A DNA stretch of 64,000 bases from Pseudomonadota bacterium (GTDB lineage Bacteria > Pseudomonadota > Alphaproteobacteria > Rhodobacterales > Rhodobacteraceae), in assembly GCA_963205235.1 (NCBI GenBank), contig CAUJIP010000123.1, forward strand, positions 1 to 64,000. Reading direction: 5' to 3'. Position 1 is the stretch's first letter. Every line of letters starts with the position of its first letter. A program made the position numbers and the translations under genes. The notes under the pieces are model-generated. The model was not told the DNA's origin. It was given only the letters and a program-made list of their open reading frames with translations, and ran no database searches. Positions 1 to 64,000 of this stretch are shown here, piece after piece.

Positions 1-60
1 TAGGGTTCCCCCTACGCTCAGTTAGCAACCGAGTGCTTTCGGCCTCTCAGCCACGCTTCC
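1..60 (-). tRNA. tRNA-Ser(GCU), 3' part cut off by window start
   Basis: Reverse complement reads GGAAGCGTGGCTGAGAGGCCGAAAGCACTCGGTTGCTAACTGAGCGTAGGGGGAACCCTA: tRNA-Ser D-arm, anticodon loop TTGCTAA (anticodon GCT at 24-26) and start of a long variable arm. Confidence 0.9.
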
Positions 61-117
61 GACCCCTGTTATTTAGCTGCGCCTGCAGCAAGGGGCAAGA
101 GCGAATGGCAAATTGTC

Positions 118-141
118 GGCGGAAATGGCGTTCCGCCCTAC
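118..141 (-). repeat. REP-like palindrome with GTAG tag
   Basis: Minus strand GTAG-GGCGGAA-cgccat-TTCCGCC; one of the dispersed family. Confidence 0.7.
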
Positions 142-383
142 AGGTCCAGCGCGCCCTGCTTGCCGGGGTCCTCCTCCCGCGCCGCGCGCTTGAAGCTGTC
201 CTGCCGCAGCGCGGGCAGCCGCACCGCCCGGTCGCGAAGTTCCAACGCCTCTGCAATCGTCACGATCTGGATGCGCGGCACCGATCCGGCCAACCCCGGC
301 AGCTCATACTGCCCCGCCCCCGCCGCTTCGGTGATCATCGGGCGGGATGGCACCGTTTCGGCACTTGCAAGCTGTGACACCAC
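138..383 (-). pseudogene. C-terminal remnant of a site-specific DNA methyltransferase
   Basis: ...MITEAAGAGQYELPGLAGSVPRIQIVTIAEALELRDRAVRLPALRQDSFKRAAREEDPGKQGALDL*: resembles the C-terminus of DPPF-type DNA methyltransferases; N-terminus found at 1684-1875 on the same strand. Confidence 0.6.
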
Positions 384-416
384 TATCTATCCTTCAACCC
401 TGACCGGAGCCACAAA

Positions 417-1010
417 ATGTTGAATGATCGCCTTCCTCAGTTTGTTCGCGATCACTACGAATGCCATGAATGGAAACATGCCAGCGCGATCCTGACGCAG
501 GACTTTCCTTCGGAATGGGCCGACATTTTAGATGTGCTGACGACCTTCCGTCTTAGAAAATCGTGGATCACCAAGGGTGGAGGGAACAAGTCTCAGCTCT
601 CGTCCTTTATTGACAGCTTCCTGTCGCAGCGAGGCTGGGTCGAGAAGCAGTTTCAAACAGCAATCGAAGTTGATGGGACACGCATCGACTCTCCCACTCA
701 CAAGATCGATTGCTTCAAGAACGGCGTGGCACTTGAGATCGAATGGAACAACAAGGATCCGTTCTACGACCGCGACCTTAACAACTTTCGTCTGCTATTT
801 GACCTTCGTGCCGTTAGTGTGGGGATTGTCATAACCCGGACTGACGAACTGCAAGATATCTTTAACGATCTTGGGCGAGGCTCCTCGTACGGCAACTCAA
901 CGACCCATATGTCAAAGCTTCTGCCGAGAATTCTCGGGGGCGGCGGCGCTGGATGCCCTCTTCTGGTGTTCGGCATAACCAAGGCTCTCTTCGTGGAGGA
1001 TGAAGAATGA
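417..1010 (+). CDS. BglII/BstYI-family type II restriction endonuclease (likely)
   Basis: 197 aa; DFPSEWADILDVL...IDSPTHKIDCFKNGVALEIEWNNKDPFYDRDLNNFRLLFDLRAVSVGIVITR resembles the BglII-type endonuclease core; overlaps downstream methyltransferase by 4 nt. Confidence 0.7.
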   Translation: MLNDRLPQFVRDHYECHEWKHASAILTQDFPSEWADILDVLTTFRLRKSWITKGGGNKSQLSSFIDSFLSQRGWVEKQFQTAIEVDGTRIDSPTHKIDCFKNGVALEIEWNNKDPFYDRDLNNFRLLFDLRAVSVGIVITRTDELQDIFNDLGRGSSYGNSTTHMSKLLPRILGGGGAGCPLLVFGITKALFVEDEE

Positions 1011-1654
1011 TCACTGCGGCAGATGACCTGCTTGCCAAGGCAGCCAAGACCAAGTTCCGAACCGTCCTTGCTGACCCACCGTGGCAGTTCCAGAACCGCA
1101 CCGGAAAAATGGCGCCGGAACACAAGCGGTTGTCGCGCTACCCGACGATGACCCTTCGTGAAATTTGTGATCTGCCGGTTGAAGCCATCGTCGCTGATAC
1201 TGCGCACCTTTACCTATGGGTCCCAAATGCGCTCCTGCCCGAAGGGCTGAAGGTGATGGAAAATTGGGGTTTTAGCTACAAAAGCAACATCATATGGTAC
1301 AAGATTCGCAAGGATGGCGGGCCAGATCGTCGAGGGGTCGGCTTCTATTTTCGTAACGTGACTGAGGTGCTGCTGTTCGGGGTTCGAGGCAAGAACGCGC
1401 GCACGATGGAGCTTGGCCGCACGCAGGAAAACATCATCTCGACCCAGAAGCGCGAACACAGTCGAAAACCCGACGAGCAGTATCCGCTGATCGAAGGTTG
1501 CAGCCCCGGTCCGCGACTGGAAATGTTTGCTCGCGGTCCGCGTGTTGGGTGGACAGTCTGGGGAAATCAGTCGGAGGAATACACGCCGACTTGGGACACC
1601 TATTCAAATCATTCACAAGCGAATGTGGTGCCGCTGAAAAGGGCGGTCACATAG
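1007..1654 (+). CDS. MT-A70 family adenine-specific DNA methyltransferase
   Basis: LADPPWQFQNRTGKM (DPPW motif), ...HLYLWVPNALLPEGLKVMENWGFSYKSNIIWYK...; MT-A70 family layout; coupled to upstream endonuclease. Confidence 0.85.
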   Translation: MITAADDLLAKAAKTKFRTVLADPPWQFQNRTGKMAPEHKRLSRYPTMTLREICDLPVEAIVADTAHLYLWVPNALLPEGLKVMENWGFSYKSNIIWYKIRKDGGPDRRGVGFYFRNVTEVLLFGVRGKNARTMELGRTQENIISTQKREHSRKPDEQYPLIEGCSPGPRLEMFARGPRVGWTVWGNQSEEYTPTWDTYSNHSQANVVPLKRAVT

Positions 1655-1875
1655 ACCGCGTGAGATCCAGAAACGGCAGCCCGATTCCAGTGCCAGGTGT
1701 TGTCAAACGCCTCGATCTGCGCGGCGCTTTCCGCCCCCGCTAGCCCCTTGAACAACACGTTGTAGCTGGCGTTGGAATTGAACGGCGGGTCCAGGTAGAT
1801 CAGATCGACGCTTTCATCCCGGATGCTGTCGCGCAGCACGGTCAGGTTGTCGCCGTAGTAAAGGCGGTTGCTCAT
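1609..1875 (-). pseudogene. N-terminal remnant of a site-specific DNA methyltransferase
   Basis: MSNRLYYGDNLTVLRDSIRDESVDLIYLDPPFNSNASYNVLFKG...IEAFDNTWHWN (DPPF motif); family-like sequence ends near 1684. Confidence 0.75.
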
Positions 1876-1885
1876 GCCCGCCCTC

Positions 1886-1907
1886 GTAGGCCGGGCTTCA
1901 GACCGGC
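1886..1907 (+). repeat. REP-like palindrome with GTAG tag
   Basis: GTAG-GCCGGgcttcagaCCGGC. Confidence 0.6.
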
Positions 1908-1976
1908 GTTCTGCCCCCACCTTGCCAACCGGCGGTTAAGACAAGGTTAGCCAAGCCAAAGCCACCCGGCAACAGC

Positions 1977-1998
1977 GTAGGTCGGGCTTCGTCCCGAC
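1977..1998 (+). repeat. REP-like palindrome with GTAG tag
   Basis: GTAG-GTCGGGcttcgtCCCGAC. Confidence 0.75.
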
Positions 1999-2083
1999 TC
2001 TCCCAACCCTTGCGAAATCCTTAACGTCCACAACCAACCCATTGGAATCGCTTGCGATCCAGAAACTGTCCACCGTGGACAGA

Positions 2084-3181
2084 TCAGCCGTTGAACAGGA
2101 AATGCAGGACATCGCCGTCCTTCACTTCATAGGTCTTTCCTTCGACCCGGAACTTGCCGGCTTCCTTGGCCCCCGCCTCGCCCTTCCCGGCGACATAGTC
2201 GTCGAAGGCCACGGTTTCGGCCCGGATGAAGCCCTTTTCAAAGTCCCCATGGATCACCCCCGCCGCCTGCGGGGCAAGGGTTCCCTTGGTGATCGTCCAG
2301 GCCCGGGCTTCCTTGGGTCCGACCGTGAAATAGGTCTGCAGGCCCAAGAGCGCGTAGCCCGCCTTGATCAGCCGATCCAGGCCCGCTTCATGCAGCCCCA
2401 TCTCCTCCAGGAACATCGCGGCCTCATCTTCGGCCAGCTGGGAAATCTCTTCCTCGATCCGGGCAGAGATGACGACCGAAGCCGCCCCCTGTTTCGCCGC
2501 CATCTCCGCGACCCGCGCCGATTGCGAGTTGCCAGAGGCCGCCGAAGCCTCCTCGACGTTGCAGACATAAAGGACGGGTTTCGCGGTCAAAAGCTGCAGC
2601 ATCCGCCATTGTTTGCGGTCGTCTTCGGCGATGGTCAGCGTCCGCGCGGGCTGACCCTTTTCCAGCGCAGCCAGTGCCGCCCGCAGCAGCCGGTCCTGAT
2701 CCAGCGTGTCCTGATCCCCGCCCCGCAACTTCTTGCCCAGCGCGGTCAGGCGGCGCTCGACCGATTCCATGTCGGCCAGCATCAGTTCGGTCTCGATGGT
2801 TTCGGCGTCGGCGACCGGGTCGATCCGGCCTTCGACATGGGTGATGTCGCCGTCTTCAAAGCAGCGCAGCACATGGGCGATGGCGTCGCATTCGCGGATG
2901 TTGGCCAGGAACTGGTTGCCTAGCCCCTCACCCTTGGACGCGCCACGCACCAGTCCCGCGATGTCGACAAAGGTCATCCGGGTCGGGATGGTCTGCTTTG
3001 ACCCGGCAATCGCGGCCAAAGTGTCCAGCCGCGCATCCGGCACCGCGACCTCACCCACGTTGGGCTCGATGGTGCAAAACGGGAAGTTCGCCGCCTGCGC
3101 CGCCGCCGTGCGGGTCAGCGCGTTGAAGAGGGTGGACTTGCCCACGTTCGGCAGCCCGACGATACCCATCTTGAAACCCAT
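2084..3181 (-). CDS. ychF: Redox-regulated ATPase YchF (Obg family)
   Basis: [49 protein letters not shown]...[21 protein letters not shown]-terminal TGS region. Confidence 0.97.
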
Positions 3182-3289
3182 GATGCCCTCCATTGGCGAC
3201 GGCTCGGGCTATAGGCGGGCACGGGCCGGGGATCAAGGTTCCGCGACCAGACTAAAGCGGGTATGATGGCCGAAATCCGGAGGTTTGCG

Positions 3290-3697
3290 ATGAGCTTCGA
3301 TCCCTACATCCACTTTCAGGGCAATTGCCGCGAGGCTATGACCGCCTATCAGACGATCTTCGGCGGCACGTTGCAGGTCACAGGCTATGCGGATGCGCCG
3401 GATGCGACGACGGAAGCCATGGCGTCAGATCTGGTGATGCATGCCGCACTGATGGTCGGGGGGCGGATGCTTCTGGCCTCGGACTTTCCACCGGGATTTG
3501 CCGGTGAAAGACAGCAGGCCGTCACCATCAGCCACATCGCCGCCTCGGGCAGCGAGGCGCAGCGGGTGTTCGACCTTCTGGCCGATGGTGGCGCGGTCAT
3601 CATGCCCTATGCCCCGACCTTCTGGTCGGATGGGTTCGGGATGGTGAAAGACCGCTTTGGCACGCATTGGATGGTATCCTTGCCCTGGCGGGGCTAG
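3290..3697 (+). CDS. VOC family (PhnB-like) protein
   Basis: MSFDPYIHFQGNCREAMTAYQTIFGGTLQVTGYADAP...DRFGTHWMVSLPWRG; RBS ggagg upstream. Confidence 0.85.
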   Translation: MSFDPYIHFQGNCREAMTAYQTIFGGTLQVTGYADAPDATTEAMASDLVMHAALMVGGRMLLASDFPPGFAGERQQAVTISHIAASGSEAQRVFDLLADGGAVIMPYAPTFWSDGFGMVKDRFGTHWMVSLPWRG

Positions 3698-3704
3698 GCC
3701 CCGA

Positions 3705-5294
3705 TCACGCGGCGGTGCAATCAGCGCCTTGACCGACCTCCGGAGTTTCGGCCCAAAGCCGCTGGCCCAGCCGCGGATCGGCGACGATCATCGCGTCCAA
3801 TCCTGCGATACCGAATTCTTCCACCAGCGTCGGGGCATCGGACAGAAGCGACCGGCCCAACCCTGCGGCTACCGGGGCGGTTGACCAACCCAGCCAGTCA
3901 AGCAGCGTCGGGAACACGTCCACCATGCTGCCCAACCGGTCGATCTGTCGGGGAGTGCTAGCGGTGTCACCCCAAAGAATGACGGTGTTGAACCCGGCAT
4001 AGCCCGGCCCCCCGTCGGGCAGGGTTGGGCAGTGGTTCAGATGGTCCGACAGCAACACGACCCGCAGATCGCGCCCCATGGCCGCACTGGCAGCGCGGAT
4101 GTCGGCCACAAATTCCATCACCTCGTCGATCAGGCATTCGACGGTGCGGCCAAAATCCTTGGTCGCCTCTGCCGTTCCGCTGGCCGAATTGCGGCGCGAG
4201 AGATAGCCCTTAGGTCCATGCGGCGCGATGGTTTCGATGATCAGTGCGAGCGGTTCAGGCCGCTGAACAAGGTCGCGATGCACCCGCCGGGCGGTATCCA
4301 GCACCATCTGGTCATCCAGAAACCATTCGATCCGTGCCGCCTTCACCTCGTCTGCCGGGAACATCTGCACCATGTAATCCATGCCGACCGTCTGCACGCC
4401 ATGCGTCGCGTAAAGCGCTTTCAGCCCGCCGAACGCCGGGTCGCCACCAACGATGAACCGGCTGGAATAGGATTTCGTGGCCAGAATATCGCCCAGAAAG
4501 ATCACGCCAGGCATAAAGCGCCGCAGATTGTCCAGCCCGGTCTGGAACTTCATCCCGCGCGTCGGCACCATCACCCCCGCCTGCGTCGCCGCCATGCCCG
4601 CCGTGCTCCATCCCGTGCCGACGATCTGACCGATGCGCGTGAAGGTGACCCCCTCGGCGGCGAAGGCGTCAAGCTTGCGGTAGATCGCCCCAAAGGCATC
4701 CGGGTCGGCAAAGCGCCGGTCGGTGCCCTCCAGATAGATCAGCACCAGATCGGGGGTCGCAACCGGCCCCGGCCGCAGGTCGGGCGCGACCAGTCGGTCG
4801 GGTAGAACCGTCTCGACTTTGCCAACCCAAAGCCGCCGCATCAGAAACCGCAGCACCGGGTTCGCGGCAAGAACCGCCAGCGCCATGGCACCGGTCAGAC
4901 CCTGATTGGCCCCAATAAGCCCATCCAGCCGGATCGTCGCCATACCCAAAAGGACCACGGTAAGCAAAGCCGTCGCGATCTCGTTCTTCAACCCACGAAT
5001 GTCGGCACCCTTGACGCCGAAATCGCGGTGAAAAAGAAGGGCCAGCATGTCCACCCGCCGAAATCCGCGGGTCATCGTCAGAGCGGGCAACAGGCACAGC
5101 AGCGAAAGACCCAATTCGACACCCGGCAAGGTGACTGTACCCAGCCCCCCTGCCCCGCCCAGACCCAGCGCAAGGCCAAGGGCAGCCACCGCAATCGCCC
5201 CCATGTGATCGGGTCGATGCGCGGGGCGCAGGATCACGAGAAAAGCACTCGATATGGTCAAAACCAGCAGACAGGCAACAACTGCAAAGGTCAT
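3705..5294 (-). CDS. Membrane-anchored sulfatase-like / phosphoglycerol transferase-like hydrolase
   Basis: N-terminal TM helices, then LVLIYLEGTDRRFADPDAFG...VVLLSDHLNHCPTLPDGGPGYAGFNTVILWGD...DVFPTLLDWLGW, alkaline-phosphatase/sulfatase fold motifs. Confidence 0.7.
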   Translation of the reverse strand: MTFAVVACLLVLTISSAFLVILRPAHRPDHMGAIAVAALGLALGLGGAGGLGTVTLPGVELGLSLLCLLPALTMTRGFRRVDMLALLFHRDFGVKGADIRGLKNEIATALLTVVLLGMATIRLDGLIGANQGLTGAMALAVLAANPVLRFLMRRLWVGKVETVLPDRLVAPDLRPGPVATPDLVLIYLEGTDRRFADPDAFGAIYRKLDAFAAEGVTFTRIGQIVGTGWSTAGMAATQAGVMVPTRGMKFQTGLDNLRRFMPGVIFLGDILATKSYSSRFIVGGDPAFGGLKALYATHGVQTVGMDYMVQMFPADEVKAARIEWFLDDQMVLDTARRVHRDLVQRPEPLALIIETIAPHGPKGYLSRRNSASGTAEATKDFGRTVECLIDEVMEFVADIRAASAAMGRDLRVVLLSDHLNHCPTLPDGGPGYAGFNTVILWGDTASTPRQIDRLGSMVDVFPTLLDWLGWSTAPVAAGLGRSLLSDAPTLVEEFGIAGLDAMIVADPRLGQRLWAETPEVGQGADCTAA

Positions 5295-5431
5295 GAATGT
5301 CTCGTCGTGGCAGGCGGGCAAAGCCTAACCAGTCGAAGGTCAAGGCGCAACGGCCCCATCCCCCGATTGCGCCCCATTGATTTCCCCTGCCCGGCCATGG
5401 CAGATGGGCCTTGAACTGCAGGGGGCGCCTC

Positions 5432-6223
5432 ATGACACGGATCGATGACACTTTCGCACGGCTGCGGGCGCAAGGGAAAAAGGCCTTTGTCACCTATATC
5501 ATGGGCGGCGACCCCGATCAGGCGACCTCGCTTGAGGTGATGAAGGGTTTGCCCACCGCTGGCGTTGACGTGATCGAGCTTGGCATGCCCTTTACCGATC
5601 CGATGGCCGACGGCCCGACGATCCAGGCCGCAGGCCAGCGCGCGCTGGAAATCGGCATGACGATGGACAAGGTCTTCGCCATGGTCCGCGACTTTCGCGC
5701 AACCGATCAGAAAACCCCCATCGTCCTGATGGGCTATTACAACCCGATCTATTCGCGCGGGGTCGACCGGTTCCTGAAGGACGCGAACGAGGCCGGAGTT
5801 GATGGCCTGATCGTCGTCGACCTTCCGCCCGAGGAAGACGCCGAACTGTGCATCCCCGCCCAAAAGGCCGGGCTGAACTTCATCCGGCTGGCCACCCCGA
5901 CGACCGACGCCAAGCGCCTGCCGAAAGTGCTGCAGAACACCAGCGGTTTCGTCTATTACGTGTCGGTCACCGGAATCACCGGGGCTGCGGCTGCCGTGGC
6001 GACCGAGGTTGCCCCCGAAGTCGCGCGGATCAAGCGGTCGACTGACCTGCCGGTGATCGTGGGCTTTGGGATCAACACGCCCGAGGCGGCTAAAGGCATT
6101 GCCAGCGTGGCCGATGGCTGCGTCGTCGGCTCCGCCATCGTCAAGCGCATTGGCGAGGGGCAGTCGCCCGCCGAAGTGCTGGCCTTCGTCGCCTCGTTGG
6201 CTGCAGGCGCGCATTCGGCCTGA
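5432..6223 (+). CDS. trpA: Tryptophan synthase alpha subunit
   Basis: [30 protein letters not shown]...[26 protein letters not shown]. Confidence 0.97.
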
Positions 6224-6226
6224 CCG

Positions 6227-6655
6227 ATGGGTCCTGACCGCGACCCCGCCTATGCCAGACTGCTGGCCGAAAGCTTTGCCCGCCTGACCGGCACGGCCCT
6301 TGGCGACCCCTGGACGCGGCCTGACCCCATCGTCAGCCACGGGGTTGAGGCAGACCCGATCTTTCGCTGGGCCAACCCTGCGGCGCTGGCGCTTTGGGAA
6401 ATGGATTGGGACCAGTTCACCCGCCTCCCCTCGCGCCAGTCAGCCGCCGACACCGCCGAAGTCCAGGCCGACCGCAGCCGCCTTCTGGCAGAGGCGCGCG
6501 AAAAGGGCTGGGTCTCCGGCTATCGCGGCATCCGCGTTTCCGCCACGGGTCGGCGCTTTGCGATCGACGACACCGTCCTCTGGACGGTCCGCGATGCAGA
6601 TGGCGTGATCCATGGCCAGGCCGCGCTGATCCGTCGGGTGGACCGGCTGGACTGA
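6227..6655 (+). CDS. MEKHLA domain protein
   Basis: 142 aa; YARLLAESFARLTG...FRWANPAALALWEMDWDQFTRLPSRQSA (MEKHLA-like). Confidence 0.75.
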   Translation: MGPDRDPAYARLLAESFARLTGTALGDPWTRPDPIVSHGVEADPIFRWANPAALALWEMDWDQFTRLPSRQSAADTAEVQADRSRLLAEAREKGWVSGYRGIRVSATGRRFAIDDTVLWTVRDADGVIHGQAALIRRVDRLD

Positions 6656-6731
6656 CCCCGGTCTTTTCGGTCGCGCACCCGACACGCACCGCTCCCGCCT
6701 TTCACCTGTTCCCAAATATCCTCGGGGGGAA

Positions 6732-6759
6732 GGCGATGGTTTGCCTTCAAACCATCGCC
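6732..6759 (+). terminator. Strong hairpin, candidate terminator or structured 3' element
   Basis: GGCGATGGTTTG-cctt-CAAACCATCGCC, perfect 12-bp stem with 4-nt loop. Confidence 0.6.
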
Positions 6760-6762
6760 ATA

Positions 6763-6779
6763 GGGGGCGAAGCGCCCCC
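6763..6779 (+). repeat. Second adjacent hairpin
   Basis: GGGGGCG-aag-CGCCCCC, perfect 7-bp stem. Confidence 0.5.
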
Positions 6780-7011
6780 ATGCCCGAGGAGGAGGCGAAG
6801 CCCGACGACGAGACAAGGGACTTCGCGCCCGTCAGGGCGCTCGATTTGGCAACCGTCCACACCGAAGATGGTTAACCCATTCTGACCGTCCACAACCAAC
6901 TCATTGATCTTCCATGATTGTTCAAGCTCATCCAGCGTGGACAACAAAGCCCCTTGTCCCCGCGCCCGTCGTCTTGCAGGATCGGCCCAACCTTTCCCGA
7001 CGAGGACCGGA

Positions 7012-8181
7012 ATGCCCGTCATCACCTGCATCGAAGACCTGAAACGCCTGCATCAGAAGCGCACCCCCAGGATGTTCTGGGACTATTGCGAAAGCGGCAG
7101 CTACACTGAACAGACCTTCCGCGAGAATACGACCGATTTCCAGAAACTCCGCTTCCGCCAGCGGGTGGCCCGCGACCTGTCTGACCGCAAGCTGGCCTCA
7201 GAAATGATCGGACAGAAGGTCACGATGCCCGTCGGCCTCTGCCCCGTCGGATCGACAGGCATGCAGCATGCGGATGGCGAGATCCTCGCTGCCCGCGCCG
7301 CTGCCAGGTTCGGAGTGCCTTTCACCCTTTCCACCATGTCGATCTGTTCCATCGAGGACGTCGCCACCCACAGCCCCGACCCGTTCTGGTTCCAGCTTTA
7401 CGTCATGCGAGACGAGGATTTCGTCGACAACGCCATCGAACGCGCCCGCAAGGCGGGATGTTCTGCGCTGGTCCTGACGCTTGATCTGCAGATCATGGGC
7501 CAGCGCCACAAGGACCTGAAGAACGGCCTTTCCAGCCCGCCCAAGCTGACCTTGCCGAACATCCTGAACATGATGACCAAGCCGCGCTGGTCGATGGGGA
7601 TGCTGAAGACCCCGCGCCGCCAGTTCCGCAACATCGTCGGCCACGCGAAGAATGTCGGCACCCTGGCCGAGGTCACCACCTGGGCCAGCGAACAGTTCGA
7701 CCCGCATCTCGACTGGTCAAAGATCGCCCGCATCCGCGACCAGTGGAAGGGCAAGTTCATCCTGAAAGGCATCCTCGACCCCGAAGATGCCAGGCTGGCC
7801 GCCGACGCCGGGGCCGATGCGGTGATCGTGTCGAACCATGGTGGGCGGCAACTTGACGGGGCGCTGTCCTCGATCCGGATGCTGCCCTCGATCTTCCGCG
7901 CGATTGGCGACCGGACCGAGGTCTGGCTGGATTCGGGCATCAGGTCGGGTCAGGACGTGCTGAAGGCCCTGTCCTTGGGCGCCAAGGGCACGATGATCGG
8001 GCGGGCCTATATCCACGGGCTGGGGGCGATGGGCGAAGCCGGGGTGACCAAAGCGCTGGAGGTCATCCGGAACGAGATCGACATTACCCTGGCCTTGTGC
8101 GGTGAAAAGGATGTCCGCGCGATGGGCCGTCACAATCTTCTGGTGCCCGAGGATTTCGAAGGCCGCTGGGCCGAGGCCTGA
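7012..8181 (+). CDS. FMN-dependent alpha-hydroxy-acid oxidizing protein (L-lactate dehydrogenase-like)
   Basis: MPVITCIEDLKRLHQKRTPRMFWDYCESGSYTE...ADAVIVSNHGGRQLDGALSSIRMLPSI...WLDSGIRSGQDVLKALSLGAKGTMIGRAY. Confidence 0.93.
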   Translation: MPVITCIEDLKRLHQKRTPRMFWDYCESGSYTEQTFRENTTDFQKLRFRQRVARDLSDRKLASEMIGQKVTMPVGLCPVGSTGMQHADGEILAARAAARFGVPFTLSTMSICSIEDVATHSPDPFWFQLYVMRDEDFVDNAIERARKAGCSALVLTLDLQIMGQRHKDLKNGLSSPPKLTLPNILNMMTKPRWSMGMLKTPRRQFRNIVGHAKNVGTLAEVTTWASEQFDPHLDWSKIARIRDQWKGKFILKGILDPEDARLAADAGADAVIVSNHGGRQLDGALSSIRMLPSIFRAIGDRTEVWLDSGIRSGQDVLKALSLGAKGTMIGRAYIHGLGAMGEAGVTKALEVIRNEIDITLALCGEKDVRAMGRHNLLVPEDFEGRWAEA

Positions 8182-8261
8182 ACCATCGCTCATCCCTTCC
8201 GTGCGGTCGGTCGTCGCTGACAGAAAGCGAAGACGCCTGTCAGGGCGGATGAGCGGCCCCT

Positions 8262-8281
8262 TGCAATTTGATCAAATTGCA
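8262..8281. promoter_or_regulatory. Perfect 20-bp palindrome, candidate operator
   Basis: TGCAATTTGATCAAATTGCA, ends 33 bp upstream of the aminotransferase ATG (8315). Confidence 0.6.
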
Positions 8282-8314
8282 GCGCATAAGAATGCAGCAC
8301 ATCGGGGGGCATCC

Positions 8315-9688
8315 ATGGCAGACGAAATGATCGCCGGCATCCGCAAGGACCGCCTTGCCGCCTTCGCCACGCGCGAGGCTGCAACCTATGCCAAGGCACG
8401 CCCGAAATCGGCCAAGGCTCTGGCCAAGGGCGCGGGGCATTTCCTGAACGGCGTGCCGATGCACTGGATGGCCGACTGGCCGATGCCGCATCTGCCGTTG
8501 ATCGCATCGGCGCATGGCGCCCGGATCGAGGATATCGACGGCCACGGGCTGGATGACTTTTGCCTCGGCGACACCGGGTCGATGTTCGGCCATTCCCCTG
8601 CCCCAGTGGCACGCGCGATCCGCGAACAGGCGCGGCGTGGTCTGACCTATATGCTGCCGACCGAGGCCGCACTGGAAGCTGGTCGCCTGCTGACCGAGCG
8701 CTTCGGCAATTTCCGCTGGCAGATCGCCACCACGGCGACCGATGCCAACCGATTTGCCCTGCGTGTTGCCCGCGAAATCACCGGGCGGCCCAAGGTCCTG
8801 GTCTTCAACGGCTGCTATCACGGCACGGTCGACGACACCTTTGTCAGGCTGGAGAATGGCAAGACCACCGCCTCCCCCGGCCTGATGGGGCAGGTGAACG
8901 ACCTGACGCAAACCGCTGTCGCCTGCGAATTCAACGACTTGGCAGGGGTCGAAGCTGCTCTGAAGCAGGGCGATGTCGCGGCGATCCTGACCGAACCCGT
9001 GATGACCAATTCCTGCATGGTCCTGCCCGAGGCCGGGTTCCATGATGGCCTTCGCCAGCTTAGCCTGAAATACGGCGCGCTTCTGATCATGGACGAGACG
9101 CATACGATTTCCTCCGGCCTTGGCGGCTATACTGGCGTGCATTCGTTGCGCCCTGATATCTTTGTCGTCGGCAAATGCGTGGCAGGCGGGATGCCGACAG
9201 CGGTCTGGGGGTTAAGCCCTGCCACCGCCGACCGCTACAACGAAGCCGACGCCAAACGTGCGCCGGGGCGGACGGGGATGGGCACGACCCTTTCCGCCAA
9301 CCCGATGCAATTCGCCTGTCTGGTCGCGAACCTGTCGCAGGTGATGACGGCGAAGAACTATGCCCATATGGAAAAGCTGGCCGCCCGGTTAAGCCACGGG
9401 CTTGCCCGCGTCATCGACCGGCACAAGGCCCCCTGGCATGTCGTGCGAGTGGGCGCGCGGGTTGAGTTCATCTGCGCGCCGGGGCCGTTGAAGAACGGGG
9501 CCGAGGCCGCCTTTGCGCATCAGCCCCAGGTCGAGGCGGCACTCCATACCGGGCTGATCAACCGGGGCACACTGATCGCGCCCTTCCACAACATGATGCT
9601 GATCAGCCCGGCAACGAAGAAGGCCCAGGTCGACCACCTGATCGCCAATTTCGATGCCATCATGACCGAACTTTTCAAGGCAGCCTGA
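8315..9688 (+). CDS. Class III aminotransferase (glutamate-1-semialdehyde aminomutase-like)
   Basis: MADEMIAGIRKDRLAAFATREAATYAKARPKSAKAL...VFNGCYHGTVDDTFV...LLIMDETHTISSGLGGYTG...DIFVVGKCVAGGMPTAVWG (PLP-Lys region). Confidence 0.88.
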   Translation: MADEMIAGIRKDRLAAFATREAATYAKARPKSAKALAKGAGHFLNGVPMHWMADWPMPHLPLIASAHGARIEDIDGHGLDDFCLGDTGSMFGHSPAPVARAIREQARRGLTYMLPTEAALEAGRLLTERFGNFRWQIATTATDANRFALRVAREITGRPKVLVFNGCYHGTVDDTFVRLENGKTTASPGLMGQVNDLTQTAVACEFNDLAGVEAALKQGDVAAILTEPVMTNSCMVLPEAGFHDGLRQLSLKYGALLIMDETHTISSGLGGYTGVHSLRPDIFVVGKCVAGGMPTAVWGLSPATADRYNEADAKRAPGRTGMGTTLSANPMQFACLVANLSQVMTAKNYAHMEKLAARLSHGLARVIDRHKAPWHVVRVGARVEFICAPGPLKNGAEAAFAHQPQVEAALHTGLINRGTLIAPFHNMMLISPATKKAQVDHLIANFDAIMTELFKAA

Positions 9689-9689
9689 C

Positions 9690-11078
9690 ATGACCCACAA
9701 CAGCCCCTCCGGTTCAACCCCCGCCGAGGCCGAGGCCTTTCTGGCCGCCCATCCCGAGATTGAATCCTTCGATATCGTCTTGCATGATTCGAACGGAATT
9801 GGCCGGGGAAAGATCATCCGGCGCCATGAACTTTTGTCCATTTACAACAATGGACGGCATATGCCGATCTCGATCCTCGGCCTCGACATCTGCGGCGAGG
9901 ATGTGCATGAGACTGGCCTGATCTGGGACGAAGGCGACGGCGACCGCCGGGCCTGGCCCATTCCCGGTACGCTGGTTCCCCTTGCCGGGACCAATCCGCC
10001 GCGCGGCGAAGTGTTCATGTCGCTGTACAATCTGGATGGCAGCCAGATGAGCTCGGACCCGCGCCATGCCTTGCAGCGGCAGGTCGATGCGCTGGCGGCT
10101 GAGGGGCTTTATCCGGCGGGGGCGTTCGAGCTGGAATTCTTCCTGCTTGAGAATGACCGCGACGCCAAGGGCAAGATGGTGCCCGCGCGCGACGTGCTGG
10201 ACGGGCGGCGGAATTCAAAGACCGATGTCTATTCGGTCGACCAGTTGCACGGGATGCTGCCCCTGTTCAACGACATCTATGCCGGGGCCAAGGCGGCGGG
10301 GATCAAGGCGGAAACGCTGATCTCGGAATTCGCGCCGGGGCAATATGAACTGACTCTGCACTACCGCGAGAACGTGATGCAGGCGGCGGATGACCTGATG
10401 CGGCTGAAGCGGCTGGTCCGCATGCATGCGCGGCTGCACGGCCGGACCGCCTGTTTCATGGCCAAGCCGAATGAGGATTATGCGGGTTCGGGGATGCACT
10501 TCCACGTCTCGCTGCAGGATGGGAACGGCAAGAACACCTTTGTCGAAGCGGTCGAAGGCCAATGGAACGACCAGATCCGCCATGCGATCGGGGGCCTGCG
10601 CCAGACCATGGGCGAATCGATGCTGGTCTTTGCGCCACATGCGAATTCCTGGCGGCGGTTCGCGTCGCAAAGCTATGCGCCGGTTTCCCCGACCTGGGGC
10701 GTCAACAATCGCTCGGTCGCGCTGCGCATTCCGGCGGGCGATATCCGTGCCCGCAGGATCGAACATCGCCCGGCAGGGGTGGACGCGAACCCCTATCTGG
10801 TGGCGGCGACGGTACTGGCGGGCATCCGCCACGGGTTGAAGCACAAGATCGACCCCGGCCCGGAAGTGACCGGCAACGGCTATGACGCCAAGACCGACAT
10901 CGTGATGCCCGACGACTGGCGGTCGGCGATCAAGCTGGCGACGGCGTCGGGCTTCCTGAAGGACGCCCTGGGCGAGGACATGCACCGCACCTTCACCGCC
11001 GTGAAGGCGTCGGAATATGCCCGCGTGATGCGCACGGTCAGCGAGGTCGACTTCGACCTTTACCTGCACACGGTCTGA
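9690..11078 (+). CDS. Glutamine synthetase family protein (gamma-glutamyl ligase type)
   Basis: EIESFDIVLHDSNGIGRGKIIRR...GAFELEFFLLEND...MAKPNEDYAGSGMHFHVSLQDGNGKN...RIPAGDIRARRIEHRPAGVDANPYLVAATVLAG. Confidence 0.92.
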   Translation: MTHNSPSGSTPAEAEAFLAAHPEIESFDIVLHDSNGIGRGKIIRRHELLSIYNNGRHMPISILGLDICGEDVHETGLIWDEGDGDRRAWPIPGTLVPLAGTNPPRGEVFMSLYNLDGSQMSSDPRHALQRQVDALAAEGLYPAGAFELEFFLLENDRDAKGKMVPARDVLDGRRNSKTDVYSVDQLHGMLPLFNDIYAGAKAAGIKAETLISEFAPGQYELTLHYRENVMQAADDLMRLKRLVRMHARLHGRTACFMAKPNEDYAGSGMHFHVSLQDGNGKNTFVEAVEGQWNDQIRHAIGGLRQTMGESMLVFAPHANSWRRFASQSYAPVSPTWGVNNRSVALRIPAGDIRARRIEHRPAGVDANPYLVAATVLAGIRHGLKHKIDPGPEVTGNGYDAKTDIVMPDDWRSAIKLATASGFLKDALGEDMHRTFTAVKASEYARVMRTVSEVDFDLYLHTV

Positions 11079-11087
11079 CAAACGCAA

Positions 11088-11110
11088 GGGCGGGCCGAAA
11101 CCCGCCCTAC
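11088..11110 (-). repeat. REP-like palindrome with GTAG tag
   Basis: Plus strand ggGCGGGccgaaaCCCGCcCTAC; minus GTAG-GGCGGGTTTCGGCCCGCC. Confidence 0.65.
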
Positions 11111-11128
11111 AATCCCTGAAACTTCAGG

Positions 11129-11899
11129 TCAGATCGTCCCGGCCAGCTCTTCCATCTTGGCTTTCAACGTCAGGATCGGCGCGGGGTCGAAACCGACCGG
11201 AGCGGCGACATTCGGATCAGGCATCGACAGAATGACATCGTCCATCGCCATGCCCATTTCGGCCGCCCCGCCTGCGACATTGGGGTCAGAGTCGCCAAGC
11301 AGCAGGTCGATCTGCACCCGCGCCACCATCAGCATGGCCCAGGCGTCCTGATAATTGTTCACCTCGGTCGGACCGGAAACGTTGATCTCGGCGGCGATAG
11401 CCTCGGTCTGCGCGACGATCGAAAGGAGCAGGTCCCGGTTGGTCGGCTTCAGGCTGGACCTTGCCAGCATGATCCCGGTAATCACGGCCTGAAAATTCGC
11501 GGTAACCGTTGCCGCATCTCCGCCGCCTTCCAGCGTAAGCAGCAACGACTCCAGATCCGGCGCCCCGGCAGCGGCCAGCCCCGCCGCGATCCCCGGCAAG
11601 GTTTCGACGCGCGGGTGGGCGAAATGTGACCCGTCCGGGTTGGTCAGTCCGTCCTGCATGAACAGCATGCCCAGATTCAGATCGCTTTCGATCTTGGCCA
11701 GCGCGGCAAGGATACGGACGGTTTCCGGGTCGGTGGCCGCCGCCTGTGCCAGGATCAGGGCAGGTTCCACCTTGGGCTTCATCCGGTCGATCTGCGCGTG
11801 ACCGGTTGTCGCCAGACCAAGGCCCAGACAGACCCCAAACGTCACCGCGTTCCGCGCCGCCCGACCTGCCCCGCCAAAGGTAATTTTCCGAAGGATCAT
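11129..11899 (-). CDS. Secreted protein of unknown function (paralog A)
   Basis: Signal peptide (...GLGLATTGHAQ); extensive identity to ORF 12136-12912. Confidence 0.75.
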   Translation of the reverse strand: MILRKITFGGAGRAARNAVTFGVCLGLGLATTGHAQIDRMKPKVEPALILAQAAATDPETVRILAALAKIESDLNLGMLFMQDGLTNPDGSHFAHPRVETLPGIAAGLAAAGAPDLESLLLTLEGGGDAATVTANFQAVITGIMLARSSLKPTNRDLLLSIVAQTEAIAAEINVSGPTEVNNYQDAWAMLMVARVQIDLLLGDSDPNVAGGAAEMGMAMDDVILSMPDPNVAAPVGFDPAPILTLKAKMEELAGTI

Positions 11900-12135
11900 T
11901 GCACTTCTCTATGCTTCGTCACGGGTCAGGGCCACTTGCCCCGGACAGGGCCAAAGGGCGACCGCCCGTGGGTTGGATTTACTGGACACCAGGCTGAAAT
12001 GGCACAATCACCGGACGAGGCAAGCCAAGAGGGCCTTCCGTCTGGGTTGTGCAATATTGCCTGATCGCCTGCAGGGCAAGCCCCACCTGTGTCATGACAA
12101 CGGCTGATCACCCAAGATGCCCGCAGGAATGGCCA

Positions 12136-12912
12136 CTAGATGGTCCCTGCAAGCGCCTCCATCTTTTCCTTCAGGGCGTTGATCGGTGCCGGATCGAATT
12201 CGACCGGAGCCGCGACATTCGGGTCCGGCATCGACAGGATGACATCGTCCAGCGCCATCCCCATGTCAGTCGCCGCCTTCGCGATGGCCGGGTCGGAGTT
12301 GCCCATCAAAAGATCGACCTGCCCCCGTGCCACCATCAGCATAGCCCAAGCGTCCTGATAGTTGTTCACCTCGGTCGGGCCAGCGGCGTTGATCTCGCCG
12401 ACCACGGCCTCGGCCTGCGCGACGATCGACAACAGAAAGTCGCGGTCTGTCGGCTTCAGGGTGGATCGCGCCATGGCCAGCGCGGTGATCACCGCCTGAT
12501 AATTCGTTGTCACCGTCGCGGCATCGCCGCCGCCCTCAAGCGTGACCAGAAGCGGTTCGATATCGGCCACCCCGGCTGCGGCAAGCCCGTCCTTGATACC
12601 GGGAATCGTCTCGTTGCGCGGATGGGTGAAATGCGACCCTTCCGGGTTGGTCAGCCCATCGTGCATGAACAGCATGCCAAGTTGAAGGTCGCTTTCAACC
12701 TTGCCCAGCGCGGTCAGGAGGCGAACGGTTTCCGGATTTGTGGCGCTGGCCTCGGCAAGAATGACGACGGGTTGCACGGGGATCACGCTGCGCACCACTT
12801 GCGCGGACACCGGCGACGTCAGCGCAAAACTGGCACAAGCACCAATGGCTACGGCAATGTTCATCCCTTGAAAGAAGGAAACCGGGAACCAACGGCTACG
12901 GAAACTTGGCAT
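12136..12912 (-). CDS. Secreted protein of unknown function (paralog B)
   Basis: Signal peptide; shares SDLQLGMLFMHDGLTNPEGSHFTHPR, LEGGGDAATVTTNYQAVIT and PTEVNNYQDAWAMLMVARGQVDLL blocks with 11129-11899. Confidence 0.75.
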   Translation of the reverse strand: MPSFRSRWFPVSFFQGMNIAVAIGACASFALTSPVSAQVVRSVIPVQPVVILAEASATNPETVRLLTALGKVESDLQLGMLFMHDGLTNPEGSHFTHPRNETIPGIKDGLAAAGVADIEPLLVTLEGGGDAATVTTNYQAVITALAMARSTLKPTDRDFLLSIVAQAEAVVGEINAAGPTEVNNYQDAWAMLMVARGQVDLLMGNSDPAIAKAATDMGMALDDVILSMPDPNVAAPVEFDPAPINALKEKMEALAGTI

Positions 12913-13003
12913 CGACTTGTCCTTTCCTTGATATTCTCCGGCAACGCGCCAGTTGAATTGATCGCCTCATGGTTGCTCTTTTGATCATAAAAGAGGGATC
13001 AAT

Positions 13004-13172
13004 GTGGCGACAGTAGGGACGGTTTGCGACGTCACTGCATCACTGGTTTCTGGACGGATTTGGCTGGATGGTCTGGGCAGCGGCGGAAGTTGGTGTCATC
13101 ATGCTTGGCGCGGCGGCCAAGGGCTTTTGCCCGATCTACCGGCTGACGGGGATCAACACCTGCAGGATCTGA
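13004..13172 (+). pseudogene. Frameshifted or truncated DUF2892-like small membrane protein
   Basis: GTG start VATVGTV in one frame; second frame reads RFATSLHHWFLDGFGWMVWAAAEVGVIMLGAAAKGFCPIYRLTGINTCRI* with the DUF2892-type CPxY-x4-GINTC tail. Confidence 0.5.
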
Positions 13173-13179
13173 GGGCCAC

Positions 13180-13611
13180 ATGGAAACAGAGTTCACCCCC
13201 TGGGCGTCACTTGGGGGGGGCCTATTGATCGGCCTTGCCGCCACGCTTCTGATGGTGATGCACGGTCGCATCTTTGGCGCGACCGGCATTCTTGGCGGAT
13301 TGCTGCGGTTCAACGATCCGGGCGACTGGGCGGTGCGCGCGGCCCTGATTGTCGGCATGGCCGGGGGACCGCTGGTCTTTTGGCTGGCAACGGGCGCGAT
13401 GCCGGTGACCGACCTGCCGATCTCGAATCTGGCAGTGGCGGTTGGCGGGCTGATCGTTGGCGTCGGTGTCAGCTATGGCGGCGGCTGCACGTCGGGCCAT
13501 GGCGTCTGCGGTCTGGCACGGGGATCTTGGCGGTCGATGGTGGCAACGGCGACCTTCATGGCCACGGCGATCCTGACCGTGACCGTCATTCGCCACGTTG
13601 TGGGGGCCTAG
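13180..13611 (+). CDS. YeeE/YedE family sulfur-transport-like membrane protein (first)
   Basis: METEFTPWASLGGGLLIGLAATLLMVMHGRIFGATGILGGLL...VGVGVSYGGGCTSGHGVCGLARGSWRS. Confidence 0.88.
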   Translation: METEFTPWASLGGGLLIGLAATLLMVMHGRIFGATGILGGLLRFNDPGDWAVRAALIVGMAGGPLVFWLATGAMPVTDLPISNLAVAVGGLIVGVGVSYGGGCTSGHGVCGLARGSWRSMVATATFMATAILTVTVIRHVVGA

Positions 13612-13612
13612 G

Positions 13613-14044
13613 ATGCGCATCCTTTCCGCCATTGTCATTGGCCTGATCTTCGGGCTTGGCATCAGCATTTCGGGCATGGCAAACCCGGCCAAAGTCCTGA
13701 ACTTCTTTGATATATTCGGAACCTGGGACCCAAGCCTTGCCTTTGTCATGGCCGGAGCCCTGGCCGTGAACATCCCCGGCTACCGGCTGGCCTTCCGCCG
13801 CCCCGCCCCGGTGATCGAGCCAAGATTCCAGCTTCCCGACAAGCGGGTGATCGACCGCCGCCTTGTGCTCGGCTCGGCCACGTTCGGCATCGGCTGGGGC
13901 ATCGCGGGCTTTTGCCCCGGCGGGGCCTTGCCCGTCATCTCGACGCTGGAACCCGGCGTCCTGCTGTTTGTTGCCGCGCTGATCGTCGGGATGCTTGTGG
14001 CGCGGTTGCCAAGTACCTGGTTCCCATCCCGCGGCAAATCCTGA
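13613..14044 (+). CDS. YeeE/YedE family membrane protein (second)
   Basis: MRILSAIVIGLIFGLGISISGMANPAKVLNFFDIFGTWDPSLAFVMAGAL...GFGIGWGIAGFCPGGAL-type pattern. Confidence 0.88.
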   Translation: MRILSAIVIGLIFGLGISISGMANPAKVLNFFDIFGTWDPSLAFVMAGALAVNIPGYRLAFRRPAPVIEPRFQLPDKRVIDRRLVLGSATFGIGWGIAGFCPGGALPVISTLEPGVLLFVAALIVGMLVARLPSTWFPSRGKS

Positions 14045-14060
14045 ACCAACCGAGGTCACC

Positions 14061-14942
14061 ATGCCCATCAGCACCGATCTTTCCGTCAAACCCGAAGTCA
14101 CCGGCTTTTTCGACCCGGCGACCAACACGATCAGCTATGTCGTCAAGGACCCCGGTTCCACCGCTTGCGCCGTGGTCGATTCGGTCATGGACATCGACTA
14201 TGCGGCGGGCCGGATCACCTATGACCACGCCGACCAGATCATCGCCCATATCAAGGCGCAGGGGCTGCGGCTAGAGTGGCTGATCGAAACCCATGTCCAT
14301 GCAGACCACCTGTCCGGCGCACCCTATATCCAGAAAGCGCTTGGCGGCCAAATCGGCATCGGCCGCGGAATTACCGTGGTGCAGGACACGTTCGGCAAGG
14401 TCTTCAACGAGGGGACCGAGTTTCAGCGCGACGGGTCGCAGTTCGACCGGCTGTTTTCCGACGGCGACAGCTATCAGGTCGGCGGCATGACCTGTGTCGC
14501 GATGCACACCCCCGGCCACACGCCTGCCTGCATGACCCATGTGATGGGCGATGCCGCGTTTGTGGGCGATACGCTGTTCATGCCGGATGGCGGGTCCGCC
14601 CGCGCCGATTTCCCCGGCGGCGATGCGGGGCAGTTGTGGGACAGCATCCAGAAAGTCCTGGCCCTGCCCGACGAGATGCGGCTCTTCATGTGCCATGACT
14701 ACGGCCCGAACGGGCGCGAGATCCGTTGGGAAACGTCCGTGGCGGAAGAGAAGGCCCACAACATCCACATCGCCGGGAAAAGCCGGGATGAGTTCGTCTC
14801 CCTGCGCACCGCGCGTGATGCGACGCTGGCGATGCCAAAGCTGATCATCCCGTCGCTGCAAGTGAACATGCGCGGCGGCGACCTGCCCCCGGCGGATGAG
14901 GACGGCAAGCGGTTCTTGAAAGTGCCGATCAACGGCCTTTGA
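14061..14942 (+). CDS. MBL-fold metallohydrolase, persulfide dioxygenase/Blh-like
   Basis: IETHVHADHLSGAPYIQKALGGQIGIG...MHTPGHTPACMTHVMGDAAFVGDTLFMPDGGSARADFPGG; adjacent to YeeE/YedE pair. Confidence 0.9.
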   Translation: MPISTDLSVKPEVTGFFDPATNTISYVVKDPGSTACAVVDSVMDIDYAAGRITYDHADQIIAHIKAQGLRLEWLIETHVHADHLSGAPYIQKALGGQIGIGRGITVVQDTFGKVFNEGTEFQRDGSQFDRLFSDGDSYQVGGMTCVAMHTPGHTPACMTHVMGDAAFVGDTLFMPDGGSARADFPGGDAGQLWDSIQKVLALPDEMRLFMCHDYGPNGREIRWETSVAEEKAHNIHIAGKSRDEFVSLRTARDATLAMPKLIIPSLQVNMRGGDLPPADEDGKRFLKVPINGL

Positions 14943-14955
14943 CTTTGGTCGGAAA

Positions 14956-15372
14956 ACGCGCGGAGAGCCTGTAAGCCGGATTTTGTCCTGGGCCGAAACC
15001 CATGGATGACCATTCCTCTGCCAACCGTGTTGCCACGGCGGTCAAGCTGCCAACCCGGGCCTCTCGGGCGTTGGCGTCCCTGCGGGCGGTATCCTTTCGG
15101 ACCGGCCCCCGCGCGAGGCCCCTATTTGGCATTGCTCCGGGTGGGGCTTGCCGTGCCGGTCCTGTTGCCAGTCCCGCGGTGGGCTCTTACCCCACCGTTT
15201 CACCATCGCCTTGCCCTAGCGAAGGCGAACCTTCGTTCGTGGCAAGGCAGTCTCTTCTCTGTGGCGCTTTCCCTGGGGTTGCCCCCGCCGGGGGTTACCC
15301 GGCACCCTTGCCAACTGGAGTCCGGACTTTCCTCGGGTGTTGCCACCCGCGGCCATCCAGCCCTCCGCGCGA
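14956..15372 (-). ncRNA. rnpB: RNase P RNA, bacterial class A
   Basis: Minus strand contains GAGGAAAGTCCGGACTCC near the 5' end and GACAAAATCCGGCTTACAGGCTCTCC at the 3' end; ends pair via CGCGCGG/CCGCGCG-type helix; boundaries approximate. Confidence 0.93.
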
Positions 15373-15380
15373 GGGGTGAG

Positions 15381-16040
15381 TTAGGCGCGCAATGCCTCGC
15401 CGTCAACCGCAATCCGCCGCAACCCCGCCGCAAGCGCGCGGTCGGTATCATCCAGCGGCCCCTCCCCCCAAGGGCGAAACCGCAGGCGAAAGGCGGTCAG
15501 CAAGGTGTCGGTCGGGGCGTCAGGATAGCCAAAGGCGCGCAGGTCCGCCTGAAGGTCGCCGGGTTCAGCGGGCACCGGCCAGACCGTCAGCCCCTGCAAG
15601 GCCAGTCGCCGCCAGTCGAACCGCGCGCCGGGGTCGCCCTTGCGGTCAGGCGCCATGTCGCTGTGACCGATCACCGCCTTCGGTGACAAGGCGTGGCGGC
15701 CCAGAAGATCGGAGAGAAGCGCCTCAAGCGCCGCCATCTGCGGTTCGGCAAAGGGTTCGGACCCGGTATTCTGCAATTCGATCCCGATGGACCGGGAATT
15801 CACGTCGCCTTCACCGCCCCATTCGCCTGCCCCGGCATGCCAGGCGCGCATCGCCTCATCCACAAGGTGGAAGACGGTGCCATCCCGGTCGATCAGGTAA
15901 TGCGCCGAAACCTCTGGGCCGGGGTCGCACAGCCGCGCCAGCGCCTCGGCGGCACTGGCCATGGCCGTATAGTGAAGGACGATCAGGTCTACCCGCTTGC
16001 CCCGCCGGTCCCCGAAATTCGGCGACGGGTGCGCCCGCAT
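15381..16040 (-). CDS. N-acetylmuramoyl-L-alanine amidase (AmpD/AmiD-like)
   Basis: RVDLIVLHYTAM...VSAHYLIDRDGTVFHLVDEAMRAWHAG...SIGIELQNTG...VIGHSDMAPDRKGDPGARFDW. Confidence 0.92.
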   Translation of the reverse strand: MRAHPSPNFGDRRGKRVDLIVLHYTAMASAAEALARLCDPGPEVSAHYLIDRDGTVFHLVDEAMRAWHAGAGEWGGEGDVNSRSIGIELQNTGSEPFAEPQMAALEALLSDLLGRHALSPKAVIGHSDMAPDRKGDPGARFDWRRLALQGLTVWPVPAEPGDLQADLRAFGYPDAPTDTLLTAFRLRFRPWGEGPLDDTDRALAAGLRRIAVDGEALRA

Positions 16041-16055
16041 CGCTTCAGACCAACA

Positions 16056-16805
16056 TCACTGCAGCGCGGTGCGGAACGGACGCGGGTCCCACGAGCAGGC
16101 AAAGCCGTCGCCATCGGGGTCGACGCCCAGCCGGTCACGATCGGGCCCGCCTTTGGCAAGGAAATCCTGCTGCGCCTTGTCGGGCGAGGCGTATTTGGCA
16201 CAGGCCGAATCGGCGCTGCGCAGACCGATGCCGCTGCGCTTGTACATCTGGACCCCCGGCGCATGGGTGGTGGCCAGCGCGAACTCCACGATGTTCGGGC
16301 CAGTATCACCCGGACGGGCCGGCAGATCCTTCGGTTCCACGATAACATATTGCGACCGGTTGCGCGCAATGCGTTCAGCATCGCTTTCGATGGTTTCGCG
16401 CGATTTCACCGCTTCGAAATCCTGCTCGTCGGAAATGCCAAGGTTTGAAACCTCGCCACTTTCTTCCTTGATCCCGGCGGGCGCCCCCCCGCGCGGACGC
16501 GAGGAACTATCGGTCGCTTCGGGCAAGGCGGTGGGAAGTTCGGTTGGCAAAGGCCCGCTTGCAGGGACAGTCGAGCCATCGGCCCGGTCAATCGCCGCAG
16601 CGGCAGCGGCTGGATCGAAAGTGGCGGACGGCGGCGGAACCACCGCACCACCTGCCGGGGCAGGCTGCGCGCCCCTGATATAGGTGCCGTAATCGGTAAA
16701 GCCGACGCCCGATCCCGTACCGGTATTCGCGGCAGGGGTGCAGCCTGCAACAGCAAGCATCGCAAGCACCGCGCCAAGGGCGGAACCATGGTAGGAACGC
16801 ATCAT
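16056..16805 (-). CDS. Lipoprotein with excalibur-like C-terminal domain
   Basis: MMRSYHGSALGAVLAMLAVAGCTP lipobox; C-terminus CAKYASPDKAQQDFLAKGGPDRDRLGVDPDGDGFACSWDPRPF. Confidence 0.65.
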   Translation of the reverse strand: MMRSYHGSALGAVLAMLAVAGCTPAANTGTGSGVGFTDYGTYIRGAQPAPAGGAVVPPPSATFDPAAAAAAIDRADGSTVPASGPLPTELPTALPEATDSSSRPRGGAPAGIKEESGEVSNLGISDEQDFEAVKSRETIESDAERIARNRSQYVIVEPKDLPARPGDTGPNIVEFALATTHAPGVQMYKRSGIGLRSADSACAKYASPDKAQQDFLAKGGPDRDRLGVDPDGDGFACSWDPRPFRTALQ

Positions 16806-16823
16806 CACTGCCTCGACAGGGTT

Positions 16824-16868
16824 GTTTTGTGGCCCATTACCACCATTTTTCGGCTTTGGCCACAAAAC
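16824..16868. repeat. 11-bp perfect inverted repeat spanning the gatA stop codon
   Basis: GTTTTGTGGCC (16824-16834) and GGCCACAAAAC (16858-16868). Confidence 0.6.
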
Positions 16869-18318
16869 CCGCGCGGTCCTCAAGAACATGTGCGCATTTC
16901 AGCAACTCTGCCTCGTCCCATGGCCGACCGATCAGTTGCAGGCCAAGCGGCAGACCCTGCGCATCCAGACCCACAGGGACCGAGATTCCGGGCAGGCCCG
17001 CAAGGTTCACCGTCACCGTGAAGACGTCGTTCAGATACATCTGAATCGGATCAGCATCCGACATTTCCCCCAGCCCAAAGGCCGCTGACGGCGTAGCCGG
17101 CGTCAGGATCGCATCGACACCCGCAGCGAAGGCCTGTTCGAAGTCGCGCTTGATCAGCGCCCGCACCTTCCGCGCCCGGTTGTAATAGGCGTCATAGAAG
17201 CCCGCCGACAGCACATAGGTCCCGACCATGATCCGGCGCTGCACTTCCGGCCCAAAGCCTTCGGCGCGGGTCTTCTCATACATCTCGGTGATGCCGTCGC
17301 CCGCCGTCAGCTTGGCGCGGTGGCCATAACGGACGCCATCATAGCGGGCGAGGTTCGACGACGCTTCCGCCGGGGCGATCACGTAATAGGCCGGAAGCGC
17401 GTATTTCGTATGCGGAAGGCTGATGTCCCGCACTTCCGCGCCCGCATCGCGCATAATCGCGATGCCGTTCTGCCACAGCGCCTCGATCTCGGCGGGCATC
17501 CCGTCCATCCGGTATTCCTTGGGAATGCCGATGACCTTGCCGCGAATGTCGCCGGTCAAGGCCGCCTCGAAATCCGGCACCGGAATATCGGCGCTGGTCG
17601 AATCCTTCGGATCATGCCCGCACATCGTCTGCAGCATGATCGCCGCGTCGCGCACCGATTTCGTCATCGGTCCGGCCTGATCAAGGCTTGAGGCGAAGGC
17701 CACGATCCCCCAGCGGGAAACCCGCCCGTAGGTCGGCTTGATCCCCACGATCCCGGTAAAAGCCGCAGGCTGGCGGATCGACCCGCCGGTGTCCGTCCCC
17801 GTCGCCGCAAGGCACAGGTCCGCCGCCACTGCAGCCGCAGAGCCGCCCGAGGACCCCCCTGGTGTCAGCTGCACGTTCGACCCTTTGCGCCGCCACGGGC
17901 TGATGACATTGCCGTAGCAAGCTGTCTCATTCGACGAGCCCATGGCGAATTCGTCCATGTTCAACTTGCCCAGCATCACCGCACCCGCGCCGAACAGCTT
18001 GGTCGTGACGGTCGATTCGTATTCGGGCTTGAACCCCTTCAGGATGTTCGAGGCCGCCTGCGACGGCACCCCTTTGGTGCAGAACAGGTCCTTGATCCCC
18101 AACGGAATCCCGCACATCGACGGCGCATCGCCAGCCTTGATCCGCGAATCCGCCGCCCGCGCCTGCTCCAGCGCGATTTCCGGGGTCTTGTGGACGAAGG
18201 CGTTCAGATCGTCGCCCGCATCAATCGCCGTCAGGCAGGACATGGTCAGGTCGACCGCCGAAATCTCGCCCTTGCGCAGCGCATCCCGCGCCGCCGCGAT
18301 GGTCCAGGTATTGCTCAT
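16837..18318 (-). CDS. gatA: Asp-tRNA(Asn)/Glu-tRNA(Gln) amidotransferase subunit A
   Basis: 493 aa; [27 protein letters not shown]...[54 protein letters not shown]. Confidence 0.97.
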
Positions 18319-18602
18319 TCCACCACCTTCGGCACTGCAAAGAAGCCTTCCCGCGCATCGGGAGCGTTCTTCAACACTTGGGCCTGGATGTTCCCATCCG
18401 TCACTTCATCAACCCGCCGCTTCAGACGCATCGGCGTGACCGAAGTCATCGGTTCGACCCCCGTCACATCGACTTCGTTCAACTGCTCCATGAAGCCAAG
18501 GATGCCCGAAAGCTGGCCAGCGAGCTTGGGCAGATCGGCCTCCTCGACCCTTATCCGGGCCAGCTTTGCCACCTTGCGGGCAGTGTCGATGTCGATGGCC
18601 AT
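18315..18602 (-). CDS. gatC: Asp-tRNA(Asn)/Glu-tRNA(Gln) amidotransferase subunit C
   Basis: [55 protein letters not shown]. Confidence 0.96.
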
Positions 18603-18631
18603 GGGCCCCTCCGTTCCGGGAATGACGCCGT

Positions 18632-19306
18632 TTAGCGCCCCGTCCCGTCCTTCGCAAGCGCGCGGGCGGGCAAGGTGGCATGGCGGGCCAGTGCCGCCAG
18701 CAAAAGCGCCGCCGAAGTCGCATTCACCAGATGCCAGACGCCATGCGTGCCCAGCGGCCAGACCGCACAAAGCCCACCGTCCAGAAAGCGGAACGGCAGG
18801 CCCAAAGCCAACACCGCCCCGGCCAAAGCAATCCGCCCGGCGGTGGCCGGATGCCGCGCCCGCAGGCCAAGTGCTGTGCCGATCAGGACCAGCATCAAGA
18901 GAAAGAACGTGTCTGACGGCCGTCCAAGCACCTGCTGGACCGCCGGATTGCCCCCAACCACATGGGTCAGAGCAACAACAGCCACCCCTCCGGCCAAGGC
19001 GCTGACAAAGCCCGCACCGGCCAGACGCCGCAGCATCAGTGCGCCCAGAAGCGTCAGGTAAAGCAGGTTCGCCCCCAGATCGATCCTTACCGTCACCCCC
19101 AAGGCAAACCCGTGCTGCACCGCCGAGGCCAGCCCGACCAGCCCCAGCGCCGCCGCCGCCAGCCGATCCGCCAATGCAGGCGCGCGACGAAAGGCGAACA
19201 GACCCACCGCAAGAAAGGCCAGCCCGGTCAGCATGTTGAACGGCTCGCCTCCAAAGCCGGGGACCAGCCGCTCACAATAGGCATCTACCGCGTCAAACCA
19301 GCCCAT
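18632..19306 (-). CDS. Ceramidase-domain-like integral membrane protein
   Basis: MGWFDAVDAYCERLVPGFGGEPFNMLTGLAFLAVG...GTHGVWHLVNATSAALLL. Confidence 0.7.
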   Translation of the reverse strand: MGWFDAVDAYCERLVPGFGGEPFNMLTGLAFLAVGLFAFRRAPALADRLAAAALGLVGLASAVQHGFALGVTVRIDLGANLLYLTLLGALMLRRLAGAGFVSALAGGVAVVALTHVVGGNPAVQQVLGRPSDTFFLLMLVLIGTALGLRARHPATAGRIALAGAVLALGLPFRFLDGGLCAVWPLGTHGVWHLVNATSAALLLAALARHATLPARALAKDGTGR

Positions 19307-19372
19307 TCCGCCCCTCCTGCTGCGCCCGGTCTATCCGCCCAGCTCCCTGCCAGCAAGAACTGGACAAGGGGC

Positions 19373-19594
19373 CTACCGGCGATGCGGGTTCCAGGGGTCA
19401 AAGCCTGTCAGCGGCTGCAAGCCGATATCGCGCCGGATATGGTTGCTGATCGGCGGGTCGGCCATTGCAGACCGGTGCCGCAGCAAACCGCGCGCCAGAA
19501 CCGTGCGCAACACCGGCCAAAGCCCGTGCGTATGAATGATCTCGTCCAACGCAGCGCGCAGCACCGGTTTGTCGAAAGAATGTGTCGGGGTCAT
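19373..19594 (-). CDS. Small hypothetical protein, 73 aa
   Basis: MTPTHSFDKPVLRAALDEIIHTHGLWPVLRTVLARGLLRHRSAMADPPISNHIRRDIGL; composition plausible for a real gene. Confidence 0.5.
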   Translation of the reverse strand: MTPTHSFDKPVLRAALDEIIHTHGLWPVLRTVLARGLLRHRSAMADPPISNHIRRDIGLQPLTGFDPWNPHRR

Positions 19595-19744
19595 GATGTT
19601 CTCCGGCCCCAGATTCGGTGGCCGGTCCCTGTCTGGATGAAAGATGAAACCGACCCGAAGTGGCGGAACAGAGTCCGGCCCTATGGGGTCAGGAATGGCG
19701 ATGCTGGGTGTGCCCGTCGGCCTGATGCCGCCCGGTCAAAGGTG

Positions 19745-19834
19745 TCAGCAGGGACCGGTGGTCCAGCCTGACATCCGATACGCGGCGCAATAGGCCCCAA
19801 GGGCAAAGCCTGGGCGTGCAGTGTTCAACATCAT
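19745..19834 (-). CDS. Candidate small protein, 29 aa
   Basis: MMLNTARPGFALGAYCAAYRMSGWTTGPC*, with GGGAGG Shine-Dalgarno 5 nt before ATGATG. Confidence 0.35.
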   Translation of the reverse strand: MMLNTARPGFALGAYCAAYRMSGWTTGPC

Positions 19835-20066
19835 GACGCCTCCCTTGGTTGCGCGGATCGTTGTCGGTTCCATAGTGCAATCCGGTGCTTCTGGCACCAG
19901 AAATCTGGCGCAGCGCTGGAAATTTGCCGAACCTGTGGCGATCAGGCAACATTCGGCGCAGGACAGCGGCAGAGTTCGCCCGTTGCGCAGCGTTTCGCCC
20001 CGCTCGACGATTGTCATGCTTACAATGGGCCCGAAGCACCCCGACCTTGCCCGTAAGGACCCCTTC

Positions 20067-20762
20067 ATGCGCATCACCTGGCTTGGCCATTCCGGCTTTC
20101 GGATCCAGATCGAACAGGCCGTCCTTCTGGTCGACCCCTGGCTCACCGGCAACCCGCTTTTCCCGGCCGGGCGCGAAGATGAGGCGACGTCAGGCGCGAC
20201 CCATATCCTTCTGACCCACGCCCATGGCGACCACGCCGCCGATGCGGCCCGCCTGGCCCGGAAGCTTGGGATCAAGGTACATTGCATTCATGAATTGTCC
20301 GAATGGATGGGTGCCAACGACCTCTGCGAAACCCTCGGCTTCGGCAAAGGCGGCACGCTGAATTTGAACGGCGCAAAGGTCACCATGGTCAACGCCGTCC
20401 ATTCCTCCAGCATCGACTTTACCGGCAAGGGCCTTCTGCCCGCAGGCGACGCCGCGGGCTTCATGATCGCAGGCGAAGGTCACACGATCTACGTCTCGGG
20501 CGATACCGACTTGATGGCCGACATGGCCTGGATGGGCGAATACCACCAGCCCGACATCGGCATCCTTGCCTGCGGCGGGCATTACACGATGGACATGGAA
20601 CGCGCCGCCTGGGCCGCGCGAAAATGGTTCAACTTCCGCTGGGTGATCCCCTGCCACTACCGGACTTTCGGCCTTCTGGCGCAGGACGCGAGCGTGCTGA
20701 AGGCAGGCCTGCCCGGTATCGAGGTAATCGAACCCGAAGTTCTGGACCCGATCCATATCTGA
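20067..20762 (+). CDS. UPF0173 family metal-dependent hydrolase
   Basis: MRITWLGHSGFRIQIEQAVLLVDPWLTGNPLFP...ILLTHAHGDHAADAARLARK...VIPCHYRTFGLLAQD. Confidence 0.9.
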   Translation: MRITWLGHSGFRIQIEQAVLLVDPWLTGNPLFPAGREDEATSGATHILLTHAHGDHAADAARLARKLGIKVHCIHELSEWMGANDLCETLGFGKGGTLNLNGAKVTMVNAVHSSSIDFTGKGLLPAGDAAGFMIAGEGHTIYVSGDTDLMADMAWMGEYHQPDIGILACGGHYTMDMERAAWAARKWFNFRWVIPCHYRTFGLLAQDASVLKAGLPGIEVIEPEVLDPIHI

Positions 20763-20878
20763 AGAAACCCGCGGCGATGGCCAGCAGGCCCGACCCGAAC
20801 ATCTTTCTCTTCGCCAAATATTCCCGCCGGAGGCACCCGACATTCCCACCCGCGCGCCCCGTCGGGCACCGGGCGCCC

Positions 20879-20901
20879 AAAATTCTTTCTGCAAGAATTT
20901 T
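20879..20901. terminator. Candidate bidirectional terminator between convergent genes
   Basis: AAAATTCTT-tctgc-AAGAATTTT, perfect 9-bp stem. Confidence 0.5.
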
Positions 20902-20919
20902 CCTTGCTGAAGGGCGCCG

Positions 20920-21384
20920 CTACCCCCGCCGGTCCGCGAAGAAGGCCTTCAACAGCGCTTCCGCCTCGTCCCCGCCGATCCCGTCATAGACCTCGGGCAC
21001 ATGGTGGCACTGCGGATGCGAAAACACCCGTGCCCCCACAGAAACACCCCCCGATTTCGGGTCCGCCGCGCCATAGTACAGCCGCCCGATCCGTGCCGCC
21101 GAAATCGCCGCCGCGCACATCGGGCACGGCTCCAGCGTCACGTAAAGGTCATGCCCGCCCAACCGTTCGGACCCGGCCAGCCGACAGGCCTCGCGGATCA
21201 CCAGCATCTCGGCATGGGCCGTCGGGTCCGCCAGTTCCCGCGTCCGGTTGCCCGCCCGCGCCACCACCTCGCCGCCCCGCACGATCACCGCGCCCACCGG
21301 AACCTCGCCCCGCGCCGCCGCCGCCCGCGCCTCGTCCAGCGCCAGCGCCATGAACGACCGGAACCCTTCGCGTTGCTCTTTCAT
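20920..21384 (-). CDS. tadA: tRNA-specific adenosine deaminase
   Basis: GEVPVGAVIVRGGEVVARAGNRTRELADPTAHAEMLVIREA...LYVTLEPCPMCAAAISAARIGRLYYGAADPKSGG. Confidence 0.95.
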   Translation of the reverse strand: MKEQREGFRSFMALALDEARAAAARGEVPVGAVIVRGGEVVARAGNRTRELADPTAHAEMLVIREACRLAGSERLGGHDLYVTLEPCPMCAAAISAARIGRLYYGAADPKSGGVSVGARVFSHPQCHHVPEVYDGIGGDEAEALLKAFFADRRG

Positions 21385-21458
21385 CTGTCCTCAAGTATCC
21401 CACGGGGGTCCGGGGATGTGAAACCCCCGGGGCTGGCCACGCAATCCCTGGCCAAAGG

Positions 21459-22532
21459 ATGAAGCCCATGGCCGGAAAAGAAAAGACCAAAGCCCCCGCA
21501 AAGACCCCGGCAACGGACGCACCTGAAGGCGACCGCATCGCCAAGGTCCTCTCGCGCGCTGGCGTCGCGTCCCGGCGTGAGGCGGAACGGCTGATCGAAA
21601 TGGGCGAAGTCAGCGTCAACGGCAAGGTCATCACCTCTCCGGCCCTGAACGTGACCTCCCGCGACAAGATCACCGTCCGGGGCGAACCCGTGGGCCAGCC
21701 CGAACCCCCGCGCCTGTGGCTTTACTACAAGCCCGAGGGCCTTGTGACCTCGGCCTCCGACGAAAAGGGCCGCGACACCGTTTTCGACCACCTGCCCGAA
21801 GACATGCCCCGCGTGATGTCCGTCGGACGGCTTGACCTCAACTCCGAGGGCCTTCTCCTTCTGACCAATGACGGCGAACTGAAACGCCGCCTTGAACTTC
21901 CCTCGACCGGCTGGCTGCGCAAGTACCGCGTCCGGGTGAACGGCAACCCGACCGAGCCCGAGATCGAACCCCTGCGCAAGGGCATCACGATTGAAGGCGA
22001 GAAATTCCAGCCGATGGAGGTCAAGATCGACCGCCACCAGGGTGCCAATGCCTGGCTGACGATCGGCCTGCGCGAAGGCAAGAACCGCGAAATCCGCCGT
22101 GCGATGGCCCATATCGGCATGACGGTGAACCGGCTGATCCGCACCTCTTACGGCCCCTTCCGCCTGAACGAGATGAAACCGGGCGAGGTTGAAGAGATCA
22201 AGCCGAAGATCCTGCGCGAACAATTGGGCATGACCGAGGCCGATATCCCCACCCCGCCGCGTCCAAGCCGTTTTCCCGATGCAAGACCGGCGGCAAAACC
22301 CGCCAGCCGGACCCGCCGCGACAGTGACGACGACGCAGCAAAGACCAGCGCCAAACCGGTCGCCAAAAGGCCGCTCAAACCCGGCGAGGGGCTGAAACAG
22401 CTGTCCGAGGCATGGAAGACCGCGACCCGGCCCGCATCCGGCGGCGCAAAAACCGGCCCTGCCCATCCGCGCAGCCCTGCACGCCCTGCGTCAAAACCCG
22501 CCCCAAAACCCGGCGGGCCAAAGCGCGGCTGA
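21459..22532 (+). CDS. 23S rRNA pseudouridine synthase, RsuA/RluB family
   Basis: GDRIAKVLSRAGVASRREAERLIEMGEVSVNGKVI (S4)...YYKPEGLVTSASDEKGRDTVFDHLP...VGRLDLNSEGLLLLTNDGEL. Confidence 0.94.
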   Translation: MKPMAGKEKTKAPAKTPATDAPEGDRIAKVLSRAGVASRREAERLIEMGEVSVNGKVITSPALNVTSRDKITVRGEPVGQPEPPRLWLYYKPEGLVTSASDEKGRDTVFDHLPEDMPRVMSVGRLDLNSEGLLLLTNDGELKRRLELPSTGWLRKYRVRVNGNPTEPEIEPLRKGITIEGEKFQPMEVKIDRHQGANAWLTIGLREGKNREIRRAMAHIGMTVNRLIRTSYGPFRLNEMKPGEVEEIKPKILREQLGMTEADIPTPPRPSRFPDARPAAKPASRTRRDSDDDAAKTSAKPVAKRPLKPGEGLKQLSEAWKTATRPASGGAKTGPAHPRSPARPASKPAPKPGGPKRG

Positions 22533-22647
22533 TCCGCAGCCCACGGCCAAGGGGGGAAGAATGCCGCCGATTTCCCCCCTGCCTGACTGGCAAGCGTGAT
22601 CCGGTTCGGCTATCGTCCCCGCAAGTGCCATTTTCAGGGGTGTCGGG

Positions 22648-22731
22648 ATGTCGGGAAGCGGGTTGCGGACCTTGTCACTGGGCCTTCTTGTCGCGCTGAT
22701 CGCCTATGTCGCATGGACCGGGGGCGTGTGA
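22648..22731 (+). CDS. Candidate 27-aa single-TM microprotein
   Basis: MSGSGLRTLSLGLLVALIAYVAWTGGV*; stop TGA overlaps the XpaC start (gTGATGg). Confidence 0.5.
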   Translation: MSGSGLRTLSLGLLVALIAYVAWTGGV

Positions 22732-23600
22732 TGGCAGAACGTTTCGGCGGCAAATATTCACCACAAGGCAGCCAGTCCGGCCATACTCCGATGCAAAGCC
22801 CGTTTCGGGCGCAAGGGTCGGATGGCCAATGGCGGACGACGGTCCTGTTCCTGTCGGCCTTCCTGTTCCTGTTTCCCGCCTTCGGCGACGGCCCACGCGA
22901 CCTGCTGTTCGGCCTGTTGGCCGGGGGCGCGCTGATTCTGGCGGCCTGGCTGACCCGCGAAGGGATCAAGGCCGAAGCGGAATACAACACCCGCACGCTG
23001 GCCCGCCGCCCGGCCCTGCCGCGCAAGCTTTTTGGTGCCGCGATCACCGGCATCGCCCTGTTCCTTGGCGGCATGACTGCGGGGATCGGACTGATCTACC
23101 CAGCGCTTTTCGCCCTTGTCGGCGCGGGCCTGCATCTGGGGGCTTTCGGCCTTGATCCGATGCGCGACAAGGGGATGGAGGGGATCGACGCCTTCCAGAC
23201 CGGCCGTGTCGCCCATGCGGTCGAAGAGGGCGAGGGCTATCTTGCCGGGATGACCGATGCCATCCTGCGCGCAGGCGACCGAAGCCTTGAAAAGCGGGTT
23301 GACCAGTTCACCGCCCAGGCCCGCAAGCTTTTCCGCACGATCGAGGCCGATCCCGGCGATCTGACCGCCGCGCGCAAGTACATGTCGGTCTATCTGATGG
23401 GTGCCCGTGACGCGACGATCAAGTTCGCCGACCACTATGCCCAGACCCGCGATGCCAGCGCCCGTGCAGACTATGAGGCGCTGCTGACCGACCTTGAAAC
23501 CACCTTCGCCGAAAAATCCACCGCTTTCCTGTCGAACAACCGGACCGATCTAGATGTCGAGATTTCCGTGCTGCGCGACCGTCTCAAGTTTGACCATTGA
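22731..23600 (+). CDS. XpaC-like (5-bromo-4-chloroindolyl phosphate hydrolysis family) membrane protein
   Basis: 290 codons, two-TM hairpin N-terminus then helical EGEGYLAGMTDAILRAGDRSLEKRVDQFTAQARKLFRTIEADPGDLTAARKYMSVYLMGARDATIKFADHY; followed by TelA. Confidence 0.8.
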   Translation: MAERFGGKYSPQGSQSGHTPMQSPFRAQGSDGQWRTTVLFLSAFLFLFPAFGDGPRDLLFGLLAGGALILAAWLTREGIKAEAEYNTRTLARRPALPRKLFGAAITGIALFLGGMTAGIGLIYPALFALVGAGLHLGAFGLDPMRDKGMEGIDAFQTGRVAHAVEEGEGYLAGMTDAILRAGDRSLEKRVDQFTAQARKLFRTIEADPGDLTAARKYMSVYLMGARDATIKFADHYAQTRDASARADYEALLTDLETTFAEKSTAFLSNNRTDLDVEISVLRDRLKFDH

Positions 23601-23617
23601 CCCAAGGGGAACGTCCC

Positions 23618-24790
23618 ATGTCCGAAACCATTCAATCCAGCGCCGCCGCTTTGTTAAGCGAAGTCGAGAAGGTCACCGCAACCATCCTGCCGGAACCGAT
23701 GGCCGAAGTCGTGCCGCTGGAATCCGCCCCCGCCCCGCAGGCCGAGGCGATCAAGAAACGGATGGCCGAGGTTGACCTGACCAACACCCAGTCGATCATC
23801 GGCTTCGGGTCGGCAGCGCAGTCCGAATTGCAGGTGATCAGCCAGGCCATGCTGCAGGACGTGAAGAACAAGGACGTCGGCCCCGCAGGCGACAGCTTGC
23901 GTAACATCGTCACCACGATCCGTGGCTTTTCGGTCGATGAAATGGACCTGCGCCGCGATGTCAGCTGGTGGGAAAAGCTTCTGGGCCGCGCCGCTCCTTT
24001 CGCCAAGTTCGTCGCGAAATATGAAGACGTGCAAACCCAGATCGACAAGATCACCACCGATCTTCTGACCCATGAAAACACGCTGCTGAAGGATATCAAA
24101 AGCCTTGATATCCTTTATGAAAAGACGCTCGACTTCTACAATGAACTGGCCCTCTACATTGCTGCGGGCGAGGCGAAGCTGGCCGAAGTCGACGCCAAGG
24201 ACATCCCCGCCAAAGAGGCCGAGGTTGCCAAGGCCCCCGAGGCCGATCAGGTGATGAAGGCGCAGGAACTGCGCGACCTGCGCTCGGCCCGCGACGATCT
24301 GGAACGCCGGGTCCATGACCTGCGGCTGACCCGTCAGGTGACGATGCAATCGCTGCCATCGATCCGGCTGGTGCAGGAAAACGACAAGTCGCTGGTCACC
24401 AAGATCAACTCGACCCTCGTGAATACCGTGCCCCTGTGGGAAACCCAACTCGCGCAGGCCGTGACCATCCAGCGCAGCCGCGAGGCGGCAGAAGCCGTGC
24501 GCGACGCCAATGACCTGACCAACGAACTTCTGAAGTCGAACGCTGAAAACCTGCAACAGGCCAACAAGGTCGTGCGCGAGGAAATGGAACGCGGCGTCTT
24601 CGACATCGAAACCGTCAAGGCCGCCAATGCCACACTGATCGCCACGATCAACGAAAGCCTTGCCATCGCCGACGAAGGCAAATCCCGCCGGGCAGCCGCC
24701 GAGCTCGAGCTGGTGAAGATGGAGGCCGAGTTGCGCGATACACTCGCCGCCGCCAAGGCGCGCAAGCCTGTGCCCGCGACTTCGGCCTGA
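23618..24790 (+). CDS. telA: Toxic anion resistance protein, TelA family
   Basis: IIGFGSAAQSELQVISQAMLQDVKNKDVGPAGDSLRNIVTTIRGFSVDEMDLRRDVSWWEKLLGRAAPFAKFVAKYEDVQTQIDKI; TelA family. Confidence 0.93.
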   Translation: MSETIQSSAAALLSEVEKVTATILPEPMAEVVPLESAPAPQAEAIKKRMAEVDLTNTQSIIGFGSAAQSELQVISQAMLQDVKNKDVGPAGDSLRNIVTTIRGFSVDEMDLRRDVSWWEKLLGRAAPFAKFVAKYEDVQTQIDKITTDLLTHENTLLKDIKSLDILYEKTLDFYNELALYIAAGEAKLAEVDAKDIPAKEAEVAKAPEADQVMKAQELRDLRSARDDLERRVHDLRLTRQVTMQSLPSIRLVQENDKSLVTKINSTLVNTVPLWETQLAQAVTIQRSREAAEAVRDANDLTNELLKSNAENLQQANKVVREEMERGVFDIETVKAANATLIATINESLAIADEGKSRRAAAELELVKMEAELRDTLAAAKARKPVPATSA

Positions 24791-24806
24791 CACGGACGAC
24801 CGGGGC

Positions 24807-25745
24807 ATGAAAGCATATTTCAGGCTGAAGGCAGGTGTGGCAGGGATCGCCTGCCTTGCGCTTGCGGCCTGCGACTATGCCGGATTTGGCCCCGGCCCCC
24901 GCGCCTCGCCCCCCCCAGCGCTGGACATTCCCGCTGTGCCGACGCCGAAAAGTGCTGCGGCAATGGCGTATTACGCGCAAGTGCAGGCAACCCTTCTGCG
25001 CGAAGGCCTGCTGCGCAGCGACCCCGGCAGTGAAATTCCCGTGACGCCAGAGGTGCTGGCGCAGAATTTCCTGAAGGTCGCGCTTTTCGACGAATACCGC
25101 CGCGATGCGACCGGCTTTGTGCCCGAGGAAACCGAAAGCCGCCTGCGCCGCTGGGTCGTGCCGATCCGAGTGTCGGTGCGTTTCGGCCCCAGCGTCCCCG
25201 CCGACCGGCAAGGCACCGATCGCGCCCGGATTGCCAGCCTGATCGACCGGCTGTCGCGGGTCACCGGGCATCCGATGACCATGGACGAGGGAAACCCGAA
25301 CTTCTTCATCCAGATCGTGTCGGAAGACGAACGCGAGGCGCTGGAGCCGACGATCCGCTCGGTCCTGCCCGGACTTTCGGCCGGCGACGTCGCGGGGATC
25401 ACCCGGATGCCGAAATCGACCTATTGCATGGTCTATGCCCTGTCCGAGGGCAACACTGGCGGCTATACCCGCGCCTTCGCGGTGATCCGGGCCGAGCACC
25501 CCGACCTGCTGCGCCTGTCCTGCATGCATGAAGAACTGGCCCAGGGTCTTGGCCTGCCGAACGACAGCCACGAAGCCCGCCCCTCGATCTTCAACGATGA
25601 CGAGGAATTCGCCCTCTTGACCGATCAGGACGAACTTATGCTGCGGATGCTTTACAGCCCCGAGCTTCACCCCGGAATGTCCGTGACCGAAGCCCGCCCC
25701 CTTCTGTTGCCTCTTGCGCGTCGCCTCTTGGGCGGCGAAACTTGA
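24807..25745 (+). CDS. DUF2927-family lipoprotein
   Basis: Lipobox LALAACDY; NFLKVALFDEYRR...RLSRVTGHPM...NFFIQIVSEDE...LSCMHEELAQGLGLPNDSHEARPSIFNDDEEFALLTDQDELMLRMLYSPEL. Confidence 0.8.
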   Translation: MKAYFRLKAGVAGIACLALAACDYAGFGPGPRASPPPALDIPAVPTPKSAAAMAYYAQVQATLLREGLLRSDPGSEIPVTPEVLAQNFLKVALFDEYRRDATGFVPEETESRLRRWVVPIRVSVRFGPSVPADRQGTDRARIASLIDRLSRVTGHPMTMDEGNPNFFIQIVSEDEREALEPTIRSVLPGLSAGDVAGITRMPKSTYCMVYALSEGNTGGYTRAFAVIRAEHPDLLRLSCMHEELAQGLGLPNDSHEARPSIFNDDEEFALLTDQDELMLRMLYSPELHPGMSVTEARPLLLPLARRLLGGET

Positions 25746-25779
25746 TCAGCCCGGAACGGGCCCTGTACGGAGTTAGCCC

Positions 25780-26892
25780 ATGGTCTTCGATTTTCTCAAA
25801 GGCGAATTCATCGACGTCATCTCTTGGCTGGATGACACGCGTGATACGATGGTCTGGCGCTTTGACCGGCGCGGGCAGGCGATCAAGATGGGTGCCAAGC
25901 TGACCGTTCGCGAAGGCCAGGCCGCCGTCTTCATCCACGAAGGCCAACTGGCGGATGTCTTCACCCCCGGTCTCTATCAGCTTGAGACCAACAACATGCC
26001 GATCATGACCACGTTGCAGCACTGGTCCCACGGCTTCCAAAGCCCGTTCAAGTCCGAGGTCTATTTCGTCTCGACCACCCGGTTCAATGACCAGAAATGG
26101 GGCACCAAGAACCCGATCATGGCGCGTGACCCCGAATTCGGCCCGGTCCGCATCCGCGCTTTCGGCACCTATTCGATGCGGGTGACCGACCCCGGCAAGT
26201 TCATGACCGAAATCGTCGGCACCGACGGCGAATTCACCACCGACGAGGTGACGAACCAGATCCGTAATCAGATCGTGCAGTCCGCCAGCCAGGCCTTGGC
26301 GGCTTCGGGCATTCCCGTCCTGGACATGGCCGCGAACCTGGAGGACCTGGGCAAGATCATCGCCGAAAAGATCACCCCCAAGGTCGGCGAATACGGGCTG
26401 TCGATCCCGGAATTCTACATTGAAAACATCAGCCTGCCCGAAGAGGTGGAAAAGGCGATGGACAAGCGCAGCTCCATCGGCGTTGTCGGGGACCTGAACA
26501 AATACATGCAGTTCAACGCCGCCGAGGCGCTGAACCAGCCGGGCGGCGCGATGGGCGCGGCCATGGGCACCGGTCTTGGCGCGGGCATCGGTTTCAACAT
26601 GGCGGCGCAGGCCGCTGGCCCTTGGGGCGCGGCCCAGCCGCCCGCTGCCCCGGCCGCCGCAGCCCCGCCACCGCCGCCCCCGCCGCCTGCGGGCAAGCAG
26701 TGGCACCTTGCCGAAAACGGCGCGACCCAGGGCCCCTTTGGCGACGCCGACCTGCGCCGTCTGGCCATGGAAGGCCGCTTTACCCGCGCCACGATGGTCT
26801 GGAGCCAAGGCCAGGATGGCTGGAAGATGGCCGCCGAGACTGAACTGGCCGCTCTTCTGGACAGCCTGCCCCCGCCGCCCCCCAAACCCTGA
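25780..26892 (+). CDS. SPFH-domain protein with C-terminal GYF-like domain
   Basis: MVFDFLKGEFIDVISWLDDTRDTMVWRFDRRGQAIKMGAKLTVREGQAAVFIHEGQLADVF...; Pro/Ala linker; KQWHLAENGATQGPFGDADLRRLAMEGRFTRATMVWSQGQDGWKMAAE (GYF_2-like). Confidence 0.88.
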   Translation: MVFDFLKGEFIDVISWLDDTRDTMVWRFDRRGQAIKMGAKLTVREGQAAVFIHEGQLADVFTPGLYQLETNNMPIMTTLQHWSHGFQSPFKSEVYFVSTTRFNDQKWGTKNPIMARDPEFGPVRIRAFGTYSMRVTDPGKFMTEIVGTDGEFTTDEVTNQIRNQIVQSASQALAASGIPVLDMAANLEDLGKIIAEKITPKVGEYGLSIPEFYIENISLPEEVEKAMDKRSSIGVVGDLNKYMQFNAAEALNQPGGAMGAAMGTGLGAGIGFNMAAQAAGPWGAAQPPAAPAAAAPPPPPPPPAGKQWHLAENGATQGPFGDADLRRLAMEGRFTRATMVWSQGQDGWKMAAETELAALLDSLPPPPPKP

Positions 26893-26900
26893 GTGACTGA

Positions 26901-28076
26901 ATGGCCGCCGAAGAAGAAGAACACCGCTGGCCCTGCTCGCAATGCGGTGCCAAACTCCGCTACTCTCCAGGCCAGAAAAGCCTGACCTGCGATCATTGCG
27001 GCCATGAACAGGCGATCCCTGAAGCTGTCGATGGCGCCAAGACCCGCGCTTTCAGGGAACTTGACCTTGCGCGGGGCCTGGCCGACGACCTGCCCACCGG
27101 CACGGTCGAGGATGTCCGCACCACCTCTTGCCCCTCTTGCGGTGCCCAGATCGAAGTTACGGGGGCCACCCATGCCACCGAATGCCCGTTCTGCGCCACG
27201 CCCGTGGTGCTGGACACCGGCACCCACCGCCTGATCAAGCCGCAGGCCGTCTTGCCCTTCAAACTTTCGGAACCCGAAGCCCGCAAGCAGATGATCGACT
27301 GGATGGGCAAGCTCTGGTTCGCGCCGAACGGGCTTTTGGAATATTCCCGCAAGGGCCGCGCGATGAACGGGGTCTATGTGCCCTATTGGACCTTCGACGC
27401 CGATACCGCGTCTGACTATACCGGCCAGCGCGGCGAACATTACTGGGAAACCGAACATTATACGGTCACCGTCAACGGCAAGTCCGAATCCCGCACCCGA
27501 CAGGTGCAGAAGACCCGCTGGTATTCCGCCTCGGGCCATGTGGCGCGCGATTTCGACGATGTCCTCGTCATCGCCTCGCACGCCCTGCCAAAAACGCTGG
27601 CCGACAATCTGGAGCCCTGGACTCTGGGCGAACTTGCGCCCTACAGCCCCGAATACCTCGCCGGGTTTCAGGCCGAGGGCTATACCGTCAGTCTTGCCGA
27701 TGGCCATGTCGAAGGCCGCCAGCGCATGTCCCGGGTGATCCATGACGACGTCTGCCGCGACATCGGCGGGGATGAACAACGGGTTCATTCGGTGAATACC
27801 GCCTGGTCCGATGAAACCTTCAAACATGTGCTCTTGCCGGTCTGGATGGCTGCCTACAAGTACAACGCCAAAAGCTACCGTTTCCTGGTGAACGGCCAGA
27901 CGGGCGAGGTGCAGGGCGAACGGCCATGGTCGATCTGGAAGATCGGCTTTGCCGTTGCGGGCGTCGTGGCCGTCATTGCCGCCGCGATCTACCTGATCGG
28001 CCCGGAAAAGCTTGGCTTTGTGGCGGAAAGTGTGGGGGGCCGCATCCCCTATATCAACCTTGAAGGAACAGAGTGA
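26901..28076 (+). CDS. Multi-zinc-ribbon protein with C-terminal TM helix
   Basis: CSQCGAKLRYSPGQKSLTCDHCG; CPSCGAQIEVTGATHATECPFC; C-terminal FAVAGVVAVIAAAIYLIG. Confidence 0.82.
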   Translation: MAAEEEEHRWPCSQCGAKLRYSPGQKSLTCDHCGHEQAIPEAVDGAKTRAFRELDLARGLADDLPTGTVEDVRTTSCPSCGAQIEVTGATHATECPFCATPVVLDTGTHRLIKPQAVLPFKLSEPEARKQMIDWMGKLWFAPNGLLEYSRKGRAMNGVYVPYWTFDADTASDYTGQRGEHYWETEHYTVTVNGKSESRTRQVQKTRWYSASGHVARDFDDVLVIASHALPKTLADNLEPWTLGELAPYSPEYLAGFQAEGYTVSLADGHVEGRQRMSRVIHDDVCRDIGGDEQRVHSVNTAWSDETFKHVLLPVWMAAYKYNAKSYRFLVNGQTGEVQGERPWSIWKIGFAVAGVVAVIAAAIYLIGPEKLGFVAESVGGRIPYINLEGTE

Positions 28077-28155
28077 CGACCGCCGGAACAGGGCCTGACA
28101 ATTTTCCTGCAGGCACCACCGATCCATGCCATGCTGGCCAAACGGAGGACCGCAC

Positions 28156-28473
28156 ATGCCCAGCATTTCCAAGGATTTCCACGGCCAGACCGTGATCACT
28201 ACCTTCGAGACCACCCCCGCCATGGCCTTCGATCTGGTCGAGGCGCTGGAAGCCGCCTATCGCGACTGCATCCGGCACCAGCCGGGCTATATCGCGGCGG
28301 GTCTGCACATGAACGACGCCCGCACGCGGATCTGCAACTATTCGCAATGGCAACGGCGCGAGGATTACCAGGCGATGCTCCGCACCCCCGAAATGCGCGA
28401 GAGGAACCGCAAGATCAACGAACTCTGCAAAGGCTTCGAACCGGTGATGTACGAAGTCGTCGGCGTCTTCTGA
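28156..28473 (+). CDS. Antibiotic biosynthesis monooxygenase-like protein
   Basis: 106 codons; AAYRDCIRHQPGYIAAGLHMNDARTRICNYSQWQRREDYQAMLRTPEMRERN. Confidence 0.75.
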   Translation: MPSISKDFHGQTVITTFETTPAMAFDLVEALEAAYRDCIRHQPGYIAAGLHMNDARTRICNYSQWQRREDYQAMLRTPEMRERNRKINELCKGFEPVMYEVVGVF

Positions 28474-28639
28474 CCCCACCCCGGAACGCCAGCCTTGCCG
28501 CGATGGTCCGGACGGATTGATCCGGCCAGATGGTCTTGCAGACTGCGTCGGCGCACATCTTCCGGTTGCGGCGCAGGCCCGATCTGGCCTAGGCATTGGG
28601 CCAATCCGCACCAACGCGCCCATCCTGATCGGAGCCCCG

Positions 28640-29035
28640 ATGCAGCTTGTCCACCTCGTCGCGATCCTTGCGGTCCTGCAATATATCTTCTTCGGCAAGC
28701 TGACAGGCGAGGCCCGTGCGAAGTCCGGCCTGAAGGCCCCGGCGATGACCGGGGATGAAGGGTTCGAGAGGATGCACCGGGTGCATATGAACACGTTGGA
28801 AACGCTGGTCGCCTTCCTGCCGTCGCTGTTCCTTGCGGCGGCCTATTGGTCCAGCCTTTTGGTCGCGGCGCTTGGCGCGGTCTATCTTGTCGGACGGTTC
28901 GTCTATTGGCGCGCCTATGTCGCCAACCCGTCCCGGCGCTTTGTCGGCTTCATGCTGTCGGTGGGCCCGACAATCCTGCTGGCGGTCATGGCGCTGGTCG
29001 GGAACCTTCTTACCCTTGTCGGCCTTTGGGGCTGA
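28640..29035 (+). CDS. MAPEG family protein
   Basis: MQLVHLVAILAVLQYIFFGKL...RMHRVHMNTLETLVAFLPSLFLAAAYW...VGRFVYWRAYVANPSRRFVGF. Confidence 0.88.
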   Translation: MQLVHLVAILAVLQYIFFGKLTGEARAKSGLKAPAMTGDEGFERMHRVHMNTLETLVAFLPSLFLAAAYWSSLLVAALGAVYLVGRFVYWRAYVANPSRRFVGFMLSVGPTILLAVMALVGNLLTLVGLWG

Positions 29036-29159
29036 TCCCTTCGGCGAACCAACTGGCCCCGGCGCGCTGACATCTGCACAAGCGCTGCACGGATCACGCA
29101 AGCGATCTGCGCAGGGGCGCGCGCAGTCTTTCGGCAGGACAAGCCGAGAGGGGCAGAAC

Positions 29160-30608
29160 ATGGCGGAATGGGTATTGCGCGGGGTGCCGGGGGCACTGGC
29201 GATGGATGCGTGGTGGTTGGGTGACACGACCCCCGCACCACAGGCGGATGGATCACAGGCCAAGCTGGCCCCGGCGCGGGGCGTGCTGACCCTGCTGGCG
29301 CTGGTCGGGATCGGGGATGTCCTGTTCTTCCGTCAGGCCGTTGGGCTGTCACTGGCGATCTTTGCCGGGGCGGTGTTTCTGGCGGTGCTTGCCACCCTGC
29401 CGACCCGGGCGCAGCTTTACCCGTCGCTTCTGATGCTTTTGTCGGTCCTTCCCGTCATCGACTATGTGCAAGCCCTGTCGCTGGCCTTTCTGGCTGTCGG
29501 GCTGACGGCAAGCCTGCTTTGGGCGCGCGGCGGAACGACGGCGCTGATGCAGCGGGGTCTGGCACTTTGGGCGACCCTGCCGTGGCGCGGGATCGGGGAT
29601 GGGTATCGCCAGACCACCACGGTGATGCAAAGCGACGCCCTGCGCGGCCAATGGCGCGCGGCGCGCAGCTGGGCCTTTCCGGCGGGCGGGGCACTGGTTC
29701 TGGTCGGACTCTTGTTGCTGGCCAACCCGCTGTTGGTCCGAATGCTGTCCGATCTTTTCGCCATTCAGGGCGAGGGGATCGTGACCCTTGGCCGCCTGTC
29801 GCTGTGGCTGGGCCTTGCACTGGCCCTTTGGCCCCTGCTTGCCCCGCCGCCACCGGCCTTGGCGATCCCCCTTCCCGCAGTTCCCGCCCGCTTTCGCCCC
29901 GGCGCGCAATCGGTCGCGCGGGGTCTTCTGGTGTTCAACGTGATCCTTGGAGTGCAGACCCTGATGGACGCCGCCTATCTTTGGGGCGGGGCCGTCCTGC
30001 CCGAAGGCATGAGTGCCGCCGAATACGCCCATCGCGGCGCTTATCCCCTGCTGGTGACTGCCCTTCTGGCCGGGGCCTTCGCCCTTGCCGCCCGCCCCTT
30101 CGCGCGTGAGGATCGGCACCTGCGCTGGCTTCTCCTCCTGTGGCTCGCGCAGAACGTGGCCCTTGTCCTGTCGTCGCTCCTGCGGCTGGAACTGTACGTC
30201 GAAGCCTTCGGCCTGACCTATCTGCGCCTGCATTCCGCGATCTGGATGGGGCTGGTCGCCGCAGGCCTTGGCCTGACCGCTTGGCAAGTCTGGCGGGACC
30301 GGTCGAACCTTTGGCTGCTGACCCGAACCGCCGCCATGACACTGGCCACGCTTTACGCCTGCTGTTTCGTGAACTTTGCCGCGATCATCGCGACCGAAAA
30401 CCTGTCGCGAGAGCGGTTCGACGGTACCTATGTCTGTTCGCTTGGCCCGACTGCGGCGGCGGCAATTGTCGCCTCCGGGAACGTCCCGGTCCACTGGGCG
30501 CCCTGCGATCTTGCAGGACCCCATATCGAAGGCTGGCGCGATTGGGGCTTCCGTAATTGGCGCGTCAGCCGTTATCTGGACCAGATGCCGGTCATGGAGA
30601 GGCCATGA
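29160..30608 (+). CDS. DUF4153-like polytopic membrane protein
   Basis: MAEWVLRGVPGALAMDAWWLGD...; many TM helices; APPPPALAIPLPAVPARFRPGAQSVARGLLVFNVILGVQTLMDAAYLWGG; overlaps the response regulator start. Confidence 0.75.
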   Translation: MAEWVLRGVPGALAMDAWWLGDTTPAPQADGSQAKLAPARGVLTLLALVGIGDVLFFRQAVGLSLAIFAGAVFLAVLATLPTRAQLYPSLLMLLSVLPVIDYVQALSLAFLAVGLTASLLWARGGTTALMQRGLALWATLPWRGIGDGYRQTTTVMQSDALRGQWRAARSWAFPAGGALVLVGLLLLANPLLVRMLSDLFAIQGEGIVTLGRLSLWLGLALALWPLLAPPPPALAIPLPAVPARFRPGAQSVARGLLVFNVILGVQTLMDAAYLWGGAVLPEGMSAAEYAHRGAYPLLVTALLAGAFALAARPFAREDRHLRWLLLLWLAQNVALVLSSLLRLELYVEAFGLTYLRLHSAIWMGLVAAGLGLTAWQVWRDRSNLWLLTRTAAMTLATLYACCFVNFAAIIATENLSRERFDGTYVCSLGPTAAAAIVASGNVPVHWAPCDLAGPHIEGWRDWGFRNWRVSRYLDQMPVMERP

Positions 30609-31282
30609 AAATCCTTGTCGTCGATGACGACCCGCAGTTGCGGTCACTGGTGGGGCTTGCGCTGGACCGCGCGGGCTTTGCCGTCGTCACCGCCGCCGAT
30701 GGCCAATCCGCGCTGATGCAGGCCGCACGCGAACTGCCCGATCTGATCGTCCTGGATCAGGGCCTGCCCGAACTTGACGGGCTGGAAGTATGCCGCCGCA
30801 TCCGCGCCAAGTCCGAAGTGCCGATTGTCTTTTTGACCGCGCGGGATGATGAACTTGACCGCGTGCTTGGCCTTGAACTGGGCGCCGACGACTATGTGAC
30901 CAAACCCTTCAGCCCCCGCGAACTGGTCGCCCGGATCAAGGCGATCCTGAAACGGGCACGGGGTGGTGCTGCCTCCCCCGTCCTGCGCCACGGTCAGGTG
31001 ACGGTCGAACCCGCCCGGCATTTCTGCAAGGTCGGCGAAGCCGAGATTCCCTTGACCGGCACCGAACTTGCCATCCTGAAATGCCTGATCCAATCGCCCG
31101 AACGGGTCACGACACGGCCTGCGCTGGTCGATCAGGTCTGGGGCGCGGGCAGCCCGGTTTCTGACCGCACCCTTGACAGCCACCTGCGCAACCTGCGCGC
31201 CAAACTGGCCGAGGCCGGTTGCCCGGATGCCATTGACACGCTGCACGGTGTAGGCCTGCGGATGGGCCCATGCCAGGCATAA
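30605..31282 (+). CDS. OmpR-family response regulator
   Basis: MKILVVDDDPQLRSLVGLALDRAGF...LIVLDQGLPELDGLEVCRRIR...LGADDYVTKPFSPRELVARIKAILKRA; winged helix DNA-binding domain. Confidence 0.95.
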   Translation: MKILVVDDDPQLRSLVGLALDRAGFAVVTAADGQSALMQAARELPDLIVLDQGLPELDGLEVCRRIRAKSEVPIVFLTARDDELDRVLGLELGADDYVTKPFSPRELVARIKAILKRARGGAASPVLRHGQVTVEPARHFCKVGEAEIPLTGTELAILKCLIQSPERVTTRPALVDQVWGAGSPVSDRTLDSHLRNLRAKLAEAGCPDAIDTLHGVGLRMGPCQA

Positions 31283-32244
31283 GGCGCAAATGGCGGCCGA
31301 CGCTTTGGCAGGTCTTGGGTGGCGCGCTTCTTGGCACGCTTGGCCTGTCGTTCCTTGGCCTTGTCACCCTGCGCCTGATCGGACCACTGATCGGCTATCG
31401 CTGGGGCGTCGTGCTGGTGGGCGGCGCGATTCTGCTGGCCACGATGCTCCTTGGGGCTTTGCTGGCACGGCTTCTGCTTCGCCCGATCTCGGCCCTGGCC
31501 GAACGCGCAGGGGACTTGCGGCAGGACCCGATGGCGCGGGCCGAACCCTTGGCGCATTACGGCACCCGCGAATTGCGCGATCTGGGCGAAAGCGTCCTTG
31601 CCATGGCAGGCCGATTGCAAGCGCGTGAGGCGACGATCCGCAGCTTTACCGACCATGTCACACATGAGATGAAGACCCCCCTTTCCGCGATCCGCGCGGC
31701 GGTGGAACTGCTGGAGGATGCGGCCCTGCAGGGCGAGGACAAGGCTCTTGTCGCCAGCATCGCCACGGCTGGGGCACAAATGGAACGCCAGTTGCAGGCC
31801 TTGCGGCAGGCCGCAGCGGCGCGCGAACCGGGGCATCACGGCACCGGGCGGCTGGACGAGGTTCTGTCCGCTCTGCAAGCCGCGCATCCGGGCCTTTCGC
31901 TGGACGTAACGGGGGCAAACCAGCCCCTGCCGCTTGCCGCCGGGGGGCTGACGGTGATCTTGCAGCAGCTTTTGTCCAATGCGGCGGCAGCCGGGGCGAC
32001 AGAGGTGGCGATTGCAGCGGAACCCGGTCGCCTGACGATCCATGACAACGGCAGCGGCATTTCCCCCGGCAACCGTGCCCGTGTGTTCGACCCCTTCTTC
32101 ACCACCCGTCGCGACACCGGCGGCACTGGCATGGGCCTGACCATCACCGCCAACCTTCTGGCGGCGCATGGGGCCGAGATCAGGCTTCTGTCCCCCGACC
32201 AAGGCGCGGGGTTCGAGATCACCTTCGACTCCGACCGTGGCTGA
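31270..32244 (+). CDS. HAMP-containing sensor histidine kinase
   Basis: FTDHVTHEMKTPLSAIRAAVELLEDAA (H-box)...LTIHDNGSGISPGNRARVFDPFFTTRRDTGGTGMGLTI. Confidence 0.95.
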   Translation: MPGIRRKWRPTLWQVLGGALLGTLGLSFLGLVTLRLIGPLIGYRWGVVLVGGAILLATMLLGALLARLLLRPISALAERAGDLRQDPMARAEPLAHYGTRELRDLGESVLAMAGRLQAREATIRSFTDHVTHEMKTPLSAIRAAVELLEDAALQGEDKALVASIATAGAQMERQLQALRQAAAAREPGHHGTGRLDEVLSALQAAHPGLSLDVTGANQPLPLAAGGLTVILQQLLSNAAAAGATEVAIAAEPGRLTIHDNGSGISPGNRARVFDPFFTTRRDTGGTGMGLTITANLLAAHGAEIRLLSPDQGAGFEITFDSDRG

Positions 32245-32253
32245 TCCGGGGGC

Positions 32254-32895
32254 CTACACCGGGAAATGCTGGAGGATCGCGTCGGCAAAAGCCTTTGCCA
32301 ACGGCGCATTCGCTTCGGGGCCGTAATGGATGCCGTCAATCGGCGAAACCTTGACCACCTGCCCCGCGTCCAGAAACGGCACCCCGGACCGGCGGGCCGC
32401 AGCCGCAACCTCTGCCGCCAAGGCCTGCGACTTTGCAGCACCCCCGGCGAACATGTTGGCAAGACAGCCGACCTCGACAATCGGCGGCGGGGCGACCAGC
32501 AAGACCCCCGGCGCCACCCCGCCCGGCCCGGCCCCCGAGGCGCGAATCACCCGGACCAACCGCTCCAGCGACAGTGCGATGTCGCCTGCATTGACGCTGA
32601 AGCGTTCCTTCAGGTCATTGGTCCCCAGCATGATCAGCACCACGTCGATGGGCTGATGACTTTCCAACAGCGACGGCAGCACTGTCAGCCCGTTGCGATG
32701 CGGGCCTTCGATCGGATCGTCATGCACGGTGGTCCGTCCGGGGTGACCTTCGGCGATCACCTCCCAGTCAGGCAAAAGCTTGGCCAGGCGCGTGGCCCAG
32801 CGCTCATCCCGCGGGAAGCGGTCCGATGCCCCAAGGTCCGGCACCGGCATCGTGCCGTGGGTGTTGCTGTCGCCGAACAAAAGCACTGTACGCAT
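32254..32895 (-). CDS. SGNH/GDSL hydrolase (arylesterase-like)
   Basis: MRTVLLFGDSNTHGTMPV...HPGRTTVHDDPIEGPHRNGLTVLPSLLESHQPIDVVLIMLGTNDLKERF...IHYGPEA. Confidence 0.93.
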   Translation of the reverse strand: MRTVLLFGDSNTHGTMPVPDLGASDRFPRDERWATRLAKLLPDWEVIAEGHPGRTTVHDDPIEGPHRNGLTVLPSLLESHQPIDVVLIMLGTNDLKERFSVNAGDIALSLERLVRVIRASGAGPGGVAPGVLLVAPPPIVEVGCLANMFAGGAAKSQALAAEVAAAARRSGVPFLDAGQVVKVSPIDGIHYGPEANAPLAKAFADAILQHFPV

Positions 32896-32958
32896 TGAAC
32901 ATTCCTTGCCTGATTCTGGGGCCATTCCGCCCGCTTCCTTGCACTTTTCCGACAAAGC

Positions 32959-34659
32959 TTAGGGGATGATCTCGAACCGGTCCACGTCGACCATCCCCAT
33001 GTCGGTGATCTTCAGGTGCGGGATCACCGGCAGGGCAAGGAAGGCAAGCTGCAGGAAAGGTTCCTCTAGCACCACCTCCAGCGACCGGGCAGCGGCGCGC
33101 AGGGCGACCAGTTTTTCCCGCACTTCCTCGAACGACAAAAGGCTCATCAGCCCCGCCACCGGCAGCGCCAGTTCGGCCAGCACGCGGCCACCTTCCACCA
33201 CGACAAAGCCGCCCTCGATCTGCCCCAGTCGGTTTGCCGCCAGCGCCATGTCATCGTAATCCGCCCCCACCACCGCGATGTTGTGATGGTCGTGGCAGAC
33301 GGTCGAGCCAATCGCCCCGCGCTTCAGCCCGAAGCCCTTTACAAACCCCGTCGCGCGGTTGCCGTTCACCCCGTGCCGCTCCACCACGGCGATCTTGACC
33401 AGATCCCGCGCCAGATCGGGACGCTTGTCGCCATCTTCCGGCGCGATGTCGAAGTTCAGGTGTTCGGTGATGATCTTCCCCGGCAGGATGCCGATCACCG
33501 GCGTTTCCACCCGGTTGCCGCCGGTGCGGAAATCCCGCGCCGAAACGGGCGGTGCCTTGACCGAATGCCGGGCAACCGGTTCGGTCACCCCCCGCGCGGC
33601 ATAGGCCTCGTCCCCCGCGACCACACCCCCCGCCAGCACCAGCGAGGCATTGCAGCCTTCCAGTGTGTCGATCACCGCGATATCGGCGCGCTTTCCCGGC
33701 GCGATCAGGCCCCGGTCTTTCAGCCCGAAGGCCTCGGCAGCACTCAACGACGCCGCGCGATAGACGGCCAAGGGCGGCGCGCCCAAGGCAATCGCCGTGC
33801 GGATCATGTAATCCAGATGCCCGTGTTCGCCGATGTCCAAGGGGTTCCGGTCATCGGTGCAGAAGGCCAGATAGGGTGCCTGCCGTTCGGTCAGCAGCCC
33901 GACCAGCGCGTGCAGGTCCTTTGACACCGACCCTTCGCGGATCAGGACGCGCATCCCCTTGCGCAGCTTTTCCAGCCCCTCGTCATAGCTGGTCGCCTCA
34001 TGCTCTGTCCGGATGCCCGCGCTGATATAGCCGTTCAGGTCATTCCCGCGCAAAAGCGGCGCGTGGCCGTCGATATGGCGGCCCTGAAACGCCTCAAGCT
34101 TTTCCATGCAGCCGGGGTCTTTGAACAGCACGCCGGGGTAATTCATGAATTCGGCCAGCCCGATCACCTTGGGATGGTCCATCAAGGGCACAAGATCGGC
34201 CGCTGAAAGCCGCGCGCCTGTCGTCTCCATATGGGTCGAGGGCACGCAGGAGGACAGGTTGACCCGCAGGTCCATCACCAGCTGCGCCGCACTGTCCAGA
34301 AAGAACCGGATGCCGGGAATGCCGCAGACATTGGCAATCTCATGCGGGTCGCAGATCGCGGTGGTGACGCCGCGAGGGCCCACACAGCGGTCAAACTCAT
34401 GCGGCGTGACAAGTGAGCTTTCCACATGCAGGTGCGTGTCGATGAACCCCGGCACCAGCACCCGACCCGACACATCGATTTCGCGCTTGCCAGAATAGTG
34501 CCCGAACACCCCCACAATCGTATCGCCACAGATCGCGACATCCGTTTCCACCAGATCGCCGGTGATCAGGTCGAACACCCGCCCGCCCTTCAGCACCAGA
34601 TCGGCGGGCACGATCCCCCGGCCCTGATCAATTCTGTCAGCAAGTGGCGCTTTCGGCAT
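32959..34659 (-). CDS. ade: Adenine deaminase
   Basis: [53 protein letters not shown]...[18 protein letters not shown]. Confidence 0.95.
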
Positions 34660-34743
34660 GGCATTCTCCCTTTCCATCATGGAAAACCAAAGGGGGGCCG
34701 CCGTCCATAGGCTTCCTCGTGAAACTCCTTTCGGAAAGTCCTG

Positions 34744-35664
34744 ATGCGCCCTCTGCGTGGCATCGCCATGAAGCTGGTCTCGGTCCTTGTGTTCATCGTC
34801 ATGTCGGCGGTGATCAAGGCAACCGATGGCCGCGTGCCGGTGGGCGAGGTGGTGTTCTTCCGGTCGCTTTTTGCAATCCCGGTGATCTTGGGCTGGCTGG
34901 CGTGGCGGGGGGAACTCGCGCAGGGGTTAAAGGCGCAAGATCCGCTGGGCCATGTCTGGCGCGGCTTTGCCGGAACCACGGCGATGGGCCTTGGCTTTGC
35001 GGGCCTGACCTTCCTGCCCCTGCCCGAGGTGACGGCGCTTGGCTATGCAGCACCCCTGCTGACCGTGGTCTTCGCCGCCATGTTTCTGGGCGAAGAGGTC
35101 CGCGCCTTTCGCATCGGCTGCGTCGTGCTTGGCATGGTCGGCGTGATGATCGTGCTGGCCCCGCGCCTGACGCTGGGGGCCGATGCAGCAGGCAGCGCTG
35201 CGGCCTTTGGCGCGCTTTTGGTCCTGTGTGGAGCAGTCTTTTCAGCGCTGGCGCAGGTCTTTGTCCGCAAGCTGGTGATGAGCGAGACAACCTCCTCGAT
35301 CGTCTTCCGCTTTTCCCTGACATCGACCGTCCTTGCGCTGACGACATTGCCCTTCGGCTGGGTCTGGCCCACGCCGGGGGATGCGGCGATGCTGGTCGGG
35401 GCAGGGTTGATGGGCGGGGTCGGGCAGATTTTCCTGACCTCCAGCTACCGCGACGCCGATGCCTCGCTGGTGGCACCGTTCGAATATGCGTCCATGCTGT
35501 TTTCGCTGGCCATCGGCTATCTGGTCTTTGCCGAAGTGCCCAGCCGCGCGATGCTGATCGGGGCGACGCTGATCGTGACGGCGGGGGTTCTGATCATCTG
35601 GCGCGAACGGCGGTTGGGGCTGGAACGCACAAGGCAACGCGGCGCGATGACACCGCAAGGCTAA
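34744..35664 (+). CDS. EamA/DMT-family transporter
   Basis: [49 protein letters not shown]...; ten-TM DMT pattern. Confidence 0.9.
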
Positions 35665-35743
35665 GGTAAGTGCTTGACGAAGCGCCGCTGACACCCGACA
35701 TCTTCTCGTAAGCTGTCCAAGATAACGAAGGATCCCCGTCCGC

Positions 35744-38560
35744 ATGTCACTTGTCCTGATTGCGGCCCTTCCCTTTCTTGGCGCCGTCTTGCCCGGACTT
35801 CTGATCCGGCTTGGTCGCACTGCCGCCGCGCTGGCCGCAGGGGCGGTGACGCTGACCGCCCTGATCCTGCTGGCAATCGAAGCCCCTGCGGTTCTGGCGG
35901 GTGGGGTCGTCAAGGCGCAGATCGACTGGTTGCCTGGGCTTGGCCTGAACGCGAACTTCTTTCTGGACGGGCTGTCGCTGTTCTTTGCCGGGTTGATCCT
36001 GGCCATGGGCCTTCTGGTCGTGCTTTACGCCCGGTTCTACCTGTCCGACCGCGATCCCTTGGGGCGGTTCTACGCCTTCCTTCTGATGTTTCAGGGCGCG
36101 ATGCTGGGGATCGTGCTTTCGGACAACATCCTGCTTCTGCTGGTCTTCTGGGAACTGACCTCGCTGACCTCGTTCTTGCTGATCGGTTTCTGGAAAGACC
36201 GGGCCGAAAGCCGTCAGGGTGCGCGGATGGCATTGGCGGTCACCGGGGGCGGCGGGCTTTGCCTGATTGCCGGGATGTTGATCCTTGGCCACGCCGCAGG
36301 TGGCCACGACCTGACCACGATCCTGACCGCCAAGACCGCGATCTGGAGCTCGGGCCTTTACCTGCCTGCGCTGGTCCTGATCCTGATCGGGGCTTTCGCG
36401 AAATCGGCGCAGTTTCCGTTCCACTTCTGGCTGCCGCACGCCATGGCGGCCCCGACGCCGGTGTCGGCCTATCTGCATTCGGCAACCATGGTGAAGGCCG
36501 GGATCTATCTGATGATCCGGCTTTGGCCGGTGATGTCGGGCACGTTCGAATGGTTCGTGCTGCTGGTCGGGACCGGGCTTTTCACCCTGCTTCTGGGGGC
36601 ATGGGTTGCGCTGTGGAAGGATGATCTGAAGGCGATCCTGGCCTATTCGACGATCAGCCATCTGGGCCTGATCACCCTGCTGATCGGCCTTGGCAGCGAA
36701 AGCGCCCTTGTCGCGGCGCTGTTCCATATCCTGTGCCACGCGACCTTCAAGGCGGCGCTGTTCCTGTCGGCGGGGATCATCGACCATGAAACCGGCACCC
36801 GCGACATCACCCGGCTGGGCGGGCTGCGACGGCTGATGCCGATCAGCTTTGGCATCACGGCAATTGCTGGCCTCTCGATGGCGGGCTTTCCCCCGCTGAA
36901 CGGGTTCCTGTCGAAGGAACTGTTCCTCGCCGAAACGACCGAAGTGATCTGGCCCAACCCCTGGATCGTGGCCGTGCTGGCAACTCTTGGCGCGGCCCTG
37001 TCCGTCGGCTACGCGCTGCGGCTTTTGGTCAAGGGCTTCCTTGGCCAGGTGCGCGCCGATTACCCGCACCCACCGCATGATCCATCCCCCGGCCTGTGGG
37101 CGGCCCCAGCCCTGCTGGCCAGTCTGGTCGTCCTGATCGGCCTTTTTCCGAACCTGACAACCCGCTGGCTTTTGCATCCCGCAGCTTCCTCGGCCTCGCG
37201 ACGCGATGTCTTTCCCAACATCGCCCTTTGGCACGGGCTTGACGTGCCCGAGCTTTGGATGTCGCTGGCCGGGATCGGCGGCGGTCTGATGCTTTTGGGC
37301 GCCTATCCCGCCTTGCGCGCCCTGCGCGACCGGATGCCCCGGCTGGACGCCAAGCGGATGTTCGATGCGGTGGTCGATCCCATGGCCGCCGATGCCCGCA
37401 AGGTGACCAAAGCGCTGCACAACGGCAGCTTCACCCGGATGCTGGTGCTGGCGCTTTTGGTCATTCTGGCCGCCACCGGCTTTGCCTGGGTCAGCGGTAC
37501 GCATGACATCGGCACCCGTCCCGGCCTGGCCATGCAGCCCCTCATGGCGACGATCTGTGGCATTCTGGCGCTGGCATCCCTTGCCACCGCAGCCCTGCAC
37601 CGAAACCGGCTTTTGGCCTTGATCCTGACCGGAGTCGTCGGTCTGCTGATTGCCCCGATCTTCGCGATCTTCTCGGCCCCCGACCTTGCCCTGACCCAAG
37701 TCGCGGTCGAGGTGGTGACCGTGCTTCTGATGCTATTGGCGCTGCGCTTCCTGCCAAAGGCGACCCCCGCCGAAACCCAACTGCCGCGCCGCCTGTTCGA
37801 CGTGATCCTTGCCGCAACCGCCGGCCTTGGCATGGCAGCCCTTGCCTATGCGATGCTGACCCGCGCGCCTGCTTTCCCGTCGATCTCTCAGTTCCATCTT
37901 GAGCAGTCAAAACCCGGCGCAGGCGGCACGAATGCCGTGAATACGATCATCGTCGACTTCCGCGGTTTTGATACCTTTGGCGAGATCATCGTGCTGGGCA
38001 TCGCCGCGCTGATCATCTTTGCCCTGTCGCAGACGCTGCTGAAGTCCCCCGAGGTCCACCGCAAGCTGGCCGCCCTGCCGCCCCCCGCCGCTGGCGACCC
38101 GCATCCGATGATGCTGGTCTCGGGCGTGCGCGTCCTGTTGCCGATGGCGCTTTTGTTCGCGGCCTATCTGTTCCTGCGCGGCCACAACCTGCCCGGCGGC
38201 GGCTTTGTCGCGGGACTTGTCGTCGCGGCAGCGCTTTTGCTGCAATACCTTGGGTCGGGTTACGACTTCAGCCAGTCCCGCCAGCGGCGCGACCATCATG
38301 TCGTGATCGCGGCAGGGGTACTTGTCGCGCTTCTGGCCGGGGTCGGGCCATGGGTCATGGGCCTGCCCTTCCTGACCTCGGGCTTCACCTATATCGACCT
38401 CCCACCGCTGGAGAAGTTCGAGCTGGCATCCGCGATGATCTTTGACCTTGGCGTCTTTCTTTGCGTGCTGGGGGCCGTGCTGCTGGCGCTCGACTCGCTG
38501 GCAGGGCTGGCGCGGGTCGACCGGCCCGGCCCCCGGCCGAAGAAAGGCAGGAAACGCTGA
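35744..38560 (+). CDS. mrpA: Na+/H+ antiporter subunit A (fused A/B type)
   Basis: 938 aa, NuoL-like core (FPFHFWLPHAMAAPTPVSAYLHSATMVKAGIYL) with C-terminal MnhB-like region. Confidence 0.95.
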   Translation: MSLVLIAALPFLGAVLPGLLIRLGRTAAALAAGAVTLTALILLAIEAPAVLAGGVVKAQIDWLPGLGLNANFFLDGLSLFFAGLILAMGLLVVLYARFYLSDRDPLGRFYAFLLMFQGAMLGIVLSDNILLLLVFWELTSLTSFLLIGFWKDRAESRQGARMALAVTGGGGLCLIAGMLILGHAAGGHDLTTILTAKTAIWSSGLYLPALVLILIGAFAKSAQFPFHFWLPHAMAAPTPVSAYLHSATMVKAGIYLMIRLWPVMSGTFEWFVLLVGTGLFTLLLGAWVALWKDDLKAILAYSTISHLGLITLLIGLGSESALVAALFHILCHATFKAALFLSAGIIDHETGTRDITRLGGLRRLMPISFGITAIAGLSMAGFPPLNGFLSKELFLAETTEVIWPNPWIVAVLATLGAALSVGYALRLLVKGFLGQVRADYPHPPHDPSPGLWAAPALLASLVVLIGLFPNLTTRWLLHPAASSASRRDVFPNIALWHGLDVPELWMSLAGIGGGLMLLGAYPALRALRDRMPRLDAKRMFDAVVDPMAADARKVTKALHNGSFTRMLVLALLVILAATGFAWVSGTHDIGTRPGLAMQPLMATICGILALASLATAALHRNRLLALILTGVVGLLIAPIFAIFSAPDLALTQVAVEVVTVLLMLLALRFLPKATPAETQLPRRLFDVILAATAGLGMAALAYAMLTRAPAFPSISQFHLEQSKPGAGGTNAVNTIIVDFRGFDTFGEIIVLGIAALIIFALSQTLLKSPEVHRKLAALPPPAAGDPHPMMLVSGVRVLLPMALLFAAYLFLRGHNLPGGGFVAGLVVAAALLLQYLGSGYDFSQSRQRRDHHVVIAAGVLVALLAGVGPWVMGLPFLTSGFTYIDLPPLEKFELASAMIFDLGVFLCVLGAVLLALDSLAGLARVDRPGPRPKKGRKR

Positions 38561-38898
38561 TGGAGCTTCTTGTCGCGCTGACCATTGGCGTTCTGACCGC
38601 TGTCGGCATCTATCTGATGCTGCGCCAACGCAGCTTTCCGGTGATCCTGGGGCTGACGTTCCTAAGTTACGCGGTGAACCTGTTCCTGTTCGCCTCTGGC
38701 CGTCTGGCACTGAACGCCGCCCCGATCATCGGCACGACCGACACGCCGACCGACCCCCTGCCGCAGGCGCTTGTCCTGACTGCCATCGTGATTTCCTTCG
38801 GCATGACCGCCGTCATCCTGATCATGGCCATCGGCGGAAATCTTGCCGCCGGGCATGACCGGATCGACCTTGGCCAAGACCCGAGGGACGACGCATGA
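38560..38898 (+). CDS. mrpC: Na+/H+ antiporter subunit C
   Basis: MELLVALTIGVLTAVGIYLMLRQRSFPVILGLTFLSYAVNLFLFASGR; overlaps mrpA stop. Confidence 0.94.
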   Translation: MELLVALTIGVLTAVGIYLMLRQRSFPVILGLTFLSYAVNLFLFASGRLALNAAPIIGTTDTPTDPLPQALVLTAIVISFGMTAVILIMAIGGNLAAGHDRIDLGQDPRDDA

Positions 38899-40388
38899 CC
38901 CATTGGATCATCGCCCCCATCGTCCTGCCCGCGCTGGCCGCCGCACTGATGCTTTTGGCCCTGCGCGGCAGTCTGGCCTTGCAGCGCCTGCTGTCGGTCG
39001 CCGCGATCCTTGGCCTTTGCGCCATTGCGGCGGCATTGCTGATGTTGGTCACCAAGACCGGACCCGAGGCCTATTTCCTTGGCGACTGGCCCGCGCCCTT
39101 CGGGATCGTTCTGGTGCTGGACCGGCTGTCCGCGCTGATGCTGGCGCTGCTGGCGGGGCTTGCGCTTCCAGTCGTGATCTATGCCATCGGGTCCGACTGG
39201 GATGCGCGGGGCGCGCATTTCCACCCGCTTCTGCAGTTCCTGCTGATGGGGATCGGCGGGGCCTTCCTGACCGGCGACGCCTTCAATCTGTTCGTGTTTT
39301 TCGAGGTGATGCTGATCGCCTCCTATGGCCTGATGGTGCATGGCGGCGGGGCGGGGCGCACGCGGGCGGGGCTGCAATATGTCGCGTTCAACCTTGTCGG
39401 ATCATCGCTGTTTCTGGTGGCGCTTGGGCTTTTGTATTCCGTCACCGGCACGCTGAACCTTGCCGATCTGGCCGAAAAGCTGCCGCATCTTCCAGACGGG
39501 GACACTGCCCTTTTGCGGGTGGCGGCGGTGATGCTGATCATGGTCTTCGCCATCAAGGCCGCACTGGTGCCGCTGCAATTCTGGCTGCCCGGCACCTATG
39601 CCGCCGCACCGGGAGTTGTTGCCGCCATCTTCGCCGTGATGACCAAGGTCGGGGTCTATGCCACCTTGCGCTTTGCGACACTGGTCTTCCCGCCTGCGCT
39701 GCATGCAACCGACCTGCTGATCGCGGCCTTCCTTCTGCCTGCGGGCCTTGCCACGCTTGGCCTTGGCGCGGTTGGTGTGCTGGGAGCCTCCACCCTGCCC
39801 CGGCTTGCCGCCTTTGCCGGGATCGCGTCGACCGGGACGATCATCATCGCCATCGCGCACCTGACCCCCGAAGGCACGGCTGCCGCACTGTACTACACCC
39901 TGCATTCCACCCTTGCGACGGCGCTGATCTTCCTGCTGGCCGACCTGATCGACCGCCGCCGCGCCGATCTGAGGCTGGATCACCCCGCCCCCGTCGCGAA
40001 CCCCGGCCTGATGGGCGCGCTGTTCCTGATCGCCGCGCTGGCGCTGGCCGGAATGCCGCCCCTGTCGGGCTTTGTCGGCAAGCTTCTGATCCTGGACGCC
40101 TGGCAGGATCACATGCTGCAAGTCTGGGCTGCTGTGCTTGTCACCTCGTTCCTGATGATCCTTGGCTTTGCCCGCGCCGGGTCGCTGCTGTTCTGGAAAC
40201 CCACCGAAGCCGCCCCGCCCATCCGGCCCGAGCCGGTGGCGCTGCTGGCGCCCTTCGTCCTTCTGGCCGGATTGGTCGCGCTGACCGTGCTGGCCGGGCC
40301 GATCCACGATTGGCTGCGTGTCGCCGCTGATGACCTGCACTATCCCAAGGCCTATATCGACGCGAACCATCTGGCGAAGGGGGACTAG
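38895..40388 (+). CDS. mrpD: Na+/H+ antiporter subunit D
   Basis: MTHWIIAPIVLPALAAALMLLALRGSLALQRLLSVAA...; NuoM/N-like. Confidence 0.95.
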   Translation: MTHWIIAPIVLPALAAALMLLALRGSLALQRLLSVAAILGLCAIAAALLMLVTKTGPEAYFLGDWPAPFGIVLVLDRLSALMLALLAGLALPVVIYAIGSDWDARGAHFHPLLQFLLMGIGGAFLTGDAFNLFVFFEVMLIASYGLMVHGGGAGRTRAGLQYVAFNLVGSSLFLVALGLLYSVTGTLNLADLAEKLPHLPDGDTALLRVAAVMLIMVFAIKAALVPLQFWLPGTYAAAPGVVAAIFAVMTKVGVYATLRFATLVFPPALHATDLLIAAFLLPAGLATLGLGAVGVLGASTLPRLAAFAGIASTGTIIIAIAHLTPEGTAAALYYTLHSTLATALIFLLADLIDRRRADLRLDHPAPVANPGLMGALFLIAALALAGMPPLSGFVGKLLILDAWQDHMLQVWAAVLVTSFLMILGFARAGSLLFWKPTEAAPPIRPEPVALLAPFVLLAGLVALTVLAGPIHDWLRVAADDLHYPKAYIDANHLAKGD

Positions 40389-40391
40389 GTC

Positions 40392-40883
40392 ATGCTGCGC
40401 CGCCTGTTCCCGCATCCCTACCTGTCGCTGACACTGGCCCTGTGCTGGGTCCTTCTGTCGAACTCCGTGTCGCTTGGCACCCTGGTCCTGGCCCTGATCC
40501 TTGCCACCGCGATCCCGCTGTTCACCAGCCCCTGGTGGCCGGGCCGTCCGCGGATCAAACGGCCCTTCGCCTTTGCCGCCTATGCCGCGCTGGTGTTGTG
40601 GGACGTGATCGTCGCCAACTTTCACGTCGCGCGGATCATCCTGTTCATGCCGCGCGACAAGATCCGCTCGGCCTGGGTCACCGTGCCGCTTGACCTGAAA
40701 TCGCCCGAGGCGATCAGCCTTCTGGCCGGAACCATCACGATGACCCCCGGCACCCTGACGGCGGATTTTTCCGCCGATGGCCGCGCCCTTCTGGTCCATG
40801 CGTTGCACGCCCCGGACCCCAAGGCGCTGTGTGCCGAGATCAAGTCCCGCTACGAATCTCGCCTGAAAAGGATCATGGAATGA
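40392..40883 (+). CDS. mrpE: Na+/H+ antiporter subunit E
   Basis: MLRRLFPHPYLSLTLALCWVLLSNSVSLGTLVLALILATAIPL...TPGTLTADFSADGRALLVHALHA. Confidence 0.94.
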   Translation: MLRRLFPHPYLSLTLALCWVLLSNSVSLGTLVLALILATAIPLFTSPWWPGRPRIKRPFAFAAYAALVLWDVIVANFHVARIILFMPRDKIRSAWVTVPLDLKSPEAISLLAGTITMTPGTLTADFSADGRALLVHALHAPDPKALCAEIKSRYESRLKRIME

Positions 40884-41152
40884 TCACCGCCTATGCGCTG
40901 GATATCGCCCTTGGCTGCTTTGGCCTGGCCCTGATCCTGAACCTGATCCGGCTGGCCACCGCCCCCAGCCTGACCGACCGCATCCTTGCCGTCGACACGA
41001 TGACCGTGAACATCATCGCGATCATCGTCCTGACAGGCCTTGGCAGCGGATCGGTCCTGAACCTTGACGCCGCGATCCTGTTCGCCCTGACCGGTTTCGT
41101 CTCGACCGTCGCCTTCTGCAAATACCTTCTGCGGGGAAGCATCATCGAATGA
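40880..41152 (+). CDS. mrpF: Na+/H+ antiporter subunit F
   Basis: MITAYALDIALGCFGLALILNLIRLATAPSLTDRILAVDTMTVNIIAIIVL. Confidence 0.93.
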   Translation: MITAYALDIALGCFGLALILNLIRLATAPSLTDRILAVDTMTVNIIAIIVLTGLGSGSVLNLDAAILFALTGFVSTVAFCKYLLRGSIIE

Positions 41153-41508
41153 CCCTTCTTGCCGACTATGCCATCGCAGCGCTTCTGGTCCTTGGCGGGG
41201 CCTTTGGCCTGATCGGAAGCTTTGGCCTGTTGAAACTGAAAGACCCGATGCAACGGCTGCACGCGCCCACCAAGGCCACGACCATCGGAGTCGGTGCAGC
41301 CCTTGTCGCCTCGGCGCTTGACCTTGTGATGCTTGGCCAAGGCGTCACCTGGCAGGGGGTGCTGGTCGCCGTCTTCCTGTTCCTGACGGCCCCGCTTTCG
41401 GCGCTTTACCTTGCCAAGACCAACCTTGCCCGCAACATCGACCGCAAATCCCTGCCCCCGACCGGAACCAAAGCCGATTGGGCGACGTTCAAGACAGCCG
41501 CCAAATAG
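41149..41508 (+). CDS. mrpG: Na+/H+ antiporter subunit G
   Basis: LIGSFGLLKLKDPMQRLHAPTKATTIGVGAAL...FLFLTAPLSALYLAKTNL. Confidence 0.94.
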   Translation: MTLLADYAIAALLVLGGAFGLIGSFGLLKLKDPMQRLHAPTKATTIGVGAALVASALDLVMLGQGVTWQGVLVAVFLFLTAPLSALYLAKTNLARNIDRKSLPPTGTKADWATFKTAAK

Positions 41509-41518
41509 GACGGGCCCC

Positions 41519-42823
41519 TTAAAACCAGGCGGCGTTGACCACCAGATGCGCCGCAATCGCCGCGACATAGCCCAGCGCAATCGCCCAGGCCCATTTCAGA
41601 TGCGCGCTGAACGTATAGACCCCCTTGGCCTGCCCCATCAGCGCCACCCCGGCCGCCGACCCGATCGACAGCATCGACCCGCCGGTTCCCGCCGTCAGCG
41701 TGATCAGCAGCCACTGCCCATCCGACATCTGCGGGTCCATCGTCAGGACGGCAAACATCAGCGGGATATTGTCGACAATCGCCGACAGCGCCCCGATGAT
41801 CACATTGGCCGGGGTTGACCCAAGATCGGTGTAGAGAAGCTCGGATGCCAGCCCCAGATAGCCCAGCACCCCAAGCCCGCCCACCGCAAAGATGATGCCG
41901 AAAAAGAACAACAGCGTGTCCCATTCCACCCGCTGCACCTCTTTGAAGCTGTCCAGCACCATATCCGCATCACCCCGCCGGTGGCCGGTGATCTGCAGGT
42001 AATAGGACCACATCTGCAGATAGCCCAACCCCAGCATCATCCCCATCGCAGGCGGCAGGCTCAGAAAGTTCTTGAACGACACCGCCGTCGCAATGGTCAG
42101 CCCAAACAGAACCGCGACCCCGATCATCCCCGGCTTGCCCCTGACCCTTTCGGCCTGCGTCGCAGGCCTTTCATTCGGCACGGCGGTAAACATCAATGCG
42201 GCAGGCACCAGCCAGTTCACCAGCGACGGCAAAAACAGCGCGAAGAACTCAAAGAACTCCAGCTTGCCCTTCTGCCAGACCATCAGCGTGGTGATGTCGC
42301 CAAACGGGGAAAACGCTCCGCCCGCATTCGAAGCTACCACCAACGAAACGCAGCTTAGAACCACAAACCGCGGATTGTCCCGACCCAGCGCCATCACCAC
42401 CGCCCCCATGATCAGGGCCGTCGTCATGTTGTCCAGAACCGCCGACAGGAAGAACGACAGGATCCCGGTCAACAGGAACAATTGGCGATAGCCAAGCCCA
42501 AGCCCGACCAGTTTCATCCGCAAGACGTCAAAGGCCCGCCGCTCCTCCAGCGTGTTGACATAGGTGATCGCCACGATCAGGAACAGGAACAACTCTCCAT
42601 ATTCCTCAATGATCTCAAGCGCATGGAAATGTGCCACCTCGGGCTGGCCCGCCTGCGAAAAGGCGATTCCGATCAGCGCCCAGATCAGCCCCGCCGCCAG
42701 CATCACCGGCTTGGACTTGCGCATGTGGGTGGTTTCCTCGAACACCACCAGCACATAGGCCAGCACGAAGATGATCAGCGACAGGAAGCCTGCCCAATGG
42801 CCCGTCAGGCTCAGGTCCTGCAT
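41519..42823 (-). CDS. nhaD: NhaD-type sodium:proton antiporter
   Basis: FEETTHMRKSKPVMLAAGLIWALIGIAF...GAFSPFGDITTLMVWQKG...GSMLSIGSAAGVALMGQAKGVYTF. Confidence 0.93.
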   Translation of the reverse strand: MQDLSLTGHWAGFLSLIIFVLAYVLVVFEETTHMRKSKPVMLAAGLIWALIGIAFSQAGQPEVAHFHALEIIEEYGELFLFLIVAITYVNTLEERRAFDVLRMKLVGLGLGYRQLFLLTGILSFFLSAVLDNMTTALIMGAVVMALGRDNPRFVVLSCVSLVVASNAGGAFSPFGDITTLMVWQKGKLEFFEFFALFLPSLVNWLVPAALMFTAVPNERPATQAERVRGKPGMIGVAVLFGLTIATAVSFKNFLSLPPAMGMMLGLGYLQMWSYYLQITGHRRGDADMVLDSFKEVQRVEWDTLLFFFGIIFAVGGLGVLGYLGLASELLYTDLGSTPANVIIGALSAIVDNIPLMFAVLTMDPQMSDGQWLLITLTAGTGGSMLSIGSAAGVALMGQAKGVYTFSAHLKWAWAIALGYVAAIAAHLVVNAAWF

Positions 42824-42898
42824 GTGCCAGATCCTCCTTGGCAATTTCGACGCAAAAGGCACCGTTCCGGTGCAAAGGTCAACAGCCGCGCCATGGCC

Positions 42899-42922
42899 AA
42901 AGTTGACCATTTAGTCAACTTT
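42899..42922. promoter_or_regulatory. 9-6-9 perfect inverted repeat, candidate operator
   Basis: AAAGTTGAC-cattta-GTCAACTTT in the nhaD/deoC divergent intergenic region. Confidence 0.6.
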
Positions 42923-42996
42923 ACCCCCCGAAACCCTTGCGACATCGGGCATGGCATGGCATCGTCGCGGCATCTGGCACCCGCTTGGGGACGTTC

Positions 42997-43986
42997 ATGA
43001 ACACGCTGTCACTGGCCCAACCCGGCCTCCTTCCCCAGGTCACCCATGCCCGGAACCCCGGCATGGCCTTGGACCTTGACTGGGTCGCGAGCGTTCAGGC
43101 CAACACCTCCGCCATCGAACGCCGCGCCGCCACGCTGCCGGGCCGCCGCAGCGTGAAGAAGGAGTATCAGGCCGCCTGGCTCCTCAAAGCGATCTCCCTC
43201 ATCGACCTCACGACCCTAAGCGGAGACGACACCGCCGGCCGCGTCCAGCGCCTTTGCGCCAAGGCCCGCCAGCCGGTTGCCCCGTGGATGCTGGAAAAGC
43301 TGGGGATGCAGGGCCTGACCGTCGGCGCCGTCTGCGTCTACCACGAGATGGTTGAACCCGCCGTCCGCGCGCTTGAAGGCACGCAGATCCCCGTCGCCGC
43401 CGTCTCCACCGGCTTCCCCGCAGGGCTTTCCCCCTACAAGCTCCGCATCGCGGAAATCGGCGAAAGCGTCCGCGCCGGGGCGAAGGAAATCGACATCGTC
43501 ATCTCCCGCCGCCATGTCCTCACGCAAAACTGGCAAGCCCTCTACGACGAAATGCGCGACATGCGCGAAGCCTGCGGCGACGCCCACGTCAAGGCGATCC
43601 TTGCCACCGGCGAACTTGGCACCCTAAGAAACGTCGCCCGCGCCAGCCTCATCTGCATGATGGCCGGGGCCGATTTCATCAAGACCTCCACCGGCAAGGA
43701 AACCGTCAACGCCACGCTGCCGGTAAGCCTCACCATGATCCGCTGCATCCGCGACTATCAGGAGCGTACCGGCTTCAAGGTCGGCTACAAACCCGCCGGC
43801 GGCATCTCCAAGGCCAAGGACGCCCTCGTCTACCTGAGCCTCATGAAAGACGAACTCGGCCACCCCTGGCTTCAACCCGACCTCTTCCGCTTCGGCGCGT
43901 CCAGCCTCCTCGGCGACATCGAACGCCAGCTCGAACACCACCTCACCGGCCACTACTCCGCCGGCTTCCGCCACGCGATGGGCTGA
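42997..43986 (+). CDS. deoC: Deoxyribose-phosphate aldolase
   Basis: VGAVCVYHEMVEPAV...AVSTGFPAGLSPYKLRIAEIGESVRAGAKEIDIVISR...VKAILATGEL...DFIKTSTGKETVNATLP. Confidence 0.96.
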   Translation: MNTLSLAQPGLLPQVTHARNPGMALDLDWVASVQANTSAIERRAATLPGRRSVKKEYQAAWLLKAISLIDLTTLSGDDTAGRVQRLCAKARQPVAPWMLEKLGMQGLTVGAVCVYHEMVEPAVRALEGTQIPVAAVSTGFPAGLSPYKLRIAEIGESVRAGAKEIDIVISRRHVLTQNWQALYDEMRDMREACGDAHVKAILATGELGTLRNVARASLICMMAGADFIKTSTGKETVNATLPVSLTMIRCIRDYQERTGFKVGYKPAGGISKAKDALVYLSLMKDELGHPWLQPDLFRFGASSLLGDIERQLEHHLTGHYSAGFRHAMG

Positions 43987-44007
43987 CATGCCCACCGCCC
44001 GCGTTTT

Positions 44008-44037
44008 CATCTTTGCCCAAATATCCCAGCCGGAGGC
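44008..44037 (+). repeat. Copy of dispersed 3'-flanking motif
   Basis: CATCTTTGCCCAAATATCCCAGCCGGAGGC, 21 nt after deoC stop; related copies near 6711, 20800 and 55001. Confidence 0.5.
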
Positions 44038-44082
44038 GCAGGCCAGCCACAAGCCCGCCGCCACGCAGTCAAGGACCCTCCC

Positions 44083-46422
44083 ATGACCATCAAGGAAATC
44101 TTCGACAGCATGGCCTACGGCCCCGCCCCCGAAAGCGCCAGCGAAGCCCTCGCCTGGATTGCCAAGCACAATGGCACCTTCGGCCATTACATCGACGGCA
44201 GCTTCACCGCGCCCGGTGAGACCTTCGCCACCCACAACCCCGCCACCGGCAAACCCCTCGCCCATGTCACCCAAGGCACCGCCGAGGACGTCACCAAAGC
44301 CGTCCAAGCCGCCCGCCGCGCCCAGCCGAAATGGGCCGCTCTCCCCGCCCACAAACGCGCGCAATACCTCTACGCCCTCGCCCGCCTCACCCAGAAACAC
44401 TCCCGCCTCCTCGCCACCCTGGAAACCCTCGACAACGGCAAACCGATCCGCGAATCCCGCGACATCGACATCCCCCTCGTCGCCCGCCACTTCTCCTACC
44501 ACGCGGGCCTCGCCCAACTCCTCCCGGCCGAACACCCCGACCTCCAACCCCTCGGCGTCTGCGGCGCAATCATCCCCTGGAACTTCCCCCTCCTGATGCT
44601 CGCCTGGAAGGTCGCCCCCGCGCTCGCCGCCGGGAACACCGTCGTCCTCAAACCCGCCGAATACACCCCCCTCACCGCCCTCCTCTTCGCCGAAATCAGC
44701 AAAGAAGCAGGCCTCCCCAAGGGCGTGCTCAACATCGTCACCGGCGACGGCACCACCGGCGCAGCCCTCGTAGACAGCCCGGTTGACAAGATCGCCTTCA
44801 CCGGCTCCACCTCCGTCGGCAAACGTATCCGCGAAGCCACCGCAGGCACCGGCAAGGCCCTCACCCTCGAACTCGGCGGCAAATCCCCCTACATCGTCTT
44901 CGACGACGCCGACCTTGACAGCGCCATCGAAGGCCTCGTCGACGCCATCTGGTTCAACCAGGGCCAGGTCTGCTGCGCCGGCTCCCGCCTCCTCGTCCAG
45001 GAAGGCATCGCCCCCCGCTTCTACGACAAACTCAAACGCCGGATGGACGGCCTCCGGGTCGGCGACCCCCTCGACAAGGCCATCGACATCGGCGCCATCG
45101 TCGACCCGATCCAACTCCGCACCATCACCGACCTCGTCGCCAAAAACCCCGAGGGCGACCACTACCAGGCCCCCTGCCCCCTCCCGAGCCTTGGCTCCTT
45201 CTACCCCCCCACCCTCATCACCGGCCTCGGCACCGCCTCCCCCCTCATGCAGGAAGAAATCTTCGGCCCCGTCCTCGTCGCCATGACCTTTCGCACGCCC
45301 GAAGAAGCCGTCGCATTGGCCAACAACACCCGCTACGGCCTCGCCGCCACCGTCTGGACCGAGAACATCAACCTCGCCCTCGACATCGCCCCCAAACTCA
45401 AGGCCGGGGTCGTCTGGGTCAACGCCACCAACCTCTTCGACGCCGCTGCAGGCTTCGGGGGCGTCCGCGAATCCGGCTTCGGGCGTGAGGGCGGGTGGGA
45501 GGGCCTGATGGCCTACCTCAAACCCGCCGCCAAACCCGCCGCCCTGAAACCCGTCACCACCCCGGCAGTCCCCACGGACCCCCAAGTCGACACCCTAGAC
45601 CGCACCGCCAAGATGTACATCGGCGGCAAACAGGCCCGCCCCGACTCTGGCTACTCGCAACCCGTCTACAGCCCCAAAGGCCACCTCCTCGGCCACGTCG
45701 GCATCGGCAACCGCAAGGACATCCGCAACGCGGTCGAGGCCGCCCACGCCGCCAAAGGCTGGGCCAAAACAACGGCCTACAACCGCGCCCAGGTCCTCTA
45801 CTTCATCGCCGAAAACCTCTCCGCCCGCGCGACGGAGTTCGCCCAGCGCATCCAGGACCTCACCGGCAAACCAGGGCTTGCCGAGGTCGAAGCCTCCATC
45901 CAACGCCTCTTCACCTACGCCGCCTGGGCCGACAAATACGACGGGTCCGCCAAATCCGTCCCGATCCGCGGCATCGCCCTTGCGATGAACGAACCCGTCG
46001 GCGTGATCGGCATCCTCGCCCCCAACGAATGCCCCCTCCTCGGCCCCATCTCCACCCTCGCCCCCGCCATCGCGATGGGCAACACGGTCGTCCTCGTCCC
46101 CGGAGCCTCCCCCCTCGCCGCCACCGACTTCTACCAGGTCCTCGACACCTCTGACCTCCCCGCCGGAGTCGTCAACATCGTCACCGGTCCCGCCCCCGAC
46201 CTCGCGAAATCCCTTGCCGGCCACATGGACGTGGACGCGGTGTGGAGCTTCTCCTCCCACCCCCTCTCCGCCCTGATCGAGGCCGAGGGAGCCTCCAACC
46301 TCAAACGCACCTGGGTCAACCACGGTCGCGCGAGAGACTGGCTCTCCCCCACCTCCGAAGGCCGGCCGTTCCTGGCCCAGGCGACCGAGATCAAGACGGT
46401 CTGGGTGCCGTATGGGGAGTGA
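44083..46422 (+). CDS. Double-domain aldehyde dehydrogenase family protein
   Basis: 779 aa; first domain GKALTLELGGKSPYIVFDDADLD...NQGQVCCAGSRLLVQ; second ALDH-like domain from about residue 500. Confidence 0.93.
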   Translation: MTIKEIFDSMAYGPAPESASEALAWIAKHNGTFGHYIDGSFTAPGETFATHNPATGKPLAHVTQGTAEDVTKAVQAARRAQPKWAALPAHKRAQYLYALARLTQKHSRLLATLETLDNGKPIRESRDIDIPLVARHFSYHAGLAQLLPAEHPDLQPLGVCGAIIPWNFPLLMLAWKVAPALAAGNTVVLKPAEYTPLTALLFAEISKEAGLPKGVLNIVTGDGTTGAALVDSPVDKIAFTGSTSVGKRIREATAGTGKALTLELGGKSPYIVFDDADLDSAIEGLVDAIWFNQGQVCCAGSRLLVQEGIAPRFYDKLKRRMDGLRVGDPLDKAIDIGAIVDPIQLRTITDLVAKNPEGDHYQAPCPLPSLGSFYPPTLITGLGTASPLMQEEIFGPVLVAMTFRTPEEAVALANNTRYGLAATVWTENINLALDIAPKLKAGVVWVNATNLFDAAAGFGGVRESGFGREGGWEGLMAYLKPAAKPAALKPVTTPAVPTDPQVDTLDRTAKMYIGGKQARPDSGYSQPVYSPKGHLLGHVGIGNRKDIRNAVEAAHAAKGWAKTTAYNRAQVLYFIAENLSARATEFAQRIQDLTGKPGLAEVEASIQRLFTYAAWADKYDGSAKSVPIRGIALAMNEPVGVIGILAPNECPLLGPISTLAPAIAMGNTVVLVPGASPLAATDFYQVLDTSDLPAGVVNIVTGPAPDLAKSLAGHMDVDAVWSFSSHPLSALIEAEGASNLKRTWVNHGRARDWLSPTSEGRPFLAQATEIKTVWVPYGE

Positions 46423-46441
46423 CGCCCTCAACGGCGTAGTT

Positions 46442-46463
46442 GTAGGGTGGGTGCCAACCCACC
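46442..46463 (+). repeat. REP-like palindrome with GTAG tag, followed by inverted half copy to 46494
   Basis: GTAG-GGTGGGTgcca-ACCCACC; then GGTTGGCACCCACCC at 46480-46494. Confidence 0.75.
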
Positions 46464-46536
46464 GTCGCCGGGAAGGGGGGTTGGCACCCACCCAACAACT
46501 CGCTGCGAGGATGTGAATGGCGCGACCGGTTGACGA

Positions 46537-46923
46537 GTGGTTGCTTTCTTTTGGATTCACGCTTCGTCCGCCATTCTTGCGCCGCATGCGATCGCAACGA
46601 CAGACCCTGTCCGAAAGACTCGCTCTGGTCACCTTTTTCGGAAGCTCTGGGGCTCCAAAGCGGCACATGATCTCGAAGATCGGCGGTCGAGAAGACAGGC
46701 TTGCTTACAGCGACACAGCCCCATTCATCTGGTTCTGGACCCCCAAACCGTCCTTCCGGAAAACACTCAAGCCCGGTGGACCGCGGCATATTGGGGGCCT
46801 GCTACGTGGTTTTGGACCCGCGATCTTTCAACTTTGCTCGCTCTTGATGACATGGAGTTTCACATCAGGCCTGACGAGGCTGAAGCGCTGGAGACGGCGC
46901 TGTTTGACAACAGACAGCCGTAG
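46537..46923 (+). CDS. Hypothetical 128-aa ORF, possibly a gene remnant
   Basis: C-terminal part RWTAAYWGPATWFWTRDLSTLLALDDMEFHIRPDEAEALETAL looks protein-like; N-terminal part does not; stop TAG lies in a REP GTAG tag. Confidence 0.3.
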   Translation: MVAFFWIHASSAILAPHAIATTDPVRKTRSGHLFRKLWGSKAAHDLEDRRSRRQACLQRHSPIHLVLDPQTVLPENTQARWTAAYWGPATWFWTRDLSTLLALDDMEFHIRPDEAEALETALFDNRQP

Positions 46924-46941
46924 GGTGAGTGCCAACCCACC
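46920..46941 (+). repeat. REP-like palindrome with GTAG tag
   Basis: GTAG-GGTGAGTgccaACCCACC. Confidence 0.75.
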
Positions 46942-46966
46942 TCCCCATCGGCCGACCCTCGCAAAC

Positions 46967-46987
46967 GGTGGGTTCCACCCACCCTAC
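46967..46987 (-). repeat. REP-like palindrome with GTAG tag at the 3' end of RAYT
   Basis: Plus GGTGGGttCCACCC-ACC-CTAC; forms an inverted pair with 46920-46941. Confidence 0.75.
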
Positions 46988-47508
46988 TCCCCGAACACAC
47001 CTTCGATGCTTGCGCCTGACCATTCCGGCTCGATCATGCCCAAACGGATCTCCCGGTGGATCGACGAGTATGGCCACTCCACCGGCTTCTCGACTAGCCC
47101 ATGCTTCACCGGGTTCCACCAGCAATACCGCAAATGCGTCGTGAAATCGCGCTCATCGCGGATGTGATGATCCCAGAACCGCCGCTGCCACAGCCCGCTC
47201 TCGCCTTTCGCGACTTTCGATGCGCTCCGATGGCCGATCAGTCCGACGGCCTTGGTGAACCGGGCTTTGATCTTCTTCCACCTTGTCGAGTAGTCCGCAT
47301 CACCTTCCGGCAATGTCCAGACGCAATGCAAATGGTCGGGCAAAACGATCCATGCGTCGATGAAAACCGGATAGTCCGAGAGAGTTGCGCCAACGGCACG
47401 ACGAAGGGCATCAATCTCCTGCACGAGCAAGTCTGACCGACGGTCGGCTAACGCTACGGTGAAGAATACCGATGCGCCTGCAACCTTCGGTCTGATGTAT
47501 CTGGACAT
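46984..47508 (-). mobile_element. REP-associated tyrosine transposase (RAYT, IS200-like Y1)
   Basis: LPDHLHCVWTLPEGDADYSTRWKKIKARFT (HUH motif HLH)...LWQRRFWDHHIRDERDFTTHLRYCWWNPVKHGLVEKPVEWPYSSIHRE. Confidence 0.9.
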
Positions 47509-47554
47509 TCATCCGGTCTATCCGAACAATGTTAACCGAACCTTTCCGACCCTC

Positions 47555-47576
47555 GCAGGGTGGGTGCCAACCCACC
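47555..47576 (+). repeat. REP-like palindrome upstream of RAYT, degenerate GCAG tag
   Basis: GCAG-GGTGGGTgcca-ACCCACC. Confidence 0.65.
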
Positions 47577-47711
47577 ACCCCCGTCACCCCCCCATGGTTA
47601 ACACCCCCTCCGTCTCCCCAAGGGCAAGACGGAAGGAAGACAAAAGCAAGACGTTTGGAAGACGCTTAACCTTCCCGAAACCTGTCGGATTAAGCCTGCG
47701 GTCTCAGGCCC

Positions 47712-50177
47712 TTACTGCCCCCGCCCGAACCGCCGCAGCCGCAGGGCGTTGCCGATCACGAAGACCGACGACAACGACATCGCCCCGGCCCCCAGCGCGG
47801 GGGACAGGAGGAGGCCGTAGGCAGGCCACAGCGCCCCCGCCGCGACCGGGATCAGGACGGCGTTATAGGCGAAGGCCCAGAACAGGTTCTGCTTGATATT
47901 GCGCATCACCGCGCGGGACAACGCTATGGCTTGGGGGACCGATGGCAGGCGACCCGCCACCAGAACCACCTCGGCCGCCTCGATGGCGACCTCGGTGCCG
48001 GTTCCCATCGCGATGCCCACATCCGCCTCGGCCAAGGCGGGGGCGTCGTTGATGCCGTCGCCGACAAAGGCCAATGGACCCAAGGCCTTGAGGCCGCGCA
48101 GCACCTGAACCTTGCCTGCGGGCAGAACCTCGGCATGAACCTCGTCGATGCCCAACCCACGGGCAATTGCCTCGGCCGTGCGACGGTTGTCGCCGCTGAT
48201 CAGCACGACCCGAAGACCCAATGATTTCAAAGCGGTAATGGCGGCAGGGGTCGTCGGCTTGACCGGATCGGCCACCGCCAGAACCGCCGCCAGCTTGCCA
48301 TCCAAGGCGGCATAAAGCGGCGTCTTCCCCTCATCCCCCAACCGCGCGGCATCGGCGACAAAGGGTCCAAGGTCCAGACCCAACTTGGCCATGTACCGGT
48401 CAGCCCCCGAGGCCACCTCGACACCGCCAACACGAGCACGGACACCCAACCCGGTAAGCGTTTGAAATTCCGTGATTTCCGGCAGGGAAAGCCCCTCATC
48501 CCCCGCCGCCTTGACCACCGCTTGGGCGATGGGATGTTCAGACTTCGCCTCCACCGCCGCCAGTCGGGCCAGCACGTCGGACCGCTCAAATCCCGGCGCA
48601 AGGATCAGGTCGGTCAACGCCGGACGCCCCTCAGTGAGGGTGCCGGTCTTGTCCAAAGCCACCGTCCTGACCCCCTGCAAGGCCTGCAAGGCATCGCCCT
48701 TGCGAAACAGGATCCCCAGTTCCGCCCCCCGCCCGGTGCCGACAAGGATCGAGGTCGGGGTGGCAAGCCCCATGGCACAGGGGCAGGCGATGATCAGGAC
48801 AGTCACCGCATTGACCAAGGCAAGGCCCAGGGCGGGGCTGGGGCCGAAGACCATCCAGGTCAGAAAGGTCAGCAAAGACAAGGCCATGACCACCGGCACG
48901 AACCAGAGCGTGACCTTGTCGACCAGGGCCTGCACCGGCAGCTTGCCGCCCTGCGCGGCTTCGACCATGCGGATGATCTGCGACAGCAGGGTGGCCGCGC
49001 CCACCTCGGTCGCGCGGAATTGCAGGTGGCCCGCCTGGTTCACCGTGCCACCTGTGACCCGCGCGCCGATGGTCTTTTCCTGCGGCAGCGGTTCCCCGGT
49101 GATCATGCTTTCGTCGATCCAGCTTTGACCTTCGGTCACCTCGCCATCGGTGGGCACGCGGTCCCCCGGACGCAGGTCGATCAGATCGCCGGGGACAAGG
49201 TCCGCCACCGGAATTTCCAGCACTTGGCCGTCGCGGAGCACGGTTGCGGTTCGGGGTTGCAGTCCCACAAGCCGTTGAATGGCCGCCGAACTTTGGCCCT
49301 TGGCCCGCGCCTCAAGGAAGCGGCCCAGGAGCACCAGACCGACGATGACGGCGGCAGCTTCAAAATAGACATTCGCCGTGCCTTCGGGCAGCAAGGAGGG
49401 GGCAAAAGTGGCGACGACCGAAAACCCATAGGCGGCCAACGTGCCGACGGCGACAAGGCTGTTCATGTCGGGGGCGGCCCGCAAAAGCGCAGGAATGCCA
49501 AGGCGATAGAAGCCGCGCCCCGGCCCGATCAGAACCAGCGTTGTCAGCACGAACTGGACCAGACGGCTGCCCTGCATGCCCAGCGTAGACATCACCAAGT
49601 GATGGACGGAGTCGAAAAGATGCGCGCCCATCTCTAGCGTGAAGATCGGCAGGATCAGGATCGCGGCCAACAGCAGGTTCCGTTTCTGCGCCGCCGCTTC
49701 GGTCTCAATTCGGGCCGTCGTGGTCGCCTCATCCTCGCGCACGGAAGAGACCGTACGCGCCGTATAGCCTGCCGCCTCGACCGCCGACAGCAGGGCCTTG
49801 GGGTCGGCGTTGCCGGTGACGCTGGCCCGTTCGGTGGCAAGGTTCACACTGGCCGACTGCACCCCCGGAACGCGGGTCAGGGCCCGTTCCACCCGCGCGA
49901 CGCAGGAGGCGCAGGTCATCCCCTCGACCCCAAGGTCGACGGTGGTGACCGCGATATCATAGCCGGCATCCTCGACCGCCTTTACCAGACCCGCCCGGTC
50001 AAGGTTTGCCCCCGTGACCTCAGCCCGTCCGGTCAGCAGGTTCACGGCGGCGGTTTCAACACCCGGCACCTTGGTCAGCGCCCGTTCGACCCTTGCCGAA
50101 CAGGCGGCGCAGGTCATGCCGTCGACTTTCAACTCAATCTGGCGGGAGGGGTCGGGGTGGGTCTGGGCCTTGGTCAT
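47712..50177 (-). CDS. copA: Copper-translocating P-type ATPase
   Basis: Two HMA domains ([30 protein letters not shown]), CPC motif ([13 protein letters not shown]), [19 protein letters not shown]. Confidence 0.96.
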
Positions 50178-50270
50178 GGCAGGACTCCTTCTGGCCGAGA
50201 TAGGGCTTGCCCTTCCCCGCACTCAAGAGGAGAATTGGTCCCGCACGCGACGGAACGCAAGGGGTGGCAG

Positions 50271-50459
50271 ATGCAGTTTCACATCGAGAACATGACCTGC
50301 GGTGGCTGCGTCAAGGGGGTCACGCGGGCGATCCAGTCGCAGGACCCCGCAGCCGAAGTCAGCGCGGACCTGGAGAGCCATCAGGTTCAGGTCACCACCT
50401 CTGCCCCGCGGGAAAAACTGGTTTCCGCCTTGGCTGAGGCTGGGTTCACGGCGGTCTGA
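50271..50459 (+). CDS. Copper chaperone / heavy-metal-associated domain protein
   Basis: MQFHIENMTCGGCVKGVTRAIQSQDPAAEVSADLESHQVQVTTSAPREKLVSALAEAGFTAV. Confidence 0.9.
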   Translation: MQFHIENMTCGGCVKGVTRAIQSQDPAAEVSADLESHQVQVTTSAPREKLVSALAEAGFTAV

Positions 50460-50587
50460 CGGGTCCGGGGTCCGGAGTGGGCTTTGGGGTGCCCGCGCGC
50501 GGACAGCTTTGTGATCCGTTTGATGTCAATGGCTTTGCTGCGGGCGTTAGGGATTTGGCAAGGTTTCCGGATGTGGGGAATTGGCGA

Positions 50588-50609
50588 GTCGGTCTGAAGC
50601 CCGACCTAC
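50588..50609 (-). repeat. REP-like palindrome with GTAG tag
   Basis: Plus GTCGGtctgaagCCCGACCTAC; minus GTAGGTCGGGCTTCAGACCGAC. Confidence 0.7.
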
Positions 50610-50616
50610 GGTTGAT

Positions 50617-50661
50617 TTTTGTACAGATGTGACATATCTTGTGTTTCTGACGTTTTGTACA
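50617..50661. promoter_or_regulatory. Two TTTTGTACA repeats, candidate antitoxin operator
   Basis: TGTACA cores at 50620-50625 and 50656-50661, just upstream of the antitoxin ATG (50675). Confidence 0.6.
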
Positions 50662-50674
50662 AACTGGACACACC

Positions 50675-50950
50675 ATGATCGAAGTCACCGTATCGGAAGC
50701 GCGGGAGCGGCTGGCGGACCTGTTGGGCAAGGTCCAGCACGGCGGCGAGGATGTGACCATCAAGAAGCACGGGAAGCCGGTGGCGGTGATGATCTCGGCC
50801 GAGGCGATGGAATACTATGAGCGGCTGGAGAATGAGGAACTGGCGCGCGAAGGGGCCAGGGCCTATGCGGAGTATCTGGCGGACCCGTCGCAGGCGGTGA
50901 CGCTGGAACAGTATCTGGCGGAAACGGCGGCTGAACGCGCTGCGGAATGA
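50675..50950 (+). CDS. Type II antitoxin, Phd/YefM family
   Basis: MIEVTVSEARERLADLLGKVQHGGEDVTIKKHGKPVAVMISAEAMEYYERLE. Confidence 0.9.
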   Translation: MIEVTVSEARERLADLLGKVQHGGEDVTIKKHGKPVAVMISAEAMEYYERLENEELAREGARAYAEYLADPSQAVTLEQYLAETAAERAAE

Positions 50951-51207
50951 CCTACCAGATCGAACTGTCGCCCGAAGCGAAGAAGAACCTGCGGCGGATC
51001 AGGGACCAGCGGCTGCACGAAAGGCTGATCGCAGCGATTGCTGACCTGGCGAGTGACCCCCGCCCGCCGGGCTGTCTGAAACTGGTGGGCGAGGTCAACC
51101 AGTGGCGGGTCCGGGTTGGGGATTGGCGGGTGGTCTATGTGATCGAGGACGGGCGGTTGATGGTGCTGGTGGTTCGGGTCGCGCCGAGGAGTGGGGTGTA
51201 TGGGTAG
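50947..51207 (+). CDS. Type II toxin, RelE/ParE family
   Basis: MTYQIELSPEAKKNLRRIRDQRLHERLIAAIADLASDPRPPGCLKLVGEVNQWRVRVGDWRVVYVIEDGRLMVLVVRVAPRSGVYG; 4-nt overlap with antitoxin. Confidence 0.92.
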   Translation: MTYQIELSPEAKKNLRRIRDQRLHERLIAAIADLASDPRPPGCLKLVGEVNQWRVRVGDWRVVYVIEDGRLMVLVVRVAPRSGVYG

Positions 51208-51211
51208 GGGA

Positions 51212-51233
51212 GTCGGGGTGAACCCCGACCTAC
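51212..51233 (-). repeat. REP-like palindrome with GTAG tag
   Basis: Plus GTCGGGGtgaaCCCCGACCTAC. Confidence 0.75.
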
Positions 51234-51976
51234 ATTGGCTTAATATGATCATCACGTGTCGACTTAATGAACTCGATTGAGCACAACCGCACAGCTTGTT
51301 GGCGATCTCTTATTTGAAGCGCCCTCCAGCGATCACTCCAAATCAACTCCAACGATTCAATAAGGATATTATAGCCGGAAATACTGTTGATGTGTGCAAT
51401 GTCAACATTCGGCTGGCCGAGCACTTGTGAAAAATAGGCTCTTCAAAGCTCAGATGCCGAGTCGATCTTATATTCAGACATCTGGGAGAGAGCCAAAACG
51501 TTAGGATGCGCTCCCATGTCAATGAGCGCCTCGTAAGTTGAGCGGATTCCAGACGCGAGATTCACGCTCTTCTCTTCAATGATGGCAAGAGCCCTTGACC
51601 AGCCTTGCCTCTTAAATTTCTGGGCAAGGGATTCATCGCGATGACGTGCCTTCCAAGCCTCGTGGAACTCCCCATCAAACCTAAAAAGTAATGCATAACC
51701 AACGCTTTAAATTGCCTGCCTTTGCACAGGAGGCGCTTGAATTACAAGGCCCATTCGGGCGAGCAATGTCGCAACTCTAAGACTTCCCCAAGCTAGTGCG
51801 ATCATTTTCAGCGACGAAACGTTGCTGGCCTGCTCCCAATCAGTAAAGAACAGTCGAAGCAGCTCATCCGCTTGTCCAATACAAATTGGATGTGGAGCAC
51901 CTGCATTGCTTAGAGCAGCATCGAGAAAGGTCGACGCAGAGAGGTCTCCGATAATCTCTCTCGCTTCCTCACCCAT
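51230..51976 (-). pseudogene. Decayed gene: one reading frame with two in-frame stops
   Basis: Frame reads [15 protein letters not shown]...VQRQAI*SVGYALLFRFDGEFHEAWKARHRDESLAQKFKRQGWSRALAIIEEKSVNLASGIRSTYEALIDMGAHPNVLALSQMSEYKIDSASEL*RAYFSQVLGQPNVDIAHINSISGYNILIESLELIWSDRW...HIKPM*; TAA at 51707-51709 and TGA at 51443-51445. Confidence 0.7.
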
Positions 51977-53768
51977 CCATCTTCAACGCCGCAATGAACG
52001 CTTCCTGCGGGATCTCGACCTTGCCGAACTGGCGCATCTTCTTCTTGCCGGCTTTCTGCTTTTCCAGCAGCTTCTTCTTCCGGGTCGCGTCGCCGCCGTA
52101 GCATTTGGCGGTCACGTCCTTGCGCATGGCGGACAGGGTCTCGCGGGCGATCACCCTGCCCCCAATCGCGGCCTGGATCGGGATCTTGAACATGTGGCGG
52201 GGGATCAGGTCTTTCAGTTTCTCGACCATGGAACGACCCCGAGCCTCGGCCCGGTCGCGGTGGACCATCATCGACAGGGCGTCGACGGGCTCGTCGTTCA
52301 CCAGGATCGACATCTTGACCAGATTGTCCTCACGATATTCCGAGATGGAATAGTCGAAGGAGGCATAGCCTTTGGTCACCGATTTCAGGCGGTCGTAGAA
52401 GTCGAACACCACTTCGGCGAGTGGCAGGTCGTATTCGACCATGGCTCGGGTCCCGGCGTAGGTGAGGTTCGACTGGATGCCGCGGCGGTCCTGGCAGAGT
52501 TTCAGGATGTCGCCCAGGTATTCGTCGGGCACCATGATCGTGGCCTTGATCCGCGGCTCCTCGATATGGTCGACGTAGGTGAGGTCGGGCATGTCGGCGG
52601 GGTTGTGAAGATCGCGAACCTCACCATCCTTCATGTAGAGCTTGAAGACCACGGACGGCGCGGTGGTGATGAGGTCGAGGTCATATTCGCGTTCAAGGCG
52701 GTCGCGGATGACTTCGAGGTGCAGAAGGCCAAGGAAGCCGCAGCGGAAGCCGAAGCCAAGTGCGGCGGAGGTTTCCATTTCGGTGGAGAAGGAGGCGTCG
52801 TTGAGCGAGAGCTTTTCGATGGCGTCGCGCAGGGCCTCGAAATCATTGGCGTCGACGGGGAAGAGGCCGCAGAACACCACGGGGACCGAGGGTTTGAAGC
52901 CGGGGAGCGCCTCGGCGCAGGGTTTGCGTTCGTGGGTGATGGTGTCGCCGACCTTGGTGTCGCGGACCTGCTTGATACTGGCGGTGAAGACGCCGATTTC
53001 GCCGGGGCCAAGTTCGTCGATGTCGACCATCTGGGGCTTCAGGACAGCCAGCTTGTCGATGCCGTACAGCGCGTTGGTGGCGATCATGCGGATGCGGTCG
53101 CCTTTTTTCATCACGCCGTCCATGATGCGGACCATGACGACGACGCCAAGGTAGGCGTCATACCAGCTGTCGACGAGCATCGCCTTCAACGGCGCGTTGC
53201 GGTCGCCTTTGGGGGCGGGCAGGCGGGTGACGATGGCTTCCAGCACGTCGGGGATGCCAAGGCCGGTCTTTGCGCTGATCGCGATGGCGTCGGAGGCGTC
53301 GAGGCCGATCACATCCTCAATGTTCTGCTTGACCCGGTCGGGTTCGGCGGCGGGGAGGTCGATCTTGTTCAGGACCGGGACGATGTCGTGCCCTGCGTCC
53401 AGCGCCTGGTAGACGTTGGCGAGGGTCTGGGCTTCCACGCCTTGGCTGGCGTCCACCACCAGAAGCGAGCCTTCCACGGCGCGCATCGACCGGCTGACTT
53501 CATAGGCAAAGTCGACGTGGCCGGGGGTGTCGATCAGGTTCAGCACATAAGTCTTGCCGTCCTTCGCCCGGTAATCGATGCGGACGGTGTTGGCCTTGAT
53601 GGTGATGCCGCGTTCGCGTTCGATATCCATCGAGTCCAGCATCTGGGCCTTCATGTCGCGGTCGGCGACAGTGCCCGTCGACTGGATCAACCGGTCAGCG
53701 AGGGTGGATTTACCGTGGTCGATATGGGCCACGATGGAGAAGTTGCGGATCTGGGAAAGCTCGGTCAT
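51969..53768 (-). CDS. lepA: Elongation factor 4 (LepA)
   Basis: [59 protein letters not shown]. Confidence 0.98.
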
Positions 53769-53906
53769 GGGCGTGCGTATAGCGTGAAGGGGAAGGTCGG
53801 GAAAGGGGGGGATGCGCGGCGGAAACCGGCAGATTGGCGCGGGTTGCGAGATTCTTGATCGGGCGGCGGATGTGGGCCAGTCTGACGGTTAAAGGCGGGG
53901 GTTCGG

Positions 53907-54902
53907 ATGCTGCAGGACAAGGACTATGGAACCGAGGACGCGCGGGGGAATTGGGCACCTGCCAAGCCGATTTCCTATGGGCCGGCGGTTGACTGGCCAC
54001 CCGACCCGAAACGGCTGGTGAAGTGGCTGTTCGGGTTTCCGGGCTATTTCCTGCCGTGGAATGTCTTCTATGCCGCGATGGCGCTGGTCTTGTGGACCTG
54101 GTTTTCGCCGGGGCTGGAGGTGACGAAGGATCTTGCGCCCGGCTGGATCGGGTATCTGTTGATCCGCAACGAGATCTTGGCGGTGCTGGTCTATGGGGCC
54201 TGGCATCTGTGGCTTTACCGCTGGAAGCGGCAGGGGACGGCGTTCAAGTACAACCGGCAATTCCCGCGCGAAAAGGCACCGGGGTTTCTGTTCGGCAATC
54301 AGACCTGGGACAACATGTTTCACACGCTGGTCAGCGGGGTGCCAATCTGGACGGCGTATGAAGTGCTGCTTTTGTGGGCCTATGGCAATGGCTGGGCCCC
54401 AATGATCACGTTTGCCAGCAACCCGGTCTGGTACGTCGCGGTGTTCTTTCTGGTGCCACTGATCCATGAGGTGGGGTTCTATTTCTGCCACCGGCTGCTG
54501 CATTTCAGCCCGCTCTATGAGTTTGCGCACAAGTTGCATCACCGCAACATCAACCCCGGCCCGTGGTCGGGGCTGTCGATGCATCCGGTGGAACATCTGG
54601 TCTATTTCTCGACAGTGCTGTTGTTCTTCGTGATCCCCAGCCATCCGGTTCACATGATCAACCTGGCCGCGCGGTTGGGTGTCGCACCGGCCCAGGGGCA
54701 TACCGGGTTTGACCGGGTGGTGTTGGGTGAGGAGACGAGTTTCGAGGCGAGCTATTACGCGCATTACCTGCATCACAAGTATTTCGAGGTGAACTATGCC
54801 GATGGGATGGTGCCTTTGGATCGCTGGTTCGGGTCGTTCCATGACGGCACAGCCGAAGCACATGAGGCGATGAAGGCGCGGCGGCTGCGGCGGACTGCCT
54901 GA
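53907..54902 (+). CDS. Sterol desaturase / fatty acid hydroxylase superfamily protein
   Basis: HEVGFYFCHRLLHFSPLYEFAHKLHHRNINPGPWSGLSMHPVEHLVYFS...HYLHHKYFEVNYADGMVPLDRWFGSFHDG (His clusters). Confidence 0.92.
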   Translation: MLQDKDYGTEDARGNWAPAKPISYGPAVDWPPDPKRLVKWLFGFPGYFLPWNVFYAAMALVLWTWFSPGLEVTKDLAPGWIGYLLIRNEILAVLVYGAWHLWLYRWKRQGTAFKYNRQFPREKAPGFLFGNQTWDNMFHTLVSGVPIWTAYEVLLLWAYGNGWAPMITFASNPVWYVAVFFLVPLIHEVGFYFCHRLLHFSPLYEFAHKLHHRNINPGPWSGLSMHPVEHLVYFSTVLLFFVIPSHPVHMINLAARLGVAPAQGHTGFDRVVLGEETSFEASYYAHYLHHKYFEVNYADGMVPLDRWFGSFHDGTAEAHEAMKARRLRRTA

Positions 54903-55030
54903 CGGGTTCGGGCGGTTTTCAGATTGAGCGCGTACCGCGCAGTTCTTTTGTCTCGCCGCATCGCTGAAGAACACGATGCGGCTCGGGGTGCCTTTGGCAA
55001 GGATATTTGGGCAAAGATGAAAGGCGAAGG

Positions 55031-55681
55031 TCAGCCGATCCGGTAATTGCGCGCATGGTCCGGCAGGGTCAGGCCGGGGGCAAGGTCGGGGGCGGGTTCG
55101 GGGGGGCCCATGGTCAGGCGGATCGGCAGGACACCGGCCCAGACCGGCCAGGCCACGTCTTCGGGCGGGTCAAGCGGCGGACCGGCGGATATCTTGGCTG
55201 AGGCTTCAGTGAGCGGGAGCGACAGGATACGGGTGGCCTTGAGTTCCTGCGCGGTGATCGGGCGAAGCTGATCCCAGCGGCCGGGAAAAAGCTGCTCCAT
55301 CATCTCTTTGAGATGCGCTTCCTTCGCGGCGGTCCCTTCGACCAGTTCGGCGGTGCCGAAGACCATGACGCAGCGGTAATTGACCGAATGTTCAAGGCCG
55401 GAGCGTGCAAGAAGCATGCCGTCGGTCAGGGTGACCGTGACGCAGACCTGTTCGCCTGCCGCGCGTTTCTGCATCCGGCTGGCGGATGAGCCGTGCCAGT
55501 AGATCCGGTCGCCTTCCCGCCATTGCAGGGTAGGGGTGACAACGGGGAAGCCGTCGACGATATGGCCGACATGGGCGACGGGCATCGCATCAAGGATGGC
55601 GTCGATCACCGCGCGGTCATAGGCGGCCTTTTCGTGCAGGCGGCGCACGCGGGTGCGGGGCGAGGGCGCGGTGTCGGGCAT
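55031..55681 (-). CDS. Pyridoxamine 5'-phosphate oxidase family (flavin-binding) protein
   Basis: AVIDAILDAMPVAHVGHIVDGFPVVTPTLQWREGDRIYWHGSSASRM...EHSVNYRCVMVFGTAELVEG. Confidence 0.9.
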   Translation of the reverse strand: MPDTAPSPRTRVRRLHEKAAYDRAVIDAILDAMPVAHVGHIVDGFPVVTPTLQWREGDRIYWHGSSASRMQKRAAGEQVCVTVTLTDGMLLARSGLEHSVNYRCVMVFGTAELVEGTAAKEAHLKEMMEQLFPGRWDQLRPITAQELKATRILSLPLTEASAKISAGPPLDPPEDVAWPVWAGVLPIRLTMGPPEPAPDLAPGLTLPDHARNYRIG

Positions 55682-55917
55682 GGGTCACATTCCGGTGTAG
55701 TGGGGTGGCCTTGCAAGGCTTTCGTCGAGGGATGCTACTGCATCTGGTAGGATAAGGGCGAGCCTGCCGCGAGTGATTGCGCATTTCGGCAAAAAGCAGC
55801 CTAAGTCGCGCCAAGGATTGAAAATTTTTCTTGGAATCGGCATTATCCGTGGCAGAAAACGACCGGTGAGGGAGGGAGCAACCAGCGCCCCCCGGCCCGG
55901 CAACGAGGCAGAAGACG

Positions 55918-56226
55918 ATGAAATCCTTCAGACTTGCGGCTGCATTTGCAGTCATTCTTCCGGCAGTTTCGGGCGCAGCGGTTGCGGGTCCGATCCAGAA
56001 GGCCTGCATGGCCTCGGACCGGGGCGGCGACCGGACCCTGTGCAGTTGCATCCAGCAGGCGGCGGACATGACCCTGTCCGGGTCGGACCAGCGCCGGGCG
56101 GCGAAATTCTTCAAGGACCCCGAAGCGGCGCATGTGACCTGGGTGTCGCAGAAGGCGTCGGATGATGCGTTCTGGGAGCGGTACAAGAGCTTTGGCCAGA
56201 CCGCCGAGGCCTATTGCGCCGGGTGA
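55918..56226 (+). CDS. Small secreted hypothetical protein
   Basis: Signal peptide MKSFRLAAAFAVILPAVSGAAVA; CMASDRGGDRTLCSCIQQAADMTLSGSDQRRAAKFFKDPEAAHVTWVS. Confidence 0.75.
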   Translation: MKSFRLAAAFAVILPAVSGAAVAGPIQKACMASDRGGDRTLCSCIQQAADMTLSGSDQRRAAKFFKDPEAAHVTWVSQKASDDAFWERYKSFGQTAEAYCAG

Positions 56227-56246
56227 TCCTTCGGGGGTGATCGGAA

Positions 56247-56270
56247 GGTGGGCATTAGTGCCCATCCTAC
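56247..56270 (-). repeat. REP-like palindrome with GTAG tag
   Basis: Plus GGTGGGCAttagTGCCCAtCCTAC; minus GTAGGATGGGCACTAATGCCCACC. Confidence 0.7.
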
Positions 56271-56315
56271 CTGACGGCCCGAATACCTGCCCGAATACCT
56301 GATCGAGACAACAGA

Positions 56316-56350
56316 AAAAGCCCCGCCTTCGTCGCGAAGGCGGGGCTTTT
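56316..56350 (-). terminator. Rho-independent terminator downstream of rpmB
   Basis: AAAAGCCCCGCCTTCgtcgcGAAGGCGGGGCTTTT. Confidence 0.9.
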
Positions 56351-56368
56351 CGATGACTGCCAGCCGGA

Positions 56369-56656
56369 TCAGGCCGAGGCTTGCGCCTTGGCGATATCCT
56401 TCTTGACCTTCAGCGCGGCGGCCGAAAGCTCTTCGTCCCTGGCTTTGGCCAGATAGGCGTCAAGCCCGCCACGATGGTCGACCGAGCGCAGGGCGGCCGC
56501 GGTCACGCGGAATTTGAAGGACTGGCCAAGCACGTCCGAGATCATGGTGACCTCGTTCAGGTTCGGGAGGAACCGACGACGGGTTTTGTTGTTGGCATGG
56601 CTGATGGTGTTGCCGGACATCGGCCCCTTGCCGGTAAGTTCGCAGACGCGCGACAT
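56369..56656 (-). CDS. rpmB: 50S ribosomal protein L28
   Basis: [69 protein letters not shown]. Confidence 0.98.
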
Positions 56657-56874
56657 TGTGGTGTTCCTTCAGTTCGTCAAAGCGGGAAAGGGCGGAATCC
56701 CCGGCCCTTGAATTCGATTTTGGGCGTGTAAGGGGAATCCCGGCGAAGGTCAAGCGGCGCTGAGGGTGTCTTTCGTGGTTGATGCCCGGATTTCCAGGAG
56801 CGCCGACCATCACCGCCTACACAGGCTTGCAGCTTTCGCAGTCGCATGCAACCTGCCGGGGCAACGGAGCAGAC

Positions 56875-57768
56875 ATGGCCTTTCCAATCCACGAACTTGC
56901 AGCGCTTGGCACCGCGACCTGCTGGGCGACGACGGGAATCATCGCCTCGGATGCGATCCGGGTGCTGGGGGCGTTTCACTTCAATCTGCTACGGCAGGGG
57001 TTTGTGACGCTGATTCTGGCGGGGATCGTGCTGGCTACGGGCAATTTGGACCTGCCGGGGATTGAAGGGGTGGCGTTGTTGGCGCTGTCGGGGCTGGTCG
57101 GAATCCTGTTGGGCGACACGTTCAACTTTGCGGCTGTCGGACGATTGGGGCCAAGGCGGGCTGGGGCTGTCTTTGCGCTGAATGCGCCGATGGCTGCGAT
57201 GTTGGGCTGGCTGGTGCTGGGCGAAGGGCTGGGGGGCCAGGCTGTCCTTGGGATCGGGGTGACGATTGCGGGGGTCGCGCTGGCGATCCTGGGGCGGCCG
57301 GGGGAAGGCGCGCATCGGTTCGAGCAGGTGCGCGGGCAGTTCCGCACCGGGCTTGCCTTCGGGCTTTGTGCGGCGTTGGGTCAGGCGATCGGGGCGCTGA
57401 TTGCCCGGCCTTACATGGCGGGGGGATTGGACCCCTATCTTGGCTCACTATTGCGGGTCGGAGCGTCGGGGATTGCGATGGGTCTGGTCGCGACGCTGCC
57501 TTTTGCGCCGAAGGCTCCGACGGTTTGGTCGGGCAAGGTGCTGATCCTGACCGCAGCGACGGCGGTGATCGGGTTGCTGCTGGGAATGACGCTGTTCCTT
57601 TACGCGCTGCAGGGGTCGCAGACCGGGATCATCGCGACACTTTCGGCAACCTCGCCCGTGATCATCCTGCCGCTATTGTGGTTGCGCACGGGGCAAAGGC
57701 CCAGCGCCAAGAGTTGGGCAGGGGCGGGGCTTGCCGTCATCGGGTTGGCGCTGATCTTCACGCGGTAG
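56875..57768 (+). CDS. EamA/DMT-family transporter
   Basis: MAFPIHELAALGTATCWATTGIIASDAIRVLGAFHFNLLRQG...; start chosen at internal ATG. Confidence 0.88.
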   Translation: MAFPIHELAALGTATCWATTGIIASDAIRVLGAFHFNLLRQGFVTLILAGIVLATGNLDLPGIEGVALLALSGLVGILLGDTFNFAAVGRLGPRRAGAVFALNAPMAAMLGWLVLGEGLGGQAVLGIGVTIAGVALAILGRPGEGAHRFEQVRGQFRTGLAFGLCAALGQAIGALIARPYMAGGLDPYLGSLLRVGASGIAMGLVATLPFAPKAPTVWSGKVLILTAATAVIGLLLGMTLFLYALQGSQTGIIATLSATSPVIILPLLWLRTGQRPSAKSWAGAGLAVIGLALIFTR

Positions 57769-58015
57769 GCTGTCGCTTCTGGCTGCGTCCCGTTTTCGTG
57801 CGTTGGTCATGATCCTCGACAGCCGTGTCTGACACCATCATGCGCATGGACGCTTAACGGGTGTATAAACCATGGGTTGCATTTGCCTTTCCTTTCCATA
57901 TGTTAGCGCCACAAGAAGGAGAATTCGCCTCAATTTCGCCGTATCTGGCCGGGACAGTTGAGTTGTCTTGCGGCTTGGTCCGTACCCCGGCCGCACACCG
58001 CAAGGGGAACAAGAA

Positions 58016-59119
58016 ATGGCGCGATTCGTTTTGCGAAGCGCCGCCCTGTGGGCACTGGCAGTTGCCTTTTGCCCTATCGGCAGCGTGTCGGCCCAGGAAG
58101 CCTGTTCGACTTATGTGGTAAAAGAAGGTGATACGCTCGGCTCCATCTCGTTGGCTGCCTATGGCCAGCTTGACTATCAGCTGATCTTCAACGCCAACGC
58201 CGATGTCCTGCGGGATGGCGGCGCAAGCGTCGCGGCGGGAACCGAGCTGAAGATTCCCTGCGCGGATGGTCGCCTGACCAAGGAATCGGCGATTGCGCCG
58301 ATTGAAGAGGCCACCGCAACCGCCCCGGCGGCCGGAAACAGCAGTGGCAAGTATCTGCCAGCGATCCGGATCGCGACCGGGGGCGACTGGTATCCATTCG
58401 CGGACGAGGGCCTGTCGGGCGGCGGGTTCCTGATCCGGCTGACATCGACGGCGTTCATCCGGTCGGGCACGGAATATCCGTTCAAGATCGACTGGGTCGA
58501 CGACTGGGATTCGCATCTGACAACGCTGCTGCCCGCCGATGCCTTTGACCTGTCGGTCGCCTGGTACCAGCCGGATTGCACCAACCTTGATCAGGTGTCC
58601 GAATTCACCCGGAACCTGTGCCTGAACTACCTGTTCTCGGATTCGCTTTATGACGCGGTTTTCGGGTTCTTTGCGCAGAAGGACAATCCCTATGCCGAGG
58701 CCAAGACCTTTGCCGACCTGAAGGGCTCGCGCATCTGTCGGCCCGAGGGCTATTCCTATCATGATCTGGATGCCGAAGGGCTGATGGAGCCGGTGATCAC
58801 CCTGTCGATTCCAGCATTTACCGAGGACTGCTTCCAGGGGCTGATCGATGGCACCTATGACATCGTCAGCATTGAATCTCAGGCCGCTGCGGTTGTCATA
58901 CAAACCATGGGCATCGGCGATCAGGTGGTTGAAAACCCCCGCATCACCTCGATCCAGGCGATTGCGGCGATGGCGTGGAAGGCCAACCCCCGCTCGTTGG
59001 AGTATCTGACCTATCTGAACCGGGGTCTGGCCGTGATGCGCGACAGCGGCGAATGGAACGACATCGTGTCAAGCTCGCTGCAGGAAGCGAACGAGAAGCT
59101 GGCGGCTGAGACAGAGTAG
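58016..59119 (+). CDS. LysM domain plus periplasmic solute-binding-like domain (copy 1)
   Basis: Signal peptide; ACSTYVVKEGDTLGSISLAAYGQLDYQLIFNANADVLRDG (LysM); IRIATGGDWYPFADEGLSGGGFLIRL...AKTFADLKGSRICRPEGYSYHD (SBP_bac_3-like). Confidence 0.85.
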   Translation: MARFVLRSAALWALAVAFCPIGSVSAQEACSTYVVKEGDTLGSISLAAYGQLDYQLIFNANADVLRDGGASVAAGTELKIPCADGRLTKESAIAPIEEATATAPAAGNSSGKYLPAIRIATGGDWYPFADEGLSGGGFLIRLTSTAFIRSGTEYPFKIDWVDDWDSHLTTLLPADAFDLSVAWYQPDCTNLDQVSEFTRNLCLNYLFSDSLYDAVFGFFAQKDNPYAEAKTFADLKGSRICRPEGYSYHDLDAEGLMEPVITLSIPAFTEDCFQGLIDGTYDIVSIESQAAAVVIQTMGIGDQVVENPRITSIQAIAAMAWKANPRSLEYLTYLNRGLAVMRDSGEWNDIVSSSLQEANEKLAAETE

Positions 59120-59156
59120 GCGGCCCGTTCGCTGGGTGTGCAAAGGGGACGGTAAA

Positions 59157-60242
59157 ATGGTTGCAAGGAGGTTTGCGCTGGTCCTGGGCCAGGTTCTTGG
59201 CCTTGCATCAGGCGTTTCGGCGCAGGAGGCCTGTTCGACCTATGTCGTGCAGGACGGAGACACACTGGGCACGATCTCGATGACCGCCTATGGCGTGCTG
59301 GACTACCAGACACTGTTCAACGCCAATGCCGACCTGTTGCGCGACGACCCGACCGCGCTGGCTGCGGGGACCGAAATCCGCATCCCTTGCGCGGACGGGC
59401 GGCTGACTGTGACCGAGGTGATCCAGCCCATCGCCGAGGCCGTGGCCGAGGAGGTCGCGGCAGCCGAGTCCGACACCGGAGAATATCGCCAGAAGATCCG
59501 CATCCTGACCGGTGGCGACTGGTTCCCCTTTGTCGATGAATCCCTTTCTGGCGGCGGCGCGATGGTGCGGGTTGCGACGACAGCGCTGGTCCGGGGCGGC
59601 AATGACTATGCCTATTCCATCGGCTGGATCGACGACTGGGAATCGCATCTGAACGTCTTGTTGCCGAACGGCAGTTTTGATCTGTCGGTTGCCTGGTATG
59701 TGCCCGATTGCAGCACCCTGGATCAGGCGTCGGACCTGACCCGCTATACCTGTCTGAACTTTGCCTTTTCCGACCCTCTGTATGATTCCGTCTTTGGTTT
59801 CTTTGCCCAGAAGGACAATCCTTTTGCCGGGGCCAAGACCTTTGAAGACCTGATGGGGGCCCGGATCTGCCGACCCGAAAGCTATTCCTTCCATGACCTT
59901 GAGGCCGAGGGTCTGATGGAGCCGGCGATCACCCTGTCGGTGCCGGAATGGGCCGAGGATTGTTTTCAGGGCCTGGTCGACGGCACCTATGACGTCGCGA
60001 CGATCGAGTCCCAACTGTCGAACATCACCATTGAGGACATGGGGTTGGCGGACCAGATCGTCGAGAACCCGCGCCTCTCGTCGATCCAGTCGGCGGCGGT
60101 GATGGCCTGGAAGGACAATCCCAAGGCGCGGGCATACCTGGACATCATCAACCGGGGTCTGGCCGAGATGCGGCAATCGGGGGAATGGAACTCGATCGTC
60201 TCGGGGTCGCTGAAAGAGGCCTTCGACCAATCGGCAGAGTAG
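59157..60242 (+). CDS. LysM domain plus periplasmic solute-binding-like domain (copy 2)
   Basis: ACSTYVVQDGDTLGTISMTAYGVLDYQTLFNANADLLRDD; IRILTGGDWFPFVDESLSGGGAMVRV...; colinear paralog of copy 1. Confidence 0.85.
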   Translation: MVARRFALVLGQVLGLASGVSAQEACSTYVVQDGDTLGTISMTAYGVLDYQTLFNANADLLRDDPTALAAGTEIRIPCADGRLTVTEVIQPIAEAVAEEVAAAESDTGEYRQKIRILTGGDWFPFVDESLSGGGAMVRVATTALVRGGNDYAYSIGWIDDWESHLNVLLPNGSFDLSVAWYVPDCSTLDQASDLTRYTCLNFAFSDPLYDSVFGFFAQKDNPFAGAKTFEDLMGARICRPESYSFHDLEAEGLMEPAITLSVPEWAEDCFQGLVDGTYDVATIESQLSNITIEDMGLADQIVENPRLSSIQSAAVMAWKDNPKARAYLDIINRGLAEMRQSGEWNSIVSGSLKEAFDQSAE

Positions 60243-60245
60243 GGG

Positions 60246-61229
60246 TCAGCCGGAACCCCTGGCCAGCAGCGCCAGAACCTGCGCGGCGGCGGTGGACGGC
60301 GACATGCCCTGCGCGACCTGATCGCCCAGGGCCTGCATCCGGGCGCGGATCGCGGGGTCGGCGGACAGGCGCGCCAGAAGGCCCTGACGCACCTCTTCCT
60401 CGAACCAGTGGCGCGCTTGTTCGGCGCGGCGGCGGTCGTGGTGGCCCGTTTCGTGCCGCCAACCGGCCAGCGCGGTGATTTCGGCCCAGACCTCGGTCAT
60501 GCCGCTGCCTTCTGCGGCGGATACCATCAGCGCCTTGGGAAACCCTGTGGGGTCCTGAGGGCGGCGGCGAAGCAGTTGCAGCGCGCCAGAGTAGTCGGCG
60601 CAGGTGCGGCGGGCGGTGGGCAAAAGCTCGCCATCCGCCTTGTTCACCAGGATCAGGTCGGCCATCTCCATGATGCCGCGTTTGACGCCCTGCAATTCAT
60701 CCCCGCCCGCGGGCGCGAGGAGGAGGAGGAAGATGTCGGTCATCTCGGCGACCATGGTCTCGGACTGGCCGACGCCCACGGTTTCGATCAGGACCACGTC
60801 AAAACCGGCGGCTTCACACAGCGCCACCGCCTCGCGCGTGCGGCGGGCGACGCCGCCAAGCTGCGTCTGGCTGGGCGACGGTCGGATAAAGGCGTTCGGA
60901 TCGCGGGAAAGCCGTTCCATCCGGGTCTTGTCGCCCAGGATCGAGCCACCGGACCGGGAGGAGGAGGGATCGACGGCCAGCACCGCGACTTTCAGGCCAA
61001 GGCCGGTCAGCATCAGGCCGAAAGCCTCGATGAAGGTCGATTTGCCCACCCCCGGCGTGCCGGACAGGCCGATCCGCAGCGCCTGCCGCGAAGGGTCGCG
61101 CAGCGCGTCCAGAAGGGCCAGCGCCTGTTCCCGGTGATCGGCGCGGCCGCTTTCGACCAGCGTGATCGCGCGGGCCAAAGCGCGGCGGTCGCCAGCGCGG
61201 ATCAGTCGGGCGCGGGTTTCGGTTTCCAT
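60246..61229 (-). CDS. meaB: Methylmalonyl-CoA mutase-associated GTPase MeaB
   Basis: [84 protein letters not shown]. Confidence 0.96.
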
Positions 61230-61340
61230 GCAATCGTCCCTTCACGGTCTTTCTGCCGGATGCAGGCGGGCTTGGCGAGAGGTCTTCGGCGGAAATCTTG
61301 GGGCTTCCCTTGACGCGGGCACGCACGCCATAAGCGGGGC

Positions 61341-63749
61341 ATGATCGACCTGCCCGTCAGCGCCATCCTGCCCGACCTTGCCGATGCCTTGCAGGCGCGC
61401 GGGCTGGCGGTGTTGCAGGCGCCCCCCGGCGCGGGCAAGACGACGCTGGTGCCGTTGCATCTGCTGACAACCACACCGGGCCGCATCCTGATGCTGGAAC
61501 CCCGGCGTCTGGCGGCTCGGGGCGCGGCGGAACGGATGGCCGAGACGCTGGGCGAAGCGGTCGGCCAGACGGTCGGCTATCGCATCCGAGGCGAGGCGAA
61601 GGTTTCGGCGACCACCCGGATCGAAGTGGTGACCGAAGGCATCCTGACCCGGATGATCCAGACCGACCCCGAACTTCAGGGCGTGGGGCTGGTGATCTTT
61701 GACGAATTCCACGAACGCAGCCTGAATGCCGATCTGGGGCTGGCCTTGTGCCTTGAGGTGCGGGGTGCATTGCGGCCCGACCTGCGGCTTCTGGTAATGT
61801 CGGCGACGCTGGACGCGGCCCCGGTTGCCGCGCTGATGGGCGATGCGCCGGTCATCACCTCGGAAGGCCGCGCCTTTCCGGTTGAGACGCGCTGGCTACC
61901 CCGCCCACCCGATGCAAGCCTGCGGCTGGAGGCAGTGGTGGCGGGGGCCGTCCGGCAAGCGCTGGAGGAAACCGAAGGTGGGGTGCTGGCCTTTCTACCG
62001 GGCGAAGGCGAAATCCGGCGGGTTGAGGGTCTGTTGTCCGGCTTGGCGGGGGTGACTGTGCGGCCCCTGTTCGGCGCGATGGACTTTGCCGCCCAACGCG
62101 CCGCACTTGCCCCGGTTCCGGGGCGCAAGGTGGTGCTGGCGACATCGATCGCGGAAACCTCGCTGACGCTGCCCGACATCCGGGTGGTGGTGGATGCGGG
62201 CCGGGCGCGGCGGGCGCGGTTCGACCCGAACTCGGGCATGTCGCGGCTGGTGACGGAACGGGTGACCCGGGCCGAGGCCGATCAGCGCCGGGGTCGGGCG
62301 GGGCGCGTGGCAGAAGGGGTCTGCTATCGGCTGTGGACCAAGGGCGAGGAAGGCGGGCTTGCCGCCTTTCCCCCGGCTGAAATCGAGGTGGCCGACCTGT
62401 CCGGCCTTGCACTGGAACTGGCGCTTTGGGGCGGGGCGGACCTGCCGTTCCTGACCCCACCGCCACCCGGCCCGCTGGCCGAGGCGAAGGCGCTGTTGCA
62501 AGGCTTGGGCGCGCTGGATGGCAAGGGTCACATCACCGCCCATGGCCGCCAACTGGCCGCCCTGCCCCTGCATCCCCGCTTGGCGCATATGCTGGCGGTC
62601 GCGGGACCCGAAGCGGCCACGCTGGCCGCCCTTCTGGCCGAGCGCGACCCGTTGCGCGGTGCCCCGCCCGATCTGGCCCTGCGGATGCAGGCGCTGGCAC
62701 GACCGGGACCGGACGTGCATCGCCCGACCGTGGAACGCATCAGGGACGAGGCGCGGCGGCTGGCTGCCAGCTTCAAGGGGGCGGGTGGCAGGACCAAGGG
62801 CCTTACGCTGGCTCAGATGGCCGCGCTGGCCTATCCCGACCGGATCGGGCTGCGGCGCAAGGGGGATGCTCCCCGGTGGGTGCTGTCGGGTGGCAAGGGC
62901 GCGGCGATGGCGGCGGGATTGCCGCTGTCGGGTGCCCGGTTGATCGTGGCGACCGATCTGGACGGCGACACGCGCGAGGCGACGGTGCGACAGGCCGTGG
63001 CGATTTCCGAGGCCGAGGTCCGGGCGCTTTACGCCGACCGGATCGGCTGGGAGGACGTCTGCGACTGGTCACGCCGGGAAGGTCGGGTGCTATCGCGTCG
63101 GCAGGAACGGTTGGGGGCGCTGGTGCTGGACGACCGGCATTGGGATGCCCCGCCCGACCGGGTGGCCTTGGCCGCGCTGGAGGGGGTACGTCAGCTTGGC
63201 CTGCCATGGTCGGCGGCGGCGCGACGGCTGAGGGCACGGGCGCGACTGGCGCGGCGCGAGGGCTGGCCCGAGGTCGAGGACCCTGCCCTGCTGGCCAGCG
63301 CCGGGGATTGGCTTTTGCCGCATCTGTCCGGGCTGAAGACCGAGGCTGACTTGCGGAACCTGGACCTTGTGCCAGCGCTTCAGGCCCATCTGGGCTGGGA
63401 CCGGCTGGCCGAGATGGACCGGCTGGTGCCGGGCAGCTTTGAAACCCCGCTGGGGCGCAAGATCCCGATCGACTATGACAGCGAGGTGCCGTCCATCGAG
63501 GTGCGCCTGCAAGAGATGTTCGGGGTGACCGTGCATCCGGTGATCGGGGCCGACCGCCTGCCCCTGCGCATCACCCTTCTGTCGCCTGCCCGCGCCCCGG
63601 TGCAGGTGACGACCGACCTGCCGCGGTTCTGGGCCACGTCCTATGCCGATGTCCGAAAGGACATGCGCGGGGCCTATCCGCGCCATCCCTGGCCGGAAGA
63701 CCCGACCGAAGCCGAACCGACCTTGCGGGCGAAACCGCGCGGGACGTGA
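61341..63749 (+). CDS. hrpB: ATP-dependent helicase HrpB
   Basis: VLQAPPGAGKTTLVPLHLL...VIFDEFHERSLNADLGLALCLEVR...VLATSIAETSLTLPDIRVVVDAGRARRARFDPNSGMSRLVTERVTRAEADQRRGRAGRVAEGVCYRLW. Confidence 0.96.
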   Translation: MIDLPVSAILPDLADALQARGLAVLQAPPGAGKTTLVPLHLLTTTPGRILMLEPRRLAARGAAERMAETLGEAVGQTVGYRIRGEAKVSATTRIEVVTEGILTRMIQTDPELQGVGLVIFDEFHERSLNADLGLALCLEVRGALRPDLRLLVMSATLDAAPVAALMGDAPVITSEGRAFPVETRWLPRPPDASLRLEAVVAGAVRQALEETEGGVLAFLPGEGEIRRVEGLLSGLAGVTVRPLFGAMDFAAQRAALAPVPGRKVVLATSIAETSLTLPDIRVVVDAGRARRARFDPNSGMSRLVTERVTRAEADQRRGRAGRVAEGVCYRLWTKGEEGGLAAFPPAEIEVADLSGLALELALWGGADLPFLTPPPPGPLAEAKALLQGLGALDGKGHITAHGRQLAALPLHPRLAHMLAVAGPEAATLAALLAERDPLRGAPPDLALRMQALARPGPDVHRPTVERIRDEARRLAASFKGAGGRTKGLTLAQMAALAYPDRIGLRRKGDAPRWVLSGGKGAAMAAGLPLSGARLIVATDLDGDTREATVRQAVAISEAEVRALYADRIGWEDVCDWSRREGRVLSRRQERLGALVLDDRHWDAPPDRVALAALEGVRQLGLPWSAAARRLRARARLARREGWPEVEDPALLASAGDWLLPHLSGLKTEADLRNLDLVPALQAHLGWDRLAEMDRLVPGSFETPLGRKIPIDYDSEVPSIEVRLQEMFGVTVHPVIGADRLPLRITLLSPARAPVQVTTDLPRFWATSYADVRKDMRGAYPRHPWPEDPTEAEPTLRAKPRGT

Positions 63750-63843
63750 ACCGCAAATTCCCTCTTTCGAAATTTGCCCCGTCTTACAGACCTGCAACAA
63801 GGATTGACCGCCCCGCCCCTTTCCCCTTGGCGGCCTCCGGCCT

Positions 63844-64000
63844 ATGACACGCGCTAACATCACAGGGGACGCCATGCATTCGGACAGACAAGCGCAACGG
63901 GCCCGGTGGGCGGTTGCAGGAATGTTTCTTGCCAACGGGTTCACCATGGGGGCCTGGGCACCGCAGATCCCGCTTTTGATGCCGCGCCATCAGGTCACCG
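63844..64000 (+). CDS. MFS transporter, N-terminal start only (cut by window end)
   Basis: MTRANITGDAMHSDRQAQRARWAVAGMFLANGFTMGAWAPQIPLLMPRHQVT...; alternative start at 63874. Confidence 0.6.
   Translation, partial: MTRANITGDAMHSDRQAQRARWAVAGMFLANGFTMGAWAPQIPLLMPRHQVT

Follow-up and report, generated by a model that had tools for sequence, protein, structure and literature searches.

Gene content and upstream features of the operon

The window analysed here is a 64,000-nucleotide stretch of a Rhodobacteraceae contig, and at positions 22648-28076 it carries a co-directional six-gene set. The sequence-only reading had described six same-strand ORFs joined by overlaps or small gaps. Inspection of the sequence, the ORFs and Pfam matches bore this out, with the genes spaced by gaps of 8-34 nt or a 1-nt overlap. 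The genes and the elements preceding them are as follows.

22551..22579, + strand: hairpin GGGGGGAA...TTCCCCCC, terminator-like, without a T run, between rluB and the operon
22588..22616, + strand: candidate promoter pair TGGCAA - 17 nt - TATCGT, ahead of the microprotein
22648..22731, + strand: microprotein, 27 aa, single TM, operon gene 1; hydrophobic ORF conserved before xpaC
22731..23600, + strand: XpaC (PF10112), 289 aa; Pfam E 7e-21 and hydropathy
23618..24790, + strand: TelA (PF05816), 390 aa, soluble, long helices; Pfam E 5e-107
24807..25745, + strand: DUF2927 (PF11150) lipoprotein; Pfam E 1e-61
25780..26892, + strand: SPFH (Band_7_1) protein, YdjI-type; PF13421 3e-102 and GYF_2 (PF14237) 3e-15
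26901..28076, + strand: two-zinc-ribbon protein with a C-terminal TM helix, YdjG-like in layout; CxxC pairs and hydropathy

XpaC and TelA are adjacent on the same strand, each above its Pfam cut-off (PF10112 and PF05816). Hydropathy places hydrophobic stretches in the N-terminal half of XpaC, followed by a predicted cytosolic domain. No TerD-, TerB- or TerC-type components were found among the operon proteins using Pfam, and an NCBIfam search returned nothing useful. Elsewhere in the window, positions 14956-15368 of the minus strand encode a class A RNase P RNA (RF00010, 264.6 bits).

The hairpin after rluB has a minimum free energy of -20.3 kcal/mol (z -1.94), and similar sequence is found in four of five close relatives. 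In five relatives the TGGCAA-17-TATCGT pair has an aligned counterpart, the motif CTGG.A.G ... TCGGCTAAGGTC. Because a strict sigma-70 scan did not list this pair, we treat it as a candidate promoter only.

The stop codon of the microprotein overlaps the XpaC ATG by 1 nt (TGATG), setting the XpaC start at 22731, and a 1-nt overlap with the next start recurs in 30 loci. A hydrophobic ORF of 24-33 aa lies directly upstream of xpaC in 76 of 77 named loci; the ORF search window was lenient, and this count is weak taken alone. The case for a real gene comes instead from the motif that the copies share, as they align with the consensus GLQKxAYxLL...GVxxG. Additionally, substitutions favour synonymous change (pN 0.40 < pS 0.65), and in the comparison with the near relative L138, 24 synonymous sites carry 12.5 changes and 57 non-synonymous sites carry 5.5. 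Judged by these sequence patterns, we take the 27-aa ORF to be a real gene that is conserved upstream of xpaC.

Conservation and modular make-up of the gene set

The host genome is 97.6% complete and encodes a single TelA; its nearest named relatives are Rhodobacter/Tabrizicola. Of 121 genomes of the order, 119 encode TelA, 120 encode DUF2927 and 118 have a member of the SPFH family, which passes the cut-off in 117. The sequence-only reading had made its proposal depend on the genes being conserved together elsewhere, and this is what we found. In a genus-level set (one locus per genus with flanks, n=56), XpaC, TelA, DUF2927, SPFH and the zinc-ribbon gene occur in the same order in 45 loci, mostly just downstream of rluB. 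In a separate collection of 80 named loci the order is likewise kept, with all five large genes present in 67; contig ends truncate ten of the 13 others. Conservation of the gene set is far beyond chance.

Some loci carry variations on this arrangement. Two tandem XpaC-like genes precede telA in L087, L096 and L102, the first copy being divergent. In ten genera a related cytochrome b561-like membrane protein is inserted at the same place, between the SPFH and zinc-ribbon genes (L029, L030, L082, L084, L089, L095, L107, L111, L119 and L123). We left this gene out of the parts list because its name comes from our own reading of the sequence and because it is not universal. One locus titled Enemella evansiae (L173, JAFKDC010000001.1) holds a typical Rhodobacteraceae operon; Enemella evansiae is an actinobacterium, and either the name or the assembly is probably wrong.

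The gene set joins, in Rhodobacteraceae, three modules: XpaC-TelA, DUF2927 and the SPFH-zinc-ribbon pair. Distant Pseudomonadota, and also plasmids, carry the SPFH gene followed by the zinc-ribbon gene as a two-gene unit without TelA. In those other alphaproteobacteria that were examined XpaC-TelA stands without SPFH neighbours, and outside the family DUF2927 often occurs without either of the other units; both observations count against the explanation that we prefer below. Two loci from other alphaproteobacteria (L033 and L035) have TelA and XpaC adjoining lipoprotein or substrate-binding-protein-like genes in place of SPFH.

Losses link TelA with SPFH. Genomes G155 and G250 lack both proteins, and none of the 121 genomes has SPFH over the cut-off while lacking TelA (Fisher p 8e-4 for co-loss, the 121 genomes being treated as independent with no correction for phylogeny). 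Genome G225 has XpaC-TelA-DUF2927 and no SPFH. At the G250 locus (L126), DUF2927 comes after rluB and is itself followed by a sugar kinase, the gene that succeeds the operon in G243 (L122), a genome of the same genus. XpaC-TelA is thus gone from one side of DUF2927 and SPFH-zinc-ribbon from the other. Since DUF2927 lies between the two losses, one simple deletion is inadequate as an explanation, and its retention without the rest argues that DUF2927 also works alone.

XpaC and TelA are also joined to an SPFH protein in viruses. Four consecutive genes, for a membrane protein of the YqiJ type, an SPFH protein of the flotillin type, XpaC and TelA, occur in the 469 kb Sinorhizobium jumbo phage Phosso and in the viral contigs L218, L219, L220 and L224. 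Pfam confirms the cassette on L245 and L218.

L245, 885-5065: YqiJ-flotillin-XpaC-TelA cassette
L218, 1745-6158: the same cassette
L219, L220, L224: the same cassette

Because the phage SPFH protein belongs to another subfamily, XpaC-TelA has met an SPFH protein at least twice. A jumbo-phage review states that TelA occurs in these phages and proposes a sub-membrane role; its passage on TelA does not mention the cassette (PMC7824862). YqiJ-YqiK/flotillin operons likewise pair an SPFH scaffold with a membrane partner and are the type joined to XpaC-TelA in jumbo phages; unlike the Rhodobacteraceae operon, they use another SPFH subfamily and another partner and have neither DUF2927 nor a zinc-ribbon gene.

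Encoded proteins compared with known systems

The SPFH protein has a proline-rich linker, a C-terminal GYF_2 domain and, by hydropathy, no TM stretch. The last protein of the operon matches no Pfam family above cut-off. It was described earlier as a multi-zinc-ribbon protein with a C-terminal TM helix; the helix stands (one, near residues 348-366), while the ribbons number only two, each CxxC...CxxC, at about residues 13-34 and 77-98. YdjI, the SPFH protein of B. subtilis, depends on the membrane proteins YdjG/H and brings PspA to the membrane (PMC8581546); its partner YdjG combines a TM segment with two zinc ribbons (PMC11237479). The operon studied here shares with pspA-ydjG-ydjH-ydjI a soluble Band_7 SPFH protein adjoining a two-zinc-ribbon TM protein, alike to YdjG by layout, together with a long-helical partner (PMC8581546, PMC11237479). 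In contrast to the B. subtilis operon, it has no PspA and no YdjH (TPM domain), its SPFH protein ends in GYF rather than a zinc ribbon, and it contains XpaC, TelA, DUF2927 and the microprotein. Pfam found no YdjH-type TPM membrane protein among the operon proteins, and PspA/IM30 (PF04012) was not found in the host genome. PspA is absent from 81 of the 121 relatives and present in 40; among the coordinates listed, it adjoins the operon in none of those 40.

The structure model of TelA is weak (pLDDT 75) and contains two very long consecutive helices, 127-205 and 208-324. Foldseek matched it to BAR-domain, ClyA-type and other long-helix proteins (TM <0.6, E >=0.003), with no PspA/ESCRT-III structure among the top 50 for this weak model. 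These generic long-helix matches, obtained with a weak model, lend no support to an ESCRT-III/PspA fold for TelA. R. sphaeroides telA is listed as a chromosomal tellurite-resistance determinant in a review whose entry gives no account of the operon (PMC6955997), and a Listeria telA mutant is more sensitive to nisin and tellurite (PMC12791056). These xpaC-telA(yaaN) pairs (Listeria lmo1966-1967, PMC12791056) resemble the present operon in the adjacency of XpaC and TelA and, with R. sphaeroides telA, in the link to tellurite and nisin tolerance, but no SPFH, zinc-ribbon or DUF2927 partners are described for them.

We propose TelA as the SPFH client here because of the YdjI/YdjG-like layout, the lack of a detected PspA, and the links to tellurite and nisin tolerance. 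By analogy, we hypothesize that TelA stands in for PspA. One third of relatives carry both TelA and PspA, so in those relatives TelA is not a plain substitute.

The DUF2927 lipoprotein has an invariant Cys22, and a structure model built from 73 operon copies reached a pLDDT of 92.6. The 50 best PDB matches returned by Foldseek are all matrixins/snapalysin, led by MMP-13, MMP-1 and snapalysin (probability up to 1.0, best E 3.6e-3, TM ~0.6 on target). DUF2927 is thus predicted to have a matrixin/metzincin protease fold. The active-site helix of metzincins ends at the Gly of HExxHxxGxxH, and helix 233-248 of the model stops just before G249. Downstream, SIFND followed by LTxHDExLLxxLY presumably corresponds, in the same order, to the metzincin Met-turn and last helix. 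Both features support the match. By sequence, neither Pfam profiles nor a PDB profile linked DUF2927 to peptidases; the link is seen by fold only.

Despite this predicted fold, the zinc motif HExxHxxGxxH/D is missing from DUF2927, whose residues at the ligand positions are E, E, Q and N/D. Apart from single deviations, the 73 operon copies share EExxQxxGxx[N]D with 15 homologues found elsewhere. With HExxHxxGxxH replaced by EExxQxxGxxND, we rejected the reading of DUF2927 as an active zinc protease. DUF2927 further differs from matrixins and metzincins (MMPs, snapalysin) in having Phe for the Met of the Met-turn and in being a lipoprotein. It is probably a pseudoprotease, though it may instead have a non-canonical metal site. 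Our literature search found no paper mentioning DUF2927. A second DUF2927 paralogue of about 440-470 aa also occurs (G000:C49:44570-45163, L239; L240:4599-5957), with a TPR-like stretch in the L239 copy. By our sequence-based naming of neighbours, the gene adjoining this paralogue is VWA/CoxE-like, and L240 additionally has a MoxR-like ATPase gene next to it.

A proposed role in envelope maintenance and its alternatives

Most likely, the proteins of the six-gene set form a scaffold supporting the inner membrane when chemicals stress it. By analogy with pspA-ydjGHI, we lean, at somewhat better than an even chance, towards a core envelope-maintenance operon of Rhodobacteraceae in which TelA takes PspA's place beside an SPFH scaffold. 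The soluble SPFH protein would assemble at the inner membrane, on its cytosolic face, with the zinc-ribbon TM protein keeping it in place, just as YdjG/H hold YdjI in B. subtilis. XpaC would anchor the long helical TelA next to SPFH, where TelA would fill the place of PspA as a polymer stiffening or patching the stressed membrane, giving tolerance to tellurite and membrane-active agents. Outside the membrane, the probably inactive protease fold of the DUF2927 lipoprotein would tune the complex by binding a protein or peptide of the envelope. The 27-aa TM protein probably serves XpaC as a small regulator or a subunit. The earlier proposal of one functional unit tied to membrane stress gains support from the family-wide conserved order, the co-loss of TelA and SPFH, the independent jumbo-phage XpaC-TelA-SPFH cassette and the literature (PMC8581546, PMC11237479, PMC12791056, PMC6955997). 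The single envelope-spanning complex suggested by the sequence-only reading is a putative one, and the L126 locus, where DUF2927 is kept alone, argues that this lipoprotein can also act apart from it.

The Pfam name of TelA and the listing of R. sphaeroides telA as a chromosomal tellurite determinant (PMC6955997) would also fit an operon for tellurite or toxic-oxyanion resistance, in which TelA itself confers metal-oxyanion tolerance and the other genes assist. We consider this unlikely, as nearly the whole family has TelA as a core gene irrespective of habitat, Listeria telA protects against nisin too (PMC12791056), and Pfam gave no match to a reductase, methylase or pump among the operon proteins. 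Rather unlikely, in our view, is a scaffold for the quality control or assembly of membrane proteins, with SPFH as a chaperone-like ring, DUF2927 as an outside substrate-binding pseudoprotease and stress tolerance as a secondary effect. Although chaperone-like roles have been proposed for Band-7 proteins (PMC11237479), and the protease-like predicted fold of DUF2927, the constitutive look of the candidate promoter and the recurrent b561-like insertions all point this way, Pfam found neither an AAA+ ATPase nor an active protease in the operon.

An anti-phage role, in which a sub-membrane barrier of the Ter/TelA kind blocks phage entry, draws on the phage cassettes with XpaC, TelA and flotillin and on a proposal by jumbo-phage authors that superinfecting phage are stopped by Ter components, TelA among them (PMC7824862). 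The sequence-only reading had likewise named a candidate defence system. This was not upheld: the PADLOC scan gave no family above noise (best scores of 10-16 bits, from zinc-ribbon or coiled-coil noise), and the genes have housekeeping neighbours and occur in ~98% of the family, mostly at a fixed site beside rluB, unlike variable defence islands. We rejected the defence-system reading on the PADLOC result and this core distribution, and regard an anti-phage operon as highly improbable.

The envelope-maintenance reading can be extended, tentatively and with considerable doubt, to XpaC-TelA-SPFH as a second, PspA-independent membrane-repair machine. TelA would then be the client polymer of SPFH as PspA is of YdjI; the machine would be fixed in Rhodobacteraceae and occur with flotillin in jumbo phages, and in Rhodobacteraceae a pseudo-metzincin lipoprotein would read it from the outside while the 27-aa TM protein tunes it.

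Three parts of the operon appear to be undescribed: the tiny membrane protein, the protease-shaped lipoprotein lacking the usual metal-binding residues, and the TelA-SPFH pairing that also occurs in jumbo phages. The conserved microprotein now has a genomic context, and DUF2927 gains a fold and a testable pseudoprotease prediction. For decades TelA has been labelled 'toxic anion resistance' with no known mechanism to explain the name. The tie between TelA and SPFH in this operon, its repetition in jumbo phages and the joint loss of the two proteins make it directly addressable whether SPFH recruits TelA as it does PspA in B. subtilis.
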